Origin: Saprospiraceae bacterium
GTDB lineage: Bacteria > Bacteroidota > Bacteroidia > Chitinophagales > Saprospiraceae
Direction of reading: 5' to 3'
Length of the DNA stretch: 64,000 nt
Assembly: GCA_027486765.1 (NCBI GenBank)
Contig: JAIXOO010000232.1
Location: forward strand, 36,909-100,908
Shown here: in pieces, positions 1 through 64,000 of the stretch
Layout of the letters: every line of letters starts with the position of its first letter
Position numbering within the stretch: position 1 is the first letter of the stretch
Notes under the pieces: model-generated
What the model was told of the DNA's origin: nothing
Database searches by the model: none
The model's input: the letters and a program-made list of their open reading frames with translations, nothing else
Made by a program: the position numbers and the translations under genes

Positions 1-109
1 TTTCTTCCAATTGATCTAACTTTTTGAGCACATCAGCGCTTCTTGAATTAAGGTTTTTTTTAACTTTATACAGGTGGTTTATTTGATGAATGGTGAGTTC
101 TTTATCCAT
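1..109 (-). CDS. Hypothetical protein, N-terminal fragment truncated by window edge (MDKELTIHQINHLYKVKKNLNSRSADVLKKLDQLEE...)
   Basis: Open frame on the minus strand from ATG (cat at 107-109) to the window edge. Confidence 0.5.
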   Translation of the reverse strand, partial: MDKELTIHQINHLYKVKKNLNSRSADVLKKLDQLEE

Positions 110-159
110 TTCAATGGGCGTTTAATTGTTATAGGTAAACTATTGCTAATTCATCAAAA

Positions 160-200
160 TAAAAAAGCTTTACAAATCGACGACTTGTAAAGCTTTTGTG
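160..200 (-). terminator. Rho-independent-like terminator downstream of tRNA-Ser
   Basis: Hairpin AAAAGCTTTACAA...TTGTAAAGCTTTT with an A-rich tract on + (T-rich on -), immediately 3' of the tRNA. Confidence 0.75.
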
Positions 201-210
201 AAATTTCTTG

Positions 211-295
211 CAGAGAGGAAGAGATTCGAACTCTCGATACCTTGCGGTATATACGCTTTCCAGGCGTACCTCTTAAACCACTCGAGCACCTCTCT
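211..295 (-). tRNA. tRNA-Ser (anticodon GGA)
   Basis: Reverse complement AGAGAGGTGCTCGAGTGGTTTAAGAGG...CTGGAAA...long variable arm...GTTCGAATC...CCTCTCTG; 7-bp acceptor stem, T-loop TTCGAATC, class II variable arm, anticodon GGA. Confidence 0.95.
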
Positions 296-321
296 GTGTA
301 GTGCTTTTACTTAAAGTGCGG

Positions 322-329
322 CAAATTTA
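322..329 (-). promoter_or_regulatory. Putative Bacteroidota -7 box (TAAATTTG) for tRNA-Ser, with a TTG about 20 nt upstream
   Basis: Reverse complement GTTG-N20-TAAATTTGC matches the Bacteroidota TTTG/TAnnTTTG consensus. Confidence 0.5.
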
Positions 330-369
330 CAGCCTACAAACGGTTTTATCAACAAAAACGCTAAATTTT

Positions 370-1140
370 TTATAAAGTTCCAAAAACCTGCAAGGCGTTT
401 TGGGTGGTGATGGACGCTACTTCGCTTGTGCTCATGCCTTTGACCTCCGCCAGTTTTTCCGCTACCTTCAATACGTAACTGCTTTCGTTGCGTTTGCCTC
501 GGAAGGGAGTGGGAGCGAGGTAGGGCGCGTCGGTTTCCAAAACCAGGTGTTGGAGTTCAATTTCACTCAATACTGCATCCAGTCCTGACTTTTTAAAAGT
601 CAAAACCCCGCCGATACCCAGCAGAAAACCCATATCGATGGCCGCTTCCGCTTGTTGTACTGTACCTGAAAAACAGTGGAAAATGCCCCGCAGGCGTTCG
701 TGGCGCAGGGGTTGCAAGAGTTCCAAAATCAAATCCATCGACTCCCGGGAGTGGATCACGATGGGTAGGTCGTATTGTTTGGCCCATTCCACCTGGGTCA
801 AAAAAGCCTCTTCTTGTTCTTTGACGTGGGTTTTGTCCCAGTACAAGTCGATGCCAATTTCGCCGATGGCCGGGAAGCTGCGTTTTTCCAACCAGGATTT
901 GACCAGTGCCAATTCTTCCTGGTAATTTTCCTTTACGTAACAAGGGTGCAGGCCCATCATGGCCAGGCATTGTTCAGGGTATTGCGCTTCCAGGGCCAGC
1001 ATACCCTCAATCGATGTGCTGTCGATATTGGGCAAATACATCCGCGTGACGCCTGCCTCCAATGCACGCTGAATCATTTCCGCACGATCGTCATTGAATT
1101 CTTCGGCGTAGAGGTGGGCGTGGGTATCGATGAGTTGCAT
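370..1140 (-). CDS. tatD: TatD family metal-dependent hydrolase
   Basis: MQLIDTHAHLYAEEF..., GIGEIGID-like (AIGEIGIDLYWD), IHSRES, ETDAPYLAP motifs. Confidence 0.93.
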   Translation of the reverse strand: MQLIDTHAHLYAEEFNDDRAEMIQRALEAGVTRMYLPNIDSTSIEGMLALEAQYPEQCLAMMGLHPCYVKENYQEELALVKSWLEKRSFPAIGEIGIDLYWDKTHVKEQEEAFLTQVEWAKQYDLPIVIHSRESMDLILELLQPLRHERLRGIFHCFSGTVQQAEAAIDMGFLLGIGGVLTFKKSGLDAVLSEIELQHLVLETDAPYLAPTPFRGKRNESSYVLKVAEKLAEVKGMSTSEVASITTQNALQVFGTL

Positions 1141-1160
1141 GTGTTTTTTTGTTTCGGGCG

Positions 1161-1168
1161 CAAAGGTA
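1161..1168 (-). promoter_or_regulatory. Putative Bacteroidota -7 box (TACCTTTG) upstream of tatD
   Basis: Reverse complement TTTTACCTTTGCGCC matches TAnnTTTG. Confidence 0.45.
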
Positions 1169-1228
1169 AAAGAAATCAGACAACACTATTAATGAACTGC
1201 TCTAAGCGCTTTTGAGTGTGATTTCCGA

Positions 1229-1642
1229 CTATTTTTTGTTCGTAAACAGTAGCCCATCCAAACTCCATTTTCCTGGCCCGGTAAACAAAAACAAGACCCC
1301 AAACAACACAAACATAAACGGATGTTGATCCTCATACCAGAACTTTCCATGTCCAACAAAGAAGGTGATGTAGGCCAAGGTTCCGATACAAATCAGTGCG
1401 CCTACCCGGGTTAGCAATCCTAGTGCAAGCAAAATACCCGCCACAAACTCTGACCCCTTGCCCAGGTAAACCAGCCATGCGCCCGACGGGCCTTTAAAAT
1501 TTTCCCATTCCAGATACCCTTTCATCAAGTTGGCATCAAAAACCTCATAGCCGTGGTAAATCAGTAGCAAGCCGAGGGTGATGCGTAAAATGGCCAGGAT
1601 AGTTTCTTGATAAAATGGTGTTGTTGAAAAAAAGGACTGCAT
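1229..1642 (-). CDS. DoxX family membrane protein
   Basis: ILRITLGLLLIYHGYEVF...GKGSEFVAGILLALGLLTRVGAL, typical DoxX pattern with four TM segments. Confidence 0.88.
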   Translation of the reverse strand: MQSFFSTTPFYQETILAILRITLGLLLIYHGYEVFDANLMKGYLEWENFKGPSGAWLVYLGKGSEFVAGILLALGLLTRVGALICIGTLAYITFFVGHGKFWYEDQHPFMFVLFGVLFLFTGPGKWSLDGLLFTNKK

Positions 1643-1756
1643 GGTGTGGAAGGTTTATTCGCAATAAGTTAATGCGCAGTTAAAGGTACAAGATTGCCGC
1701 ATACCTTGGATTGGACTTTAGTTGAAATTCCTGTACATTTCAATAAAATTCGCCAA

Positions 1757-2893
1757 ATGATCTACACCAAATCAAACCCGTTCCGCTTCATTTTATTTCT
1801 GTTTTTTAGTGCCTGTATCCTGAGCAGTGCGGAAAAGTGCAGTCCACCCAGCTCAGCAACCAGCAGTACAGATCTCGCCAAACCCGTGGATGAACTCCTC
1901 TTCAGCCACATCAAGGGACTGGGCGACATCTACGCCAAAGACGAAATCTGGAAAGGATATGCCTACAACAGTTACCGACAATACCTTGTGCATTTTACCG
2001 AAGAAGGGCCCGACCGCGCCTTTGTGATCAATCCGCCCACACCGCCCCAAGGAGCGATCCGACTGGATGCCATAGAAGGCAAAGGGCTGGCGATTTACCG
2101 CTACGACCTGCGCATGAAAGAAGCGTACGATCTCGTTTTTGGCCCCGAAGGCAATGGCACCTTTGAATTCACCTTCGACATTGCGGGTACCAACTACTAC
2201 CTTCAGGCCTATTCCGACGACCTCGCTGAAGGCTCTGGCGATACCTCCCGGGCAGTGTCTTTTTCTACCCATGAATTGTTTCACCGCTATCAGGACAAGT
2301 GGGAGAACGTCCCCGAATCCAAGCAGGATTTTGACAATTTCCCCCTGACCGTGGAGTTACTGGAACTCCAAATCCTTTGTCAGGAAATCATGAAAGAATT
2401 GCCCAGCTACCCCAGCGAAATTTCCGCCTTGAAGCAAATTTTGCGCCAATACGTGGCCATCCGCAGCAAAGAAATGGAGCTGGATCCCACGCCCGACCAG
2501 CTGATTCGCAACCATGAATTGTACCAGGAACAAATGGAGGGCTCACCCAAATACATCGAAACCATGGGCAACCTGCAGTTTTTTACCCAATCTACCGTGC
2601 CTGTCCATTTCAGCTATTCCATTTTTGAGTTTTCCATCGAAACCAAAGCCGAGGTAAGGGGCATGATGGGGCAGTCGGTGTATTATGGCACGGGGCCTGG
2701 CGCCATTTACATCCTCGATCGCCTCGGTGTAAACATTGAAGCGATGGAACAGGGTAAAACGCCTTACGACCTCGCCAAAGCTTACCTGAACATGAGCAAA
2801 TGGGAGCAAGATCAAGCCTTGCAAGAAGCAAAAATGATCAAAAACTGGCCGGAGATTCAGGCGAAGGCACGCGAATGGATGGCATTGAAGTAG
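1757..2893 (+). CDS. Secreted/lipoprotein-like hypothetical protein with an HExxH (HELFH) motif
   Basis: ORF 1694..2893; likely start MIYTKSNPFRFILFLFFSACILSS at 1757; contains STHELFHRYQDKW. Confidence 0.65.
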   Translation: MIYTKSNPFRFILFLFFSACILSSAEKCSPPSSATSSTDLAKPVDELLFSHIKGLGDIYAKDEIWKGYAYNSYRQYLVHFTEEGPDRAFVINPPTPPQGAIRLDAIEGKGLAIYRYDLRMKEAYDLVFGPEGNGTFEFTFDIAGTNYYLQAYSDDLAEGSGDTSRAVSFSTHELFHRYQDKWENVPESKQDFDNFPLTVELLELQILCQEIMKELPSYPSEISALKQILRQYVAIRSKEMELDPTPDQLIRNHELYQEQMEGSPKYIETMGNLQFFTQSTVPVHFSYSIFEFSIETKAEVRGMMGQSVYYGTGPGAIYILDRLGVNIEAMEQGKTPYDLAKAYLNMSKWEQDQALQEAKMIKNWPEIQAKAREWMALK

Positions 2894-2981
2894 GTTCCAG
2901 TACTCAAAATTTCTCTAGAATTCCATCTTTTTGTACCTTCCGGCGAAGAGCTGGTTTAAAGTACTTTCAAAAATCAACACC

Positions 2982-3491
2982 ATGAAAAGACGTGCTGCAA
3001 TGAAAAGCCTGGGGGTTGCCCTCGGTGGCCTGGTTGCACTTCCTGCCTGGGCCAACAGTTGGACGCCCGAATCTGTTGGTCCTGCCCATTTTTCGGCTGC
3101 AGCCGATGAAGCCTTGTTGGCCGAAATTGTGGAAACCTTCATTCCTGAAACCAGTACACCTGGCGCCAAATCGCTCAAAGTACATCAGTTTGTACAACGG
3201 ATGATTCAGGATTGCTACGACGACAAATCCAAGGCTACTTTTCAGCAAGGTTTGACCCAAACCAATACCCTGGCGCAACAAAGCTACAGCAAAAATTTTG
3301 TGCAATGTGATGGCAAACAACGCATTGAGTTGTTGAAAAAAATGAGCGACGATGCGAGCAGCAAAGCTTTCATTGGCTTGGTCAAAAACCTGACCATTCG
3401 TGGCTATACCAATTCGGAGTACTATCTGGTGAACATTGCCAAATTCACCTTGGTACCTGGTTTTTATCACGGATGTGTGCCTGTTGGTTGA
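2982..3491 (+). CDS. Gluconate 2-dehydrogenase subunit 3 family protein (secreted)
   Basis: MKRRAAMKSLGVALGGLVALPAWA signal, then LLAEIVETFIPETSTPGAKSLKVHQFVQRMIQDCY, characteristic of the family; precedes a GMC oxidoreductase. Confidence 0.85.
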   Translation: MKRRAAMKSLGVALGGLVALPAWANSWTPESVGPAHFSAAADEALLAEIVETFIPETSTPGAKSLKVHQFVQRMIQDCYDDKSKATFQQGLTQTNTLAQQSYSKNFVQCDGKQRIELLKKMSDDASSKAFIGLVKNLTIRGYTNSEYYLVNIAKFTLVPGFYHGCVPVG

Positions 3492-3603
3492 GAGGGTTTA
3501 GGAGGTTGAGAAGGTTTAGGCTACCGCAACAATTTTGACAATCCCTTTGTCTAAGTCGCTCGCGGTAGCCTAAACCTTCTAAACCTTCTCAACTTCCCTC
3601 AAC
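3487..3603. repeat. Intergenic long palindrome P1 (core gctaccgc...gcggtagc)
   Basis: Left arm gttgagagggtttaggaggttgagaaggtttaggctaccgc is the imperfect inverse of gcggtagcctaaaccttctaaaccttctcaacttccctcaac. Confidence 0.9.
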
Positions 3604-3631
3604 ATTTTTTCACCCAAATCAGACGCAAACA

Positions 3632-5350
3632 ATGTCTAACCTCACCATAGATTCCATTAAAAAACGCAGCTTCGATGCCATTGTCGTTGGTTCGGGCATC
3701 AGCGGCGGCTGGTCGGCCAAAGAGCTGACTGGAAAGGGCCTGAAAACCCTGCTCCTGGAGCGTGGCCCCAATGTGGAGCACATCAAAGATTATCCCACCA
3801 CCAATATGAATCCCTGGGAATTTGAGCACGGCGGCCAGATTACCAAGGAGATGCGCGATGCCAATCCCATCGCTAGTCGTTGTTATGCGTTCACTGAAAG
3901 CGCGGCTCACTTTTTTGTCAAAGATGCTGAGCATCCCTACATCCAGGAAAAGCCCTTCGACTGGATTCGGGGTTATCAGGTGGGCGGAAAATCGCTCATG
4001 TGGGCTAGAGGTACGCAGCGCTGGTCGCAATACGATTTTGATGGCCCAGCCCGTGATGGATTTGCGGTGGAATGGCCGATTACCTACGCGGAATTGGCTC
4101 CTTGGTACAGCTATGTGGAGCTTTTTGCGGGCATTTCCGGCAACAAAGATGGCTTAGCCCAATTGCCCGACGGAGAGTTTTTGCCCCCACACGAGCAATC
4201 CTGCGTGGAAAAACACTTCACCCAAACGATGGCCAAAAAATACAACGGCTCTCGACCCGTCATCATTGGCCGCTGTGCGCACCTGACTCAGCCACAACCC
4301 ATCCATTTGCAGCAGGGGCGGGGCAAATGCCAGCACCGCAACATTTGTGAGCGTGGCTGTCCCTTTGGTGGCTACTTCAGCAGCAACTCCTCGACCATTC
4401 CTTGGGCGAAACAAACTGGAAAATTGACCTTGCAGCCCAACTCGGTGGTGCATTCGATCATTTTTGATGAAAAGAAAAACAAGGCCACGGGTGTGCGGGT
4501 AGTAGATGCCAACACCAAACAGATGACGGAGTACTACGCCAAAATCATCTTCGTCAACGCTGCCACGATCAATACCAATCTCATTCTGTTGAACTCCAAA
4601 TCCAATCGTTTCCCCAATGGTTTGGGCAATGACAATGGGCTTTTGGGCAAATACATCGCTTTTCACAACTTCCGCACCACCATGTCTGCAGAATACGAAG
4701 GCATGCTGGACAGCACCACTGCGGGCAGTCGCCCCAATGGCAGCTACATCCCGCGCTTCCGCAACGTGTTCAAGCAGGAAACCGACTTTTTGCGCGGGTA
4801 CGCCTCCGGGTTCAGCGCTAGCCGCATGACCTACAACGATACTTCTGGGATAGGGGAGGACTTGAAAAACAGTTTGTCGGTCAAAAAATACGGCAACTGG
4901 CGGGTAGGCTCGCACATGATGGGCGAAACCATTCCGAAGGAAAGCAACTACGTGGCGCTCGACGACAAACAGACCGATGCCTGGGGCGTTCCCTTGCTCA
5001 AAGTATCCGTAGCCTACGACGACAACGATGAAAAAATGATCAAGGACTTCCACGAGCAACTCACGGAGATGTACTCGGCAGCGGGTTTCACCAACATCCG
5101 CACCCACGACAATCCGAATAAGGCTCCAGGCTTGGACATCCACGAGATGGGTGGGGTACGCATGGGCAAAGACCCCAAAACTTCTCTGCTCAACAAGTGG
5201 AACCAACTGCATGAATGCAAAAATGTGTTCGTGACCGATGGCGCTTGTATGACCAGTAATTCCACGCAGAACCCTTCGTTGACCTTTATGGCGATTACGG
5301 CAAGGGCGGCGAACAATGCGGTGGAGGAGTTGAAGAAGCGGAATTTGTAA
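3632..5350 (+). CDS. GMC family oxidoreductase (gluconate 2-dehydrogenase large-subunit type)
   Basis: FDAIVVGSGISGGWSAKELTGKGLKTLLLERG FAD-binding motif; C-terminal VFVTDGACMTSNSTQNPSLTFMAITARAANNAVEEL. Confidence 0.95.
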   Translation: MSNLTIDSIKKRSFDAIVVGSGISGGWSAKELTGKGLKTLLLERGPNVEHIKDYPTTNMNPWEFEHGGQITKEMRDANPIASRCYAFTESAAHFFVKDAEHPYIQEKPFDWIRGYQVGGKSLMWARGTQRWSQYDFDGPARDGFAVEWPITYAELAPWYSYVELFAGISGNKDGLAQLPDGEFLPPHEQSCVEKHFTQTMAKKYNGSRPVIIGRCAHLTQPQPIHLQQGRGKCQHRNICERGCPFGGYFSSNSSTIPWAKQTGKLTLQPNSVVHSIIFDEKKNKATGVRVVDANTKQMTEYYAKIIFVNAATINTNLILLNSKSNRFPNGLGNDNGLLGKYIAFHNFRTTMSAEYEGMLDSTTAGSRPNGSYIPRFRNVFKQETDFLRGYASGFSASRMTYNDTSGIGEDLKNSLSVKKYGNWRVGSHMMGETIPKESNYVALDDKQTDAWGVPLLKVSVAYDDNDEKMIKDFHEQLTEMYSAAGFTNIRTHDNPNKAPGLDIHEMGGVRMGKDPKTSLLNKWNQLHECKNVFVTDGACMTSNSTQNPSLTFMAITARAANNAVEELKKRNL

Positions 5351-5355
5351 TAGCT

Positions 5356-5515
5356 AAAGCGACATTTTTATTACCACAAAGTGAAAATTGAGGACGCAGA
5401 GGACACAAAGTTAGACGTTGACAAAGGTAAAATGTAAACGAAAGCGCCGTCAACGTCTAACTTTGTGCCCTCTGTGCCGCTCTGTGCTTTCTTTGTGATA
5501 AAAAAATGTCGCTTT
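5356..5515. repeat. Intergenic long palindrome P2
   Basis: aaagcgacatttttatta...cacaaagttagacgttgac (5404-5422) and its exact inverse gtcaacgtctaactttgtg (5449-5467)...aaaaaatgtcgcttt. Confidence 0.92.
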
Positions 5516-5578
5516 GGTGAGTTTTAAAAAAATGTGCGACAACCTCATCTCAATGACCCATCAATCCTCATTTCTGAC

Positions 5579-6532
5579 ATGAAACATTTTACTCTGCTCT
5601 TTTTCCTGCTCTTTACTTTGGGCGCTACCGCCCAAACCGCCACCCGCCAAAAAGTCATTTTCGACTGTGACCTCGGCGACGACATCGACGACGCCTTTGC
5701 CCTGGCCATGCTCCTGACCCAGCAAGACAAAGTGGACATCCTGGGCATCACTACCTGCTATGGCCGTACCAATGACCGAGCCACTTTGGCCCTCAAATTT
5801 TTGTACGAAATGGGGCAGGAAAAAATCCCCGTCTACCTGGGCCGCAATACCTCCGCCACGAGCGAACGCGCCAATTGGTATGCCGAGCAATTTTACTGGG
5901 CGCAAGGTTTTACCAAACTTCAACCGAACAAACAAGGTGCAGCAGATTTCATCCTCGAAAGCCTCAAAAAATACCCCAATGAAGTGGTGATCATCTCGGT
6001 GGGCCCGGTAACCAACCTGGGCGATGTATTGCAAAAGGACCCCAATGCCTTGAAGATGGCCAAAAAAATCTACGCCATGTTTGGCTCATTTTATGTGAGT
6101 TACGGTGGATATCCCACTCCAGAGGCAGAATGGAATGTCAAATGCGACATTGAAGCAGCTAAAAAATTTGTCAACTCCGGGGCCAACATCGCCTACGCCG
6201 GTCTGGACATTACCGCCTTTGTCAAACTCGACAAAACCAAACGGGACATCCTCCTGATGCGCCAATCCCCACTGACCAATGCGCTGTCGGGCTTGTATGT
6301 CTTGTGGGGCAATGAAACGCCTACTTTATTTGATCCAGTAGCCATCGGCATGTTGTTGTATCCTGATTTGTTCAAAACCAAAATGGTCAACGTCAGTGTG
6401 GATGACAAGGGGTTCACTAGGGTAGATGAAAACAAAACGCCTAATGCCGAGGTAGGAGTGTACATCAATGCGAATGAGTTCATTAGCAGGATTATGAAAG
6501 GGTATTTGTTGCAGAATATGGGGAGGAATTAA
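5579..6532 (+). CDS. Secreted nucleoside hydrolase
   Basis: KVIFDCDLGDDIDDAFALAMLL motif of inosine-uridine nucleoside hydrolases; signal peptide MKHFTLLFFLLFTLGATAQ. Confidence 0.92.
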   Translation: MKHFTLLFFLLFTLGATAQTATRQKVIFDCDLGDDIDDAFALAMLLTQQDKVDILGITTCYGRTNDRATLALKFLYEMGQEKIPVYLGRNTSATSERANWYAEQFYWAQGFTKLQPNKQGAADFILESLKKYPNEVVIISVGPVTNLGDVLQKDPNALKMAKKIYAMFGSFYVSYGGYPTPEAEWNVKCDIEAAKKFVNSGANIAYAGLDITAFVKLDKTKRDILLMRQSPLTNALSGLYVLWGNETPTLFDPVAIGMLLYPDLFKTKMVNVSVDDKGFTRVDENKTPNAEVGVYINANEFISRIMKGYLLQNMGRN

Positions 6533-6551
6533 GTTGATTCCAAGTCGATAT

Positions 6552-6660
6552 TCCTTAGGTGATCACTTGAGTGCCTTAGGTTTCTTAGGTGGTGAAATAA
6601 TACCTGCTGCGCAGGTTTTTTCTTTTTTACCACCTAAGACACCTAAGACACCTTAGACTC
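6552..6660. repeat. Intergenic palindrome P3 (CCTTAGG family, copy 1)
   Basis: ccttaggtgatcacttgagtgccttaggtttcttaggtgg ... accacctaagacacctaagacaccttag, inner hairpin acctgc-tgc-gcaggt; homologous to 60844-60960. Confidence 0.9.
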
Positions 6661-8917
6661 ACTTCAGCTCAAACTCCCAAATCGGCTCCACCCCCAACAA
6701 ATGCTCTACAAAATAATTCCAACGCTTCTTGGTGAAATAATCGTTGTAAATGCCTTGATAGCCATGTTTTTGGCTGGGCAAAATGAGCATGTCAAACTCC
6801 TTATTGGCACGAATGAGCGCTTCCGCCAGTTTGAAAGTTGCCGAGGGGTTTACGTTTTCGTCGATACCTCCGTGGGTGATCAGCAATTTTCCTTTCAGGT
6901 TTTTGGCCATGGTGATGTTGGATACCTGGTGGTAGGTTGAATCCACTGGCCAGCCCATGTACATCTCAGGCCACCAATCCTTTTCCATCCTGAAATCGTG
7001 GTCGGCAGAACTGGCTACGGCGACTTTGTAAAAATCAGGGTACTCCAGTACCGCATGCCCCGCATCATACCCGCCCGCCGAGTGCCCAAAAATGCCTACC
7101 CGGGTCGTATCCATCCAGGGATTTTTGCGACCCAATTGCAGGATGGCCAGGCGGTGATCCTCCAGGTTTTTGCCCATGTTTTTGTAGGACACATTGTGGA
7201 AAGCCTTCGAGCGGCCCGCCGTGCCCAAACCATCCACTGTAATGACAATGAAACCCAGTTCCGCCAAAGGCTGGTTGTTGCGCGATAAAGCCGTGGCGTA
7301 ACTGCGTGGGTACATATTTGTATGCGGCCCGGTATAAGTTTGATCAATGACCGGGTATTTTTTCTGAGGATCAAAATTGCTCGGCTTCCAGATGGCGCCG
7401 TAATTGGTGGTTTTTCCATCCTTTCCAATGGCGGTAAAAGGCTCGGGCAAACGATATTGCATCGAATCCAGGCCCGAGGCATCCGTTTTGAGCAATTCCA
7501 AATTCAGCGGCGGCGTGGTATGGCTTTTCAACACCGTGCGGGTAGGCTGAGTGGGGGTGGAAATGTTGTCCATAAAATACAACCCATCCGGCGAGACAAA
7601 CACATCGTGGTTGGCATTTTCAGGCGTTAACAATTCCACTTTGCCCGTAGCCAGAGTCAGTTTGTACAGGTGTTGGTAATAGGGATTGCGCCCCGACTCC
7701 TTGCCTTGCGCGTTGAACAGGATGAACCCTTTGGCCTTGTCAACATGCAAGACCTGATTGATGTAATAAGCCCCATTGGTTAAGGGTTTCAGCGACTTGT
7801 CTTTCAGGTCAAGCAGGTACAACTGTTTCCAACCATCGCGCTCCGAGGTGATCAGCACTTTGCCCCAATCTTCAAAGATTTCGGAACTGTAATTATCGAT
7901 GTTGGTAGGGCTCGTTTCACGGTAGAGCAACTCTTCGGATTGTTTGCTCAGGTCGCAGCGGTGCAATTCCACGGCTTGATAGCCCCGAATGGCGTTTTCC
8001 TGATACACCACCCCACTGGTTTTGGACCATTCATATTGGATGGGATTGGTATGGGTCGCTTGCAGGTGGTTTTTTACATATTCCTCTCCTGTAGCTATAT
8101 TGTAAAAGACAGGAATCATGCGCACCATATCGGTATCTCCGGGTGAGCCACGGTAGTAGCCCAGCAGTTTGGGTTTGAACAAATCGTCCTGACCCCAATC
8201 CAGTAGGTACATTTTTTTTGCAATGCGCATGTCAACTATAGAGGTCTGTATCCATTTGGAGTCGGGGGACCAACGCACCGAAAAACGCCGGGGGCGCTCG
8301 CCATTTTCACCCTCAATGATGTCGGACCAGCCATAAAAACTACCGTACTCATAAAGCCTTTCCCCCTTGGTACTCAACTGACGGATGCTGCCATCCGCAG
8401 TAGATTTGAGGTAGAGGTTGTATTTGTCGGTATAGGCGATCCACTTGCCATCGGGGGATTTGGACTCGAAAGGATTCCAATTCGGGTTGATGATCCGCTT
8501 CAGGGTATATTGCTCCAAATCGAGCTCGTAAGTTTTGCCACTGCTGCTGAATTCCAGGTGTTTGGCATCCTTGTATTGCAAAGCTTGCAGGGGTAAGTCG
8601 CTGGCTTTTATCGCCGTTTTGAGACTGTCGCCCAGTACTTTGGCCAATCGGTTCTGATCGAGTAGGGGGGCGATTTTTTTGCTTTTCCAATCGACTTTGA
8701 GGTAGGTACGGCCCAATCTATTTTGAGAAACAAAAAGCATCCCCGAACTATCCTGCGCCCAAATGGGCTGTGGGTTGTGGTTGAACACTTTCTTGTTGTT
8801 GAAATTGCTCCACATCGAGGCAACTGCACGTTGGTAGTCGGCTTTGCTGATTGATTGGGCCTGAATGTTTTGAAGGCTGAACAAGGTGATCAGTAAGGGT
8901 AAATAAATTCGAAACAT
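6659..8917 (-). CDS. S9 family peptidase (dipeptidyl peptidase IV-like)
   Basis: DPP_IV N-terminal propeller; catalytic GIFGHSAGGYDAGHAVL; KLLITHGGIDENVNPSATFKLAEAL...LPSQKHGYQG. Confidence 0.94.
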   Translation of the reverse strand: MFRIYLPLLITLFSLQNIQAQSISKADYQRAVASMWSNFNNKKVFNHNPQPIWAQDSSGMLFVSQNRLGRTYLKVDWKSKKIAPLLDQNRLAKVLGDSLKTAIKASDLPLQALQYKDAKHLEFSSSGKTYELDLEQYTLKRIINPNWNPFESKSPDGKWIAYTDKYNLYLKSTADGSIRQLSTKGERLYEYGSFYGWSDIIEGENGERPRRFSVRWSPDSKWIQTSIVDMRIAKKMYLLDWGQDDLFKPKLLGYYRGSPGDTDMVRMIPVFYNIATGEEYVKNHLQATHTNPIQYEWSKTSGVVYQENAIRGYQAVELHRCDLSKQSEELLYRETSPTNIDNYSSEIFEDWGKVLITSERDGWKQLYLLDLKDKSLKPLTNGAYYINQVLHVDKAKGFILFNAQGKESGRNPYYQHLYKLTLATGKVELLTPENANHDVFVSPDGLYFMDNISTPTQPTRTVLKSHTTPPLNLELLKTDASGLDSMQYRLPEPFTAIGKDGKTTNYGAIWKPSNFDPQKKYPVIDQTYTGPHTNMYPRSYATALSRNNQPLAELGFIVITVDGLGTAGRSKAFHNVSYKNMGKNLEDHRLAILQLGRKNPWMDTTRVGIFGHSAGGYDAGHAVLEYPDFYKVAVASSADHDFRMEKDWWPEMYMGWPVDSTYHQVSNITMAKNLKGKLLITHGGIDENVNPSATFKLAEALIRANKEFDMLILPSQKHGYQGIYNDYFTKKRWNYFVEHLLGVEPIWEFELK

Positions 8918-9082
8918 GGTCGCTTTGGTTTGAGCTGTAAAAAAGGAAATTTAGCTGATAAACCAGCTGTTATACAGCTGATTTCATAAAAATGTGCAAA
9001 AGCTTAAAAATGCTCAACAAATCAGGTGTTTTTATTTTTAATTCAACAATAAATTTTTATTTTTAAGCCAAACAAGTCTACT

Positions 9083-9463
9083 ATGAAAAGAGTAACAGGC
9101 ATCGGCGGGGTCTTTTTTAAATGCAAAGACCCCAATCAAATCAAAACATGGTACAAAACCCATCTGGGGATGGATACCAACGAATGGGGCGCCAGCTTCG
9201 AGTGGCGCAGCAGTGATGACCCGGCACAGAAAGGGTATACACAGTGGAGCCCTTTTGCGGAGACTACAACTTATTTCGCTCCTTCCACCAAAGATTTTAT
9301 GTTCAATTATCGTGTCGAAAACCTGGTGGCACTGGTAGAGCTCCTGAAACAGGAAGGAGTGACGGTATTGGATGAAATTGAGGAGTTTGAATACGGCAAG
9401 TTTGTACACATCCTGGATTTGGAAGGCAATAAAATTGAGTTGTGGGAGCCAATGGGTGAGTAA
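9083..9463 (+). CDS. VOC (glyoxalase/bleomycin resistance) family protein
   Basis: GIGGVFFKCKDPNQIKTWYKTHLGM...FVHILDLEGNKIELWEP. Confidence 0.9.
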   Translation: MKRVTGIGGVFFKCKDPNQIKTWYKTHLGMDTNEWGASFEWRSSDDPAQKGYTQWSPFAETTTYFAPSTKDFMFNYRVENLVALVELLKQEGVTVLDEIEEFEYGKFVHILDLEGNKIELWEPMGE

Positions 9464-9475
9464 TATTAAAAATTG

Positions 9476-9527
9476 GCAGTGGGGCAGCTCAAATGGTAAA
9501 GCTTGTGCTACATCAAGACCCCACTGC
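9476..9527 (+). terminator. Putative terminator hairpin after the VOC gene
   Basis: gcagtgggg (9476-9484) / ccccactgc (9519-9527). Confidence 0.4.
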
Positions 9528-9690
9528 ACATAAACTAAAAATATTCTTCAATTAATCACTATATTTACCAAGTCCAGCAACCGAGCATAAGTTGCCGCTC
9601 TAAAATGTACTTCTTGGCCTGTCTTAGCAGCCGATACTCGATCAAGGAGGGATTCATTCAGAGGCTTAATTGTAAGCCAAATTTCGAACA

Positions 9691-12600
9691 ATGAAATCTA
9701 ATCCTGTTCCGAATAAAAAAAAGGTAGTTTCCAAAAAAGGAAGCAACCTGAAGAATGCGAGCGCAACTAAACAGCCCTACCCAACTAAAGCAGCCTCGAA
9801 CACGCCCAGCGAAGCAAAAACGGAAAGCCCAAATCCATTCCCCATTGTAGCCATTGGTGCTTCGGCGGGCGGACTGGAAGCCATCACCTCGCTGCTGCAA
9901 AATCTGTCGCCCTCCACGGGTATGGCCTTCATTTATGTGCAGCACCTGAGTCCTGACCACAAAAGTTTGCTGACGCCCATTTTGTCCAAAGCAACTAGCA
10001 TGGCCGTACAGGACATTGAAGACATGGACAAAATGCTGCCTGATCATGTGTACGTGATGCCCTATAACCGGGACATAGAAGTAACCGACGGGCACATCAA
10101 GCTCATTCCACGCCCGCAAAACAAAACCAACAACCGGTCTATCGACGTACTCTTCTCTTCCTTGGCCGAAACCCACAAAGAGAACGTGGTCGGTATTGTG
10201 TTATCTGGTAGTGCCACCGATGGGACCAGGGGTTTGAAGGAAATAAAACTGGCCGGGGGCCTCACTTTTGCGCAAGATGATTCGGCCAAATTTGGCAGCA
10301 TGCCCCAATCTGCTATTGCCGAAGGAATCGTTGATTTCATTCTGTCGCCTCAAGAGATGGCTCGGGAATTGAATTGGATGAGCAAACACCCTCTGGTGAA
10401 ACGAAACTCCGTAAAATTAACCCCGGAAGATGCCATTGAGAACAGCAACCCCGACTTAAAAACGATCCTGCAACTCATTCACAAAACCCAAAGCGTCGAC
10501 TTTAGCCACTACAAAATGAACACCATCAAGCGCCGGATGCTGCGCCGGATGTTGATCCATAAGGTAGATTCCTTGTCAAAATACGCCGAATTATTGGCGC
10601 AAAAACCGGAAGAACTAGATCTGTTGTATCAGGATCTACTCATCAATGTTACCGAATTTTTTAGAGACACCGAGGCCTTCCAATTTTTAGAAAGCACCAT
10701 TCTTCCTCGCTTGCTCAGCAGCAAAGCACCAGGTGAAACCTTGCGCATTTGGGTGGTTGCTTGCGCCACTGGTGAGGAGGTGTATTCACTGGCCATGTTG
10801 CTGTTTGAATTGCACAATCGACAAAACCACCACACTGCTTTTCAAATTTTCGCTTCCGACCTCAGCGCCCAGGCCATCAATATCGCTCGAGCTGGGGAGT
10901 ATTCCCTGCGCCAGCTTACCCACGTTTCGCCCCAGCGTCTGCAGCAATTTTTCACCAAATCCAAAGACAAGTACCGCATCACCAAAACCCTGCGCGATGT
11001 TTGTGTTTTTGCGGAGCACAACATTTTGAGTGATCCCCCTTTTTCCCGCATGGACTTTATCAGTTGCCGCAACCTGCTGATCTACCTGGACGCCTACGCG
11101 CAAAAAAAGGCTATTTCTACTTTTCACTATGCGCTAAATGAGGATGGTTGCCTGATGTTGGGCAAATCAGAAACCATCGGAACCTCTACCCAACTGTTTA
11201 CCCCACTGAATAAAAAATACAAAATCTATTCGCGCAAAAAAAACAAGGGCAGTTACCGCATTCCGGAACTCAATCCTCGTACTTTACAGCCAAGCTCTTT
11301 GGATCAAAACAGAACGACTACCGCTATGCCTAAAAAGACCACCACCACCAAAGGAGACTTGAGCAGCGCCTTTGATGCAGTGCTGCTTGGCCAATATGTG
11401 CCTGCCAGTGTAATCATCAATCACGATCTGGACATTCTGCAATTCCGGGGTGCTACTTTCATGTATCTCCAACATGGCGCGGGTAAAGCGAGTTTCAATA
11501 TTTTAAAGATGTCGCTTCCCGAAATTACTTTCGAGCTGCGCAACGCCATACATGAGTCCATCAAAACCGAACAACTGGTGCGCAAGATTGGCATTGAAAT
11601 GAATCGCGATGTGCCAGGCAATAGTGTACACATCGTCAACATCGAAGTAGCGCCGTTCAAAGTTGAAGGCGAAGAACCCTTGTTGGTGGTTGTGTTTACG
11701 GGACAGCAGCTCGAATTGAGCGACTCCTCCATGGAAGGTGGGGAAAAAAACACCATTGCCAAAGACCGCAGGATCAAAAAATTGGAAGAAGAACTTGCTG
11801 CTACCCGGATCTACGTAAATGCCATTACCCAGGATCACGAGGCCGCCAACGAGGAATTGCAAAGTGCCAATGAAGAAATCATTTCCAGCAATGAAGAACT
11901 CCAGAGCTTAAACGAAGAACTGGAAACCTCCAAAGAAGAAATTGAATCCACCAACGAAGAGCTGACCACCAGCAACCATGAGCTGTACACACGCATTCAA
12001 CAAGTTGAAGAACTGTACACGTATTACGAAACGATCCTGGCTGCCGTGCATGAGCCCATGCTTGTATTAGACAAAAACATCCGCATTAAATCCGCCAATA
12101 AAGCATTCTGTAACACTTTCCAGATTAGTGAAGAAGAGATCATTGGCGTCCTCCTGTTCAAATTGAGCAACAGTCAATGGAACATTCCGGCATTGCGTGA
12201 GTTGCTCGAAGACATTTTACCCAAAAACAACCGCTTCCACGATTTTGAAGTGGATCAGGATTTCCCCCTGGTTGGCCACAAAACTTTGTTGCTCAATGCG
12301 CATCGGATTGAACAAATTAGCAAAAATGAGGAGCTGATTGTACTCACGATGCTGGACATCACTGAACTGAGGAAATTGGCCAATGAACTACAAACGAAAC
12401 AAAAGAAGGTACTCAAAGAATTGATCGAAGCCAAAGTGATTGCCGAACAAAAAACGCACGTAGCCGAGGATGCAGTTAAAGCCAAACAGCAGTTTTTGTC
12501 CAACATGAGCCACGAAATCCGCACGCCGATGAATGCCATCATCGGGTTTACCAATGTGCTGATGAAGTCCAAGCTGAGTGAAACCCAAAAAATATCCCTC

Positions 12601-13608
12601 AATGCGATTAAAATATCCGGCGAGTCGCTGATCATATTGATCAACGACATTTTAGACCTGGCTAAGGTTGAAGCTGGAAAAATGGTGATTGAACGGACCC
12701 CCTTCCGCTTGTTTTCTTCGGTGTCGGACATGCTACATTTGTTCGAAACCAAAATGCAGGAGAAAAATTTGATCTTGGTTAAACAATACGATACCAGCAT
12801 TCCGGAAATAGTGGTAGGAGACCCAGTGCGTTTGCGCCAAATCATTTTAAACCTGTTCAGCAATGCCGTAAAATTCACCAATACCGGAACCATCACCGTG
12901 CAGGTGAACAAGCTCCATGAAGACGAGGAAAGTGTTGGCATCGAATTTGTGATAAGCGACACCGGAATTGGGATTCCTGGCAACAAACTGAAACAGATTT
13001 TTGATGCTTTTGAGCAGGTAGCCACCGAAACTACCCGCTTGTACGGAGGAACGGGCTTGGGCCTGGCCATTGTGAAACAGTTGGTGAAACTGCTAGGTGG
13101 AACGGTGAATGTGAAAAGTAAAGTGGACAAGGGCTCCACCTTTAGTTTCAATTTGGATTTTAAAAAGGCAAAAGGGCAACTAGCCCCGTCCGAAGACCCT
13201 AGCCAGGGAAGTATAACGAAAGTCGCTTTGGGGAAAGCAGGAATAAAAAATGTGAAAATATTGGTCGTGGAGGACGTTTCCCTGAATCAGCTCTTGATGA
13301 AAACATTGTTGGATGATTTTGGCTTTGAATTTGACATGGCTGACAATGGAAAAATTGCCATTGAAAAACTCGAAAAGAACCAGTACGATGTGATATTGAT
13401 GGACATAAAAATGCCGGAAATGAATGGTTTGGACGCCACTGCGTACATCCGCAATGAAATGAAGATTAAAACGCCGATTATCGCCGTCACCGCAGATGTG
13501 ACCACCGCCAATGTTGAACAATGCCGCGCCTTCGGAATGGATGATTATTTGTCCAAACCGATTGACGAAAAATTACTGTTCAACAAAATCCTCCAGTACA
13601 CCAAGTAG
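9691..13608 (+). CDS. CheB-CheR-coiled coil-PAS-histidine kinase-receiver fusion protein
   Basis: CheB: PIVAIGASAGGLEAI...GIVLSGSATDGTRGLKEIK; CheR: NVTEFFRDTEAF, RIWVVACATGEEVYSLAML, NLLIYL; HisKA FLSNMSHEIRTPMNAIIGF; HATPase GGTGLGLAI; REC VEDVSLNQLL...VILMDIKMPEMNGLDAT. Confidence 0.96.
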   Translation: MKSNPVPNKKKVVSKKGSNLKNASATKQPYPTKAASNTPSEAKTESPNPFPIVAIGASAGGLEAITSLLQNLSPSTGMAFIYVQHLSPDHKSLLTPILSKATSMAVQDIEDMDKMLPDHVYVMPYNRDIEVTDGHIKLIPRPQNKTNNRSIDVLFSSLAETHKENVVGIVLSGSATDGTRGLKEIKLAGGLTFAQDDSAKFGSMPQSAIAEGIVDFILSPQEMARELNWMSKHPLVKRNSVKLTPEDAIENSNPDLKTILQLIHKTQSVDFSHYKMNTIKRRMLRRMLIHKVDSLSKYAELLAQKPEELDLLYQDLLINVTEFFRDTEAFQFLESTILPRLLSSKAPGETLRIWVVACATGEEVYSLAMLLFELHNRQNHHTAFQIFASDLSAQAINIARAGEYSLRQLTHVSPQRLQQFFTKSKDKYRITKTLRDVCVFAEHNILSDPPFSRMDFISCRNLLIYLDAYAQKKAISTFHYALNEDGCLMLGKSETIGTSTQLFTPLNKKYKIYSRKKNKGSYRIPELNPRTLQPSSLDQNRTTTAMPKKTTTTKGDLSSAFDAVLLGQYVPASVIINHDLDILQFRGATFMYLQHGAGKASFNILKMSLPEITFELRNAIHESIKTEQLVRKIGIEMNRDVPGNSVHIVNIEVAPFKVEGEEPLLVVVFTGQQLELSDSSMEGGEKNTIAKDRRIKKLEEELAATRIYVNAITQDHEAANEELQSANEEIISSNEELQSLNEELETSKEEIESTNEELTTSNHELYTRIQQVEELYTYYETILAAVHEPMLVLDKNIRIKSANKAFCNTFQISEEEIIGVLLFKLSNSQWNIPALRELLEDILPKNNRFHDFEVDQDFPLVGHKTLLLNAHRIEQISKNEELIVLTMLDITELRKLANELQTKQKKVLKELIEAKVIAEQKTHVAEDAVKAKQQFLSNMSHEIRTPMNAIIGFTNVLMKSKLSETQKISLNAIKISGESLIILINDILDLAKVEAGKMVIERTPFRLFSSVSDMLHLFETKMQEKNLILVKQYDTSIPEIVVGDPVRLRQIILNLFSNAVKFTNTGTITVQVNKLHEDEESVGIEFVISDTGIGIPGNKLKQIFDAFEQVATETTRLYGGTGLGLAIVKQLVKLLGGTVNVKSKVDKGSTFSFNLDFKKAKGQLAPSEDPSQGSITKVALGKAGIKNVKILVVEDVSLNQLLMKTLLDDFGFEFDMADNGKIAIEKLEKNQYDVILMDIKMPEMNGLDATAYIRNEMKIKTPIIAVTADVTTANVEQCRAFGMDDYLSKPIDEKLLFNKILQYTK

Positions 13609-13676
13609 TGGGGCAAAAAGAAGCGCCCCGGATCCCCTCGATCCAGCAGCGCTTCAACAAATTACCATTAAAACAA

Positions 13677-14168
13677 TTATTTCTTCACGTAAACAGCTTT
13701 GAAGGTATAAGTCACGCCGCCATCCTCAATCTCATATTCGGCGGTGAATTCACTTTTGCCCAGGTTACTCAGGTTCCAGCTTTCGGTGTCGCCATCTCTG
13801 GATACAGACAGGATGGTTTGAGCCGGATTGAGCGCCCAGGTACCAGATACAGTTTGAGGATCGCTGTTTTGGCACTTTGAAGTGCCTTCATCTTCCAGGT
13901 AAGTATTGTTGTTTTGGATGATCACCAGGTCGTCTTTGATACAGGCAGGCAACTGTGCATATACATTGGTTACCGTTGTACCAAACCAATCAATGGCGGG
14001 ATCACAAGTCAGGGCCTTTAATTGCCAGGTTCCTACAATTTTGGCTTTGACACCATCATTGTCATCCTCATCGTCTTTGTCAAACAATTCGCAGGAAGTG
14101 CTCGCCAGAGCAATCGATAAAATAGCCATTACGGAAGCCAGGCGGCTCCAGGTTTTGAAAGCAAACAT
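13677..14168 (-). CDS. Secreted lipocalin-like domain protein
   Basis: SIALASTSCELFDKDDE lipobox-like N-terminus; VGTWQLKALTC...VSGTWALNPAQTILSVSRDGDTESWNLSNLGKSEFTAEYE. Confidence 0.75.
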   Translation of the reverse strand: MFAFKTWSRLASVMAILSIALASTSCELFDKDDEDDNDGVKAKIVGTWQLKALTCDPAIDWFGTTVTNVYAQLPACIKDDLVIIQNNNTYLEDEGTSKCQNSDPQTVSGTWALNPAQTILSVSRDGDTESWNLSNLGKSEFTAEYEIEDGGVTYTFKAVYVKK

Positions 14169-14249
14169 AACAGTCAGGTTTTAGGTGATGAATTGACCAT
14201 TAGACAGCGATGTAAAAAACGGGTCGCAAAATCGATTCTAAAAATTTTG

Positions 14250-15416
14250 TTAAAAAACCGCAAACACCACCAAAATCCCCAGTAAAAAGAAAACCGCAAA
14301 CCCAATCCCGTAAACCAAGAAAAAACCAAACCATTTTAGGCTTGTCCAAAACCAATTTTGCCCATAAAAACGCTTCATGGTCAACCATGTAAAAACAAAA
14401 ATACCCAGGCCAACAAAGCCCCACAAATCACCCAAGGGGAAAAAATGATCCAAACCCATCAAAATAGTAAGCGCAAGCAATACGCCTGAATGCAAGTGCA
14501 ACAGCACGACAAAATGTTCAACATAATACCTTTTTTGAGGCCAATAAAAGAGGTACATGACTCCGGCCATCGCGATGACCAAAGCCAGAATGGTCCAGGT
14601 GAAACTGCCAATGCAAGCAGTAATGAGTTCTTGGGGGTTCTTAACCGAGCGGAGGCCCTGACGGATCAGGATTTTACCCAACCAGTCTTTGATCTCATAG
14701 CGGGCAATGAGCTCATCGGGGGTATATTCTACTACATCAGTATACGCGATTTTTACCGTACGGTTGACTAAGTTCATGTGGAGGCTGTCTTTTGCTAGCT
14801 GCTCCCCAAAAGTACTGTCTACCTGGCTGGCCCAACGTTTATGGGTTTGATCAAGGATGATTTTTAGGGATTCATGCACGGCTGGCGTTTGGAGCCTGGG
14901 CGGCAATGAATCGTAAGCCCTCATTATTTGACCCATTAAAACAGCTCGTTCAATTTGCGCATAGAAATCAAGGCTTGGGTCATTCTTGACCTGTTCCATT
15001 TTTTTTGCTTGGTTCGTTGGGGTTCCGCCTTGCTCATCGGACATACTGATGTGAAACCCCTCGATTCCGTTGTTGGTTACTTTATTGAATACCAGCAGAA
15101 AAAAAAACATCACCACAAAGAAGAACTGAAAAGGATGGGGATACTGTTTGATTTTTCCAGCAAAATAGTCCAGACTGACCCGCGCCGGGATCCACAACCG
15201 CCAGCTCATGCGCAATAGCTGGCTATCCAGATTGGTGACTTTGTAAAGGAATTTTTTGGTTAAGGATTTCAGAGGAATCCGCCCTTCAAAACGTTTTTGG
15301 CCACAATGGGGGCAAAAGCTCCCCTTTTTGGCCATTTTTTTGCTACAATTGCTGCACAATTCCCGGGGTTCTTCGGCAGCTGTTTTCTCGTTTGGATCAA
15401 TAGGGCTAAGGTCCAT
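14250..15416 (-). CDS. DUF3667-type zinc-ribbon membrane protein
   Basis: CSNCSKKMAKKGSFCPHCGQKRFEGRIPLKSL zinc ribbon followed by several TM helices. Confidence 0.8.
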   Translation of the reverse strand: MDLSPIDPNEKTAAEEPRELCSNCSKKMAKKGSFCPHCGQKRFEGRIPLKSLTKKFLYKVTNLDSQLLRMSWRLWIPARVSLDYFAGKIKQYPHPFQFFFVVMFFFLLVFNKVTNNGIEGFHISMSDEQGGTPTNQAKKMEQVKNDPSLDFYAQIERAVLMGQIMRAYDSLPPRLQTPAVHESLKIILDQTHKRWASQVDSTFGEQLAKDSLHMNLVNRTVKIAYTDVVEYTPDELIARYEIKDWLGKILIRQGLRSVKNPQELITACIGSFTWTILALVIAMAGVMYLFYWPQKRYYVEHFVVLLHLHSGVLLALTILMGLDHFFPLGDLWGFVGLGIFVFTWLTMKRFYGQNWFWTSLKWFGFFLVYGIGFAVFFLLGILVVFAVF

Positions 15417-15686
15417 ACTTAATGGGTTGATGGTTTTTTGATTTGGAGTTAGGTAAATTTAAAACTTAATCATTGAAAATAAATGGGATAATCGACAAAA
15501 CAAGAGCGATTGCCGAGTACCGCGATTGGAAGGAGGAAAAGAGACGAGATGTGAAAAGCATTACGGCGATCAAATATAATGTTCTTTCCTTCTAGGCTTT
15601 ACAACCTTTGGTCGAGTAAACTTATCCCTTCATACGACTGTTCATACCTTGTCATCACCTGAAAGGATCTAAAAAAACCCAAATTT

Positions 15687-18044
15687 ATGTACAAACTACT
15701 ACTTGCGTTGCTGGTGGTTTTTGTGAGCATTGGCCAAGCTGTTGCTCAGGAAAAATTCACCATCAGCGGTTATGTTAAAGATGCCAAAAACGGGGAAGCC
15801 CTCCTTGGTGCGACCATTTTTGTACCCACGCTGGGCGAAGGCGTCACCACCAATGATTATGGCTTTTACTCGATTACCTTGCCCCGAGGCACCTACGACA
15901 TCAGTTTTTCTTACGTCAGTTACCTCGAAGAAAAGCGTCAGGTTAAGCTGGAAAACGCCAACGTCAAGCTCGACCTGGAACTGAAAGAAAGTGCCCTGGT
16001 ACTGGAAACTGTCACGATCAGTTCGGAACGAGTCGACGCCAATGTGCGCAGCATCGAAATGTCGGTCAACAAAGTCGACATGCGCACCATCCAAAAAATG
16101 CCTGCTTTGTTGGGCGAAGTGGACGTGATCCGCAGCATCCAGTTTTTGCCGGGGGTAACCACGGTAGGAGAGGGGGCTACGGGTTTCAACGTGCGCGGAG
16201 GAAACGTTGACCAAAACCTGGTACTGCTGGACGAAGCACCAGTCTTTAACTCTTCTCACCTTTTTGGTTTCTTCTCGGTGTTCAATCCCGATGCAGTGAA
16301 AGATGTCAAACTGATCAAGGGTGGCATTCCAGCTGAATACGGGGGCCGGACCTCTTCGATTTTGGATGTACGCATGAAGGAAGGGAATTCCAAAAAATTC
16401 GCCGCATCTGGTGGGATTGGCACCATCTTTAGTCGTTTAGCCCTGGAAACGCCCATCATCAAAGACAAGGGTTCGTTCATCGTAGCAGCGCGGCGTTCTT
16501 ACATCGATGTGCTGGCCAAACCCTTTTTGAAAGGTGATCTCAAGGACAGCCGTTTTTACTTTTACGACCTTACCGCCAAAGCGAATTACCAGATTGATGA
16601 TAAAAACACCGTTTTCCTCTCGGGCTATTTTGGCCGCGATGTTTTTGGGGCCGATTTTGGTTTTGATTGGGGGAATACCACCGCTTCGGCGCGTTGGAAC
16701 CACATTTTTAGTGACAAACTTTTCCTCAACACCACTGCTTTTTTCAGCAATTACGACTACCGCCTCCAATCCGACCTGAGAGAGCCCAACCCTCAGGATG
16801 CCTTTCGCTGGAATTCCAACATCAAAAATTACAGCGTCAAACCCGACTTCACCTACTACCTCAATTCCCGCAACAAGATCTCTTTCGGTGGGCAAATGAT
16901 TTATTATACCTTCCAGCCGGGTAAAGCCGAAGCCATTTCGGGCGGAGAAACCCGCATCATCGGACAGGACAGCAAATACGCCATCGAATACGCGGCTTAT
17001 TTTGGCAATGAGCAAAAACTGGGTAAAAACTTCACCTTACAGTACGGCATCCGCTACTCCCTCTACGATTACATCGGGCCGGGCAAAGCCTATACCTATG
17101 GCCCCCAAACGGGCGAACGCCGCGAACCCATCAGTACTCAAACCTATAAAAAAGGGGAACGAATCACCCGATACGGCAACTGGGAGCCCCGCTTCTCGGC
17201 CAACATTGGCCTCGGTGACGCTAGCTCCATCAAGGTCAGTTACAACCGCATGGCGCAGTACCTGCATCTCTTATCCAATACGGCGGCGGCTTCTCCTCTG
17301 GACGTATGGACGCCTACTAGCAACAACATCAAACCACAACTGTCTGACCAAATCGCTTTGGGTTTGTTCAAAAACTTCAAGGACAATCTCTTTGAAACTT
17401 CGGTAGAGGTGTATTACAAAAAACTGCAGAATCAGGTGGACTACATCCCCAATTCCGATTTGCTTCTGAATCCTGAACTGGAAGGTGACCTACTTTTTGG
17501 CGATGGCCGGGCTTATGGCGCAGAGTTTTTTATCAAAAAGACCAAAGGCAAACTGAACGGCTGGTTGAGCTACACCCTATCGCGCACCGAACGCCAAATC
17601 AAAGGGCTCAACAACAACGACTGGTTTCCCAGCCGTTTTGACAAAACCCATGTCCTCAATTTCGTGGGAATTTATGATTTGAATCAACGGGTGAGTTTTT
17701 CAGTCAATTTCACTTACGGCACTGGCACTCCAGCCACCTTCCCAACCAGTAAATTCATCTGGCAAGGTTACGCGTTGCCGCACAATTTTTATGCCCAGCG
17801 CAACGGCTACCGCATCCCTGATTACCACCGCGTGGATTTGGCAGCAACATTGAAGCAGAAGAAAAAGCTGTTTGGCACAGGAGAGGGTGAATGGGTGTTT
17901 TCCATTTACAATCTGTACAACCGCCGCAATGCTTTTTCCGTGTATGTCCGCCAAAGTGAAGACAATCCGAGTCAAACCGAAGCGGTGCGTTATTCGGTGT
18001 TCGGGTCGATCATCCCGGCGGTGACGTATAATTTTAAATTTTAA
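15687..18044 (+). CDS. TonB-dependent receptor with N-terminal carboxypeptidase-like domain
   Basis: FTISGYVKDAKNGEALLGATIFV...; plug domain NVRGGNVDQNLVLLDEAPVFNSSHLFGFFSVFNPD; C-terminal beta-barrel. Confidence 0.95.
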   Translation: MYKLLLALLVVFVSIGQAVAQEKFTISGYVKDAKNGEALLGATIFVPTLGEGVTTNDYGFYSITLPRGTYDISFSYVSYLEEKRQVKLENANVKLDLELKESALVLETVTISSERVDANVRSIEMSVNKVDMRTIQKMPALLGEVDVIRSIQFLPGVTTVGEGATGFNVRGGNVDQNLVLLDEAPVFNSSHLFGFFSVFNPDAVKDVKLIKGGIPAEYGGRTSSILDVRMKEGNSKKFAASGGIGTIFSRLALETPIIKDKGSFIVAARRSYIDVLAKPFLKGDLKDSRFYFYDLTAKANYQIDDKNTVFLSGYFGRDVFGADFGFDWGNTTASARWNHIFSDKLFLNTTAFFSNYDYRLQSDLREPNPQDAFRWNSNIKNYSVKPDFTYYLNSRNKISFGGQMIYYTFQPGKAEAISGGETRIIGQDSKYAIEYAAYFGNEQKLGKNFTLQYGIRYSLYDYIGPGKAYTYGPQTGERREPISTQTYKKGERITRYGNWEPRFSANIGLGDASSIKVSYNRMAQYLHLLSNTAAASPLDVWTPTSNNIKPQLSDQIALGLFKNFKDNLFETSVEVYYKKLQNQVDYIPNSDLLLNPELEGDLLFGDGRAYGAEFFIKKTKGKLNGWLSYTLSRTERQIKGLNNNDWFPSRFDKTHVLNFVGIYDLNQRVSFSVNFTYGTGTPATFPTSKFIWQGYALPHNFYAQRNGYRIPDYHRVDLAATLKQKKKLFGTGEGEWVFSIYNLYNRRNAFSVYVRQSEDNPSQTEAVRYSVFGSIIPAVTYNFKF

Positions 18045-18063
18045 TTTCCAAAACTGACCATCC

Positions 18064-18978
18064 ATGAAAAACATACAGTGGTTTTATTTTTTTCTCTTGA
18101 TTTTGATGGGAACCGCTTGCCAAGACGTCATTGACCTGGAGACTGAAGCGGGTGAAACCCAATTGGTGATTGATGCCTGGGTGACCGATGAGTCCAAAGC
18201 CCAAACCATTAAGTTGAGTTTGACCCAGCCTTATTTTGACAAGGGAGGCATTGTACCCGCCAAAGGGGCGACCGTCATTCTCTTTTCAGAAGACAGTATT
18301 CCCTATCCTTTTGTCGACTTGAAAAATGACGGAAACTACGTTTGGCAACCCAAAATAGCGGGAGAAAAAATCCTGCAAGTGGGCAAACAGTACGCGCTTT
18401 ACGTCAAATACGGCGCGGAGGAGTATTTCTCCATCAGCAAAGTCAATCGGGTACCTCCAATTGATTCTGTGAACTACTTCAAACAAAAATTCCCGGTAGA
18501 CCCAGGTGACTTGCGCCAGGAAGGTTATCAAGTAGATTTTTATGCCAAAGACCCAATTGGCCAAGGAGATTGTTACTGGGTACGGGCCTATCGCAACGAT
18601 ACCTTGTTTGACAAACCCAGTCAGATTCTGCCTGTTTACGATGGCAGTTTTAGCCCCGGTGGTTCTGCCGATGGCTTGTTGTTCATCCTGCCCATTCGCG
18701 CCGGAGCCAGCCCCGACCTGTACAATGCCAACGACAAGGTGAAAGTAGAACTGTATTCCATTCCACCAGAAGCGTTTTTCTTCCTGCAATTGGTGCGCTC
18801 GGAGTCCACCAACGGTGGCATTTTTGCCACTGTACCTACCAATATCCCTACCAACATCCAACCGTTGGATCAAAACAACAAAAAGCAGGTATTGGGCTTC
18901 TTTGCGGTATCCGCCGTTTCGAGTATTGAAACGGTGGTGGATGGAAGTAAGGCGATACCGAAGCCAAGCGGGAGGTAG
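18064..18978 (+). CDS. DUF4249 family outer-membrane-associated lipoprotein
   Basis: Lipobox MGTACQDVIDLE; LVIDAWVTDESKAQTIKLSLTQPYFD; directly follows the TonB receptor. Confidence 0.88.
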   Translation: MKNIQWFYFFLLILMGTACQDVIDLETEAGETQLVIDAWVTDESKAQTIKLSLTQPYFDKGGIVPAKGATVILFSEDSIPYPFVDLKNDGNYVWQPKIAGEKILQVGKQYALYVKYGAEEYFSISKVNRVPPIDSVNYFKQKFPVDPGDLRQEGYQVDFYAKDPIGQGDCYWVRAYRNDTLFDKPSQILPVYDGSFSPGGSADGLLFILPIRAGASPDLYNANDKVKVELYSIPPEAFFFLQLVRSESTNGGIFATVPTNIPTNIQPLDQNNKKQVLGFFAVSAVSSIETVVDGSKAIPKPSGR

Positions 18979-19117
18979 GTGAGTGAAAAGTGAAAAGTGA
19001 AAAGTGAGAGGGACATTTCTACCATTCCTAATTTTATTGCAAAAAATAGGAGGCGGTTGAAAAACAACTGGTATACCTGCTTTTCACTTTTCACTATTCG
19101 CTTTTCGCTTTTTTCAG
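18979..19117. repeat. Intergenic palindrome P4 with tandem GTGAAAA arms
   Basis: ggtgagtgaaaagtgaaaagtgaaaagtgag ... cttttcacttttcactattcgcttttcgctttttt. Confidence 0.85.
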
Positions 19118-19233
19118 TCATTCATCAGAAAATAGTACCGGATAGGAATTACCCTAAAAGATTTCGTCGTAAATTCGTTTAATGGCATCTTTTGTTGTCT
19201 AGATTCATCAATTTTTTTTCAAATCAAACGACT

Positions 19234-21585
19234 ATGAAAATTTCGAGTCCTAACTTACCTAAGTTTTTTTTGATCTTGTTTCTAGCCAATTGTTCTCTTT
19301 CCACCGTTTTTAGCCAGACCGGCTCAAATCATGGCAACAAGTTCGAGCAAATGGGTACGGTTCTGCCACCAGGCAACAACGTTCGTGGAATGGACGGTGC
19401 ACCTGGACCGGAATACTGGCAACAGCGTGTGGATTACGACATACAGTGTACACTCGACGAAAAAAATCTGCGCCTGGATGGCAGTGAGATGATTACGTAT
19501 TACAATCAATCACCGAATACCTTGCGTTACTTGTGGTTGCAATTGGATGAGAATGAGCACTCTTCAGAATCGGCAGGCATCCAAAAAGCCAATCCCAGCC
19601 ACATGACTCCCATTATGAACGAAAGTGCGTTGAAGAACTACGATAAAGAGGACATCAGTAAATACGGACATAAAATTCAAAAAGTTACTGATGCCGTTGG
19701 CAAACCTTTAAAATTCAGCATCAATCAGACGATGATGCGCGTGGAATTGTTACAGCCGCTCAAACCCGGTGAAACCTTCAATTTTCAGGTGGATTGGCAT
19801 TATTACATTACCGATCGGATGACTTTTCGGGGTCGTGGTGGGTATGAATACTTCAGCAAAGATGGAAATCATTTGTTTACAATAACACAGTGGTATCCAA
19901 GGCTGTGTGTGTTTAGTGATTTCGAAGGCTGGCAAAACAAACAATTCACCGGAAGAGGGGAATTTGCCCTTACCTTTGGCAATTTTCTTGTGAAAATGAC
20001 GGTACCCGAAGACCATATTGTGGGCTCTACGGGCGAGTGTCTGAACTATTCTACCGTATTAACGCCAGCTCAAATGAAGCGCTGGGAACTGGCAAAAAGT
20101 GTCAAAGAGCCTTTGGAAATTGTAACCTTGGATGAAGCCAAGAAAAACGAAAAATCCAAACCAAACGGCACCAAAACCTGGATTTACAAAGCCGACAATG
20201 TGCGTGATTTTGCCTGGACCTCCAGCCGCAAGTTCGTCTGGGACGCCATGCCACACGTCACCGAGGAAGGCAAGCGCGTAATGTGCATGAGCTACTATGG
20301 GAAGGAAGCCTATCCGGTTTACAGCAAATACTCGACCAGAGTAGTGGCGCACACCCTAAAAACGTATTCTAAATACACGTTCCCTTACCCTTATCCGGTT
20401 GCCATTTCGGTAGAAGCCTCCAATGGTATGGAGTATCCAATGATTTGCTTCAACTACGGTCGTGCTGAAGAAGACGGCACTTACAGCGAAGGGGTGAAAT
20501 ACGGGGCGATTGGCGTAATCATTCACGAAGTGGGGCACAATTATTTTCCAATGATCGTCAACAGCGACGAACGCCAGTGGACCTGGATGGATGAAGGCAT
20601 CAATAGTTTTATGGATGAGGTTGCCATGCAGGAATTTGACAACAACCGCCGTCCGGGATTCCAAGGGATCACCAGTTACATGCGTTTGCCGAAAAATCAG
20701 TTGGAGCCAATTATGACCAATAGTGAAAACATTGTCAACTTTGGTCCGAATGCTTATTCCAAACCTGCTGCGGGTTTGAATATGCTCCGCGAAACGATCA
20801 TGGGGCGTGAGTTGTTTGACTACGCCTTTAAAGAATACGCCCGCCGTTGGATGTTCAAACACCCGACACCGGCTGACTTTTTCCGTACGATGGAAGACGC
20901 CAGTGGCGTGGATTTGGATTGGTTCTGGCGCGGCTGGTTCTACGGCATTGAACCAGTGGATATTGCGCTGGACAGTGTGAAATGGTTCAAGGCCGATTTG
21001 GAAAACAACCCGAAACCGCAAGAACGCAGCTTCCCGCGCAAAAGCAGCAAACCAGAGCGCACCTTAACGCAGGAACGCAACCGCGAAGCTGGCGTCGGAT
21101 TTGCGGTAGAGCAAGACCCTAATCTTCGCGATTTTTACGATACGTACAAGCCTTGGGAAACCGAAGATTCGGTACAAACCTTCAAACAAACGTTGTACGC
21201 CGAAACCTTGACTGACAAGGAGAAAAAAGAACTCTTCGGTGATAAGAACTATTACGAGTTATACTTTAGCAACAAAGGTGGGCTAGTAATGCCAATTATT
21301 ATCGAATGGACTTTCAAGGATGGCACGAAGGAAATCGAACGGATTCCAGTGGAAATCTGGCGTAAAAACGAGGATAAATTTTCCAAAGTGTTCATGAAAG
21401 AAAAAGAAGTGAGCGGCATTGTAATTGATCCTTTCAAGGAAACGGCGGATATTGACGAAAAGAGCAACAATTGGCCCGTCAAAGAAATGCCGACGCGATT
21501 CCAGATTTACAAACAGCATAAAGCTGATCCGCAACCCAACCCTATGCAAAAAGCGGCCCAGCAAGGCAAGCGAATCAAGCCATAG
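19234..21585 (+). CDS. M1 family metallopeptidase (secreted)
   Basis: VIIHEVGHNYFPMIVNSDERQWTWMDEGINSFMDE (HExxH-18-E); signal peptide from MKISSPNLPKFFLILFLANC. Confidence 0.94.
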   Translation: MKISSPNLPKFFLILFLANCSLSTVFSQTGSNHGNKFEQMGTVLPPGNNVRGMDGAPGPEYWQQRVDYDIQCTLDEKNLRLDGSEMITYYNQSPNTLRYLWLQLDENEHSSESAGIQKANPSHMTPIMNESALKNYDKEDISKYGHKIQKVTDAVGKPLKFSINQTMMRVELLQPLKPGETFNFQVDWHYYITDRMTFRGRGGYEYFSKDGNHLFTITQWYPRLCVFSDFEGWQNKQFTGRGEFALTFGNFLVKMTVPEDHIVGSTGECLNYSTVLTPAQMKRWELAKSVKEPLEIVTLDEAKKNEKSKPNGTKTWIYKADNVRDFAWTSSRKFVWDAMPHVTEEGKRVMCMSYYGKEAYPVYSKYSTRVVAHTLKTYSKYTFPYPYPVAISVEASNGMEYPMICFNYGRAEEDGTYSEGVKYGAIGVIIHEVGHNYFPMIVNSDERQWTWMDEGINSFMDEVAMQEFDNNRRPGFQGITSYMRLPKNQLEPIMTNSENIVNFGPNAYSKPAAGLNMLRETIMGRELFDYAFKEYARRWMFKHPTPADFFRTMEDASGVDLDWFWRGWFYGIEPVDIALDSVKWFKADLENNPKPQERSFPRKSSKPERTLTQERNREAGVGFAVEQDPNLRDFYDTYKPWETEDSVQTFKQTLYAETLTDKEKKELFGDKNYYELYFSNKGGLVMPIIIEWTFKDGTKEIERIPVEIWRKNEDKFSKVFMKEKEVSGIVIDPFKETADIDEKSNNWPVKEMPTRFQIYKQHKADPQPNPMQKAAQQGKRIKP

Positions 21586-21613
21586 GAGATGCCTAAGTTG
21601 TTGTGTATCATTT

Positions 21614-21662
21614 TATAAAAAAAGAGCGCCTTAAAGCCAAGCTTTAAGGCGCTCTTTTTTTA
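21614..21662. terminator. Bidirectional rho-independent-like terminator between convergent genes
   Basis: aaaaaaagagcgccttaaagccaagctttaaggcgctctttttttt: strong stem with A tract on one side and T tract on the other. Confidence 0.93.
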
Positions 21663-21671
21663 GCACTGAGA

Positions 21672-22064
21672 CTACTGCTTCCCCTTCGCGTCATACACAA
21701 TCACCCGCTCCCACAAATGGCTGTTTTCTTCCACAAATTTCAAGTGGGTGGGGTGGATTTGGTAGGCGTCCTGGTCTGCTGAATTTTTGAAAACCCAGGT
21801 GATGGACAGATCGTAAGAGCCATCGATTACCGGGCGCTCTTTTGTGTCGGCTGGTGTACCGATATAGGCAGTCTGGATTTCCTTGATGGTAGTCAAGGTT
21901 TTAACTCCTTTGTAAAGTGCTTCCAAATCTTGTGCATTGCCCTTGTTTTTGAGCCAGAAATAGACGGTATGTACCACTCCGACTTTGATCTTTTTAGAAG
22001 AAGCTTGTGCATAACCCCCAATAAAACCAATCAAGAGGAAGGCAAAAAGTAAAAGGATTTTCAT
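21672..22064 (-). CDS. Dabb (stress-responsive A/B barrel) domain protein, secreted
   Basis: VGVVHTVYFWLKNKGNAQDLEALYKGVKTL...YDLSITWVFKNSADQDAYQIHPTHLKFVEE. Confidence 0.87.
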   Translation of the reverse strand: MKILLLFAFLLIGFIGGYAQASSKKIKVGVVHTVYFWLKNKGNAQDLEALYKGVKTLTTIKEIQTAYIGTPADTKERPVIDGSYDLSITWVFKNSADQDAYQIHPTHLKFVEENSHLWERVIVYDAKGKQ

Positions 22065-22193
22065 TGGATTGAATTTTTGTGTTTGTTTATTTTCTCCGAA
22101 GCAACAAAGAAAGGAACAAATCGAGAAAAAATTAGCGCTATTACCGGAAATTCTCTATTTTACTGCCTCATTCAAAACCCAAAAATTTTTTCC

Positions 22194-22538
22194 ATGAGCC
22201 AATTTGATGACTTGCTTGTAAAGTACAAGGAAGAACTGGGCGGTACTCGCGACGTAAGTGGCGTAGACGAAACCCTACTGACAGCCGTTACAAAAGCATT
22301 AGGCCCATCCATCTACAATGATGATTCCTCTCGGGTATCTTGTTCTGACCAGACTGAGTTGGATCGCGTAAAAAACAACTTCCTGATTGGGAAAATGGGA
22401 CTTGCCGATGGTCCAGCCCTTGATGCAGCCTTGAAAGAGGTTTGTGAACAAATGGGATCAGCCAACCGGAACAAGTACCGCGCCATTTTTTACTACCTCT
22501 TGGTTAAAAAATTAGGCCTGGAAGCGAAGTACGCTTAG
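22194..22538 (+). CDS. DUF2853 family protein
   Basis: MSQFDDLLVKYKEELGG...GPSIYNDDSSRVSCSDQTELDRVKNNFLIGKMGL; upstream part of the ORF is likely untranslated. Confidence 0.82.
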   Translation: MSQFDDLLVKYKEELGGTRDVSGVDETLLTAVTKALGPSIYNDDSSRVSCSDQTELDRVKNNFLIGKMGLADGPALDAALKEVCEQMGSANRNKYRAIFYYLLVKKLGLEAKYA

Positions 22539-22630
22539 TCACTTACAGAATCTATACAGAAGGCATTGAGCACAAGCTCGATGCCTTTTGTTATTTATAG
22601 AACCCTGCTTAATGGAAAAACAATTATTTA

Positions 22631-22790
22631 GAGCTTGTTTGAGTTTTTTGGGCGAAAGCGAAAACGAGGCCATTTTTACCTGAATGAGGCACGAAAAGCG
22701 GAGTTTAGTAGCGCTAAATGAGCATTTTCGGAACGAAATTCAGGTAAAAATGGGCCGTTTGCAGCTCGAACAAAAAACTCAAACAAGCTC
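22631..22790. repeat. Intergenic long palindrome P5 with nested stems
   Basis: gagcttgtttgagttttttg (22631-22650) exact inverse of caaaaaactcaaacaagctc (22771-22790); internal catttttacctgaat / attcaggtaaaaatg; inner gcgctaaat/gtttagtagc core. Confidence 0.95.
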
Positions 22791-22815
22791 CAAGTCCACA
22801 CTGACTCGATTATTT

Positions 22816-23733
22816 ATGTTGCGTACCATTATTCTCCTGATCCTTACGCTGATCGCCTTACCCATCATTGCATTCAAGTACGATACACCACTGAATGAAG
22901 CACAATGGGCCGCCCTACAAAGTTCCTTTTACCTCATGCTAGGGGTTGCGTTGACCTGTTTTGTAGTCAGTGAGTTGACCAGGAATTACAGCCAGGTCGA
23001 CAAAATCTGGAGCATCGTACCCATGGCCTACGCCTGGTTTTTTGCCCAGCAGAGCGGGTGGAATGCACGGATGGTCATCATGGCCGGGTTGGTGAGTATA
23101 TGGGCCTTGCGGCTTACCTTCAATTTTGCCCGTCGCGGGGGCTATCACTGGATTCCCTGGAAGGGAGAGGAGGATTACCGCTGGGGCGTTTTGCGCGAAA
23201 ATCCACTGTTTCAGCGCCGCATCAACTGGGTGCTGTTTGGCCTCTTTTTTATCTCCTTGTACCAGAATACCCTGATCTGGTTGTTCAATTTGCCGATTGT
23301 GGTGGCCTGGGAAGGTGCTGAAAAACCCCTGAATTGGATTGATTACCTGGCGATTGGGGTGTTTTTGGCCCTTGTCGTCATTGAATTCATCGCCGACCAG
23401 CAACAGTACGATTTTCAAACCGAAAAACACCGTCGCATTAAGGCTGGAGAAGCGCTGAACGGGGATTATGCCCGGGGATTTTGTGCCACCGGCCTTTGGC
23501 GTTTGGTGCGCCACCCCAACTATGCGGCTGAACAAGGCATTTGGCTGGCTTATTACCTTTTTAGTGTAGCAGCTACAGGACGTTGGCTCAATTGGTCGTT
23601 GACGGGCGCAATTTTGCTGGTCTTGTTGTTTTTGGGTAGCTCCGATTTTAGTGAAAAAATCTCGAGCGAAAAATATCCAGCGTATGCGGATTATCAGAAG
23701 AAAACGCCGAGGTTTATTCCTTGGAAGTTTTAG
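22816..23733 (+). CDS. DUF1295 domain membrane protein (steroid 5-alpha-reductase-like fold)
   Basis: ADQQQYDFQTEKHRRIKAGEALNGDYARGFCATGLWRLVRHPNYAAEQGIWLAYYLF. Confidence 0.88.
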   Translation: MLRTIILLILTLIALPIIAFKYDTPLNEAQWAALQSSFYLMLGVALTCFVVSELTRNYSQVDKIWSIVPMAYAWFFAQQSGWNARMVIMAGLVSIWALRLTFNFARRGGYHWIPWKGEEDYRWGVLRENPLFQRRINWVLFGLFFISLYQNTLIWLFNLPIVVAWEGAEKPLNWIDYLAIGVFLALVVIEFIADQQQYDFQTEKHRRIKAGEALNGDYARGFCATGLWRLVRHPNYAAEQGIWLAYYLFSVAATGRWLNWSLTGAILLVLLFLGSSDFSEKISSEKYPAYADYQKKTPRFIPWKF

Positions 23734-23865
23734 CTTTTGCACGCTCTAAGCTGGTCGCTTTAGCCCGGATTAAAAGTGTGAATAATGCAACTAAAACCCA
23801 AAATTGTGTAACACCTTGGGCGATAAATACAGTGATCTTGTGTAGGTACCAACCATAGTTTTTAA

Positions 23866-24315
23866 ATGAACTTCACAAAATCAAAAAGGCCAGGTATAAC
23901 CGTGTACTCAGCCTTCACAACATTGTTCGCCATCGTAATGCTACAATCATGCGATACAACCAAGTATGTCTTTTCAATATCACCCATAGTTCCGGCCGCG
24001 GAAGGTTCGGTGAAGGTGAAGAAAGATAAAAACAGCAACTACAACATCGATTTAGACGTAAAGAATTTGGCAGAGCCAAAAAGACTTAGCCCCGCAAAAG
24101 AAACCTACATTGTGTGGATGGAAACGGAACAGAACGGGAGTAAAAACATTGGGCAGTTGAAAATATCGAGTGGTATGCTTTCCAAGTCGCTTACAAGTTC
24201 CCTTAAAACTGTGGCAACCTTTAAGCCTACCAGCTTTTTTATTACAGCAGAAAACGATGCAAATATTCAGTACCCCGACGGCCAAACCGTGCTAACTACC
24301 GGAATGCGACAATAA
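23866..24315 (+). CDS. Hypothetical lipoprotein
   Basis: Signal with lipobox-like LQSCDTTKYVF; coherent codon usage; no family recognised. Confidence 0.6.
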   Translation: MNFTKSKRPGITVYSAFTTLFAIVMLQSCDTTKYVFSISPIVPAAEGSVKVKKDKNSNYNIDLDVKNLAEPKRLSPAKETYIVWMETEQNGSKNIGQLKISSGMLSKSLTSSLKTVATFKPTSFFITAENDANIQYPDGQTVLTTGMRQ

Positions 24316-24328
24316 AAAACAATGCTCA

Positions 24329-25303
24329 TCACCACTCCATCACCACATCCACCCGCCGATTCTGCGCTCGACCCGCTTCGCTGGCATTCGGTGCAATCGG
24401 CTTGCTCATTCCAAAACTCTGGACCGAGACCTTGACCGTTTCGGGCAACCCGAGCGCTTTCAATGCATTCGCCACGGCCTCCGCTCGATTTTGCGCCAGT
24501 ACTTGATTGTCCTTGGCGCTCCCCACATTGTCAGTATGCCCTTCGATGCGGCATTTGAGGCCGGGGTTGTAATTGAGGATGCGGATGACGTTGGCGAGGA
24601 TGGAATCGGCTTCGGGCTTGAGCTCGAACGCTCCCGTTTCGAAGGAAAATTTTTCCGCAAAGCGAATTTTCATCGTTTCTCCTTCCATTTGTATGTACTG
24701 TTTGGCGTCGTCCTCCATGGGTTTAAAATCAAAGGGTTTAAATGCCGTTTCTTCGGCTTTTTTGTGCATCAAAATCAAACCCATGCGGTTGGGGAAGCCC
24801 TGGAAATACCAGACCTTGATCTGATGAAAACCTGCCTTGAGTTGGATTTTGCCCTGCTTGATTTCCCTGAACTGCCTGAGTCCATCTCGTTCAATCACTT
24901 CAGTAGAGTCAATCCAGAGGCGGGAACCATCGTCACTTTGCAGCAAAAAATCGTAAAGGCCGCTATTTTTGACCTCAAAACGGCCAGTATAAATAATGGC
25001 GAACACCTCTTTGCCTTTCGGAACGCCGGGAAAAGGCGTACTCAATTCGCGCTCAGTAATGAATAATTTTTGCGCATAAACGTAACCAATGGGTTTGGTT
25101 TTTTCGATTTCCGGTGTGTAGCGCATTTTTTGCGCCTGAATGAAGCCTTCGGCATCTGTGGCAACCTTGAAATCGTAAATTGAGCCTTTAAAACCTACCA
25201 AAAAGGGTTGGGTACGGCCCAGGTCTTCTGTGTTTTGAGCGGAAAGTTTTAATAAGCTTGCACAAAGGAAAAGACTGGACAGGAGGATTAACTTGTGGGT
25301 CAT
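24329..25303 (-). CDS. PA14-like plus OmpA-like domain secreted protein
   Basis: C-terminal CRIEGHTDNVGSAKDNQVLAQNRAEAVANAL...GRAQNRRVDVVMEW (OmpA); central GLYDFLLQSDDGSRLWIDSTEVIERDG (PA14). Confidence 0.9.
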   Translation of the reverse strand: MTHKLILLSSLFLCASLLKLSAQNTEDLGRTQPFLVGFKGSIYDFKVATDAEGFIQAQKMRYTPEIEKTKPIGYVYAQKLFITERELSTPFPGVPKGKEVFAIIYTGRFEVKNSGLYDFLLQSDDGSRLWIDSTEVIERDGLRQFREIKQGKIQLKAGFHQIKVWYFQGFPNRMGLILMHKKAEETAFKPFDFKPMEDDAKQYIQMEGETMKIRFAEKFSFETGAFELKPEADSILANVIRILNYNPGLKCRIEGHTDNVGSAKDNQVLAQNRAEAVANALKALGLPETVKVSVQSFGMSKPIAPNASEAGRAQNRRVDVVMEW

Positions 25304-25385
25304 GGCTGGAAAAGATGTGGTGATCAGTATGTTGTGTCACCAGTATAACCCCATTTACCCAAAAAGTTACAGATTCAACTTCGCA

Positions 25386-26108
25386 TTACAACTTGAAAAA
25401 CCAATTGCAAAAGGATTGCCAGAAGGAGAACCCGTGAAAATTCAGCACCGAATAATGGTAAGCCAGCATAAGCAACAACACCAAAGGAAAAACATTCCAG
25501 CGCCGATGCGAGCGCCAATCCCAAATGCTCAACCCCAGCAAAATCAAATCAACCACGGCAAAACCAAAAACAGGCGCAATGGGATGTCCATCAATCTGGG
25601 GAAGATAGGCCAGGAGGCTCGGAAAATGAATGTGAATGATCCGATCGGTAATCGGTGTTAGCATCGGAAAGGCCGTACACACCATGTATCGGGCATGCAC
25701 CGTGGTTTGTTTGCGGTAAAAAATGGCTAGTCCATAAAAAAGCACAAATGCAATCAAGGCATTGACCACCAGAGCAATAAAATGGTAATCCAGACTGTCC
25801 AATACCGTGTTTTTATCCATTTTGAACTTCAACAAATCCAAAGTACTGAAGAGCATCAGCGGCACCAGGAAGTAGGAAAATTTGCCAATGCTTTTGTGCA
25901 GCCGATTCTTTTTGCTGCGAATCAAATAGGGTTGCACAATCAACATGAGGCACCACAGCATCAGCGCCAGCCCATGCAAGTGCATGCGGTAACTTTCCTG
26001 CTCAAAAATCCGGGTAAAATAAGTCAACCAAAAGCCAAAGATGGCCAACAAAAAGAACAGGACAAAGTAAAGGTAACTCCTTTGCCACAGGGCAGCTTCC
26101 AGTTTCAT
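25386..26108 (-). CDS. Multi-pass membrane protein, uncharacterised (DUF2306-like appearance)
   Basis: Six or seven hydrophobic segments; HLHGLALMLWCLMLIVQPYLIRSKKNRLHKSIGKFSY. Confidence 0.65.
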   Translation of the reverse strand: MKLEAALWQRSYLYFVLFFLLAIFGFWLTYFTRIFEQESYRMHLHGLALMLWCLMLIVQPYLIRSKKNRLHKSIGKFSYFLVPLMLFSTLDLLKFKMDKNTVLDSLDYHFIALVVNALIAFVLFYGLAIFYRKQTTVHARYMVCTAFPMLTPITDRIIHIHFPSLLAYLPQIDGHPIAPVFGFAVVDLILLGLSIWDWRSHRRWNVFPLVLLLMLAYHYSVLNFHGFSFWQSFCNWFFKL

Positions 26109-26120
26109 GCTGAATTGAAT

Positions 26121-26936
26121 TTAACGGCCAATGACCATTTTTCGCGAAACAGTATTCAGCCCATCGGTGAGCGTAAACACGTACAAGCCGGGGGGTAAGT
26201 TGTTGGCTTCAAAAGGAATACGATTGATGCCTTGCGTGATCTGCACGGGGCGGCGTTGGATCATCCTGCCCGTCAGGTCGTAAACCCGAAAATCGAATTG
26301 CCCCCGGATTTCGGCTTCTACTTCAATTTGAGTTGAGCCTGTAAATGGGTTGGGCACGTTGCCCATGCGCAGTTTGGTGGCGGCAAGCTCACGGGTAGAA
26401 GAAGTACGGCAGGCGGCTGAGCCTTGAGGCCGAAGGTACAAGTAGTAGTTGCCCGCAGCAAATTGATCGCTGGGAAAGGTCACTGGAACGGGTAAAAAAG
26501 AATTGACCAGTCCTTCTATTTTAAGGTCATTTTGACCCAGGCTAATTGCGTTGTTGGGGGTGCCCGCAATGAGGATACAGCCTTTTTCTCCAGACTTGAA
26601 TACACAATTGGGCGGATTACAGGTATACGACAAGCCGCTGGGTAGATTTTTCACCGCTCCAGATGTTGCAATCGTTACATTATTGATGGCAAGGGTTAAG
26701 CCACTCAGCGTAATTGTTTTGGGAATGGCCAGGGTGAATACAAAATCGTAAAAAGTATTCAGGCAAGCAGTGTCAGAAATTCCGCCCTTGAGGTTGGTTG
26801 CAGAATAGGGTAGGGGAATGACGCCTACAGCGGTGTCTGGCAAAGTAGCGTCTGGCTTGCAGGTAGTGGTTTGTTGAGCCAAGAGCGTAGAGCCCAAGCA
26901 GCACAGCGTCAGGATAGAAAGTATAAAATTTTTCAT
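26121..26936 (-). CDS. Secreted protein with C-terminal T9SS type A sorting domain
   Basis: MGNVPNPFTGSTQIEVEAEIRGQFDFRVYDLTGRMIQ...NNLPPGLYVFTLTDGLNTVSRKMVIGR. Confidence 0.88.
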   Translation of the reverse strand: MKNFILSILTLCCLGSTLLAQQTTTCKPDATLPDTAVGVIPLPYSATNLKGGISDTACLNTFYDFVFTLAIPKTITLSGLTLAINNVTIATSGAVKNLPSGLSYTCNPPNCVFKSGEKGCILIAGTPNNAISLGQNDLKIEGLVNSFLPVPVTFPSDQFAAGNYYLYLRPQGSAACRTSSTRELAATKLRMGNVPNPFTGSTQIEVEAEIRGQFDFRVYDLTGRMIQRRPVQITQGINRIPFEANNLPPGLYVFTLTDGLNTVSRKMVIGR

Positions 26937-27133
26937 AACACCAGTTTAGGTTCAATCGCGCAATTGCGCTTGAACTGAAATGACCGCATGCAAAATAAGC
27001 ATTTCAGGTTGATTGGGCAATTTTTTCTGCAAGAAAGCCAAGCCGCGACCAAGCTTTAGATTTAACAAAAAAATCGAGAATTTCGACTCACTTTACTACA
27101 ACTCATCAACGTCTTGATTATCTTTTCACTGAA

Positions 27134-29449
27134 ATGAAAAATAAAAAAATGCAGGACATCTTTCGTTGTGCTGGGCTTATCGCTCTGATTGGCTTCGCTT
27201 TTGGTTCGATTAATGCCCAAAATGCCATTTTACGCGGCCAGGTGACCACCATCGACCACGAACCGCTAGTGGGCGCTTCCGTTTACGTCAGTGCCAATGT
27301 GGGCACAGCGACCGACACCGCAGGGCGGTTTGAGCTCAATCCTACCCCGGGCAACCTCACCCTTACGGTCTCCTACCTGGGCTTCAAAACGTACACCCAA
27401 ACCCTGGGCATTGTAGCCGGGCAAACCGTAGACCTGGACATCATCCTCCAAAATGAACCCACCATCCTGAGCACCCTCACCTTCACCACGGGGCGTTTTG
27501 AAAAACGACTGGGCTCCGAAACAGTGTCCATCGAAGTGCTCAAACCCAGTCTGATCAACAACAGCAACAAGTTCCAATTGGACGAGGCCCTGCAAAAAGT
27601 ACCGGGCTTGAGCGTCATTGATGGGCAGGCCAATATTCGCGGCGGCTCGGGCTTTTCTTATGGCGCGGGTAGCCGTGTGCTCCTGTTGATGGACGATATT
27701 CCGATCCTGCAACTCGATGCGGGTTTTCCCAACTGGAATGACATCCCGGTCGAAAATGTAGGCCAAATTGAAGTGGTCAAAGGGGCAGCTTCTTCCCTGT
27801 ACGGTTCGGCAGCACTGAACGGCGTGGTCAATTTCCGCACCGCATACGCGCACAACGAACCCGAAACCAAACTCAGCCTGTTCACTTCCACCGTAGATGC
27901 ACCAGCTGACGCCCGCTTCAAATGGTGGGATGCGGCACCAGTCACCTTTGGGACCAGCCTTTCACACAAGCAAAAAATAGGCAAACTCGACCTGGTCAGC
28001 AGCGTGTTTTACCTCAATGAACAAAGCCACAACGACAGCACCTTCACCAAATACGGTCGGATCAACCTGAATACCCGTTTCCGCGCCAGCAAACGCCTCA
28101 CCCTGGGGGCTAACCTCAACCTCAACGGCGGCAACAACAGCAATTTTTTCTTTTGGCGGGCCGATTCGCTGAAATACAGCCCATTCCGGGGTACGGTGTC
28201 CAAAAATCAGCCCCTACGGTTCAACATCGATCCCCACCTGACTTATTACGATGGGGGCGGGAATCGCCACAAGATTCTCAGTCGCTACTTTCGGGTCGAA
28301 AACCGGGTGAGCAATGGGCGCTCCAATTTTTCCTCCCAATACTATGCCGAGTACCAGTTTCAGCGCAAGTTTAAAGCCCTGGACTTGAACTTCACCGCTG
28401 GTGCAGTGTACATCGGCACCAATGTGGACGCCGAGTTGTACGGCGATACCACCTTCCAATCGCGCAACCTGGCCACTTATGCCGATTTTGAAAAAAGATT
28501 CGGCAGCAAACTGACCATCAGCGCTGGATTCCGCTACGAATCCAACCGCATCAAGAATCCGGGATTTGTGTATCCAATTGGGGTAGTAGCGCCCTCGAAT
28601 GAAAGTGAAGCCAAACCGGTGCTGCGCATCGGCGCCAACTATCAGGTGGCGGAATATTCCTTCCTGCGGGCTTCCTGGGGGCAGGGCTACCGTTTTCCGA
28701 CCATTGCCGAGAAGTTCATTTTTACCAATTTGGGGGGCTTTAACATTTCACCCAATCCCGACTTGCAGTCCGAAACAGGCTGGTCGGCGGAATTGGGGCT
28801 CAAGCAAGGGCTGAAAATTGGGAGTTTGAAAGGCTTTTTGGATCTAGCCCTCTTTCGCACCCAATACCAGGACATGATGGAGTTCAACTTCATTGATTTT
28901 CAACGTGGCTTTAGCTCGCTCAATACGGGTGGCGTGCGCATTTCGGGGCTGGATGCGAGCTTTGTGGGCGAATTCCAACTGTTCAAATGCCTAACTACTT
29001 TTATGGCAGGCTACCTCTGGATTGATCCCCAATTTTTGGAATTTGACCTGAGTCCCCAGGAGCCTGGGGTGACACCTACCCAGGGGCAACGCAACGCCAT
29101 TGGCAGTTCTTCTACCGAAAATGTGCTGAAATACCGCTCGCGCAACAGCTACAAATTTGACATCGAAAGCCAGATCAAACGTTTCTCCATTGGTTTCGCT
29201 GGGAACTATTTCAGCTTCCAGGAGGCGATCGACCGGACTTTTGAGTTCTTTGTGCCAGGGATTAAATCGTATCGGGAGATGAACAATGGTGGCGTGACGC
29301 TGCTGGATGTACGGGTGGCGTATCGGCCGATTGACAATTTGAAGCTGAGTTTTTTGGTCAATAATGTGGGGAATGCGGAGTATGTGTCGAGGCCGGGGCT
29401 GTTGGAGGCGCCGAGGAATTTTGCGTTGCGCTTGGATTGGAATTGGTGA
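27134..29449 (+). CDS. TonB-dependent receptor with carboxypeptidase-like domain
   Basis: ILRGQVTTIDHEPLVGASVYV; plug domain LLLMDDIPILQLDAGFPNWNDIPVENVGQIEVVKGAASSLYGSAALNGVVNFRT. Confidence 0.95.
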   Translation: MKNKKMQDIFRCAGLIALIGFAFGSINAQNAILRGQVTTIDHEPLVGASVYVSANVGTATDTAGRFELNPTPGNLTLTVSYLGFKTYTQTLGIVAGQTVDLDIILQNEPTILSTLTFTTGRFEKRLGSETVSIEVLKPSLINNSNKFQLDEALQKVPGLSVIDGQANIRGGSGFSYGAGSRVLLLMDDIPILQLDAGFPNWNDIPVENVGQIEVVKGAASSLYGSAALNGVVNFRTAYAHNEPETKLSLFTSTVDAPADARFKWWDAAPVTFGTSLSHKQKIGKLDLVSSVFYLNEQSHNDSTFTKYGRINLNTRFRASKRLTLGANLNLNGGNNSNFFFWRADSLKYSPFRGTVSKNQPLRFNIDPHLTYYDGGGNRHKILSRYFRVENRVSNGRSNFSSQYYAEYQFQRKFKALDLNFTAGAVYIGTNVDAELYGDTTFQSRNLATYADFEKRFGSKLTISAGFRYESNRIKNPGFVYPIGVVAPSNESEAKPVLRIGANYQVAEYSFLRASWGQGYRFPTIAEKFIFTNLGGFNISPNPDLQSETGWSAELGLKQGLKIGSLKGFLDLALFRTQYQDMMEFNFIDFQRGFSSLNTGGVRISGLDASFVGEFQLFKCLTTFMAGYLWIDPQFLEFDLSPQEPGVTPTQGQRNAIGSSSTENVLKYRSRNSYKFDIESQIKRFSIGFAGNYFSFQEAIDRTFEFFVPGIKSYREMNNGGVTLLDVRVAYRPIDNLKLSFLVNNVGNAEYVSRPGLLEAPRNFALRLDWNW

Positions 29450-30112
29450 TTATTCCCCCTGAAACCCATGCTGCATCGCATACCGCACCAACTCCGCGCT
29501 ACTATTGGCATTCGTCTTATCCCGTAAATTTTTGAGGTGAAAATCCACCGTTTTGATGGACAAAAACAGCTTGTCGGCCATTTCCTGTCTACCGTATTTC
29601 CCCACAATGGCCAGGATTTCCTGCTCGCGCTCCGAGAAGCTGGTTTCTTTGGCAAGCGGTGCACTCCGCCGTGGTTTTTGGCTTTGGATTTGGAGCTGTT
29701 TCAACAAGGCTTTGGACACATAATCCGGGAAGTACTGACCACTTTCCATCACCTGAACAATCGCATTTTTTACCGTCACCGAATTTTCGTCTTTGAGCAA
29801 ATACCCATTGGCACCGTTTTGCATCATAAATGCCATCAAAGCTTCGTCGTAGTGCATGCTGAGGATGACCACTTTGATGGCAGGGTAGGCGGCTTTTATT
29901 TTTTGCATGGTTTCAAACCCATCCATTTCGGGCATGGTATAATCCAGCAGGATGACATCGGGTTGATGGTTTTCCAATTGTGTCAATACACTGGGGCCAC
30001 TATCCGCTTCGAGGGTAACCTCCAATTCGGCGAAGGTACTGAGGATGAGTTTCATGCCTTCCCGAAACAGGTTTTGGTCATCTACCAGGCCGATTTTAAT
30101 GGGTGTTTCCAT
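29450..30112 (-). CDS. Response regulator, NarL/LuxR family
   Basis: KIGLVDDQNLFREGMKLIL...DVILLDYTMPEMDGFETM; HTH SEREQEILAIVGKYGRQEMADKLFLSIKTVDFHLKNLRDK. Confidence 0.95.
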   Translation of the reverse strand: METPIKIGLVDDQNLFREGMKLILSTFAELEVTLEADSGPSVLTQLENHQPDVILLDYTMPEMDGFETMQKIKAAYPAIKVVILSMHYDEALMAFMMQNGANGYLLKDENSVTVKNAIVQVMESGQYFPDYVSKALLKQLQIQSQKPRRSAPLAKETSFSEREQEILAIVGKYGRQEMADKLFLSIKTVDFHLKNLRDKTNANSSAELVRYAMQHGFQGE

Positions 30113-30932
30113 GGGGTTCTATTTGTTTTACTGTATTTAAAGGGAGGTTTAAATTCACCTCCACGCCATTTCCGGGCGAGGTTTCATAGTTCAGTTCTCC
30201 GTTCAAAAAAGCCATGTGCCGCTCCATATTTTTCAGGCCGAAACTCTTTCTTCCCGGCCTTTGCTCATACGCAACTCGATCAAAGCCTTGGCCATCGTCC
30301 TGGTACTGCACCAGGAGTTGGGTATCGCTGAACTGAAAGTGGATGGCTACGTTTTTGGCTTCGGAATATTTAAGCGCATTGTGGACCAACTCCTGCAAAA
30401 TCCTGAAGAGCGCTTTTTCCCGGTCTCCTTCAAATCGCTGCTCGGCATTGGACTGCAAATCGACCTTGATTTGTTTCAATTCCTGGAGCTTTTCCAGCAG
30501 GCCGCGGGTAGCGCTCACAATACCCAGGCGCTCCAGGCTTTGGGGCAGCAGGTCGTTGGTGATGGTGCGTACTTCCTGGATGTTTTCAGTGAGGGCTTGC
30601 AGTGCTTTTTCTTTGAATAGTACAAATTGGGGTGCTGCCAGCTCCTGACTCACATTGGAAACATAAATTTTAGCCGCCGATAACAAGCCACCAATGCTGT
30701 CGTGCAGCTCTATGGCCATGCGTTTGCGCTCGGCTTCCTGCGCCAGGATACCAGCGGTCAATAGCTCTTTTTGATAAGATACCTCCATCTGTTGGGTGGT
30801 CAATTGTTGCTGGAGTAGCCGCCGTTGGTAGACGATAAAAAAGACGATGATGAAAGTGACGAGTAGCACCATTCCGGTGATCCCCAAGGCGATTTGGAAG
30901 GACAAATTGTTTATTGCTTCGGATGAACCCAT
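30096..30932 (-). CDS. Sensor histidine kinase (HisKA_3 type)
   Basis: ERKRMAIELHDSIGGLLSAAKIYVSN; HATPase DDGQGFD...GLKNMERHMAFLNGEL. Confidence 0.93.
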   Translation of the reverse strand: MGSSEAINNLSFQIALGITGMVLLVTFIIVFFIVYQRRLLQQQLTTQQMEVSYQKELLTAGILAQEAERKRMAIELHDSIGGLLSAAKIYVSNVSQELAAPQFVLFKEKALQALTENIQEVRTITNDLLPQSLERLGIVSATRGLLEKLQELKQIKVDLQSNAEQRFEGDREKALFRILQELVHNALKYSEAKNVAIHFQFSDTQLLVQYQDDGQGFDRVAYEQRPGRKSFGLKNMERHMAFLNGELNYETSPGNGVEVNLNLPLNTVKQIEPHGNTH

Positions 30933-31552
30933 AGTGCGATGGTGTAAAAAGTGTATAAGAGGATGGTAAAGATAGCATGGATTCCAAAATAGGTATATTG
31001 TAATTCAGGAATGACGGTAAGGTAATGGCTAAACAAAAAGAAAAAGAAACTTGCCGCATTGTAAAACAAAACGCCTATGCTGATCCAGAATAAAGGTTCT
31101 TTTTCCAGGCTCAGGATTTTCATTTCTCTAAGCGTTTTGGTAAAAAAAGTGAGTGCATAAAACATCAGAATAAGTGCGCAGAAAGATCGATTCAGGACAT
31201 TTTCTGTTTTGAGGTGTTCAAAAAAAATACTGTTGATGGCAGCGAAAAGAGGAAAACCATAGAATAAAAACTTGCTTAAGTGCTTTGGTAATAAGGGTCT
31301 GAAAATAAGACTAAGCAAAATGAAATCAACTATGGTGTAAATGTGTAGAAGAAATAAGTTGGGTTGGTGTAGAAACGAGCCAACAAATCTCGCTAAAAGC
31401 GAAATTGAAGTTCCCACCCAGATGAGTATTGCTAAAAGAAGATAATCTTTCGAAACATTTTTTGCTTTGAAAAAGGCAAGTATTGCAGGAATTAATTCGA
31501 TATAAGAAGCAATGCTAATTAGCATGAGTGTAAAATCTTTGTTCATATTCAT
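30911..31552 (-). CDS. Hypothetical multi-pass membrane protein
   Basis: Hydrophobic helices throughout; overlaps the histidine kinase start by 22 bp. Confidence 0.7.
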   Translation of the reverse strand: MNMNKDFTLMLISIASYIELIPAILAFFKAKNVSKDYLLLAILIWVGTSISLLARFVGSFLHQPNLFLLHIYTIVDFILLSLIFRPLLPKHLSKFLFYGFPLFAAINSIFFEHLKTENVLNRSFCALILMFYALTFFTKTLREMKILSLEKEPLFWISIGVLFYNAASFFFFLFSHYLTVIPELQYTYFGIHAIFTILLYTFYTIALWVHPKQ

Positions 31553-31613
31553 TGAATTAAAAGAATTAATACTCCAGGATCATGCATTGACCTGGAGTAC
31601 TTGGTATCTTCAT

Positions 31614-32462
31614 TTATCTACAAAAAGGCGGGCATGGGGAAGCAAACTCAAAATCCTCCTCACCTCCATTTTTACCTTGTGGGAAAGTATTTGGATTTTT
31701 GGTGAGCCGGATAATCACCCGCATCGGGACATGATTTTCTTCCTCAAACTGACCTAAATAGATAAACATGCCACAATCAGGATTTTGGTTCCGATAGGCG
31801 TGTATCTCCTCGGTATCTTGGGTATTGAAGGTATAATAACGAATACGCTTTTCTGGATTGGTAGTGTCACCGTTTACAAAGAGTTGTCGAGCCAAATTTC
31901 CAACAGAGGTTTTTTCCCAATTCATGGTTAGTGAATCGGCTAAGTTTGGACTTATGGCTCGATTAGCAGTCGTCACAAAGGGCCGCAATGGGAAATATAC
32001 CTGGTCATTAGCTACAGTATTCTTACTGATTTTTATGGCATTGAGCAACAGGGCTAGATTAGGCTGACCAGAGAGTTTAGTTCCTGCTTCGCCAAAGAGC
32101 GCCATATGAATGCGGATTTGAATGGAATCGTCTGGCTCGGCCGAAGTTTTTAGTTGATTTAGTTTTTCAAAAAAAACTTGGGTTTGATCTGGATTGAGTC
32201 GAAAGTAGACGGCTCTATTTTTTATTGATTCAACCCCGCCAAAATAGAAATCACTAGTAAGGCTGCCATCCGCAGATTGGAAATTTTTAATAAGTGCTGT
32301 TGCTTTAATGGTGGTTATCTTATTCTGGAGGGTATCAGCAGCTAAATCAGCTGCGGGAACCTGCTTTCTTGAGTTGTCACAAGATTCACAAAACAAGCTT
32401 ATAATCAGAACTATAGATAAAAAAAATCCTGAGGTTCGTAACAATTGACGCAAAGCAGTCAT
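31614..32462 (-). CDS. Hypothetical lipoprotein
   Basis: Start at MTALRQLLRTSGFFLSIVLIISLFCESCDNS; the ORF extension upstream overlaps palindrome P7. Confidence 0.6.
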   Translation of the reverse strand: MTALRQLLRTSGFFLSIVLIISLFCESCDNSRKQVPAADLAADTLQNKITTIKATALIKNFQSADGSLTSDFYFGGVESIKNRAVYFRLNPDQTQVFFEKLNQLKTSAEPDDSIQIRIHMALFGEAGTKLSGQPNLALLLNAIKISKNTVANDQVYFPLRPFVTTANRAISPNLADSLTMNWEKTSVGNLARQLFVNGDTTNPEKRIRYYTFNTQDTEEIHAYRNQNPDCGMFIYLGQFEEENHVPMRVIIRLTKNPNTFPQGKNGGEEDFEFASPCPPFCR

Positions 32463-32540
32463 GATTTTAGGTTTTTTATGATTGATGAATGAAATAAAAG
32501 TAGAATATAACTCGGGGTTAAAAAAATAAATTCTGCATTT

Positions 32541-32633
32541 CTGGGACAAATCCCAGGTGGAGCTAGGGTTTTTACTAGTTTGATTTACACGGTTAGATGC
32601 ATGCATTCTTCCATCCCCTGGGATTCGTGCCAG
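32541..32633. repeat. Intergenic inverted repeat P7
   Basis: ctgggacaaatcccagg (32541-32557) vs cctgggattcgtgccag (32617-32633), two mismatches in 17. Confidence 0.75.
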
Positions 32634-32788
32634 ACATTTTTGAACTAGGGTGCCATTTTTTGGCATACTGGCCTACCTCACCCAACTTTATCCTGCAATC
32701 CGACAGCAAATGATAATTCGAGCTTCAGCTCGGCGGAAATACCTGCCCATTTAGCGATGCCTTAAATTCACCTAACAATATATTTTTT

Positions 32789-32878
32789 ATGAAAACCAAC
32801 AATACGCTTTCAAAAAAAAACCAACTACACGCAGCTTTCTGCTGTATCATTGTAACCGAAGACATCGTAGTCAACTAA
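32789..32878 (+). CDS. Possible 29-aa small ORF MKTNNTLSKKNQLHAAFCCIIVTEDIVVN
   Basis: ATG after AT-rich leader, in-frame stop TAA; no other gene assigned to this spacer. Confidence 0.25.
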   Translation: MKTNNTLSKKNQLHAAFCCIIVTEDIVVN

Positions 32879-32939
32879 GGAAGGAGAAGAAATGCCTTTT
32901 TAATGACTATTTTTTGAGGTTTTTATCCAATGCGGCCGT

Positions 32940-34403
32940 TCAATTGCTGGATGGCCGCTTCGCTTTTAAATCGATGACTTCGCTCGTTTTTTGTCGTAGC
33001 CAATTCAAGGCTTGAATGTTGTCCTCGTTGTCCAGCAGTTTTTTTAACTTCAGTAGATTGGGTTCCGGGTCGCTGTGGTACCGCACCAATGTCCGGCACA
33101 CCTGTACAAAACGTAAGAAAGCGGCAGTGTTGGGTTTAGCCCAAATTTTATCACGGCTTAGCCATTTTTCAAATGCATCCAAGAAATTGAGCAAATAAAA
33201 TAGATAGCTTGGATCAGTCAAATACAGGTCGAAATGTGCCTGAGTGCTCAGTACCCGGCCAATCAGTTGAAATTGAAGCGCTTCAAATTGGTACGCTTGC
33301 AAAACAGCCAAACAAGCTTTCAGGTCTTTTTGCCAGTATGCGGTGTGTGCCTTGGCCCAATGTGCACAGTCGTTGCGGGCTTCTGCGGGCAGACAATGCG
33401 TGTAGTTGTCTATAAAATGGGCCGTAAAATCAAAAGATCCCTTGGTGTTGCTTGCGCTGAGGATCGTCATGTACGTGCTTGTAGAAATTTTTTCCTGATG
33501 CAAGATGGTACCACTGCTCAGCCCTAGTTGGTACAGTGGCAAACTTTCGGTGATGTCGAGTAAGCCTGATTTGATCAGCAGTTTGGCGTCGTTGAGCAAA
33601 GAAAGCAACTGGGTAGTTTGCTCCCGTTCATTCAGTGCTTCAAATCGCTCCATAAAAGCAGCTTTCAGCTCCAAAAATTGAGGAAGCAACTCCTGGTCGG
33701 TATAAGCAAAACGCATTCGATACAGCTCCAGTGCAGGATGTTGGAGGCCTGCCGCCGCCTGTTGCCATTTCCTGAGCTCAGTGGCCAGGTCATAGCTAAC
33801 TTCCTTGTACATGCGCTTGCGGAAGATCATTTCATTAATGAGGGTTGCTTTTTCCTGTAGATAGTGTAGATCAAGATTGGTACTCATTTGTTCCAGCCAA
33901 CTGTGGGCTTCCTGCACCTTGGATTCAGGGTTGGGATGCTGATAAAGCCGCTGGTGAAGGGTGAACAGCGCGAAGTGGTCACCGTTATCTTTGACTGGTT
34001 TTGCTTCCAACGTTTCAATCCGCTGGGTGGCGCTTTTGAAAAACCACTCATCAAGGCCCCGGTTTTGAAATTCTTGGACTAGCAAATCTTCTTGGTTATC
34101 AGGTGCTTCAGAAAGCCTCTGAAAAACGAGAAACCGCTCTGCCGCAAGATAGGCTTCTGACAGAAGGTTGTTCATTCTGCGCTCGCTGAATTTGCCCTTG
34201 GGCAGCACCTGCTGAAACAATTTCTCTTTGTTCAGTTTAGAACTCGAAAAATCGGGATAGTAGGGCTTAAGGTAAGCCAGCAGCCGAGGCAGATTTTTGT
34301 TGCTGTTGCACCAGGGGGAGTGAAGCCATTCTTCAAATGATTTGAAGTCGTTTGGAGAAAAATGTTGAAGAATGCGCAAAAATTTTGAGGGGAAACTGTA
34401 CAT
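32940..34403 (-). CDS. Hypothetical cytoplasmic helical protein (about 487 aa)
   Basis: Long ORF with no recognisable family; likely start MYSFPSKFLRILQHFSPNDF. Confidence 0.7.
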   Translation of the reverse strand: MYSFPSKFLRILQHFSPNDFKSFEEWLHSPWCNSNKNLPRLLAYLKPYYPDFSSSKLNKEKLFQQVLPKGKFSERRMNNLLSEAYLAAERFLVFQRLSEAPDNQEDLLVQEFQNRGLDEWFFKSATQRIETLEAKPVKDNGDHFALFTLHQRLYQHPNPESKVQEAHSWLEQMSTNLDLHYLQEKATLINEMIFRKRMYKEVSYDLATELRKWQQAAAGLQHPALELYRMRFAYTDQELLPQFLELKAAFMERFEALNEREQTTQLLSLLNDAKLLIKSGLLDITESLPLYQLGLSSGTILHQEKISTSTYMTILSASNTKGSFDFTAHFIDNYTHCLPAEARNDCAHWAKAHTAYWQKDLKACLAVLQAYQFEALQFQLIGRVLSTQAHFDLYLTDPSYLFYLLNFLDAFEKWLSRDKIWAKPNTAAFLRFVQVCRTLVRYHSDPEPNLLKLKKLLDNEDNIQALNWLRQKTSEVIDLKAKRPSSN

Positions 34404-34617
34404 CAATTTTGTGGTGATTTTATATGAGGGAATTAACACAAATGTATAATTTATAATGGGTTTCCGGGAGGATTAAGCTTGCTTTTTTTGTGGTAAGGGC
34501 CGGAATTTGTCTTTTGTAGGGAGGGGGATGACAATCGATATTTGTGACATCATAGAAGATGGCAATTGAATTTTTTCATTTCCATTAATTTTTGTAAACA
34601 GGTATAAATGTCACATC

Positions 34618-34735
34618 ATGAGGAATTTACTTTTTTTTAATGTTTTTTTTAAGTGCGCAACAAACTTTCGCAGGAAAGTTTAATGGCGTATTAGACACTC
34701 ACCTATTCAAAAAATATACTGTTCTCGTTCAGTAA
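34618..34735 (+). pseudogene. Possible frameshifted small secreted protein remnant
   Basis: ATGAGGAATTTAC-T8-AATG-T8-AAGTGCGCAACAAACT: removing one T from the T8 run at 34631-34638 gives MRNLLFLMFFLSAQQTFAGKFNGVLDTHLFKKYTVLVQ*. Confidence 0.3.
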
Positions 34736-34798
34736 ATTCAACGAGAGGCGGAAACCGAAAAGCCTTGAAGAGTAGGTATAATCATTAATTTTTTTTAG

Positions 34799-35482
34799 AT
34801 GGCAAAGTGTAATTTTAAAATTGGTTACAGTCAACCAATTGAGAGCCTGATTGAACAAGCTAGAACGGGTATTGCCCAGAAAGGCGGAACATTTAATGGT
34901 GACACACACAGTGGGAATTTTACAGTCCCATCTCCAGTAGGGAAAATCGTAGGCAATTATACCGTCCAAGGTAGTTCTATTGATTTTGCAATCACTGACA
35001 AACCATTTATTGTAACATGTAATAAAATCGAAAGCGCACTTAAGGGTTTGATTGGCGGCTCAAACTATGCCTTATCTTTTGGTCTCTCTTCGGAGGAAGG
35101 AGTCAGCGAAAAAGGCCAAAAGTATGAAGTAGTATCTGAGGAAGCCGAAACTGAAACCGAAGCAAGTACCGAAGAACTGTTAAAAGCAAAAGCCCCTTTT
35201 GATGTAAAAGTCAGTTGGTCAGTAGGAGCTGCAGGTGAATGGATAGAAACCTCAGATGAAATACGTAAACAAACAGGCATCACCCGTTACTGTTTGTGTA
35301 AGCAAGATGACCCTACTTCTCATTATCAATATGTATTATACATTCAGAATACGGAGCACTATTGCTATTATTTTTATGACCAAACAGATGACAGTTACAA
35401 GCTAGATACATTCCGTAATGGTCAGCACTATGTTCGCTATAACTCTAAGCAGCCTACTATTGTTAGAATTAAAGGCTCGTAA
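34799..35482 (+). CDS. Hypothetical protein
   Basis: Well-formed ORF MAKCNFKIGYSQPIESLIEQARTGIAQKGGTFNGDTHSGNFTVPSPVGKIVGNYTV; followed by a strong terminator. Confidence 0.75.
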   Translation: MAKCNFKIGYSQPIESLIEQARTGIAQKGGTFNGDTHSGNFTVPSPVGKIVGNYTVQGSSIDFAITDKPFIVTCNKIESALKGLIGGSNYALSFGLSSEEGVSEKGQKYEVVSEEAETETEASTEELLKAKAPFDVKVSWSVGAAGEWIETSDEIRKQTGITRYCLCKQDDPTSHYQYVLYIQNTEHYCYYFYDQTDDSYKLDTFRNGQHYVRYNSKQPTIVRIKGS

Positions 35483-35568
35483 TGCTGTTAGACTTACATC
35501 TTGGCACTGCTCCACAAAAGTATTTTCACGAACATTGCCAAAAGATGTGGTTTCCATTTCATGGTTTA

Positions 35569-35606
35569 GGCACTAAGATTTGTTATAATAAACAAATCTT
35601 AGTGCC
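35569..35606. terminator. Strong hairpin terminator
   Basis: ggcactaagatttgtt (35569-35584) / aacaaatcttagtgcc (35591-35606), perfect 16-bp stem, 6-nt loop. Confidence 0.75.
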
Positions 35607-35739
35607 TTACCTCACTGCATCAAAATTCGTGTATTTGTTTTAATAAGAGCCACTGAATTGAGGCGTTTAAGAGAGACATTTACACAGTTTTGGATGCAGT
35701 GGGGTACATTGGGCTAATTATTGATCTTCTGCCTAAAAT

Positions 35740-35930
35740 ATGGATAACAACCTCAAAAAATCCGACGAATCCAAGGTCAAGGTCTTCATCCAGGGCAGTG
35801 CCGACATCACGGGGCAAAACTCCTTTTCGGGAAAACTGAACGAGCAATATCCTTTTGATAAAAATCAGCGTATTGCCCCCAAACTTCTGCCGAGGCCGGG
35901 TTGTAAACTCAATACTGTTTTTGCTGCAAC
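35740..35930 (+). pseudogene. Truncated gene fragment (MDNNLKKSDESKVKVFIQGSADITGQNSFSGKLNEQYPFDKNQRIAPKLL...)
   Basis: Coding-like codon usage for about 50 codons; the frame then runs into the antisense 3' end of the HAD gene. Confidence 0.35.
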
Positions 35931-35934
35931 CAGA

Positions 35935-36630
35935 TCAAAAAATACCCTCCAACTCTTGCAGGTGATGGATCATGTAGGTCGACTGCACCTGTGGCTCTAC
36001 CTGTAAATGGTTGACAAAAACCGTATCTAGCCCTGCATTAGCCGCTCCTTGGATGTCCGCTTCCTGATTGTCTCCGATCATGATGCTTTCATCGGGGTGA
36101 GCCTTGCTTTGTTTGAGGGCGTAATCAAAAATCGCCCGATTCGGTTTTAGGCTTTGAGCAGCTTCGGAAGTAACCACTTCCTGGAAATAGCCTTGCAGCG
36201 CAGCACTTTGCAATTTCTGATCCTGAATTTCCTGAAAACCATTGGTGATCAGGTGCAAGACATAGTCTTTGTTTTTGAGGTATTCCAGTATCTCGATGGT
36301 ATGTGGAAACAGGTTCTTTTTGTAAGGTAAACGCTCCAGAAACTCCACCGACATTGTTTTGGAAAGTGGCTCGTCTTCAACGCCGAAATCCATTAGGGCC
36401 AGCCACATCCGGCGCCAGCGCAGCTCAGCCTGGAGGATCAAGCCCTTGGTGTACTCGCCCCAGAGTCGTTCGTTGTGAACAGAATACGCGCTGAAAAACG
36501 CATCAAAATCATCGATTCCACGGTTTTGCAGCTGCTTGTCGGTGTACAATTCCTGAAAACATTCCTTGGCATTGACTTCAAAATCCCAGAGGGTGTGGTC
36601 CAGATCAAAAAATAAATGGCGGTATTTCAT
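35935..36630 (-). CDS. HAD family hydrolase, YjjG-type noncanonical nucleotidase
   Basis: MKYRHLFFDLDHTLWDFEVNAKECFQELY; LHLITNGFQEIQDQKL; SIMIGDNQEADIQGAANAGLDTVFVN. Confidence 0.9.
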   Translation of the reverse strand: MKYRHLFFDLDHTLWDFEVNAKECFQELYTDKQLQNRGIDDFDAFFSAYSVHNERLWGEYTKGLILQAELRWRRMWLALMDFGVEDEPLSKTMSVEFLERLPYKKNLFPHTIEILEYLKNKDYVLHLITNGFQEIQDQKLQSAALQGYFQEVVTSEAAQSLKPNRAIFDYALKQSKAHPDESIMIGDNQEADIQGAANAGLDTVFVNHLQVEPQVQSTYMIHHLQELEGIF

Positions 36631-36650
36631 AGATTGAAGGATGAGGGATT

Positions 36651-37301
36651 TTAATTTTTGCTTTTTTTCTTTTGAGAGCTTGATTTTGCTAAACTTTGCC
36701 ACAGCAAATACTCATTCGCAGCATACGCCAACAACACCATCTGTCCCGCCGTAGCCACATAATAACCCTTCCAGGCCAGCACAACGATCAGCAAGCTGTG
36801 GATGATGATCCAATACACCCAGGCCTCCGTAAAGCGGCGCGCCAACAACACCGTAGCCACAATACTGCCCATGGCTAACAAGGCATCCAACATGGTAAAA
36901 GTAGCTGGAAGCGGGAAATATTCGGGAAAATAACTGGGCAGCTCGATCAGTGCAATCACCAAAGAAATGCTCGGCATAAAAATGGCGATAATGCTGATGA
37001 TCAGGCCCATGCTGTCCAGATTTTTGACGGGCTGCCCATTTGTGGCACCGGCGCGAATGCCCCATACTAGATTAAAAACGAACAAAATAACCTGCGCCGC
37101 CATCAAACCATACAATTGGATTTGATGAAAAAAGAGAAAAAAACAAACATTGGCCAGAAGGATCAAAAGCCAGCCTAATCGGCTAAAATAGGCGCCCGTG
37201 AGGCTGAATACGACGACGAGGACTTCGATCAGGCTCAGGCTGTAAGAGCCAAGCTTTAGCAAGTGGAAGTCGAGTTGCCAAAAGGAGGAGAGTGTTTCCA
37301 T
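36651..37301 (-). CDS. PnuC-like nicotinamide riboside/mononucleotide transporter
   Basis: YSLSLIEVLVVVFSLTGAYFSRLGWLLILLANVCFF...RRFTEAWVYWIIIHSLLIVVLAWKGYYVATAGQMVLLAYAANEY. Confidence 0.72.
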   Translation of the reverse strand: METLSSFWQLDFHLLKLGSYSLSLIEVLVVVFSLTGAYFSRLGWLLILLANVCFFLFFHQIQLYGLMAAQVILFVFNLVWGIRAGATNGQPVKNLDSMGLIISIIAIFMPSISLVIALIELPSYFPEYFPLPATFTMLDALLAMGSIVATVLLARRFTEAWVYWIIIHSLLIVVLAWKGYYVATAGQMVLLAYAANEYLLWQSLAKSSSQKKKSKN

Positions 37302-37350
37302 AGATTGTACTTTAACGTGAGTTTTGAATTAACTGCATTGACAATGAATA

Positions 37351-37506
37351 ATGTGCGACTTCTACGAAGTCGTAAAAAACGCATTTGCAATGAATTCTAC
37401 AAATGTACGACTTCTACGAAGTCGATTTGATGACCTCGGAGAGGTCACACATTTGTAGAAAATGGTGGTGGTAGTTTAGTTTTTACGACTTCGTAGAAGT
37501 CGCACA
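37351..37506. repeat. Palindrome cluster P6 with repeated CGACTTCTACGAAGTCG units
   Basis: Units at 37356-37372, 37408-37424 and 37486-37502 (opposite flank orientation) plus variant GACCTCGGAGAGGTC at 37432-37446, nested between ttctacaaatgt / acatttgtagaa arms. Confidence 0.93.
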
Positions 37507-38352
37507 TGTCAGGGTAATTTCAATGAAGCCAAACCGCTCTTTTCTTAAGAAAAAATCTGCCTCTTTACGAGGTGGATCCCAATGGGTGACGTGACCAATC
37601 AACGCATTCCAATTTGAGTTAGGCCAATGCATCCAACTATCAACAATACTATAGAATTGGAAATCAGGTATGCAGGCTAACGTTACTTCTTGTTCGTAGC
37701 TTAAAAGATGATTTAATTGACTATCCGGAATTAAGTCAGCTAAGTTGAATACTTTGCAATGATGGGATTCAAAATTTTCTTGGTCAAAACAATACAATTT
37801 TACCTTGTTGACAGAAACGTCTCGTAAAATGAGGTAAACATTTTGACGAATGATTTGAACACTTTGAATGAACACATGCTGATCGCCCAGCCAGATAGAC
37901 TGCTCAATTCCTGTGCCAAGATCAACTATTTTGCAACCCTGATCGTCTACCAATACGAATACCTCCTCTGCAAAGAAACTCATTACAAATCGATCGGATT
38001 GGTATTTTATCAATTGTTTGGTGCCCAAATCCAGGTTGAGTAAATACACTCCCTCATTGTGCGGCACCGCCACCACATTTTCTTTAGGATTGACCAATTG
38101 AAAAAACTTGGGATATTGATGAGGCAGTCGTATTTGTGGCTTAAGTCCAAACTTGCCGACCAAATCTTCTCCAGCCCAGGATAAAGATAAATGCAATAGA
38201 ACATTGCCATTGTTGGGTTCATCAATGAAATGATAGTCGAGTACAACTTCCTTTGACCGTGCTATACCTTTGAAGTTTGAATTTAGCCCATTAAGGAGAG
38301 GAATGTCTTCTCTTTTCAAAAACCTTATGCTAAGCAAGGGCGTATCGTTCAT
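37483..38352 (-). CDS. Hypothetical protein
   Basis: ORF without recognised family; last codons (CATSTKS*) lie within repeat P6. Confidence 0.65.
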   Translation of the reverse strand: MNDTPLLSIRFLKREDIPLLNGLNSNFKGIARSKEVVLDYHFIDEPNNGNVLLHLSLSWAGEDLVGKFGLKPQIRLPHQYPKFFQLVNPKENVVAVPHNEGVYLLNLDLGTKQLIKYQSDRFVMSFFAEEVFVLVDDQGCKIVDLGTGIEQSIWLGDQHVFIQSVQIIRQNVYLILRDVSVNKVKLYCFDQENFESHHCKVFNLADLIPDSQLNHLLSYEQEVTLACIPDFQFYSIVDSWMHWPNSNWNALIGHVTHWDPPRKEADFFLRKERFGFIEITLTCATSTKS

Positions 38353-38657
38353 TGGATTATAGTTCTAGTTATGATGGCTTAAGAAAGTAAGAGGGTTGAG
38401 GTTGTGTGATTACTTCAAATAAGTTGTGAATGGGCAATTTCACATATTGATTGCTTTGTTATTGCTTACAACCAGGTGCAGGGCAGATGCTGAAAAGTAC
38501 GATAAATTGTGAAAATAATGAGGGTACTAGGGATGATTTTTTGCCGGGAGACAATTCGGGAACTTTTCCTTTCAATCCCAAGTTTTTTGCTCGAAAGATA
38601 TTTATAAACCTCTTAACACACAAAACCCCGTATGGAAAATCAAACCCAAGATTTTGA

Positions 38658-39164
38658 CTACCCCTTCTGTTCCAAATAAACTTCGAGCCGATCAAAAATT
38701 TGCCCAAAACTCTGCAGCATAGAGCCCAGCATGGCCATATAATTGGCTTCCTCCTCTTCCGTAGCGTGATGAGCCCGGGCTTGCAGGGTCATCTGGCATT
38801 GGCCATTTTCCTCGGCGCTTAAGCTGAGTACATTGTACATTTCGGTAGGCCAAGGCATGCCGAAGGGAGCGGGCACCAGGGTGCAGTGTTCATCTGAAAA
38901 AGCATTGATAAAGGCCAGGCGCTCAGGTGCAGCGATGTCCAGGTATTCAAAGCGGCCCCAGAGTTGTGAACCATCAGCGCCTTGATGGCAATAATGGAAA
39001 AACCCGCCGGGTCGCAGGTCTAGTTGTTGAACCAGGGTTTGATGGCTGGCGGGGCCCCACCAGGCAGCGAGGGCTTGGGGCTTGGTCCAGGCGGCGAATA
39101 CGGCCTCAGGGGCATGAGGGAACTGACGACTCAAAACAAAAGGGAAAGGGTTCTGCTGATCCAT
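38658..39164 (-). CDS. SRPBCC / AHSA1 domain protein
   Basis: FPFVLSRQFPHAPEAVFAAWTKPQALAAWWGPASHQTLVQQLDLRPGGFFHY. Confidence 0.92.
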   Translation of the reverse strand: MDQQNPFPFVLSRQFPHAPEAVFAAWTKPQALAAWWGPASHQTLVQQLDLRPGGFFHYCHQGADGSQLWGRFEYLDIAAPERLAFINAFSDEHCTLVPAPFGMPWPTEMYNVLSLSAEENGQCQMTLQARAHHATEEEEANYMAMLGSMLQSFGQIFDRLEVYLEQKG

Positions 39165-39247
39165 GTTTTTTTTTAGAAAGACAAAAATAAAAACTTTTTA
39201 TTTTATATTCAAGTTTCGCACCTATCTTTTCTGTTCCTGATGGGAAT

Positions 39248-39844
39248 TCACCGTTTGTTGGCTTCAATCCCAACCTTCGCCACAATCTCCCCAATCCGCT
39301 TCTCCCTCGTCGCAGCCTGTTTGGCTAGCACCAACCCATACAGCAAGGCTTTTTGCGCCGATTTGCTCAAACTCAAAAAGGCCTCTTTTGAGCCAGGCTG
39401 GGCGGCCAATCCCTTTTCCAAATCGGGAGGGATGATCAAGGCTTCCGCCTCATCCAAAATGCTCCAGGAGCCGTTTTGTTTGGCAATTTCAATACTGGCA
39501 TACCCTGCGGGCATCATCATGCCTTCGTCGATCAAACGTTGAACCTTATCCTTGTTGATTTTTGACCAAACACTTTTGGGTTTTCTGCGGGTGATGAACT
39601 GCATGTATTTTTCCTCATCAATGGGTTTTGCCGTGCTGTCGATCCAGCCGAAGCAGAGGGCTTCATCTACAACTTCGCTCCAGGTGACGGAAGGAATCTT
39701 CGTTTTCTTTTTGTAATACACCAGCCAGACCGACTGTTTGGACTGGTGGTGTTCTTGTAACCATTGCCGCCACTCCTGGCGGTTACTCGGGCAAAATGTT
39801 TCTATTTCCTTTTCGGGCATGGCTGCGGTGTTGGTGTAGGGCAA
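39248..39844 (-). CDS. YdeI/OmpD-associated family protein
   Basis: NRQEWRQWLQEHHQSKQSVWLVYYKKKTKIPSVTWSEVVDEALCFGWIDSTAKPIDEEKYMQFITRRKPKSVWSKINK. Confidence 0.9.
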   Translation of the reverse strand: MPYTNTAAMPEKEIETFCPSNRQEWRQWLQEHHQSKQSVWLVYYKKKTKIPSVTWSEVVDEALCFGWIDSTAKPIDEEKYMQFITRRKPKSVWSKINKDKVQRLIDEGMMMPAGYASIEIAKQNGSWSILDEAEALIIPPDLEKGLAAQPGSKEAFLSLSKSAQKALLYGLVLAKQAATREKRIGEIVAKVGIEANKR

Positions 39845-39950
39845 AGTTACATGGGGGGACTGACAACCCTATGTCAGTGGTGGGAAAAAATGAATGAGTT
39901 TGAGGCGAGTTGACTATCAAGAAATTGGTTTAATGCCTATCAGTTTGGCT

Positions 39951-40110
39951 ATAAGTTTTTTTTGAGTTACGAATTCCGAATACATGAGTACATGAGTTTT
40001 GAAGTGAGCTACCGCAGTGACTTAAACCTGGGCTATCTCTAAGTCGCTGCGGTAGCTCACTTCTAAACTCGTAAGTCATGTACTCGGAACTCGTAACTCA
40101 AAAAATACTT
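39951..40110. repeat. Intergenic long palindrome P8 (gctaccgc...gcggtagc core)
   Basis: tttttgagttacgaattccgaatacatgagtacatgagttttgaagtgagctaccgcagtgac ... gtcgctgcggtagctcacttctaaactcgtaagtcatgtactcggaactcgtaactcaaaaa. Confidence 0.93.
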
Positions 40111-40120
40111 TATCTGAATA

Positions 40121-40160
40121 ATGAGTTAAGAATACATGAAATCAGAGTTTAGAAGTGGGG
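40121..40160. repeat. Solitary arm related to P8
   Basis: atgagttaagaatacatgaaatcagagtttagaagtggg resembles the P8 left arm, but no matching inverse follows. Confidence 0.55.
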
Positions 40161-40202
40161 TGTCGGGCAAAAATCTCTAATCCAATGACATCCCCTTCAC
40201 CA

Positions 40203-43200
40203 TCACTCCACCTTCATCACCCCATTCATGATCCGCCAATGCCCAGGGAAAGTACACACGTAAGGGTACAGCCCCGCTTTTGCCGGAGCTGTAAAGCGCA
40301 AGCGAATCGTTTGATCTGGATTGACCAAGGCCGTTGAAAACAATACATCGGGTGAATCCGGAACATAATTTTTGTTCGCCCCCTCTGGGTCGGTAATCAT
40401 TTTATCTGCCGCTTTGCCAATCTTTTCCAGTGATTTAGGCTTGCCAATCACCAGGTTGTGCTGCATGGCGTCGGGATTTTCAAAGACAATTTCCACTGTT
40501 TTTCCGGCCTTAACGGTGAATGTTTTCTGGTCAAATTGCAACATTTCCCGAACCGCTTTAATTCTCACCGTTTGCACCGAGGGATCATTGGTTTCCTGTT
40601 TTTTTAGGATATCCCAAGCCTGCATCAGGCGGGTTAAGCGGTCTTTGTTTACACCTGTACTTGCTGCCAACAGGGTATTCAAATAGGTTTTATCAGCTGC
40701 GACAACGCTGACTTTTTTCCGGTAGTCCCAGCCTTCACTGATCCCTTTTAAGACGGCGTTGAAGCCTTCCGCATCAAGTTTTTGGGCATTTTTCAAATGA
40801 TCGACCAGCGCCGAAACTGAAGTCACCGAAGCATTGCTCCGAATGGCTTTTGCCAAAACATATTGCTCCATACTTTGCGATAAGGCGAAGGTGATTTTTT
40901 TGGCCAAAACATTGTTCGTTTCATTGCCTTCCACAATCGTATTCGCCTTATCTACCGCCACGGTGAAAGTATACTCACCCGCTTGCTCGCCAGCAACCAC
41001 AATGTTCCCTGTCCAGGGGCCATTGCTCACTTTGGTGATCGTTACGGTCTCCCCTGGTTTAATTCCCTCGGTGTGAGTCAGGCTGACCATGTCGATCAAC
41101 TGTTTTTTTCCCGCAAACCGGATGTTAAGGGGCACTACAACACCTTTGGGGACACCCACCCCACCTTCATTACGTACTTCAATGGAGATGGTAACCCGCT
41201 CCCGAGGCATGGGATTGCTTGGCTCAAAGACAATATTGCTTACGACCAAATCTGCTTGGGTCGGGGTGGCCGAAGGCTGAGTTTTGGCCTCCGTCTTGCC
41301 CATCATTGCAGCGTGATCGTGATGCCCCGCCGCATTGTTCATGGGATTGGTTTTTGCCGCGGCTTTTTCCTGTAGTTTCGTGAATACTTTTTTCAGCATT
41401 CCTGGATTTTTGGCCAGGATGCCCGCGTATGCGTCAGGCAACCAACGGTCATTCAGGTCTTTTGAGCTTTCTATTGCTTGTAAAATGAGCGATTCTGCCT
41501 GCTCATTCAGGGGCATTTCGCTGATGGCCAAAAGCGTCTGGAGTACTACCAGGGGTTCCTGGTCTTCCTGCGTTTTGTTCTTCAGCAGTACATCAATGTT
41601 TTCTTTACTTCGTGGTAAAATTTGCACCGCTGTTTTCCGCACTCCGGGACAAGGGTGTTTCAAAGCCTCCACAACCACGTTCAAAGCTTCTCCTTCGAGG
41701 GCGTTTAATCCCTGCAAAGTCCAAAGCGCATGAATGGCCGGGGCATTGATGCCGATTTCATCCACCGATTTGTCGCGGATCAAGGCCAAGAGCCCGGGCA
41801 CGACGTCCTTTTGGTTCCTTTCGACCAAAAGCCGTTGGGCATGGCTGCGCCAAAATAGATTGGTATTTTTCAGGGCTGCAAGTAGTTCCTGAGGCTTGTC
41901 TTTGGACAGTGTCAAGGCTTGATATGCAGCGGCTTCTTTGTAACTCACGCGGTAAATGCGCCCGTGGGTATAATCCCGCAAATCGGTTTCATAGGCATTG
42001 CCCGACCCCATTACGAAGCCATCAGGCCGAGGATTGTGCTGAATGATGAAACTGTACCAATCGGCAACCCACACGGCGCCATCAGGACCAACTTCAGCAA
42101 ACACCGGCGAAAACCATTCATCCGCCCCGGCCAGGAGGTTGAATCCTTCCACATCACTGTAATTGGTGCCACTCTTAGCCAACACATTCTGGTGCAAAAC
42201 GTGCCCGGTGGGTTCCGCAACAAAAGCGATGTTGTTCCAGTATTTTTTCGGGAAAGCCCTGGCGGTGTACACATTGTGCCCAGCGGCGGCGGTGAATCCC
42301 CCAAATACATCCACCTGACGTACCTTGGGCGTGATGGTTTTCATGTCTTTGTGGGTATCGGTGCTGGTACTACCGTTGTCGACCCCATTCGCAGAGGGAT
42401 AAAACTGGTTAGGGATGGCCATGTACCAGCCATGAGCATTGTTGGCAGTTGAACCAAACACGTCGCCGGTTTCATTAAAACCAAGTCCCCAGGTGTTGTT
42501 GGAAGTTCTGGTCACGAATTCCAACTTGCTGCCATCTGGTTTGAAGCGGAAAAAGCCCTGGCTAAAGCGAATGGTGTCGCTGCTGCTGCCTACCAGACCT
42601 TTGAAGCCGGAATAGCCCACGCTACCCCAGAGCCAGTTGTCAAAACCGTAATGCAAATTTGAAGGCCCCGCGTGGGTATCAAAGGTGCCAAAACCCGTAA
42701 AGAGCACCTGGCGCACATCGGCTTTGTCATCGCCATCGGTATCTTTCAAAAACAACATATCGGGTGCCTGGGATACCACCAGACCACCATTGCTGAACAC
42801 CATACCTGTGGGGATACTCAGGCCTTCGGCAAAACGGGTGAACTTATCGGCTTTCCCATCTTTGTTGGTGTCTTCACAGATGAGGATGTAGTCGCTGCCC
42901 CCGCCGGGTTTGCGCTCGTTGGGGTAATCCTTGGTGATCAGCACATACAAACGGCCCCGCTCATCCCAGGAAATCGCGATGGGGTGCATCACGTTGGGTT
43001 CAGCGGCAAAAAGCTCCAGATTGAACTCAACGGGCACCTGAATGTGCTTCATACTTTCTTCGGGCGATAAGGGATCTTGGCGGTACTGAATGCCAGGTCG
43101 CTTTTCATAGTTGGGCAGTTTGGCTTCCCGGTACACAAAGGGTTCGGGTTTCAACGCCGCGTGTGCTTTTCTAGCGTCTTCGTCGACGGCCCAAAGAATG

Positions 43201-43880
43201 CCGCGCAGGATCAGTGCGTGAAAACCTTCATTTTGCCAGGTGTTTTCATCGTGACCGTAGGCGGTGTAAAAAACCCGGCCTTTGCCGTAGCTGCGCGTCC
43301 AGGTATAAGGCTCAGTTTTGGTATCGGGTTTGTCCTTGAATTGGTCTGCCTTGATTTCGCGTACAGCCAGAACGTTGTTGTCTGGTTGCAGCTTGCTGTG
43401 CAAATAGGTTTCATCAAACGCTTTGAAAGGTTTTAAACCCTGCATGATAAAGTGCTCGGGTTGCACCGTGGTGGTTTGAATGGTGTCCATCCGATGCCGC
43501 CAAAACTGCCCGCCGACCATCTTGACGTATTCAGTCGAATTGCGAAAACAGTAGGAGGCGCAATGGATTGGAATAATGCCTTTTCCTGCCGCCACATAGG
43601 CCAATACATCCTTTTCTGCGGCAGGAGGAATGCTGTCCCAGTTGGCGTAGATCATCAAGGCGTCGTACTTGTTGAGGTTGGCCAAATTGAGGTCGGACAA
43701 TTGATCGGTGTAGGTGAAATTGACGCCTTTATCGCCCAAGGCTGCCATGATTGATGGCACTCGTTCGATCGGGCGGTGGTGCCCATTGTCACCGAGGAAG
43801 AGCACTTCCAGTCGACGGGCTTTTTGAGCCGAAGCGCTGAACACGCAGAAAAGTAAAAATAGGACTACTAGCTTTTTCAT
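40203..43880 (-). CDS. ThuA - PVC-type dehydrogenase - HEAT - CARDB - cupredoxin multidomain secreted protein
   Basis: ThuA N-terminus RRLEVLFLGDNGHHRP...IPIHCASYCFRNS; NVMHPIAISWDERGRLYVLITKDYPNE; CARDB-like ADLVVSNIVFEPSNPMPRERVTISIEVRNEGG; C-terminal type I Cu site MQHNLVIG...YVCTFPGHWRIMNGVMKV. Confidence 0.9.
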   Translation of the reverse strand: MKKLVVLFLLFCVFSASAQKARRLEVLFLGDNGHHRPIERVPSIMAALGDKGVNFTYTDQLSDLNLANLNKYDALMIYANWDSIPPAAEKDVLAYVAAGKGIIPIHCASYCFRNSTEYVKMVGGQFWRHRMDTIQTTTVQPEHFIMQGLKPFKAFDETYLHSKLQPDNNVLAVREIKADQFKDKPDTKTEPYTWTRSYGKGRVFYTAYGHDENTWQNEGFHALILRGILWAVDEDARKAHAALKPEPFVYREAKLPNYEKRPGIQYRQDPLSPEESMKHIQVPVEFNLELFAAEPNVMHPIAISWDERGRLYVLITKDYPNERKPGGGSDYILICEDTNKDGKADKFTRFAEGLSIPTGMVFSNGGLVVSQAPDMLFLKDTDGDDKADVRQVLFTGFGTFDTHAGPSNLHYGFDNWLWGSVGYSGFKGLVGSSSDTIRFSQGFFRFKPDGSKLEFVTRTSNNTWGLGFNETGDVFGSTANNAHGWYMAIPNQFYPSANGVDNGSTSTDTHKDMKTITPKVRQVDVFGGFTAAAGHNVYTARAFPKKYWNNIAFVAEPTGHVLHQNVLAKSGTNYSDVEGFNLLAGADEWFSPVFAEVGPDGAVWVADWYSFIIQHNPRPDGFVMGSGNAYETDLRDYTHGRIYRVSYKEAAAYQALTLSKDKPQELLAALKNTNLFWRSHAQRLLVERNQKDVVPGLLALIRDKSVDEIGINAPAIHALWTLQGLNALEGEALNVVVEALKHPCPGVRKTAVQILPRSKENIDVLLKNKTQEDQEPLVVLQTLLAISEMPLNEQAESLILQAIESSKDLNDRWLPDAYAGILAKNPGMLKKVFTKLQEKAAAKTNPMNNAAGHHDHAAMMGKTEAKTQPSATPTQADLVVSNIVFEPSNPMPRERVTISIEVRNEGGVGVPKGVVVPLNIRFAGKKQLIDMVSLTHTEGIKPGETVTITKVSNGPWTGNIVVAGEQAGEYTFTVAVDKANTIVEGNETNNVLAKKITFALSQSMEQYVLAKAIRSNASVTSVSALVDHLKNAQKLDAEGFNAVLKGISEGWDYRKKVSVVAADKTYLNTLLAASTGVNKDRLTRLMQAWDILKKQETNDPSVQTVRIKAVREMLQFDQKTFTVKAGKTVEIVFENPDAMQHNLVIGKPKSLEKIGKAADKMITDPEGANKNYVPDSPDVLFSTALVNPDQTIRLRFTAPAKAGLYPYVCTFPGHWRIMNGVMKVE

Positions 43881-43923
43881 TGATGCTCTATTTGGATATA
43901 GATTGAGGAAGAATTTTTTGTTA

Positions 43924-44039
43924 GGGGCGAAAAAAAATAAATGCTCATTTTGCCAAAGGATTAGATAAGTAAACGGTTCATTTCAAGTGTTTTGTCTAAT
44001 CCTTTGGCTCAAAAAAAAATGAGCACTTATTTTTGCCCC
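43924..44039. repeat. Intergenic palindrome P9
   Basis: ggggcgaaaaaaaataaatgctcattttgccaaaggattaga ... tctaatcctttggctcaaaaaaaaatgagcacttatttttgcccc. Confidence 0.92.
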
Positions 44040-44044
44040 ACTAC

Positions 44045-45166
44045 TTACGCATTTTTAAAATCAGGCAAAGCCAAAATTTTCCCGCCCTGCATCGCCGATT
44101 CATGGGCGAGGATACCTACCGAAGTCCAGTTGGCTGATTCCCAGGCATTGGGGAATGGGTCGCGGTCTTCAACCAAAGCCATCAGGAATTCATGCGCCAA
44201 ATGGGGATGTGAGCCACCATGCCCCGCCCCTTGGGTGAAACTCAAGTGGGTGTTTTCGGCCACGTCATATACCCCCTGGGTGGTAAAGCGTTGGATGCCT
44301 TCGGGCAACAAATGAGCAAAATCAGGCACTTTGACCCGCTCCGGGATTTCATGCTCTTCCTTTTTGGCAGTATGAATGACGGCGTCTTCCCCCTCAATGA
44401 GCGGCCACTCAAAGGATTTTTTGGTGCCGTACACTTCAAAACTTTCGCGGTACTGGCGGGCTAAATCGAACAGGGAGCGGTATACATATGCACTCAAGTC
44501 GCTGTCCTTGAATTTGATGTGGGCGGATTCAACGGCAAAAGGAGAATTGTGGATTTTCGACAATTCCTCCCGAATGGTACCCGAACCAAAGCAGGAAACG
44601 TATTCGGCTTCCAATTTCAACAAACCGGCTACCGGGCCTACACAATGCGTGGCATAATGCATCGGCGGCAAACCAGGCCAATAATCGGGCCATCCGTCCA
44701 TGTCTTGCTGGTGCGAGGCTTTGAGGAACTGGACTTTGCCCAGTTCACCTTTTTCGTACAATTCTTTGACGAATAAAAACTCGCGGCTGTAGACCACTGT
44801 TTCCATCATCATGTATTTTTTGCCAGTGGCTTTGCTCAGTTTCACGATCTCCATACACTCCTCTACCGAGGTGGCCATGGGAACGGTACAAGCCACGTGT
44901 TTGCCTGCTTTGAGGGCTTTCAGGGTTTGTTCCGCGTGGTTGGGGATGGGCGAATTGATGTGGACTGCGTCGATATTGGGGTCTTTGAGCAGTTCGTCAT
45001 AATCGGTGTAGCGTTTTTCAATGTTGAAGGCATCACCAATATTGTTCAGATTGGTTTCGTTGCGCTGGCAAATCGCATACATGTTTGCATGGGGGTGGCG
45101 CTGGTAAATGGGGATAAATTCAGCCCCAAAGCCTAGGCCAACGATTGCGATGTTTATTTTTTTCAT
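44045..45166 (-). CDS. Gfo/Idh/MocA family oxidoreductase
   Basis: INIAIVGLGFGAEFIPIYQRHP Rossmann motif; DAVHINSPIPNHAEQTLKALKAGKHVACTVPMATSVEEC. Confidence 0.93.
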   Translation of the reverse strand: MKKINIAIVGLGFGAEFIPIYQRHPHANMYAICQRNETNLNNIGDAFNIEKRYTDYDELLKDPNIDAVHINSPIPNHAEQTLKALKAGKHVACTVPMATSVEECMEIVKLSKATGKKYMMMETVVYSREFLFVKELYEKGELGKVQFLKASHQQDMDGWPDYWPGLPPMHYATHCVGPVAGLLKLEAEYVSCFGSGTIREELSKIHNSPFAVESAHIKFKDSDLSAYVYRSLFDLARQYRESFEVYGTKKSFEWPLIEGEDAVIHTAKKEEHEIPERVKVPDFAHLLPEGIQRFTTQGVYDVAENTHLSFTQGAGHGGSHPHLAHEFLMALVEDRDPFPNAWESANWTSVGILAHESAMQGGKILALPDFKNA

Positions 45167-45183
45167 GCTGTGCAGGTGTTATA

Positions 45184-45340
45184 GGAACGAGAATAAAATA
45201 ATTTGCCAATTTATCTTCGCTCTTTTGAGCTTATTCTTCCTATCTTTTTCGTTAAATAGGCCTGCTATTCGCCTCAAAAGATAGTTGACTAAACTCAAAA
45301 TAGCTTTGCTAAATTTGGCAACTTATTTTATTCTCGTTCC
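45184..45340. repeat. Intergenic palindrome P10 (GGAACG termini)
   Basis: ggaacgagaataaaataatttgccaa (45184-45209) vs ttggcaacttattttattctcgttcc (45315-45340); inner tcttttgag / ctcaaaaga. Confidence 0.92.
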
Positions 45341-45346
45341 ATAGGA

Positions 45347-46171
45347 TTAGAGTAATTTTTTAAGGTAGGTGATGCTGTCTCGCATCAGTTGAGTTTCGGA
45401 TTCAAACATGGGGCGCCAGATGTTTGCCGCCGCCAATTTCATGCTGAAGGCTTCGATGCTCAACATGCCTTGATAGTCCATGGACTTCAAAGCGGCGATG
45501 ATTTTTTCAAAATCAACATGGCCTTTGCCGACGGTGCTGCGGTCGTTTTCGGAAAGTTGTACGTGTACGAGGCGATCGCCACATTTTTGCAGGGCAGCGG
45601 GGATGTCCTTCTCTTCGATGTTGGCGTGAAAGGTGTCAAACATGATCTTGCAGTGCGGATGATCTACTTCGTTGACAAAGCGGAGCATGTCGTCGGTGCA
45701 AGTGAAAAGGTAGGTTTCGAAGCGGTTCAAATATTCGATGCCTAAGGTGATGTTTTTGGTCGCCGCGTATTCAGCCAGGGCGCGAATGTGGGCCACGCCG
45801 CGTTGCCATTCTTCTTCGGTAGCGGGTTGGCCCGTGAAGACACCCAAGGCGGAGTGGATCGGCCCCATCAGCAGTTTTGCGCCGATCACTGCGGCACAGT
45901 CCAGGGCTTTTTTGTTGCAGTCCAGAGCGTGAGCGCGCATAGAGGCGTCGGCACTGAGCGGGTTGGCATCGGGGCCATTGATGGCCACTGCCAGGCGTTG
46001 CAAGCCGAGGTCGTCCAGTTTTTGACGCCAAACCTGCCAATCATCAGAGTTCAAATTGAAAATAGGCACTTCTACCCCGGCAAAACCCAGGGATTTGATT
46101 TCATCGAGTACGGGGAAGAGCGCCGGGGTGATGTCGGTGCCCCAGAGCAAAAGATTCATTCCAATTTGCAT
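45347..46171 (-). CDS. Sugar phosphate isomerase/epimerase (xylose isomerase-like TIM barrel)
   Basis: MQIGMNLLLWGTDITPALFPVLDEIKSLGFAGVEVPIF; LGIEYLNRFETYL; CKIMFDTFHANIEEKDI. Confidence 0.92.
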   Translation of the reverse strand: MQIGMNLLLWGTDITPALFPVLDEIKSLGFAGVEVPIFNLNSDDWQVWRQKLDDLGLQRLAVAINGPDANPLSADASMRAHALDCNKKALDCAAVIGAKLLMGPIHSALGVFTGQPATEEEWQRGVAHIRALAEYAATKNITLGIEYLNRFETYLFTCTDDMLRFVNEVDHPHCKIMFDTFHANIEEKDIPAALQKCGDRLVHVQLSENDRSTVGKGHVDFEKIIAALKSMDYQGMLSIEAFSMKLAAANIWRPMFESETQLMRDSITYLKKLL

Positions 46172-46301
46172 GCGATCTGCGTTTATACAAAGCTAGTTGT
46201 AACGGCCAATTTAAAATAGGCGTGATTTTACTATTTTTGACTGTATTTTGATATTTTTTCCTAGACAAGGTAGAATTTTTGTTAATATTCAGTAGGTAAA
46301 C

Positions 46302-47177
46302 ATGAAACCACTGCTCAAGAAGTCGCTCGAAAGCCTCAATCAGTCCTACATCGTGCGGAACCTGAAAGAGGCACATTTTGACCCCAATTGGCATTTTCAC
46401 CCCCATTACCAGTTGTTCACGGTCGTGGAGGGCAGTGGCACCCGTTTTATCGGTGACGACATTCGCCAGTTTGAAGCCGGGGATACCGTTTTTTTAGCCC
46501 CAAATATGCCCCACCTGTGGCGCAGCGACCGCGCCTACTTTGAGCGGGATTCGACCCTACAAACACAAGGCATCGTGGTGTATTTCACCGAAGACTTTCT
46601 GGGCAAAGACTTCTTCGAAAAACCCGAAATGTACGCCATCAAACAGCTGCTCGTCTCCAGTGAACGGGGACTGGACCTGACCCATAGCCATAGTTTGAAA
46701 GCAGACATCGTTGCAGCTTTGATCGAATTGGATGCCACAAGCGGTTTTGAGGGCGTCCTGAAACTCTTGTCGATTTTACAAAAACTATCCACTTGTACGG
46801 ACTTCCAGTTCATTGCCAGTGTCAATTACGAAAATACGCATAAAATTTCGGAAACAGAACGCATGCGGCTGGTCCACGAATACGTGCTCAAACACTACAA
46901 GGAAAAAATCAGCTTATCCGCAGTAGCCGCTTTGGCCAACATGACCGAAGCCGCTTTTTGCCGCTATTTTAAAACCCGCACCAACAAGACCTTTTCTGAT
47001 TTTGTGCGGGAAATCCGCATTGGCCACGCTTGCAAACTTTTGTTGGCTGGCAAAATGTCAATTGCCCAGGTGGGGTATGAGAGCGGATTCAATACAGTCT
47101 CCAACTTCAACAGCCAATTCAAAGCGCTGAAGGGACAAAGCCCGAAGCAGTACCAGAAGATTTATCAGGGAGGGTGA
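46302..47177 (+). CDS. AraC family transcriptional regulator
   Basis: Cupin-like HFHPHYQLFTVVEGSGTRFIGDDI; HTH ISLSAVAALANMTEAAFCRYFKTRTNKTFSDFVREIRIGHACKLL...GYESGFNTVSNFNSQFKALKGQSPKQY. Confidence 0.95.
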   Translation: MKPLLKKSLESLNQSYIVRNLKEAHFDPNWHFHPHYQLFTVVEGSGTRFIGDDIRQFEAGDTVFLAPNMPHLWRSDRAYFERDSTLQTQGIVVYFTEDFLGKDFFEKPEMYAIKQLLVSSERGLDLTHSHSLKADIVAALIELDATSGFEGVLKLLSILQKLSTCTDFQFIASVNYENTHKISETERMRLVHEYVLKHYKEKISLSAVAALANMTEAAFCRYFKTRTNKTFSDFVREIRIGHACKLLLAGKMSIAQVGYESGFNTVSNFNSQFKALKGQSPKQYQKIYQGG

Positions 47178-47330
47178 GCAGGAGCATCGATTTCATTCTC
47201 GCGCCTTAGCCTGCTCAGATTCACTTTTCCCCCAAATTCTACCGGAAACCCGCTCCATTTTACCGTTTACCTATTCTGCACCGCACTGGCGCTTTTTACA
47301 GGCTAGCTTTGCTGCATAATTAATACCTCT

Positions 47331-50300
47331 ATGGAATCTACTGTTAGCACTTTCGAAAACAAACAACAACTCAGCTCCTGCATCTTATTGGGAGAAGGAT
47401 CTTTGCCAGTATACTGCATGCAAGTGCTTCAAGAGCAAGGTTGTGTCATCAAAGCCGTTGTTTCAACTGAAAAACAACTCCTGGAAGCGGCTGCTCAGCA
47501 TCAAATTCCTTGTTTTGCTGCACCCGGGTTGGTTCCAAATCAGGAAGTAGAATTCATCTTTAGCATCAACAATCCATATATTCTCAAGGCTGAATTCATC
47601 GGAATGGCCACGCGCATGGCCATCAATTACCACGATTCTCCATTGCCCAAGTATGCCGGACTGTACGCCAGCAATCAAGCCATTTTGCATGGTGAAACCT
47701 CCCATGGGATCAGTTGGCACGAATTGACCACCACCATTGATGGAGGGGTTATTTTGGCTTCAAAAATTGTAGAAATCGCCCCCAGAGATACCGCATACTC
47801 GCTCAACATCAAATGTTACGAAGCGGCTATGGAGACATTTCGGGATGCTCTGCCCGCTTGGTTGAACAATACCTTTGAGCGCTTGCCCCAGCCTGATCAG
47901 GGTGGATCTTATTATGGTCAAGCCGATCGCCCTTTTCACTTGGGAGTGATCAATTGGGCTGACTCCGCAAGCACTGTGCAGCACTTGATCCATGCCTGTG
48001 CGATGGAATCTCATTCAGAAAACCCGTTTTTGATGGCTTCCTTCGTCAAGGATGAACAGGTTTATTACATCAAAGAAGCTTACACGGCGCCAGCTTCGTC
48101 CAGCACCAAGCCCGGTCTGGTCAGGCAGATGGGGAACTATACTACTATTGATCTAGATGGAGGACTGCTGGTCATCGAAAAAATAATTACTGCCGAGGGC
48201 GACGAACCCTCCGTTCAAGAGATTCTGGAGCGTGGCGAACAATTGGTCTTGCCTGCTACACCATGGTTTGAGGTAGCCAATGGGATTTTTCAAAAAATAG
48301 CCAAACACGAGTATTTTTGGAAAATCGAACTGGAAAATGCAGAACTGGCTGAATGGAGCAACCATCAACTTGGCGATAAATCATCTGAATATGAGGGATT
48401 TATTAATGGGAGTAATGAACTGTTGCCCGCTGTTGTCGCTTTCCTACAGCGCATTACAGGCAAAATAAAAACCACCTTTGGTTACGTTCCCGCAGGAATA
48501 CCTGCGGATCAACATTTGTTTTCAAAATGGGTGCCTTTCACCACCGCGTTGGAGGCCAACGACAGCATCGAAAATGCCCTTGGCAGCATTGCTAAAAAAA
48601 TCAAAAGGGTACAAAACGCAATTGGCTATCGATCAGATCTGATGTTGCGGTACCCAACTTTGGCCAGTTTGAGCGGAAAACAGCCACAAATATACATCGC
48701 TGAAGCAGGTGCTGATGTTTCGTTTGTACCTGCTGATGTGCTGCTCGTACAGTTGAGCCCTGAAGGAGCCTCCATCAAAGGGCTGAGTGCGGAAGTATTC
48801 CAAGCACTGGAATGGTTCGTTCAATCAGCAGCGAAAAACCAGGGGGCTGCATGGACAACACTGCCTTTGATGTCGGTTGAAAGCGAGCAAGCCTGGCTTG
48901 ATATACTCAATCAACCCACTCACTCTCCGCTGCAAACTTCTTTGGATCCACTGTTCCGGATTTTTGAGGTGGCCCAAAGGTATCCGCAGCAGATCGCCAT
49001 CGTTGATCAAGGCCAAAGGATTTCTTACCAACAATTGTGTCGGGATGTAAAAACCACAGCGGCTTGGTTGAATGCGCAAGGCATTGGCGAAGGGCATATT
49101 CTGGCGGTTGAAGTAGCGCGCACTTATGATTATTTCAAAACTTTTTTGGCCAGCCTTTTTGTAGGGGCCACCTTTGTACCGCTGGATTTTAAATTGCCAG
49201 CAGACCGGATCAAGATGATCTGCACCAAAGCCCAACCCAAGGCCATTGTCCTCATTACCGAGCGCGAATTTCCTTTTGAGGATTTGACCGTATTGCACAT
49301 TCAACATGCAAAACTTGTTGGCAGAACGCCAGAATTGAAGCGCTACCCCGATGCGGGTGCTTACATTCTGTTCACCAGTGGTTCCAGTGGTGCACCCAAA
49401 GGGGTCGGCATCAACCGCAAGTCGCTGACCACTTTTGTAGATGGCGCTCTGGGCTTGTACAACATGACCGCAGAGGACAAGGTCATTCAATTTGCCCATC
49501 TGGCTTTCGATACCTTTATTGAGGAGACCTTTATGGCCTTGTGCGTTGGTGCAACTTTGTACCTGCGCGAAGAGTCCTGGTTGTTGCCGGATCAGTTGGC
49601 AAAGGTGATCGTGGAGGAAGGCATCACCGTATTGGACTTACCAACGGCTTATTGGCGGCAATGGCTCATGAGCCATGCTTACCCTCTGGCCAATGCTTCC
49701 CAATCCTTGCGCTTGACGATCATTGGGGGCGAAGCCATGTACAAAGAGGATTGGAGCACCTGGAGTGAATCCAAGCCCGCGCATCGCCTGATCAACAGCT
49801 ACGGGCCAACGGAATGCACCGTAATTGCGCTGGCCGAAGAGATCAAAACCTCAAAAGCTCCTTCCGACCGCATTGCGATTGGAAAACCATTGCCTGGATA
49901 TTCGATTCGTATTGTCGATCAGTGGGGATCGACACTCCCGCAAGGATTGGCGGGACTTTTATACATCACTGGAGATGCGGTGTCTTTTGGATATGTGGGT
50001 TTAGAACCTACCGACAAAGCCCATGCCTCGTTTATGAATCACGTTGATCACCAAGGACGTACCATTAGAAGCCATTCTACGGGTGACACTGTAGCTGCGG
50101 CAACTGATGGTACTGTCTATTACATTGGTCGCTTTGACCGCCAGGTAAAAATTCGTGGGTTCCGAATTGGATTGGATGAAATCAGTAGTCAGCTCAAATG
50201 TATTGAAGGGGTATCCGACGCGGTAGTACAGGTCATCCAGTCCCCCAACGGGATGCCCAGCCTGGCTGCCTTTGTTTTGGCGGAAGACAACGAATTGAAT

Positions 50301-51683
50301 TCGAATACAATTCGGGAAAAACTGAGTACTCAGGTACCTGAATACATGGTGCCTGAAACCATCCTGATGATCGCTGAAATTCCACTGACCTCAAACGGGA
50401 AAGTGGATGCCCGAAAATTGGAAAGTTTGGTGGCGCAAACCAGGGCAAACCGGTCGGAGGTAATCCACCTGCCAGAAGGCCCCGTGGAGTGCTACCTGCA
50501 TGAGCTCTGGTGCAAATTGTTCAAAACAGAACAGATCAGCGTTGAAGATGATTTTTTTGAATTGGGTGGGCACTCGCTACTGGCAGTGCAGCTCGTGGCC
50601 AATCTCAAAAAGGAATTTGACATTGAATTCCCACTTGCCTCGCTGATCACGTACCCTACCATCCAAAAATTAGCAGAATTGGTGAACAGCAGAAAAGTAG
50701 AACATTTGTGGAATGTGATGGTTCCGATCAGAAAGACAGGCAACTTAGCGCCCATTTTTTTGATCCACGGGGCAGGACTGAATGTATTGATGTTTCAGTC
50801 ATTGGCACGTTACCTCAATCCTGACCGTCCCATCTATGCTTTGCAGGCCAAAAGAATCGAAACGGAACAGCACCACAATTGTACCATCCCTAGCATTGCT
50901 GCCGATTACCTACAGGAAATCAAACAAATTCAGCCTACTGGGCCTTACCATTTGTTGGGGTATTCCATTGGTGGTTTTATCGTTTTTGAAATGACCAAGC
51001 AATTGGAAGCCAATCAGGAGGAGGTAGCTTTCGCAGGTTTAGTGGACTCGGCAGCAGCTTTTGCCAAAGAATCAAAAAACTGGTATCAACGCAAGGTTGC
51101 TGCGGTACTAAGCCCTTTCGCGAAGTTGGCCTTTGCGGTACAAGCTTTTTTTAAAGAAGAACCGCGTGAGCGTCGGCGATTCCTGACTCAGAAAAAGAAC
51201 AATCTAAAGGTGAGCCTTTATGCCACCTTGTCAAAATTCAAATTGGTAAATCTACCTTCCGAAGAGTCGGAGAGCAGCCAGGGGCGTGGCGCTTATACCG
51301 TAAATGCGTCCACTATCGCGATGACCAAAGCACTCGAAGCGTACAAACTTGAACCCATTGCCACCCGGATTGACCTGTTCAAAGCCAGCAAGGCGAGCTT
51401 TTACATTCAGGAACGGGAGCACTACGGATGGGATCCCTACCTACAAAATGGGCTCAATGTACACGAGGTTCCTGGTGATCACAATCACATTTTTGCGCAG
51501 CCCAACGACCAGGTCTTTGCCAGTGTATTGGATGCTCGTTTGAATGAACTTGGGTGTGCAGAATGTCAAGCATCAAAACAAGGAAAGCTCCAACCCTCGC
51601 TGGAAATCATTGACTGCCCCCGCAATAGCGCAATGCCATCAGCCTTTGCTGGTCTATGGCCATCTCTACGCGGCTTTAACTAA
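47331..51683 (+). CDS. NRPS-like enzyme: formyltransferase - degenerate condensation-like region - adenylation - PCP - type I thioesterase
   Basis: Formyltransferase INYHDSPLPKYAGLYASNQAILHGETSHGISWHELTTTIDGG; A: AYILFTSGSSGAPKGVGI, LINSYGPTECTV, NGKVDARKLE; PCP: DDFFELGGHSLLAVQL; TE: PIFLIHGAGLN, YHLLGYSIGGFIVFEM. Confidence 0.92.
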   Translation: MESTVSTFENKQQLSSCILLGEGSLPVYCMQVLQEQGCVIKAVVSTEKQLLEAAAQHQIPCFAAPGLVPNQEVEFIFSINNPYILKAEFIGMATRMAINYHDSPLPKYAGLYASNQAILHGETSHGISWHELTTTIDGGVILASKIVEIAPRDTAYSLNIKCYEAAMETFRDALPAWLNNTFERLPQPDQGGSYYGQADRPFHLGVINWADSASTVQHLIHACAMESHSENPFLMASFVKDEQVYYIKEAYTAPASSSTKPGLVRQMGNYTTIDLDGGLLVIEKIITAEGDEPSVQEILERGEQLVLPATPWFEVANGIFQKIAKHEYFWKIELENAELAEWSNHQLGDKSSEYEGFINGSNELLPAVVAFLQRITGKIKTTFGYVPAGIPADQHLFSKWVPFTTALEANDSIENALGSIAKKIKRVQNAIGYRSDLMLRYPTLASLSGKQPQIYIAEAGADVSFVPADVLLVQLSPEGASIKGLSAEVFQALEWFVQSAAKNQGAAWTTLPLMSVESEQAWLDILNQPTHSPLQTSLDPLFRIFEVAQRYPQQIAIVDQGQRISYQQLCRDVKTTAAWLNAQGIGEGHILAVEVARTYDYFKTFLASLFVGATFVPLDFKLPADRIKMICTKAQPKAIVLITEREFPFEDLTVLHIQHAKLVGRTPELKRYPDAGAYILFTSGSSGAPKGVGINRKSLTTFVDGALGLYNMTAEDKVIQFAHLAFDTFIEETFMALCVGATLYLREESWLLPDQLAKVIVEEGITVLDLPTAYWRQWLMSHAYPLANASQSLRLTIIGGEAMYKEDWSTWSESKPAHRLINSYGPTECTVIALAEEIKTSKAPSDRIAIGKPLPGYSIRIVDQWGSTLPQGLAGLLYITGDAVSFGYVGLEPTDKAHASFMNHVDHQGRTIRSHSTGDTVAAATDGTVYYIGRFDRQVKIRGFRIGLDEISSQLKCIEGVSDAVVQVIQSPNGMPSLAAFVLAEDNELNSNTIREKLSTQVPEYMVPETILMIAEIPLTSNGKVDARKLESLVAQTRANRSEVIHLPEGPVECYLHELWCKLFKTEQISVEDDFFELGGHSLLAVQLVANLKKEFDIEFPLASLITYPTIQKLAELVNSRKVEHLWNVMVPIRKTGNLAPIFLIHGAGLNVLMFQSLARYLNPDRPIYALQAKRIETEQHHNCTIPSIAADYLQEIKQIQPTGPYHLLGYSIGGFIVFEMTKQLEANQEEVAFAGLVDSAAAFAKESKNWYQRKVAAVLSPFAKLAFAVQAFFKEEPRERRRFLTQKKNNLKVSLYATLSKFKLVNLPSEESESSQGRGAYTVNASTIAMTKALEAYKLEPIATRIDLFKASKASFYIQEREHYGWDPYLQNGLNVHEVPGDHNHIFAQPNDQVFASVLDARLNELGCAECQASKQGKLQPSLEIIDCPRNSAMPSAFAGLWPSLRGFN

Positions 51684-51850
51684 GGATTTGTGGGGCTTGC
51701 TCACGGATGCGGAACGAGCTAGTGCATCAGGGACGAAGTCATGTACAGTTTTAGCTTGGATACTCATTGGCAAACATTTTTTATCTTTAGCGTCTGTTTT
51801 AGTTTTTGGCGGAAAGCCGCTACTCTATCCTCACGCGAAAATTTGCTTCA

Positions 51851-53155
51851 ATGACACATTTGGTCCAAAAAACACTGCTTGCTACTTTGTTTTGTTTGTG
51901 TTTTACACTCATCCTTTCTGCACAATTGAACGATTCCGGGTTCATTTACGGCGACATGCTGCCAGATGCGCCTGAATTGGCCAAACGGGGACAATACAGT
52001 GTGGGTGTACAAACCATCACGCTGTTGCATAAAAATCAGCTCAATGTGCTGAAACACAAAGACGGCGTAACGCCGACTTACGATCGCCCGCTCACGGTAG
52101 AAGTGTGGTATCCCGCCCTGATTCCCGCCCAGAAAAAAGAAATAGAAGTGTACCAGGAAGTCATGGGTAATTTTAACGACCCAAAACGGCCCCTGAAACC
52201 CTTTACTTTTAAGGGAAGATGCTTGCGCAAAGCGGCACCCAAAACCGAAGCAGTACCCTATCCTCTGGTCATTTTGTCGCACGGGTATACGGGGTCGCGG
52301 TACCTAATGACCTATCTTGCTGAAAACCTGGCCTCCAAAGGGTACGTAGTGGCTGCCATCGACCATACCGAGTCAACTTTTCGCGATGCGGGACCTTTTC
52401 AGAGTACCCTTTACCACCGCCCATTGGATCAATTGTTTGTATTGGATGAAATGGACCGGTTGAGTCAAAAAGGCAGTGGTAGTTTTTTAGCGGGGCTGGT
52501 CGATGCCAAAAATACCGGGCTGATTGGCTACTCCATGGGAGGGTATGGTGCATTGAATGCCACTGGTGCAGGATTCAGCAAAAATGCGTACCAACTATTC
52601 AAGTCCATGAGTGGTGGCTGTGAAGCCTTGTCCGAACGTTCGGCGGGTTCAGCAGCTTATGCCAAAACCCAGGATGAGCGCATCAAAGCAGTAGTCGCTC
52701 TGGCACCCTGGGGAATGAACAGTGGGGCCTGGGACTCAACTGGCCTGGCGGGTTTGACCCGACCTACGTTCTTTATTGCTGGCAGTGAAGACGACATTTC
52801 AAAGTATGAAAAAGGCATCAAAGCCATTTACGATGGAGCGCGAAATGCCAATCGCTACTTGTTGACCTATCAAAACGCACGCCACAACGTAGCACCCAAT
52901 CCTGCTCCCCCCGAAGCCAATGCAGAGGGCTTGTCCATTGATGAGTACCTGCGTTATGCGGACTCAGTGTGGGACCAACGCCGCATCAACAACATCAACC
53001 AGCATTTTGTCACCGCCTTTTTGGGCATTCATTTGAAAAAACAAGACCTGGGGGAATACCTCCAACTCAAGGAAAAAGCGGTAGAAGGAATTTGGAAAGG
53101 GTTTAAACCGAGAACTTCGATTGGGCTGGAACTCCGGCACGCTGGTGCGAATTAA
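51851..53155 (+). CDS. Secreted alpha/beta hydrolase (PAF-acetylhydrolase/dienelactone hydrolase-like)
   Basis: PYPLVILSHGYTGSRYLMTYLAENLASKGYVVAAIDHTES; GLIGYSMGGYGALNATG; PTFFIAGSEDDIS. Confidence 0.88.
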   Translation: MTHLVQKTLLATLFCLCFTLILSAQLNDSGFIYGDMLPDAPELAKRGQYSVGVQTITLLHKNQLNVLKHKDGVTPTYDRPLTVEVWYPALIPAQKKEIEVYQEVMGNFNDPKRPLKPFTFKGRCLRKAAPKTEAVPYPLVILSHGYTGSRYLMTYLAENLASKGYVVAAIDHTESTFRDAGPFQSTLYHRPLDQLFVLDEMDRLSQKGSGSFLAGLVDAKNTGLIGYSMGGYGALNATGAGFSKNAYQLFKSMSGGCEALSERSAGSAAYAKTQDERIKAVVALAPWGMNSGAWDSTGLAGLTRPTFFIAGSEDDISKYEKGIKAIYDGARNANRYLLTYQNARHNVAPNPAPPEANAEGLSIDEYLRYADSVWDQRRINNINQHFVTAFLGIHLKKQDLGEYLQLKEKAVEGIWKGFKPRTSIGLELRHAGAN

Positions 53156-56100
53156 CCCGTTCCCAAAGGTTGGTATTTTTTTAAAATGTTGTACAAATGC
53201 TCTGGCTTAAATGGTTTAGTGACACAGTCATTAAAACCACAGTTCAGGTATTCCTGGTGAAATTCGATAGATGCCTCGGCAGTAAAAGCAATGATGGGAA
53301 TGTTGCGCTTTCGATCATCGGTGAATTGTCGGATCACTTGGGTTGCTTCTTTGCCATCCACATTGGGCATTTGAATGTCCATGATGATCGCGTCAAAATC
53401 ATCTTTTTTCATGAAGTCAATCGCCTCTTGACCATCTTGCGCGACCGTATATTGCGCCTCCCATTTTTTCAAAAGTGCAGTTAGGACAAGTACATTTACA
53501 CTGTTGTCTTCGGCAATTAAAAAGTGGGTCCCGTGCAGATTCATGGGTTGTTTCGCTGGAAGGTTCGGGACGATAGGTGAGGGGAGGATTTCCTGTTTTT
53601 CGTACTTCATTTCCACCGAAAAAGTTGATCCCTGCCCCACGGTACTTTCCACGGAAATTGTTCCACCCTGCTGTTCAATCAGTTTTTTGCTGATGGTCAA
53701 GCCCAAGCCTGTTCCGCCATATTTTCGGGAAGTGCTCACATCCGCTTGTACGAAATTGTCAAAAACTTGCTCAAGTTGCTGCTCAGGAATCCCCACTCCG
53801 GTGTCTTTTACGGTGAATCTTACCCATACACTACTTTCCGTTTCTTCCATCAGGGTATAGGCAAATTTTACGGAACCTTTGTCGGTGAATTTAATGGCAT
53901 TGGATAAAAGATTGGACAATACCTGGCTGAGGCGGACGTAATCGCCCGTCAACAGATGTTTGATGCGCGGATCTGGAATAAAGGTCAAGCTGATGGATTT
54001 ATCCTTGGCACTGTTTTCAAAAAGCCTGAATACATGGCTGGTGACCTTGGCCAAATTGAAAGGAATCCGTTCAAAAATAAGTTTTCCCGATTCTATTTTT
54101 GAAAAATCAAGGATATCCGAAACGATGCTGGACAAATGTTGTGCAGAGAATTTCAGGGTATCTACATATTCGCGTTGAGTGGGGCTAAGCTGCTCTTCCA
54201 TCAGTAGGTTGGCAATGCCAATTACGCCATTGATCGGTGTCCTGATCTCGTGGCTCATGCTCGACAAAAACTCAGATTTAGCAATGGTAGCTTGTTTTTG
54301 AGCCGTGATGTCCTGATCCGTCCCTTTTAATCCGACGATCTGGCCATCACTATTTTTGATTGCTTCGCCAATACAGGCGATGTATTTTACCCTGCCGTCT
54401 TTAAAAACCACGCGGTGTTCGACATAAAAAGGCTCTCCGGAATGGACGGTATGTTGTATCGCCTCATCCAATTTGATTAGATCTACGGGATGACACTTTT
54501 TGCGCCAGGCCTGGTACAATTCCGCATTGGGGCAACCCTCTAGTTCAAAAATGCGGTACGTTTCTTTAGACCAATGCAGTTCAGCGCTTGACAAATTGTA
54601 TTCCCAGTTGCCAACCTTGGCAATGGTCTGGGCTTCTTCGTACAACACCTGACTTTGCAGGATTTGGGCCTCAGCGTTTTTGCGTTCAGTAATTTCTTCG
54701 CGCAATTTAATGTTGCTCTTCCTAATCACATTGTATAAAAATGCCCCAACGATCAATGAAATGCTTACCAATATCAAAATAATCACAACCATGAAGTAAT
54801 AGTTGCGCTGACTATCTATTTCGATCTGTTTTAGGACTAATGCTTGTTCTCTTTGTTTGCTTTTTAGTTCAATGTTTTCAATGTCAAACAAACCTCTTAT
54901 TTCAGCGATTTTCTCCGCACTACCAAGATTGTATAAACTGTCATTTTCGTCGATAGCTGAATAGAGGTATTCATTCGCCGATTGCAAATCCCCCGTTTTT
55001 TTATACAATTTCGCAAACAACAAATTTACGTCTCTCTTTAGTTCGGTCAAGGCTGCTTGATTTGCCAATTCCATGGCTTTGTGTAGAAATAGTTTAGCAG
55101 TGCCGTAATCCTTTTTCAAAATAGACAAGGAGGCGATTTTTTTGTATCCCATTCCTATATTCACAACGTTGCCCAACTCATTGTCTAACTCCATACTTTT
55201 ATTGGCATAAGATATGGCGCGATCTATCTGGCCACTTTTTTCGTAAACAGAGCTAAGATTGTAATAGGTATCGGCGATCCCGGACCGCGACTTCAATTTT
55301 TGCCTGAGGCCCAATGCATATTCGTGTTCACGGATTGCTTTTTCATATGTTTCCTGTGCAGTATAGAGCGAACCCAGGATAGAATGAGCTCGTGCAATGC
55401 CATAATCATCCTGAACAGCCGTTCCGATTTCCAGAGCCTTATTGACAAAATTGATGCATTCTTGATCATTGTATTGTTTGAAATAAAGCCAGGCCACATC
55501 ACAATAGGCCCTCCCTAAATCTCTACGAAGCCCCTGATGCTCAAACAATGCCACTGCATCGAGATAATATTTGAGTGCTTGGTGCAGCTCTCCACGATCC
55601 AAATGTACTTTCCCCGCTAGAATGTTCATATCGGCCTTGACGTCTTCATACTGGTCTATTTCTTTGATAGAAAGCACCGCTTTGAGGTGGGTAATTGCCG
55701 CAGCATTGTTCCCCATATTGAATTCGACATTGGCGAGATGATAGAGGTAATAAAATTTCACATAGCTATACTTATTTTTTGGTAACAATGGTTCCGCTTG
55801 TTTCAAATAAGCGTAGGCTTTTTTATATTCATCTTTTCTGTTTTCTATCGCCCCAAGTTCAGTAAGCAATTCAGCCTGGTTCAACGTTGCATTATTTTTT
55901 ACAGCACTTGTATAGAGGTCTTCCAGAATTTTTTTGGATTCATCCAATCGATTCAGATCATATAATAAAGTGGCGTAACAGAAGTAGCCGTAATATCTTA
56001 TTCTATAATGGCGCTCATGCTCAAGAAGTTTTAACGCTTTCTCGAAATATATTTTAGCAAAATCAAGGCGAGACTCTTCCAGGTAAATATTTGCACCAAT

Positions 56101-56469
56101 AATGTAGTTGTATGCCGTATACAGTTTGCCACCTTCTTTTAAGCTAATTTGATCTGCTTGTTGTAAAAATTCGCGCGCTTTTTTGTTGTCACCGAGATTA
56201 TAATGGTATTCTCCGATGAGGGATAGTGCATGTTTTTCTCCGGGTCTATTCTCTATTCTTTTTGCCTCTTTAAGTGCATGTAAGGCATATCGATGGGCAT
56301 CATCAATGCTGAAATCAAAAAGCAGATACGAGAGCCCAAGCAAAGTATTGAGCCGTGTTACACCAACCTGACGGGGTAACAATTGCTTCATACTGTCAAT
56401 TTCTGTGGATTGGCCAGTGGAAAGCAAAGGCAGGAGCAGGAAAGTTAAAAGGACAAAAAAAGCTCTCAT
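53152..56469 (-). CDS. TPR - PAS - hybrid histidine kinase - receiver
   Basis: Signal peptide and TPR repeats; PAS VLYEEAQTIAKVGNWEYNLSSAELHWS; HisKA FLSSMSHEIRTPINGVIGIANLL; HATPase GGTGLGLTIS; REC IAEDNSVNVLVL...DAIIMDIQMPNVDGKEAT. Confidence 0.95.
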   Translation of the reverse strand: MRAFFVLLTFLLLPLLSTGQSTEIDSMKQLLPRQVGVTRLNTLLGLSYLLFDFSIDDAHRYALHALKEAKRIENRPGEKHALSLIGEYHYNLGDNKKAREFLQQADQISLKEGGKLYTAYNYIIGANIYLEESRLDFAKIYFEKALKLLEHERHYRIRYYGYFCYATLLYDLNRLDESKKILEDLYTSAVKNNATLNQAELLTELGAIENRKDEYKKAYAYLKQAEPLLPKNKYSYVKFYYLYHLANVEFNMGNNAAAITHLKAVLSIKEIDQYEDVKADMNILAGKVHLDRGELHQALKYYLDAVALFEHQGLRRDLGRAYCDVAWLYFKQYNDQECINFVNKALEIGTAVQDDYGIARAHSILGSLYTAQETYEKAIREHEYALGLRQKLKSRSGIADTYYNLSSVYEKSGQIDRAISYANKSMELDNELGNVVNIGMGYKKIASLSILKKDYGTAKLFLHKAMELANQAALTELKRDVNLLFAKLYKKTGDLQSANEYLYSAIDENDSLYNLGSAEKIAEIRGLFDIENIELKSKQREQALVLKQIEIDSQRNYYFMVVIILILVSISLIVGAFLYNVIRKSNIKLREEITERKNAEAQILQSQVLYEEAQTIAKVGNWEYNLSSAELHWSKETYRIFELEGCPNAELYQAWRKKCHPVDLIKLDEAIQHTVHSGEPFYVEHRVVFKDGRVKYIACIGEAIKNSDGQIVGLKGTDQDITAQKQATIAKSEFLSSMSHEIRTPINGVIGIANLLMEEQLSPTQREYVDTLKFSAQHLSSIVSDILDFSKIESGKLIFERIPFNLAKVTSHVFRLFENSAKDKSISLTFIPDPRIKHLLTGDYVRLSQVLSNLLSNAIKFTDKGSVKFAYTLMEETESSVWVRFTVKDTGVGIPEQQLEQVFDNFVQADVSTSRKYGGTGLGLTISKKLIEQQGGTISVESTVGQGSTFSVEMKYEKQEILPSPIVPNLPAKQPMNLHGTHFLIAEDNSVNVLVLTALLKKWEAQYTVAQDGQEAIDFMKKDDFDAIIMDIQMPNVDGKEATQVIRQFTDDRKRNIPIIAFTAEASIEFHQEYLNCGFNDCVTKPFKPEHLYNILKKYQPLGTG

Positions 56470-56576
56470 CTACTATGCACGCTGGTTGTGGAACGAATGA
56501 ATAATTGCTTCCGCAATGAAGTATCAGTAAAGATAATGCTTAGCTTTGGATTATTGTGTGCTTGAGAGGATTACTT

Positions 56577-56653
56577 AGGAACGGGTTCAGAATAAAGTAG
56601 CAAAATCGAAAAAGAGTCCAGTCGAATTGTTACTTTATTTTGAAACCGTTCCT
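56577..56653. repeat. Intergenic palindrome P11 (GGAACG termini) in a divergent promoter region
   Basis: aggaacgggttcagaataaagtagcaaaatcg ... cgaattgttactttattttgaaaccgttcct. Confidence 0.88.
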
Positions 56654-56787
56654 TATGTCTTTCCAGTAGGTTAAATTGCTCAAATTGTTTTGAATAATTC
56701 GACCCAGAAACACTTCTCCCCAGAAATACGACTATTATCCGCAGAGATTGCTATTTTTAAGTAAAAGTCCATCCATAAAAACAATAC

Positions 56788-59196
56788 ATGCTGCAAAATC
56801 ACCTCAAACTCGCCTACCGGAACATCCGCAAAAACGGGTTTTATTCCGCCCTCAACGTACTCGGATTGTGGGCCGGCATCTTGTTTTCTTTGCTCATAGG
56901 CGCCCATGTCTGGGGCGAGTTGCAAGTAAACCAACAGCTGCACCATGCTGAACGGCAATATTTCCTGACCAGCATCTGGAAAAACCCCAACATTGGCATG
57001 GACATCACCTCCGCTGGGCCGCTGGGTAAACGGTTGAAAGAAGTTTACCCACACCTGATAGCCAATTATTACCGTTGGGATGGCATCAAGTCTGGGGTTG
57101 CGAAGGGTGACAAGGTATTCCGGGAAGGTATTCAAATTGGGGACAGCACCTTGCTCACCATGTTTGGTTTTGGACTCCTGCACGGTGACCCCAACAGCGC
57201 CTTGAAGGCACCGTATTCTGTGGTGATCACTGCGGAAAGGGCACTCAAATATTTTGGAAAAACCGATGTGCTTGGTCAAACTCTTAGCATCCAAAATTTT
57301 ACGGGCGGCAATCATGAATTTCTCATCACAGGGGTACTGGGCGAAATTCCGGAAAACTCCGTCACCAATTTGCTTGGTACCACCGAACCGAACAGCCTCT
57401 TCATCTCGTTCACCACCGCACGGTACTTTTTTGATCGGAATGTGAATGATTGGAACAACATCATTTACCCCACTTACCTCGAATTGCGGCCTGGCGTGAC
57501 CGGCGCAGATTTGGAAAAACCGATCCAACAACTCATCCAACGGGAGGGCACCGATTTGGAAAAAGAAAACCTGACGGTGCGCCCCATTGCCCTGAAGGAT
57601 TACCACTTGCAAAAAAACAAAGCTTTGGTCAAGCGGATGTTGTTCGCCCTGTCGTCGGTGGGGATTTTCATCCTGGTCATGGCCATCTTCAACTTCATCA
57701 ATCTGGCCATTGGGCGCTCAGGGTCGCGCATTCGCGAGATCGGGGTGCGCAAGGCACTCGGCGGCTTGAAGCAACAATTGGCGATCCAGTTCCTGGCGGA
57801 ATCCTTACTCTTGGTTACGGTGGCCACTGTGCTGGCCTTTTTGACGTACCCACTGGCCCAAATGCCTTTTGAGCAGATCGTGGGCAAAAGCTTGCCTGTT
57901 CTAACCGCGTTCCCGACGATTTTTGCCCTCTTACCCCTCGCTTTGGTGCTCGTAGTCGGCCTCTTGGCGGGCCTGTATCCGGCCCTCTTCCTGTCTTCGA
58001 TGCGCACGGTCGAGTCTTTGAAAGGGAAACTAGGGACGGCCAATCAAAGCCTGCACCTGCGCAAATACCTGGTTGGATTCCAATTTGGGATTGCGAATTT
58101 GGTCATCATCGCGGCGCTGGTTGTGGCGGCCCAGGTCAATTATTTTTTTGGCAAAAACATCGGCTACAACCATGAGTTTGTCGTAACTGCCCAAGTACCT
58201 CGCGACTGGAGCCAGGAAGGCCTGCGCAAAATGTTGACCGTACGCGACGAAATGGCCAAGCTGCCCGGGGTGCGCAGCGCCTCACTATCCTTTGAAATTC
58301 CCAACGGCAACAACAATGGCCAGCCTTCCGTCTATCGAGTAGGCACAGATTCCACCACCGCCGTCGTCTGCCAACAGCTGACCGTCGATGAGCATTACCT
58401 CAACACTTACCAGCTTTCGCTGTTGGAGGGGGAGTACTTCAATCCAAATGGCCGGAATTACACCAAAGTGGTATTGAACGAACGGGCCGCACTAGCGATT
58501 GGTTTCCCAGATGCTGAATCGGCCATCGGCCAAACTTTGCGCCTCCCCGGAGATCCAACGCTGTACACAATCAAAGGGGTACTGCGGGATTTCCACTTTG
58601 GCTCTATGGCTACTCCGATCCAGCCAATGGTGGTGTTTCCTTTACAAAGTAGTGTTTTGTACCGTTATTTGTCTTTCAAAATCGAACCAGAAAGAATGAG
58701 TGAACACTTGGCTGCCCTACAAAAGAAGTGGGCCGAACTAATGCCCGGCAGCGCCTTTGAGTACACGTTTATGGACGATACTTTGGCGGAAATTTATGCC
58801 ATGGAGTTGCAAATGAAAAGATCGGCCTATGCGGCAAGTGCGCTAGCCTTGTTGATTGCATTGCTGGGAGTACTTGGTCTCGTATCGCTCAATCTGCAAC
58901 GGCGGGAGAAAGAGGTGGGGGTGCGCAAGGTCTTGGGGGCTTCGGTATCGGGCATCATTGGGCTGTTTTTGCAAGAGTTTCTGCTTATTTTATTGGTTGC
59001 AGGGATAGCGGCCTGCCCAATCGCTTGGTATTTGCTGCGTGGCTGGCTGGAAAATTATGCTTACCACATCGAATTGTCACCCTTGGTTTTTGCAGCTTCC
59101 TTGCTGGGATTGGCTCTGGTCACGGCCATTTTGATTGGTTTGCAGAGTGTGAAGGCTGCTTTAGCCAATCCGGTGAAGGCGCTGCGCAGTGAATAA
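56788..59196 (+). CDS. ABC transporter permease (FtsX/MacB-type)
   Basis: MLQNHLKLAYRNIRKNGFYSALNVLGLWAGI; FINLAIGRSGSRIREIGVRKALGGLKQQLAIQFLAESLL; second FtsX domain REKEVGVRKVLGASVSGIIGLFLQEF. Confidence 0.95.
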   Translation: MLQNHLKLAYRNIRKNGFYSALNVLGLWAGILFSLLIGAHVWGELQVNQQLHHAERQYFLTSIWKNPNIGMDITSAGPLGKRLKEVYPHLIANYYRWDGIKSGVAKGDKVFREGIQIGDSTLLTMFGFGLLHGDPNSALKAPYSVVITAERALKYFGKTDVLGQTLSIQNFTGGNHEFLITGVLGEIPENSVTNLLGTTEPNSLFISFTTARYFFDRNVNDWNNIIYPTYLELRPGVTGADLEKPIQQLIQREGTDLEKENLTVRPIALKDYHLQKNKALVKRMLFALSSVGIFILVMAIFNFINLAIGRSGSRIREIGVRKALGGLKQQLAIQFLAESLLLVTVATVLAFLTYPLAQMPFEQIVGKSLPVLTAFPTIFALLPLALVLVVGLLAGLYPALFLSSMRTVESLKGKLGTANQSLHLRKYLVGFQFGIANLVIIAALVVAAQVNYFFGKNIGYNHEFVVTAQVPRDWSQEGLRKMLTVRDEMAKLPGVRSASLSFEIPNGNNNGQPSVYRVGTDSTTAVVCQQLTVDEHYLNTYQLSLLEGEYFNPNGRNYTKVVLNERAALAIGFPDAESAIGQTLRLPGDPTLYTIKGVLRDFHFGSMATPIQPMVVFPLQSSVLYRYLSFKIEPERMSEHLAALQKKWAELMPGSAFEYTFMDDTLAEIYAMELQMKRSAYAASALALLIALLGVLGLVSLNLQRREKEVGVRKVLGASVSGIIGLFLQEFLLILLVAGIAACPIAWYLLRGWLENYAYHIELSPLVFAASLLGLALVTAILIGLQSVKAALANPVKALRSE

Positions 59197-59236
59197 TTAA
59201 TGAATTGACTCTTAACCATCAAAACCATCATCATCC

Positions 59237-60817
59237 ATGAGCACCTTTCCCAGCATCTTCAACGACGTCATTGGCCCGGTCATGCGTGGACCTTCCAGTT
59301 CGCATTGCGCGGCCTCCTTGCGGATTGCCCGCCTGTGCCGCGACCTGATGGATGAAAACATCCAGGACATCTTCATCGAATTTGACCCGAATGGCTCACT
59401 GGCCACTACCCACAAAAGCCAGGGTTCGGACATGGGGTTGTTTGGTGGTTTTCTGGGTTGGGAGGCCTATGATGAGCGCCTTCCCGAATCCGAAAAATAC
59501 CTGGAGGCCGCTGGCATCAAAGTCAGCATCAACATCTGTGACATCAACGCCGATCACCCCAATACCTACAAAATCACCCTGAGCAATGCCCGGGAAATTC
59601 GCAGGCTCACCGCCATTTCTACGGGTGGCGGCATGATTGAAGTGATCAACATCGACGGCGTGGGGGTTTCCATGGCGGGGGATTATTTTGAGACCTTGAT
59701 TTATTGCACGAAGCCAGACCAGATCATCCCTTATCTCCAGGCATCCATTCCCTACGACGAGATCCAATTTCGGCATGGTGAGGAATACAGTTTCATTCAA
59801 GTCAAAGCGCAAAGTTTCCCAGACGCCATCATTTGCCAGGAACTACTCAGCATGGAAGGCGTGGCTTTCCTCAAATACCTCAAACCCGTATTGCCCGTAA
59901 TGGCGCGCCAAAACCTGCAAGTGCCTTTCATCACCTGCGCGGAGATGCTGGAGTACAACACAGACAAAAACAAAGCGCTCTGGGAATTGGCCGTAGACTA
60001 TGAAAGTGCCCGTGGCAATATTTCTGCCCAAGTCGTTTTTGAAAAAATGCGCAGCATCATCCGCATCATGGGCAATGCCATTGAATTGGGCTTAAAAGGC
60101 ACCCACTACGCCGACCGGATTTTGGGCAGCCAATCACTGCAATTCAAAGCCCAATTAGACGCCGAAAAACTGATCGGTGGCGATGCCAACAACCGCATCA
60201 TCCTTTACGTTTCGGCCATGATGGAAGTCAAAAGTTCGATGGGTGTGATTGTGGCAGCACCCACAGCTGGGTCTTGTGGCGCTCTGCCGGGAGCATTGTT
60301 TGGAACCGCTCATTCCCTGGGTTTGCCCGAAGACGAAATCGTCAAAGCCATGCTGGCTGCCGGGCTCATTGGGGTCTTCATTGCGGCGCACGCTACTTTT
60401 GCAGCTGAGGTAGGTGGCTGTATGGCCGAAACTGGATCGGGTGGTGGCATGGCCGCTGCCGCATTGGTAGGCATGAAAGGCGGTACTCTGGAACAAGCGT
60501 TGGCTGCGGCCTCCATGGCCCTGCAAAACTCCTTAGGCATCATTTGTGATCCCATTGGAAACCGAGTGGAAGCGCCTTGCTTGGGTCGCAACGTGATGGC
60601 GGCCAGCAACGCAATGTCTAGCGCCAACATGGCCTTGTCCAATTACCTGCAATTGATCCCGCTGGATGAGGTGATCGAAACGATGAAGGCGGTTGGGGAT
60701 CAAATTCACCATACGTTGCGCTGTACCAATTTGGGAGGGCTTTCGGTCACCAAGTCGGCTAAGCGGATTGAGGCGATGTTGGAGGAAGGGGTGAGTGTAG
60801 TGTATAAAAGTTGCTAG
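59237..60817 (+). CDS. sdaA: L-serine ammonia-lyase (single-chain, iron-sulfur type)
   Basis: VIGPVMRGPSSSHCAASLRIARLCRDL (beta) and SSMGVIVAAPTAGSCGALPGALFGTA, GGCMAETGSGGGMAAAALV, CDPIGNRVEAPCLGRNVMAASNAM (alpha). Confidence 0.94.
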   Translation: MSTFPSIFNDVIGPVMRGPSSSHCAASLRIARLCRDLMDENIQDIFIEFDPNGSLATTHKSQGSDMGLFGGFLGWEAYDERLPESEKYLEAAGIKVSINICDINADHPNTYKITLSNAREIRRLTAISTGGGMIEVINIDGVGVSMAGDYFETLIYCTKPDQIIPYLQASIPYDEIQFRHGEEYSFIQVKAQSFPDAIICQELLSMEGVAFLKYLKPVLPVMARQNLQVPFITCAEMLEYNTDKNKALWELAVDYESARGNISAQVVFEKMRSIIRIMGNAIELGLKGTHYADRILGSQSLQFKAQLDAEKLIGGDANNRIILYVSAMMEVKSSMGVIVAAPTAGSCGALPGALFGTAHSLGLPEDEIVKAMLAAGLIGVFIAAHATFAAEVGGCMAETGSGGGMAAAALVGMKGGTLEQALAAASMALQNSLGIICDPIGNRVEAPCLGRNVMAASNAMSSANMALSNYLQLIPLDEVIETMKAVGDQIHHTLRCTNLGGLSVTKSAKRIEAMLEEGVSVVYKSC

Positions 60818-60843
60818 TTGGAAATACAGAGAACGTATAATTT

Positions 60844-60960
60844 CCTTAGGTGATTCCTTGAGTGCCTTAGGTTTCTTAGGTGGTGAAATTATGCCTCGCT
60901 CCGCAAGGCTCTTCTTTTTTACCACCTAAGAAACCTAAGGCACTCAAGGAATCACCTAAG
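60844..60960. repeat. Intergenic palindrome P12 (CCTTAGG family, copy 2) with perfect 39-bp arms
   Basis: 60845-60883 cttaggtgattccttgagtgccttaggtttcttaggtgg is the exact reverse complement of 60922-60960; inner hairpin gcctcgc-tcc-gcaaggc. Confidence 0.97.
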
Positions 60961-61051
60961 CAATCACCAAGGTTCAATTGAAGTTTGTACTTAAAAATAG
61001 TTCGCTCGATGTTCTGTAAAATTCTCGATGACTCCTGTTGGGGCAGCTACC

Positions 61052-62932
61052 CTATTTCAACACCGGCAAAACAATCTTCGACGCATACAAACTATTGTGG
61101 AAAATCTTCACATTGCTCTTGATAAAATCCTGCTCGTTGCATTGGTAAATATTGATGAACTGCTGCGGGTTACGATCCACGAGTGGAAACCAACTGCTTT
61201 GCACCTGTACCATAATCCGGTGGCCTTTTTTGAAGGTATGCGCAAGGGCTGGCAATTCAAATTTTACCTGTTCGACTTTATTGGGCACAAAAGCGCTTGG
61301 CGTTTCTAAACTCTTCCGATACCGCCCCCGGAACACTTCTCCTCTGACCAACATTTGATACCCACCCATCGGATAGATTGGAGCCGCATCCGCTTCCGCA
61401 TAAATATTCACAGCATTGTAGCCCATGTCATCGGGGAATACGTCGATTATTTTGACCACAAAATCGGCATCCGTGGTGGAAATGCTGGTCATTAGGTCAG
61501 CCACAACATTGCCCGCAATGGTCACATCCTCGGTCAAATTGTCGGTTTGAAAAACCAAAACATCCGGCCTTCTGGCCGCAAAACGCTGATCATCGCTCAT
61601 GTAAGTTCTGCTGCGGTTGAAATGTACGTCCTCGGTGTAGGGCACGGGTTTGGCGGGGTCACTGAGGTAGGTAGCGAAACCTTGGGCGGCAGTAGGTTTG
61701 GTCCAGCCCAGTTTTCCATTGGCCTGCAAGTACATGGCTTTATCCTCTTTCCCGGCAGGTGGCCATTGGTTGAAGGTCTTCCATTCATTGGCCCCGCTGA
61801 TGAATACACTGGCTTCTGCAATTTTTGACACATCACCCTTGCCCTTAAGGAAATAATTGAAGAAGGGAATTTCGATGTTTTGCTGATACCAGGTAGCGGT
61901 ATTGCTGCCAAACTGCACATTGCCCAAATGGGTGCCGTCGTTGCTGGCCCATTGCCCGTGGTACCAGGGGCCTTCCACAATTTTATTGAAGGCCTTGCCC
62001 GGGTTGTTTTGCTCCGCCGCCAGGTAGGCATTCCAGGCACCCCAGCAGTCCTCCGCATCGAACAAACCTCCCACCCAGAGCATGGCGGGTTGCAGGTTTT
62101 TGGTGGCATTGCGGGCATCCCGGGCTTTCCACCAGGCATCGTAATTGGGGTGTACCATCAACTCTTTCCAAAAGGCAATGCTGTCGCCCATGTATTTCGT
62201 AAGACCTTTCAAACTGCCTGCTTCCAGGTGAAATTTGTAATTGTCGTGGCTGCTGTAGTTGAACTCTTTGGGCCCAACCGTAGTCGGCTTGGGTCGAGGC
62301 TGGCCAAAACCTGAGTAAAAGCCAAAGGCATCCAGTTGAAAAAAAGCGCCATTGTGGTGAAAGTCGTCACCAATGAACCAGTTGGTAACCGGGGCCTGTG
62401 GGCTCACTGCCTTTAGGGCCGGATGGTTGCTGGCGGCCGCCATGGTGGAGTAAAAACCAGGATAAGAAATGCCGAAAACGCCTACGTTGCCGTTGTTGTC
62501 GGGCAGGTTTTTCAGCAGCCAATCGATGGCATCGTAAGAATCACTTGCCTCATCGATTTCCATTCCTTTTTTGTTGGGGTTAAACGGGCGGATGTTCACG
62601 TATTCCCCCTCACTCATCCAGCGGCCGCGTACATCCTGAGTTACCATGATGTAGCCTTCCCGGAAGTAGTTTTTGAGGTAGCCATTCCAAACCGGGGAAA
62701 AAGCCGTTTCCCCATAAGGCGCACAGGAATAAGGCGTTCGGCTCAACAAGATTGGATGTTTTTCGCTCTTGTCTTTGGGCATGTAGATGGAGGTAAACAA
62801 CTTTATGCCGTCCCGCATCGGAATCGACACTTCTTTTTTCGTGTAGTTGTTGACAATCCAGATCGAGTCGGCGTTTTGGCCGATGGCTTGACAGGAAATG
62901 GCAAGGAGGAAGAAGAGGCAAATATTTCTCAT
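61052..62932 (-). CDS. CocE/NonD family hydrolase (X-Pro dipeptidyl-peptidase-like)
   Basis: VSIPMRDGIKLFTSIYMPKD...YIMVTQDVRGRWMSEGEYVN...GNVGVFGISYPGFYSTMAAASNHPALKAVSPQAP. Confidence 0.94.
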   Translation of the reverse strand: MRNICLFFLLAISCQAIGQNADSIWIVNNYTKKEVSIPMRDGIKLFTSIYMPKDKSEKHPILLSRTPYSCAPYGETAFSPVWNGYLKNYFREGYIMVTQDVRGRWMSEGEYVNIRPFNPNKKGMEIDEASDSYDAIDWLLKNLPDNNGNVGVFGISYPGFYSTMAAASNHPALKAVSPQAPVTNWFIGDDFHHNGAFFQLDAFGFYSGFGQPRPKPTTVGPKEFNYSSHDNYKFHLEAGSLKGLTKYMGDSIAFWKELMVHPNYDAWWKARDARNATKNLQPAMLWVGGLFDAEDCWGAWNAYLAAEQNNPGKAFNKIVEGPWYHGQWASNDGTHLGNVQFGSNTATWYQQNIEIPFFNYFLKGKGDVSKIAEASVFISGANEWKTFNQWPPAGKEDKAMYLQANGKLGWTKPTAAQGFATYLSDPAKPVPYTEDVHFNRSRTYMSDDQRFAARRPDVLVFQTDNLTEDVTIAGNVVADLMTSISTTDADFVVKIIDVFPDDMGYNAVNIYAEADAAPIYPMGGYQMLVRGEVFRGRYRKSLETPSAFVPNKVEQVKFELPALAHTFKKGHRIMVQVQSSWFPLVDRNPQQFINIYQCNEQDFIKSNVKIFHNSLYASKIVLPVLK

Positions 62933-62984
62933 GGTTCGAATTTTGTTTAATAAAAATACACTCAATTTTAGGGAGTTGTAGCGC

Positions 62985-63845
62985 TTACTCCAATTTTTGG
63001 TAACCCGCCCGCAACATCACCCCCGCAGTATACAAAATCACCACAATCACCACCCAACGCAAGGTGTCTAGTGGTAGTGATTTGACAACAAAAGCGGCGA
63101 TGAGTACCGCAAAGATACCGGGTATAGCCATGCCCACCGCAGCCTTGCGGTTGTAGGCACCCTCGCGGATGAAACGAATGGAAGCAGGTGGCATCAAAAA
63201 CGCACAAGAGCCCATCATGATCGGGAAAGCCACCTGAGGCGACATGCCCAGGGCAAAAACCAGGGCCATGCAGGGTGCGTACAATCCAATACCCACCGTC
63301 ATCAAAGCCCCCAAAATGAAGTTGACCACTACGCCAATGATCAATTTGCTGCCATTTAAACCAATAGCAGTACCTCCACCCTGGATCCAATCCATGTTGC
63401 GGGCCAACATAAAACCGGCAGTCACCAACAGCGCAAAGCCCATGATGCGCCGGATCGTTTTTTCCGGCAGTTTAGCCACCACGCCTACCCCTAGTATCGC
63501 ACCTGCCGCGGCGGAAGCCAGCATCAGCACGAGGGTCAATGGTTCCACCTCAATCACGGTAATAAAAATCAGGGCCTGAATCAAAACCGGAATGGTATTG
63601 GCCACATTCATGGTGCCGGGGATGAGGCGGTCTTCGGTTTGTTTCGTAAACTTCAGTAAGGCCGTTTGAGGGGCAAAAGCGCCAATGCCCAAAACGTCAA
63701 AAAAATTGACCACAGACCCGATCAAGCCCGTTTTGAGCCAACTGCTGTCTTCGAGTTCATTTTTGTGTTTATTGACATCATTGATGAAAACGATGCTGTA
63801 GGCTATGGTTAGAACAGCGAGGGAAATCCAGATAAGTGTAATCAT
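62985..63845 (-). CDS. Sulfite exporter TauE/SafE family membrane protein
   Basis: GLIGSVVNFFDVLGIGAFAPQTALLKF...GALMTVGIGLYAPCMALVFALGMSPQVAFPIMMGSCAFLMP. Confidence 0.87.
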   Translation of the reverse strand: MITLIWISLAVLTIAYSIVFINDVNKHKNELEDSSWLKTGLIGSVVNFFDVLGIGAFAPQTALLKFTKQTEDRLIPGTMNVANTIPVLIQALIFITVIEVEPLTLVLMLASAAAGAILGVGVVAKLPEKTIRRIMGFALLVTAGFMLARNMDWIQGGGTAIGLNGSKLIIGVVVNFILGALMTVGIGLYAPCMALVFALGMSPQVAFPIMMGSCAFLMPPASIRFIREGAYNRKAAVGMAIPGIFAVLIAAFVVKSLPLDTLRWVVIVVILYTAGVMLRAGYQKLE

Positions 63846-64000
63846 TTTTTGTTAGTGCTTAAAGGTTTGAATTCTTCAAAATCCCAACTTGCCAGCAATA
63901 CGGTTTGAGGATCGAGCAACACTTTTTCCGGTTTGGCATCTGCGGGAATGCTGATTTCGATATTGCGAGATGAAATTGGATGAGTCGAAAGACTGGGCAA
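63842..64000 (-). CDS. C-terminal fragment of an upstream CDS (...SRNIEISIPADAKPEKVLLDPQTVLLASWDFEEFKPLSTNKK*)
   Basis: Open minus-strand frame to the window edge; its stop TGA overlaps the ATG of the TauE/SafE gene (ATGA coupling). Confidence 0.6.
   Translation of the reverse strand: MPSLSTHPISSRNIEISIPADAKPEKVLLDPQTVLLASWDFEEFKPLSTNKK

Follow-up and report, generated by a model that had tools for sequence, protein, structure and literature searches.

Palindromic repeats with a common core and mirrored, locus-matched arms in a Saprospiraceae genome

Several described systems resemble parts of the elements that we report here. REPINs, in which an inverted pair of REP sequences is moved by a RAYT (a Y1 tyrosine transposase), are hairpins scattered through intergenic DNA whose ends are conserved and whose spacer varies; they are present in dozens to hundreds of copies and differ between close relatives (PMC3116915, PMC3733652). 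The present elements share these traits but carry long paired arms of changing vocabulary, occur in copies without an adjacent RAYT, and hold the GTAG motif inside a paired foot. The BOX elements of Streptococcus pneumoniae (PMC3049150) are likewise modular, non-autonomous intergenic stem-loop repeats with a variable number of internal units, yet BOX combines fixed ends with a varying number of central modules, whereas here it is the center that stays constant and the paired ends that change. The minisatellite MITEs of Porphyromonas gingivalis (PMC4596501) and the TAACTGA heptamer direct repeats (PMC4679880) are alike in being tandem repeats of short words within Bacteroidota intergenic DNA, and the TAACTGA repeats close all three reading frames. 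Those are, however, direct repeats or a minisatellite within a MITE, whereas here two mirrored word arrays surround a hairpin and match each other locus by locus. Finally, template switching within hairpins is an established route to re-matched arms, and inverted repeats homogenized in this way (PMC8794818, PMC8604942) are comparable in that their arms are re-matched by within-hairpin copying; they concern single loci, in contrast to the genome-wide, probably mobile family with lineage-specific arm words described below. The best reading of this family is as a variation on REPIN-, BOX-, and MITE-type repeats, with a core akin to that of a REPIN, a modularity akin to BOX, and arms akin to minisatellite MITEs and heptamer repeats, none of which fits in full. 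A search of open-licence papers found the family described nowhere.

Two palindromes in the window

The window, i.e., the whole stretch of 64,000 nt of DNA that was analyzed, contains the elements P1 (3487-3603) and P8 (39951-40110), which the original prediction had described as sharing a core stem and one strand while carrying unrelated outer arms. All of this was borne out by the sequence. The feet GCTACCGC (3520-3527 in P1) and GCGGTAGC (3562-3569) close a core hairpin in both elements, of 50 nt in P1 (3520-3569) and 49 nt in P8 (40008-40056), an exact TCTAAGTCGCT occurs at 3550 in P1 and at 40038 in P8 as the sole two exact matches in the window, and the outer arms of the two are unrelated. 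The features are as follows.

3486..3519, + strand: P1 left arm, class A words GGTTGAGA GGGTTTAGGA GGTTGAGAA GGTTTAG, paired with the right arm in the RNA fold
3489..3491, + strand: TGA stop of the upstream ORF (2931-3491), from the first P1 arm word; genome G003, without the element, has another C-terminal end
3520..3569, + strand: P1 core hairpin GCTACCGC...TCTAAGTCGCTCGCGGTAGC, among the 131 exact-pattern copies of the genome
3570..3603, + strand: P1 right arm, the left arm's inverse by arm complementarity and RNA fold
39953..40007, + strand: P8 left arm, class B, GAGTTAC GAATTCC GAATACAT GAGTACAT GAGTTTT GAAGTGA, preceded by a T run
40008..40056, + strand: P8 core hairpin GCTACCGC...TCTAAGTCGCTGCGGTAGC, by core pattern match
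40057..40110, + strand: P8 right arm, the left arm's inverse by arm complementarity and RNA fold, followed by an A run
40110..40157, + strand: additional class B arm copy (I2), inverse of the P8 right arm, 75% complementary with a 4-nt spacer
18982..19109, no strand assigned: class C arms (GTGAAAA words) around another center of ~75 nt, the same vocabulary with a different core, by inverted-repeat search and comparison

The arms of each element had also been predicted to be matched inverses, which holds for P1, where 3496-3527 and 3562-3593 are 91% complementary over 32 nt, and for most of P8, where complementarity amounts to 91% (39953-39987 with 40076-40110) and 94% (39994-40024 with 40040-40070) but pairing is imperfect in the middle of the arms (GAGTACATGAGTTTT versus GACTTACGAGTTTA). 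As RNA, P1 folds at -64.5 kcal/mol (z = -11.4 against dinucleotide shuffles) and P8 at -95.1 kcal/mol (z = -16.6).

Against the curated Rfam models at gathering score, the elements matched no family, and the window as a whole matched only tRNA and DUF805b RNA (RF02914, above gathering score at 34745-34778). Other palindromes were seen in the window: one with GAGGACACAAAGTTAGACG arms at 5397-5474, directly after the 572-amino acid ORF that follows P1, adds a further short-word arm vocabulary, and nested CGACTTCTACGAAGTCG-based palindromes at 37351-37507 pack several inverted copies into 160 nt.

A dispersed family whose arms match within loci

We found 131 copies of the core pattern GCTACCGC-N15..45-GCGGTAGC in the host genome (7.72 Mb, 514 contigs), a count of exact feet that excludes degenerate copies (e.g., those with GCTGCCGC feet), as compared to a single match for the reversed control. 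The likeness of P1 and P8 is therefore not due to chance. The other four genomes of the genus hold 117, 44, 83, and 1 copies, such that the family is numerous in four of the five, and none of the 56 genomes searched from the rest of the order contains the exact pattern. The exact motif GTGARRAATTTGCTACCGC scored 0 of 395 in a wider Bacteroidia census. Rumen and gut Bacteroidaceae/Prevotellaceae contigs carrying the GTGARRAATTTGCTACCGC join nevertheless exist, and seven loci on such contigs, far outside the genus (L103, L126, L138, L140, L142, L157, and L170), display the same architecture of GTGAAAA-like arms, -AAATTT-, and GCTACCGC...GCGGTAGC.

The one point in favor of independent look-alike palindromes or an assembly artefact is the fragmented assembly with its 514 contigs. 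This idea, to which we assign virtually no probability, is refuted by the ratio of 131 copies to 1 and by the finding that four genomes of the genus, one of them (G002) with an 8.37-Mb contig (8,371,686 bases), contain copies whose flanks are intact.

We read 98 distinct loci, of at least 131 host copies, and nearly all of them have inverse-matched flanks; the outcome that would have spoken against the original prediction, a majority of core loci lacking such flanks, was not seen. The exceptions were L007 (at a contig end), L073 (composite), and L039 (short-armed). Using simple word rules, we assigned the arms of the 96 loci with both flanks to four classes: A, with 8- to 10-nt GTTGAG/GTTTAG words of the P1 kind (70 loci); B, of the GAGTTACGAGTTCCGAATACATGA kind found in P8 (16 loci); C, with GTGAAAA words (7 loci); and D, with GATGAAT words (3 loci). 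Arm words measure 7 to 10 nt, class A arms are mostly 34 to 36 nt long, and the purine- and stop-rich strand of an arm reads toward the core. At L383 (G000 contig 350, 4200-5700), class B arms are arranged the other way round, such that the ends that normally lie outermost face the center, and more copies lie nearby.

Flanks match within a locus more closely than they match those of other loci in the same class. For class A, the match of true partners exceeded that of within-class re-pairing shuffles in successive 5-nt blocks out to 30 nt (z = 7.5, 8.0, 6.4, 4.2, 3.6, and 3.3), and for class B it did so out to 15 nt and not beyond, where the loci share ancestry and the shuffle counts are thus not exact probabilities. 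Since true partners beat the class shuffles, arms match per locus, best beside the core and fading outward. Individual loci carry the same odd change in both arms: an extra A in L010, GATGG in L014, TTTAT in L017, GATTTTT in L033 and L046, and an altered word in L052.

The core measures 48 to 51 nt within an element of ~115 to 160 bp. Its GCTACCGC/GCGGTAGC foot is constant because the search required it; the inner stem changes with pairing largely kept, and the loop is free. Core and arms are separable, in line with the predicted modular assembly: a single core combines with four or more arm vocabularies, and, in the reverse pattern, GTGAAAA arms, which form inverted pairs in the host genome with the purine strand toward the center, surround at least four centers, at least three of them other than the core. 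These centers are the GCTACCGC core, that of L373-L375 and L382, that of L371, L372, L378, L380, and window 18982-19109, and an intrinsic terminator in L379. One correction to the prediction is that the arms do not vary freely, as their vocabulary is small and core subtype is partly tied to arm class: the three nearest cores shared the arm class in a fraction of 0.74, versus 0.45 when shuffled, which counts against free exchange of cores and arms and indicates that units are copied mostly whole, with free exchange as a minority event. Exceptions include L030, where class B arms enclose a core like that of class C, and L080, where GATGA arms enclose one like that of class A. Elsewhere in the window, 60842-60963 and 6571-6651 (I1 and I10), probably the pair P3/P12 of the original prediction, have common CTTAGGTG-word arms around different intrinsic-terminator-like centers, e.g., ACCTGCTGCGCAGGTTTTTT.

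Orthologous sites and genomic setting

We mapped the flanks of 14 element sites in three sister genomes and retrieved and aligned the sites. In G003, the element is absent at L016, L020, L026, L044, L062, L068, and L075, where 147 to 169 nt separate the anchors as compared to 268 to 271 nt in G000, and where the flanks are 86 to 97% identical; P1 is likewise absent there although the neighboring protein is 99% identical, and it is present in G002. This occurrence of empty and occupied orthologous sites for a short, non-autonomous element with inverted repeats is a trait shared with MITEs, which are also marked by a target-site duplication and by a transposase with the same terminal repeats. 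No clean target-site duplication was found at the empty sites and part of the spacer differs there, so that gain and loss are not separable at every site.

Both arms can also differ together at the same site in another species, as seen for L055/L279, L028/L274, L051/L269, and L077/L273 (with orthology from the left flank only) and for L091/L296 and L023/L294, giving at least five such sites overall; other orthologous pairs are nearly identical end to end (L057/L099 and L008/L139). Word length differs between lineages: for GTTGAG-type words, 342 of the 388 spacings in G000 are 9 to 11 nt (mostly 9 to 10), and 108 of the 113 in G003 are 7 to 8 nt (mostly 8). Some sites hold a different hairpin altogether. 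At the L020 site, G001 has a REP-like hairpin (GTAGAGACGCAC) and G002 has GGGTTGATG words; the L047 site has GATGARA arms with another center in G003 and a long palindrome of 14-nt words in G002; and the L091 site in G002 has ATGAAAA arms around a 13-nt loop, with the core absent. The G002 palindrome at the L047 site (L312, chromosome 6802330-6803300) is very long, with arms of the form (AGCAATCAGCTTTG)n.

A REP-like hairpin at one of these sites is among the points in favor of REPINs as the explanation, i.e., a core consisting of an inverted REP pair moved by a RAYT, with the arms as passive flanks. The core has the geometry of a REPIN (cf. PMC3116915), with two conserved inverted ends, a variable spacer, compensatory stem changes, a hairpin, and many intergenic copies, and Y1_Tnp genes occur in five of five genomes of the genus. 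We consider this explanation unlikely, however. RAYTs are described beside their own REPINs (PMC3116915), whereas none of the 30 retrieved Y1 loci, all six of the host included, had a core within ~1.5 kb; GTAG forms part of the GCGGTAGC/GCTACCGC foot, which is paired throughout, rather than of an unpaired GTAG/CGTC tag; and the varying paired arms are left unexplained.

With regard to genes, simple ORF calls made without a gene finder place 79 of the 87 scorable copies in intergenic DNA, between tandem (51), convergent (17), or divergent (11) gene pairs. The stop codons of flanking genes cluster 30 to 45 nt from the core, i.e., around the outer ends of class A arms. This clustering, together with the very stable RNA folds of P1 and P8 and the canonical terminator centers found within the same kind of arms at I1, I10, and L379, could suggest transcription terminators or 3'-end mRNA protectors under selection, whose arms vary because pairing alone matters. 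Intrinsic terminators are G+C-rich hairpins followed by a U tract at transcript ends; yet a T run follows just 23% of class A arms (an A run 13%), no terminator match was found for P1, divergent genes flank 11 of the 79 intergenic copies as compared to 17 flanked by convergent ones, and sister-species sites are empty despite their high flank identity. A terminator role is thus weakly supported, and we regard this explanation as quite unlikely.

The arms might instead act as translation barriers, with words of 7, 8, and 10 nt placing TGA or TAG in all three frames core-ward from either side, such that an element lands at a gene end without read-through. Class A arms contain 4.1 stops per arm toward the core versus 1.3 away from it, with the core-ward strand also exceeding shuffles, and 57% of them close every frame as compared to 17 to 25% of shuffles. 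The bias is real in class A and in other classes. The arm supplies the gene's stop at L075, L026, and P1, where at the first two the sister gene has its own TAA, and the TAACTGA repeats of Beggiatoaceae have the same three-frame property (PMC4679880). This explanation nevertheless appears rather improbable: the excess over shuffles is smaller for class B (41% versus 21 to 27%), at many loci the gene has ended at a TAA of its own before the arm is reached, which renders the arm stops redundant, and a C-depletion of the core-ward strand would yield stops as a by-product.

Proposed spread and rewriting of the elements

We consider it probable that P1 and P8 are members of a dispersed, non-autonomous family of mobile palindromes, with an exchangeable core and mirrored minisatellite arms that are kept symmetric by within-hairpin copying. 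Whole units would spread by copying, and a resident hairpin at a given slot may be replaced through insertion into it or through its ectopic gene conversion. Slippage of words would lengthen or shorten the arms, and template switching in the hairpin during replication would re-match them, best near the loop. Cores may change arm sets via recombination through shared arms or via insertion into an arm-only hairpin. Selection for the hairpin could be an alternative source of the per-locus arm match.

Against a mobile family stands the search for a mobilizing enzyme, which covered Y1 transposases and identified none: the 30 Y1 loci had no core nearby, and Y1_Tnp genes are equally common in G004, which lacks the family. 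No longer, gene-bearing version was found among the DNA of the retrieved loci, where degenerate cores are present.

A further possibility, to which we give somewhat less than an even chance, is a combinatorial hairpin system in which cores and mirrored word arms are independent recombining modules, and in which the dispersed copies within a lineage have both arms converted simultaneously, at orthologous sites, to the word length and vocabulary proper to that lineage.

Bacterial genomes contain many short palindromes with matched arms. With numerous dispersed copies, arms from several vocabularies, and closely related species to compare, the present family makes the choice between selection and within-hairpin copying of arms directly testable, and the same material allows for a test of the separate travel of core and arms. 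The family also illustrates that a conserved core can expose a family of repeats whose outer parts seem unrelated. If the combinatorial reading were true, it would amount to concerted evolution of dispersed palindromes in bacteria.
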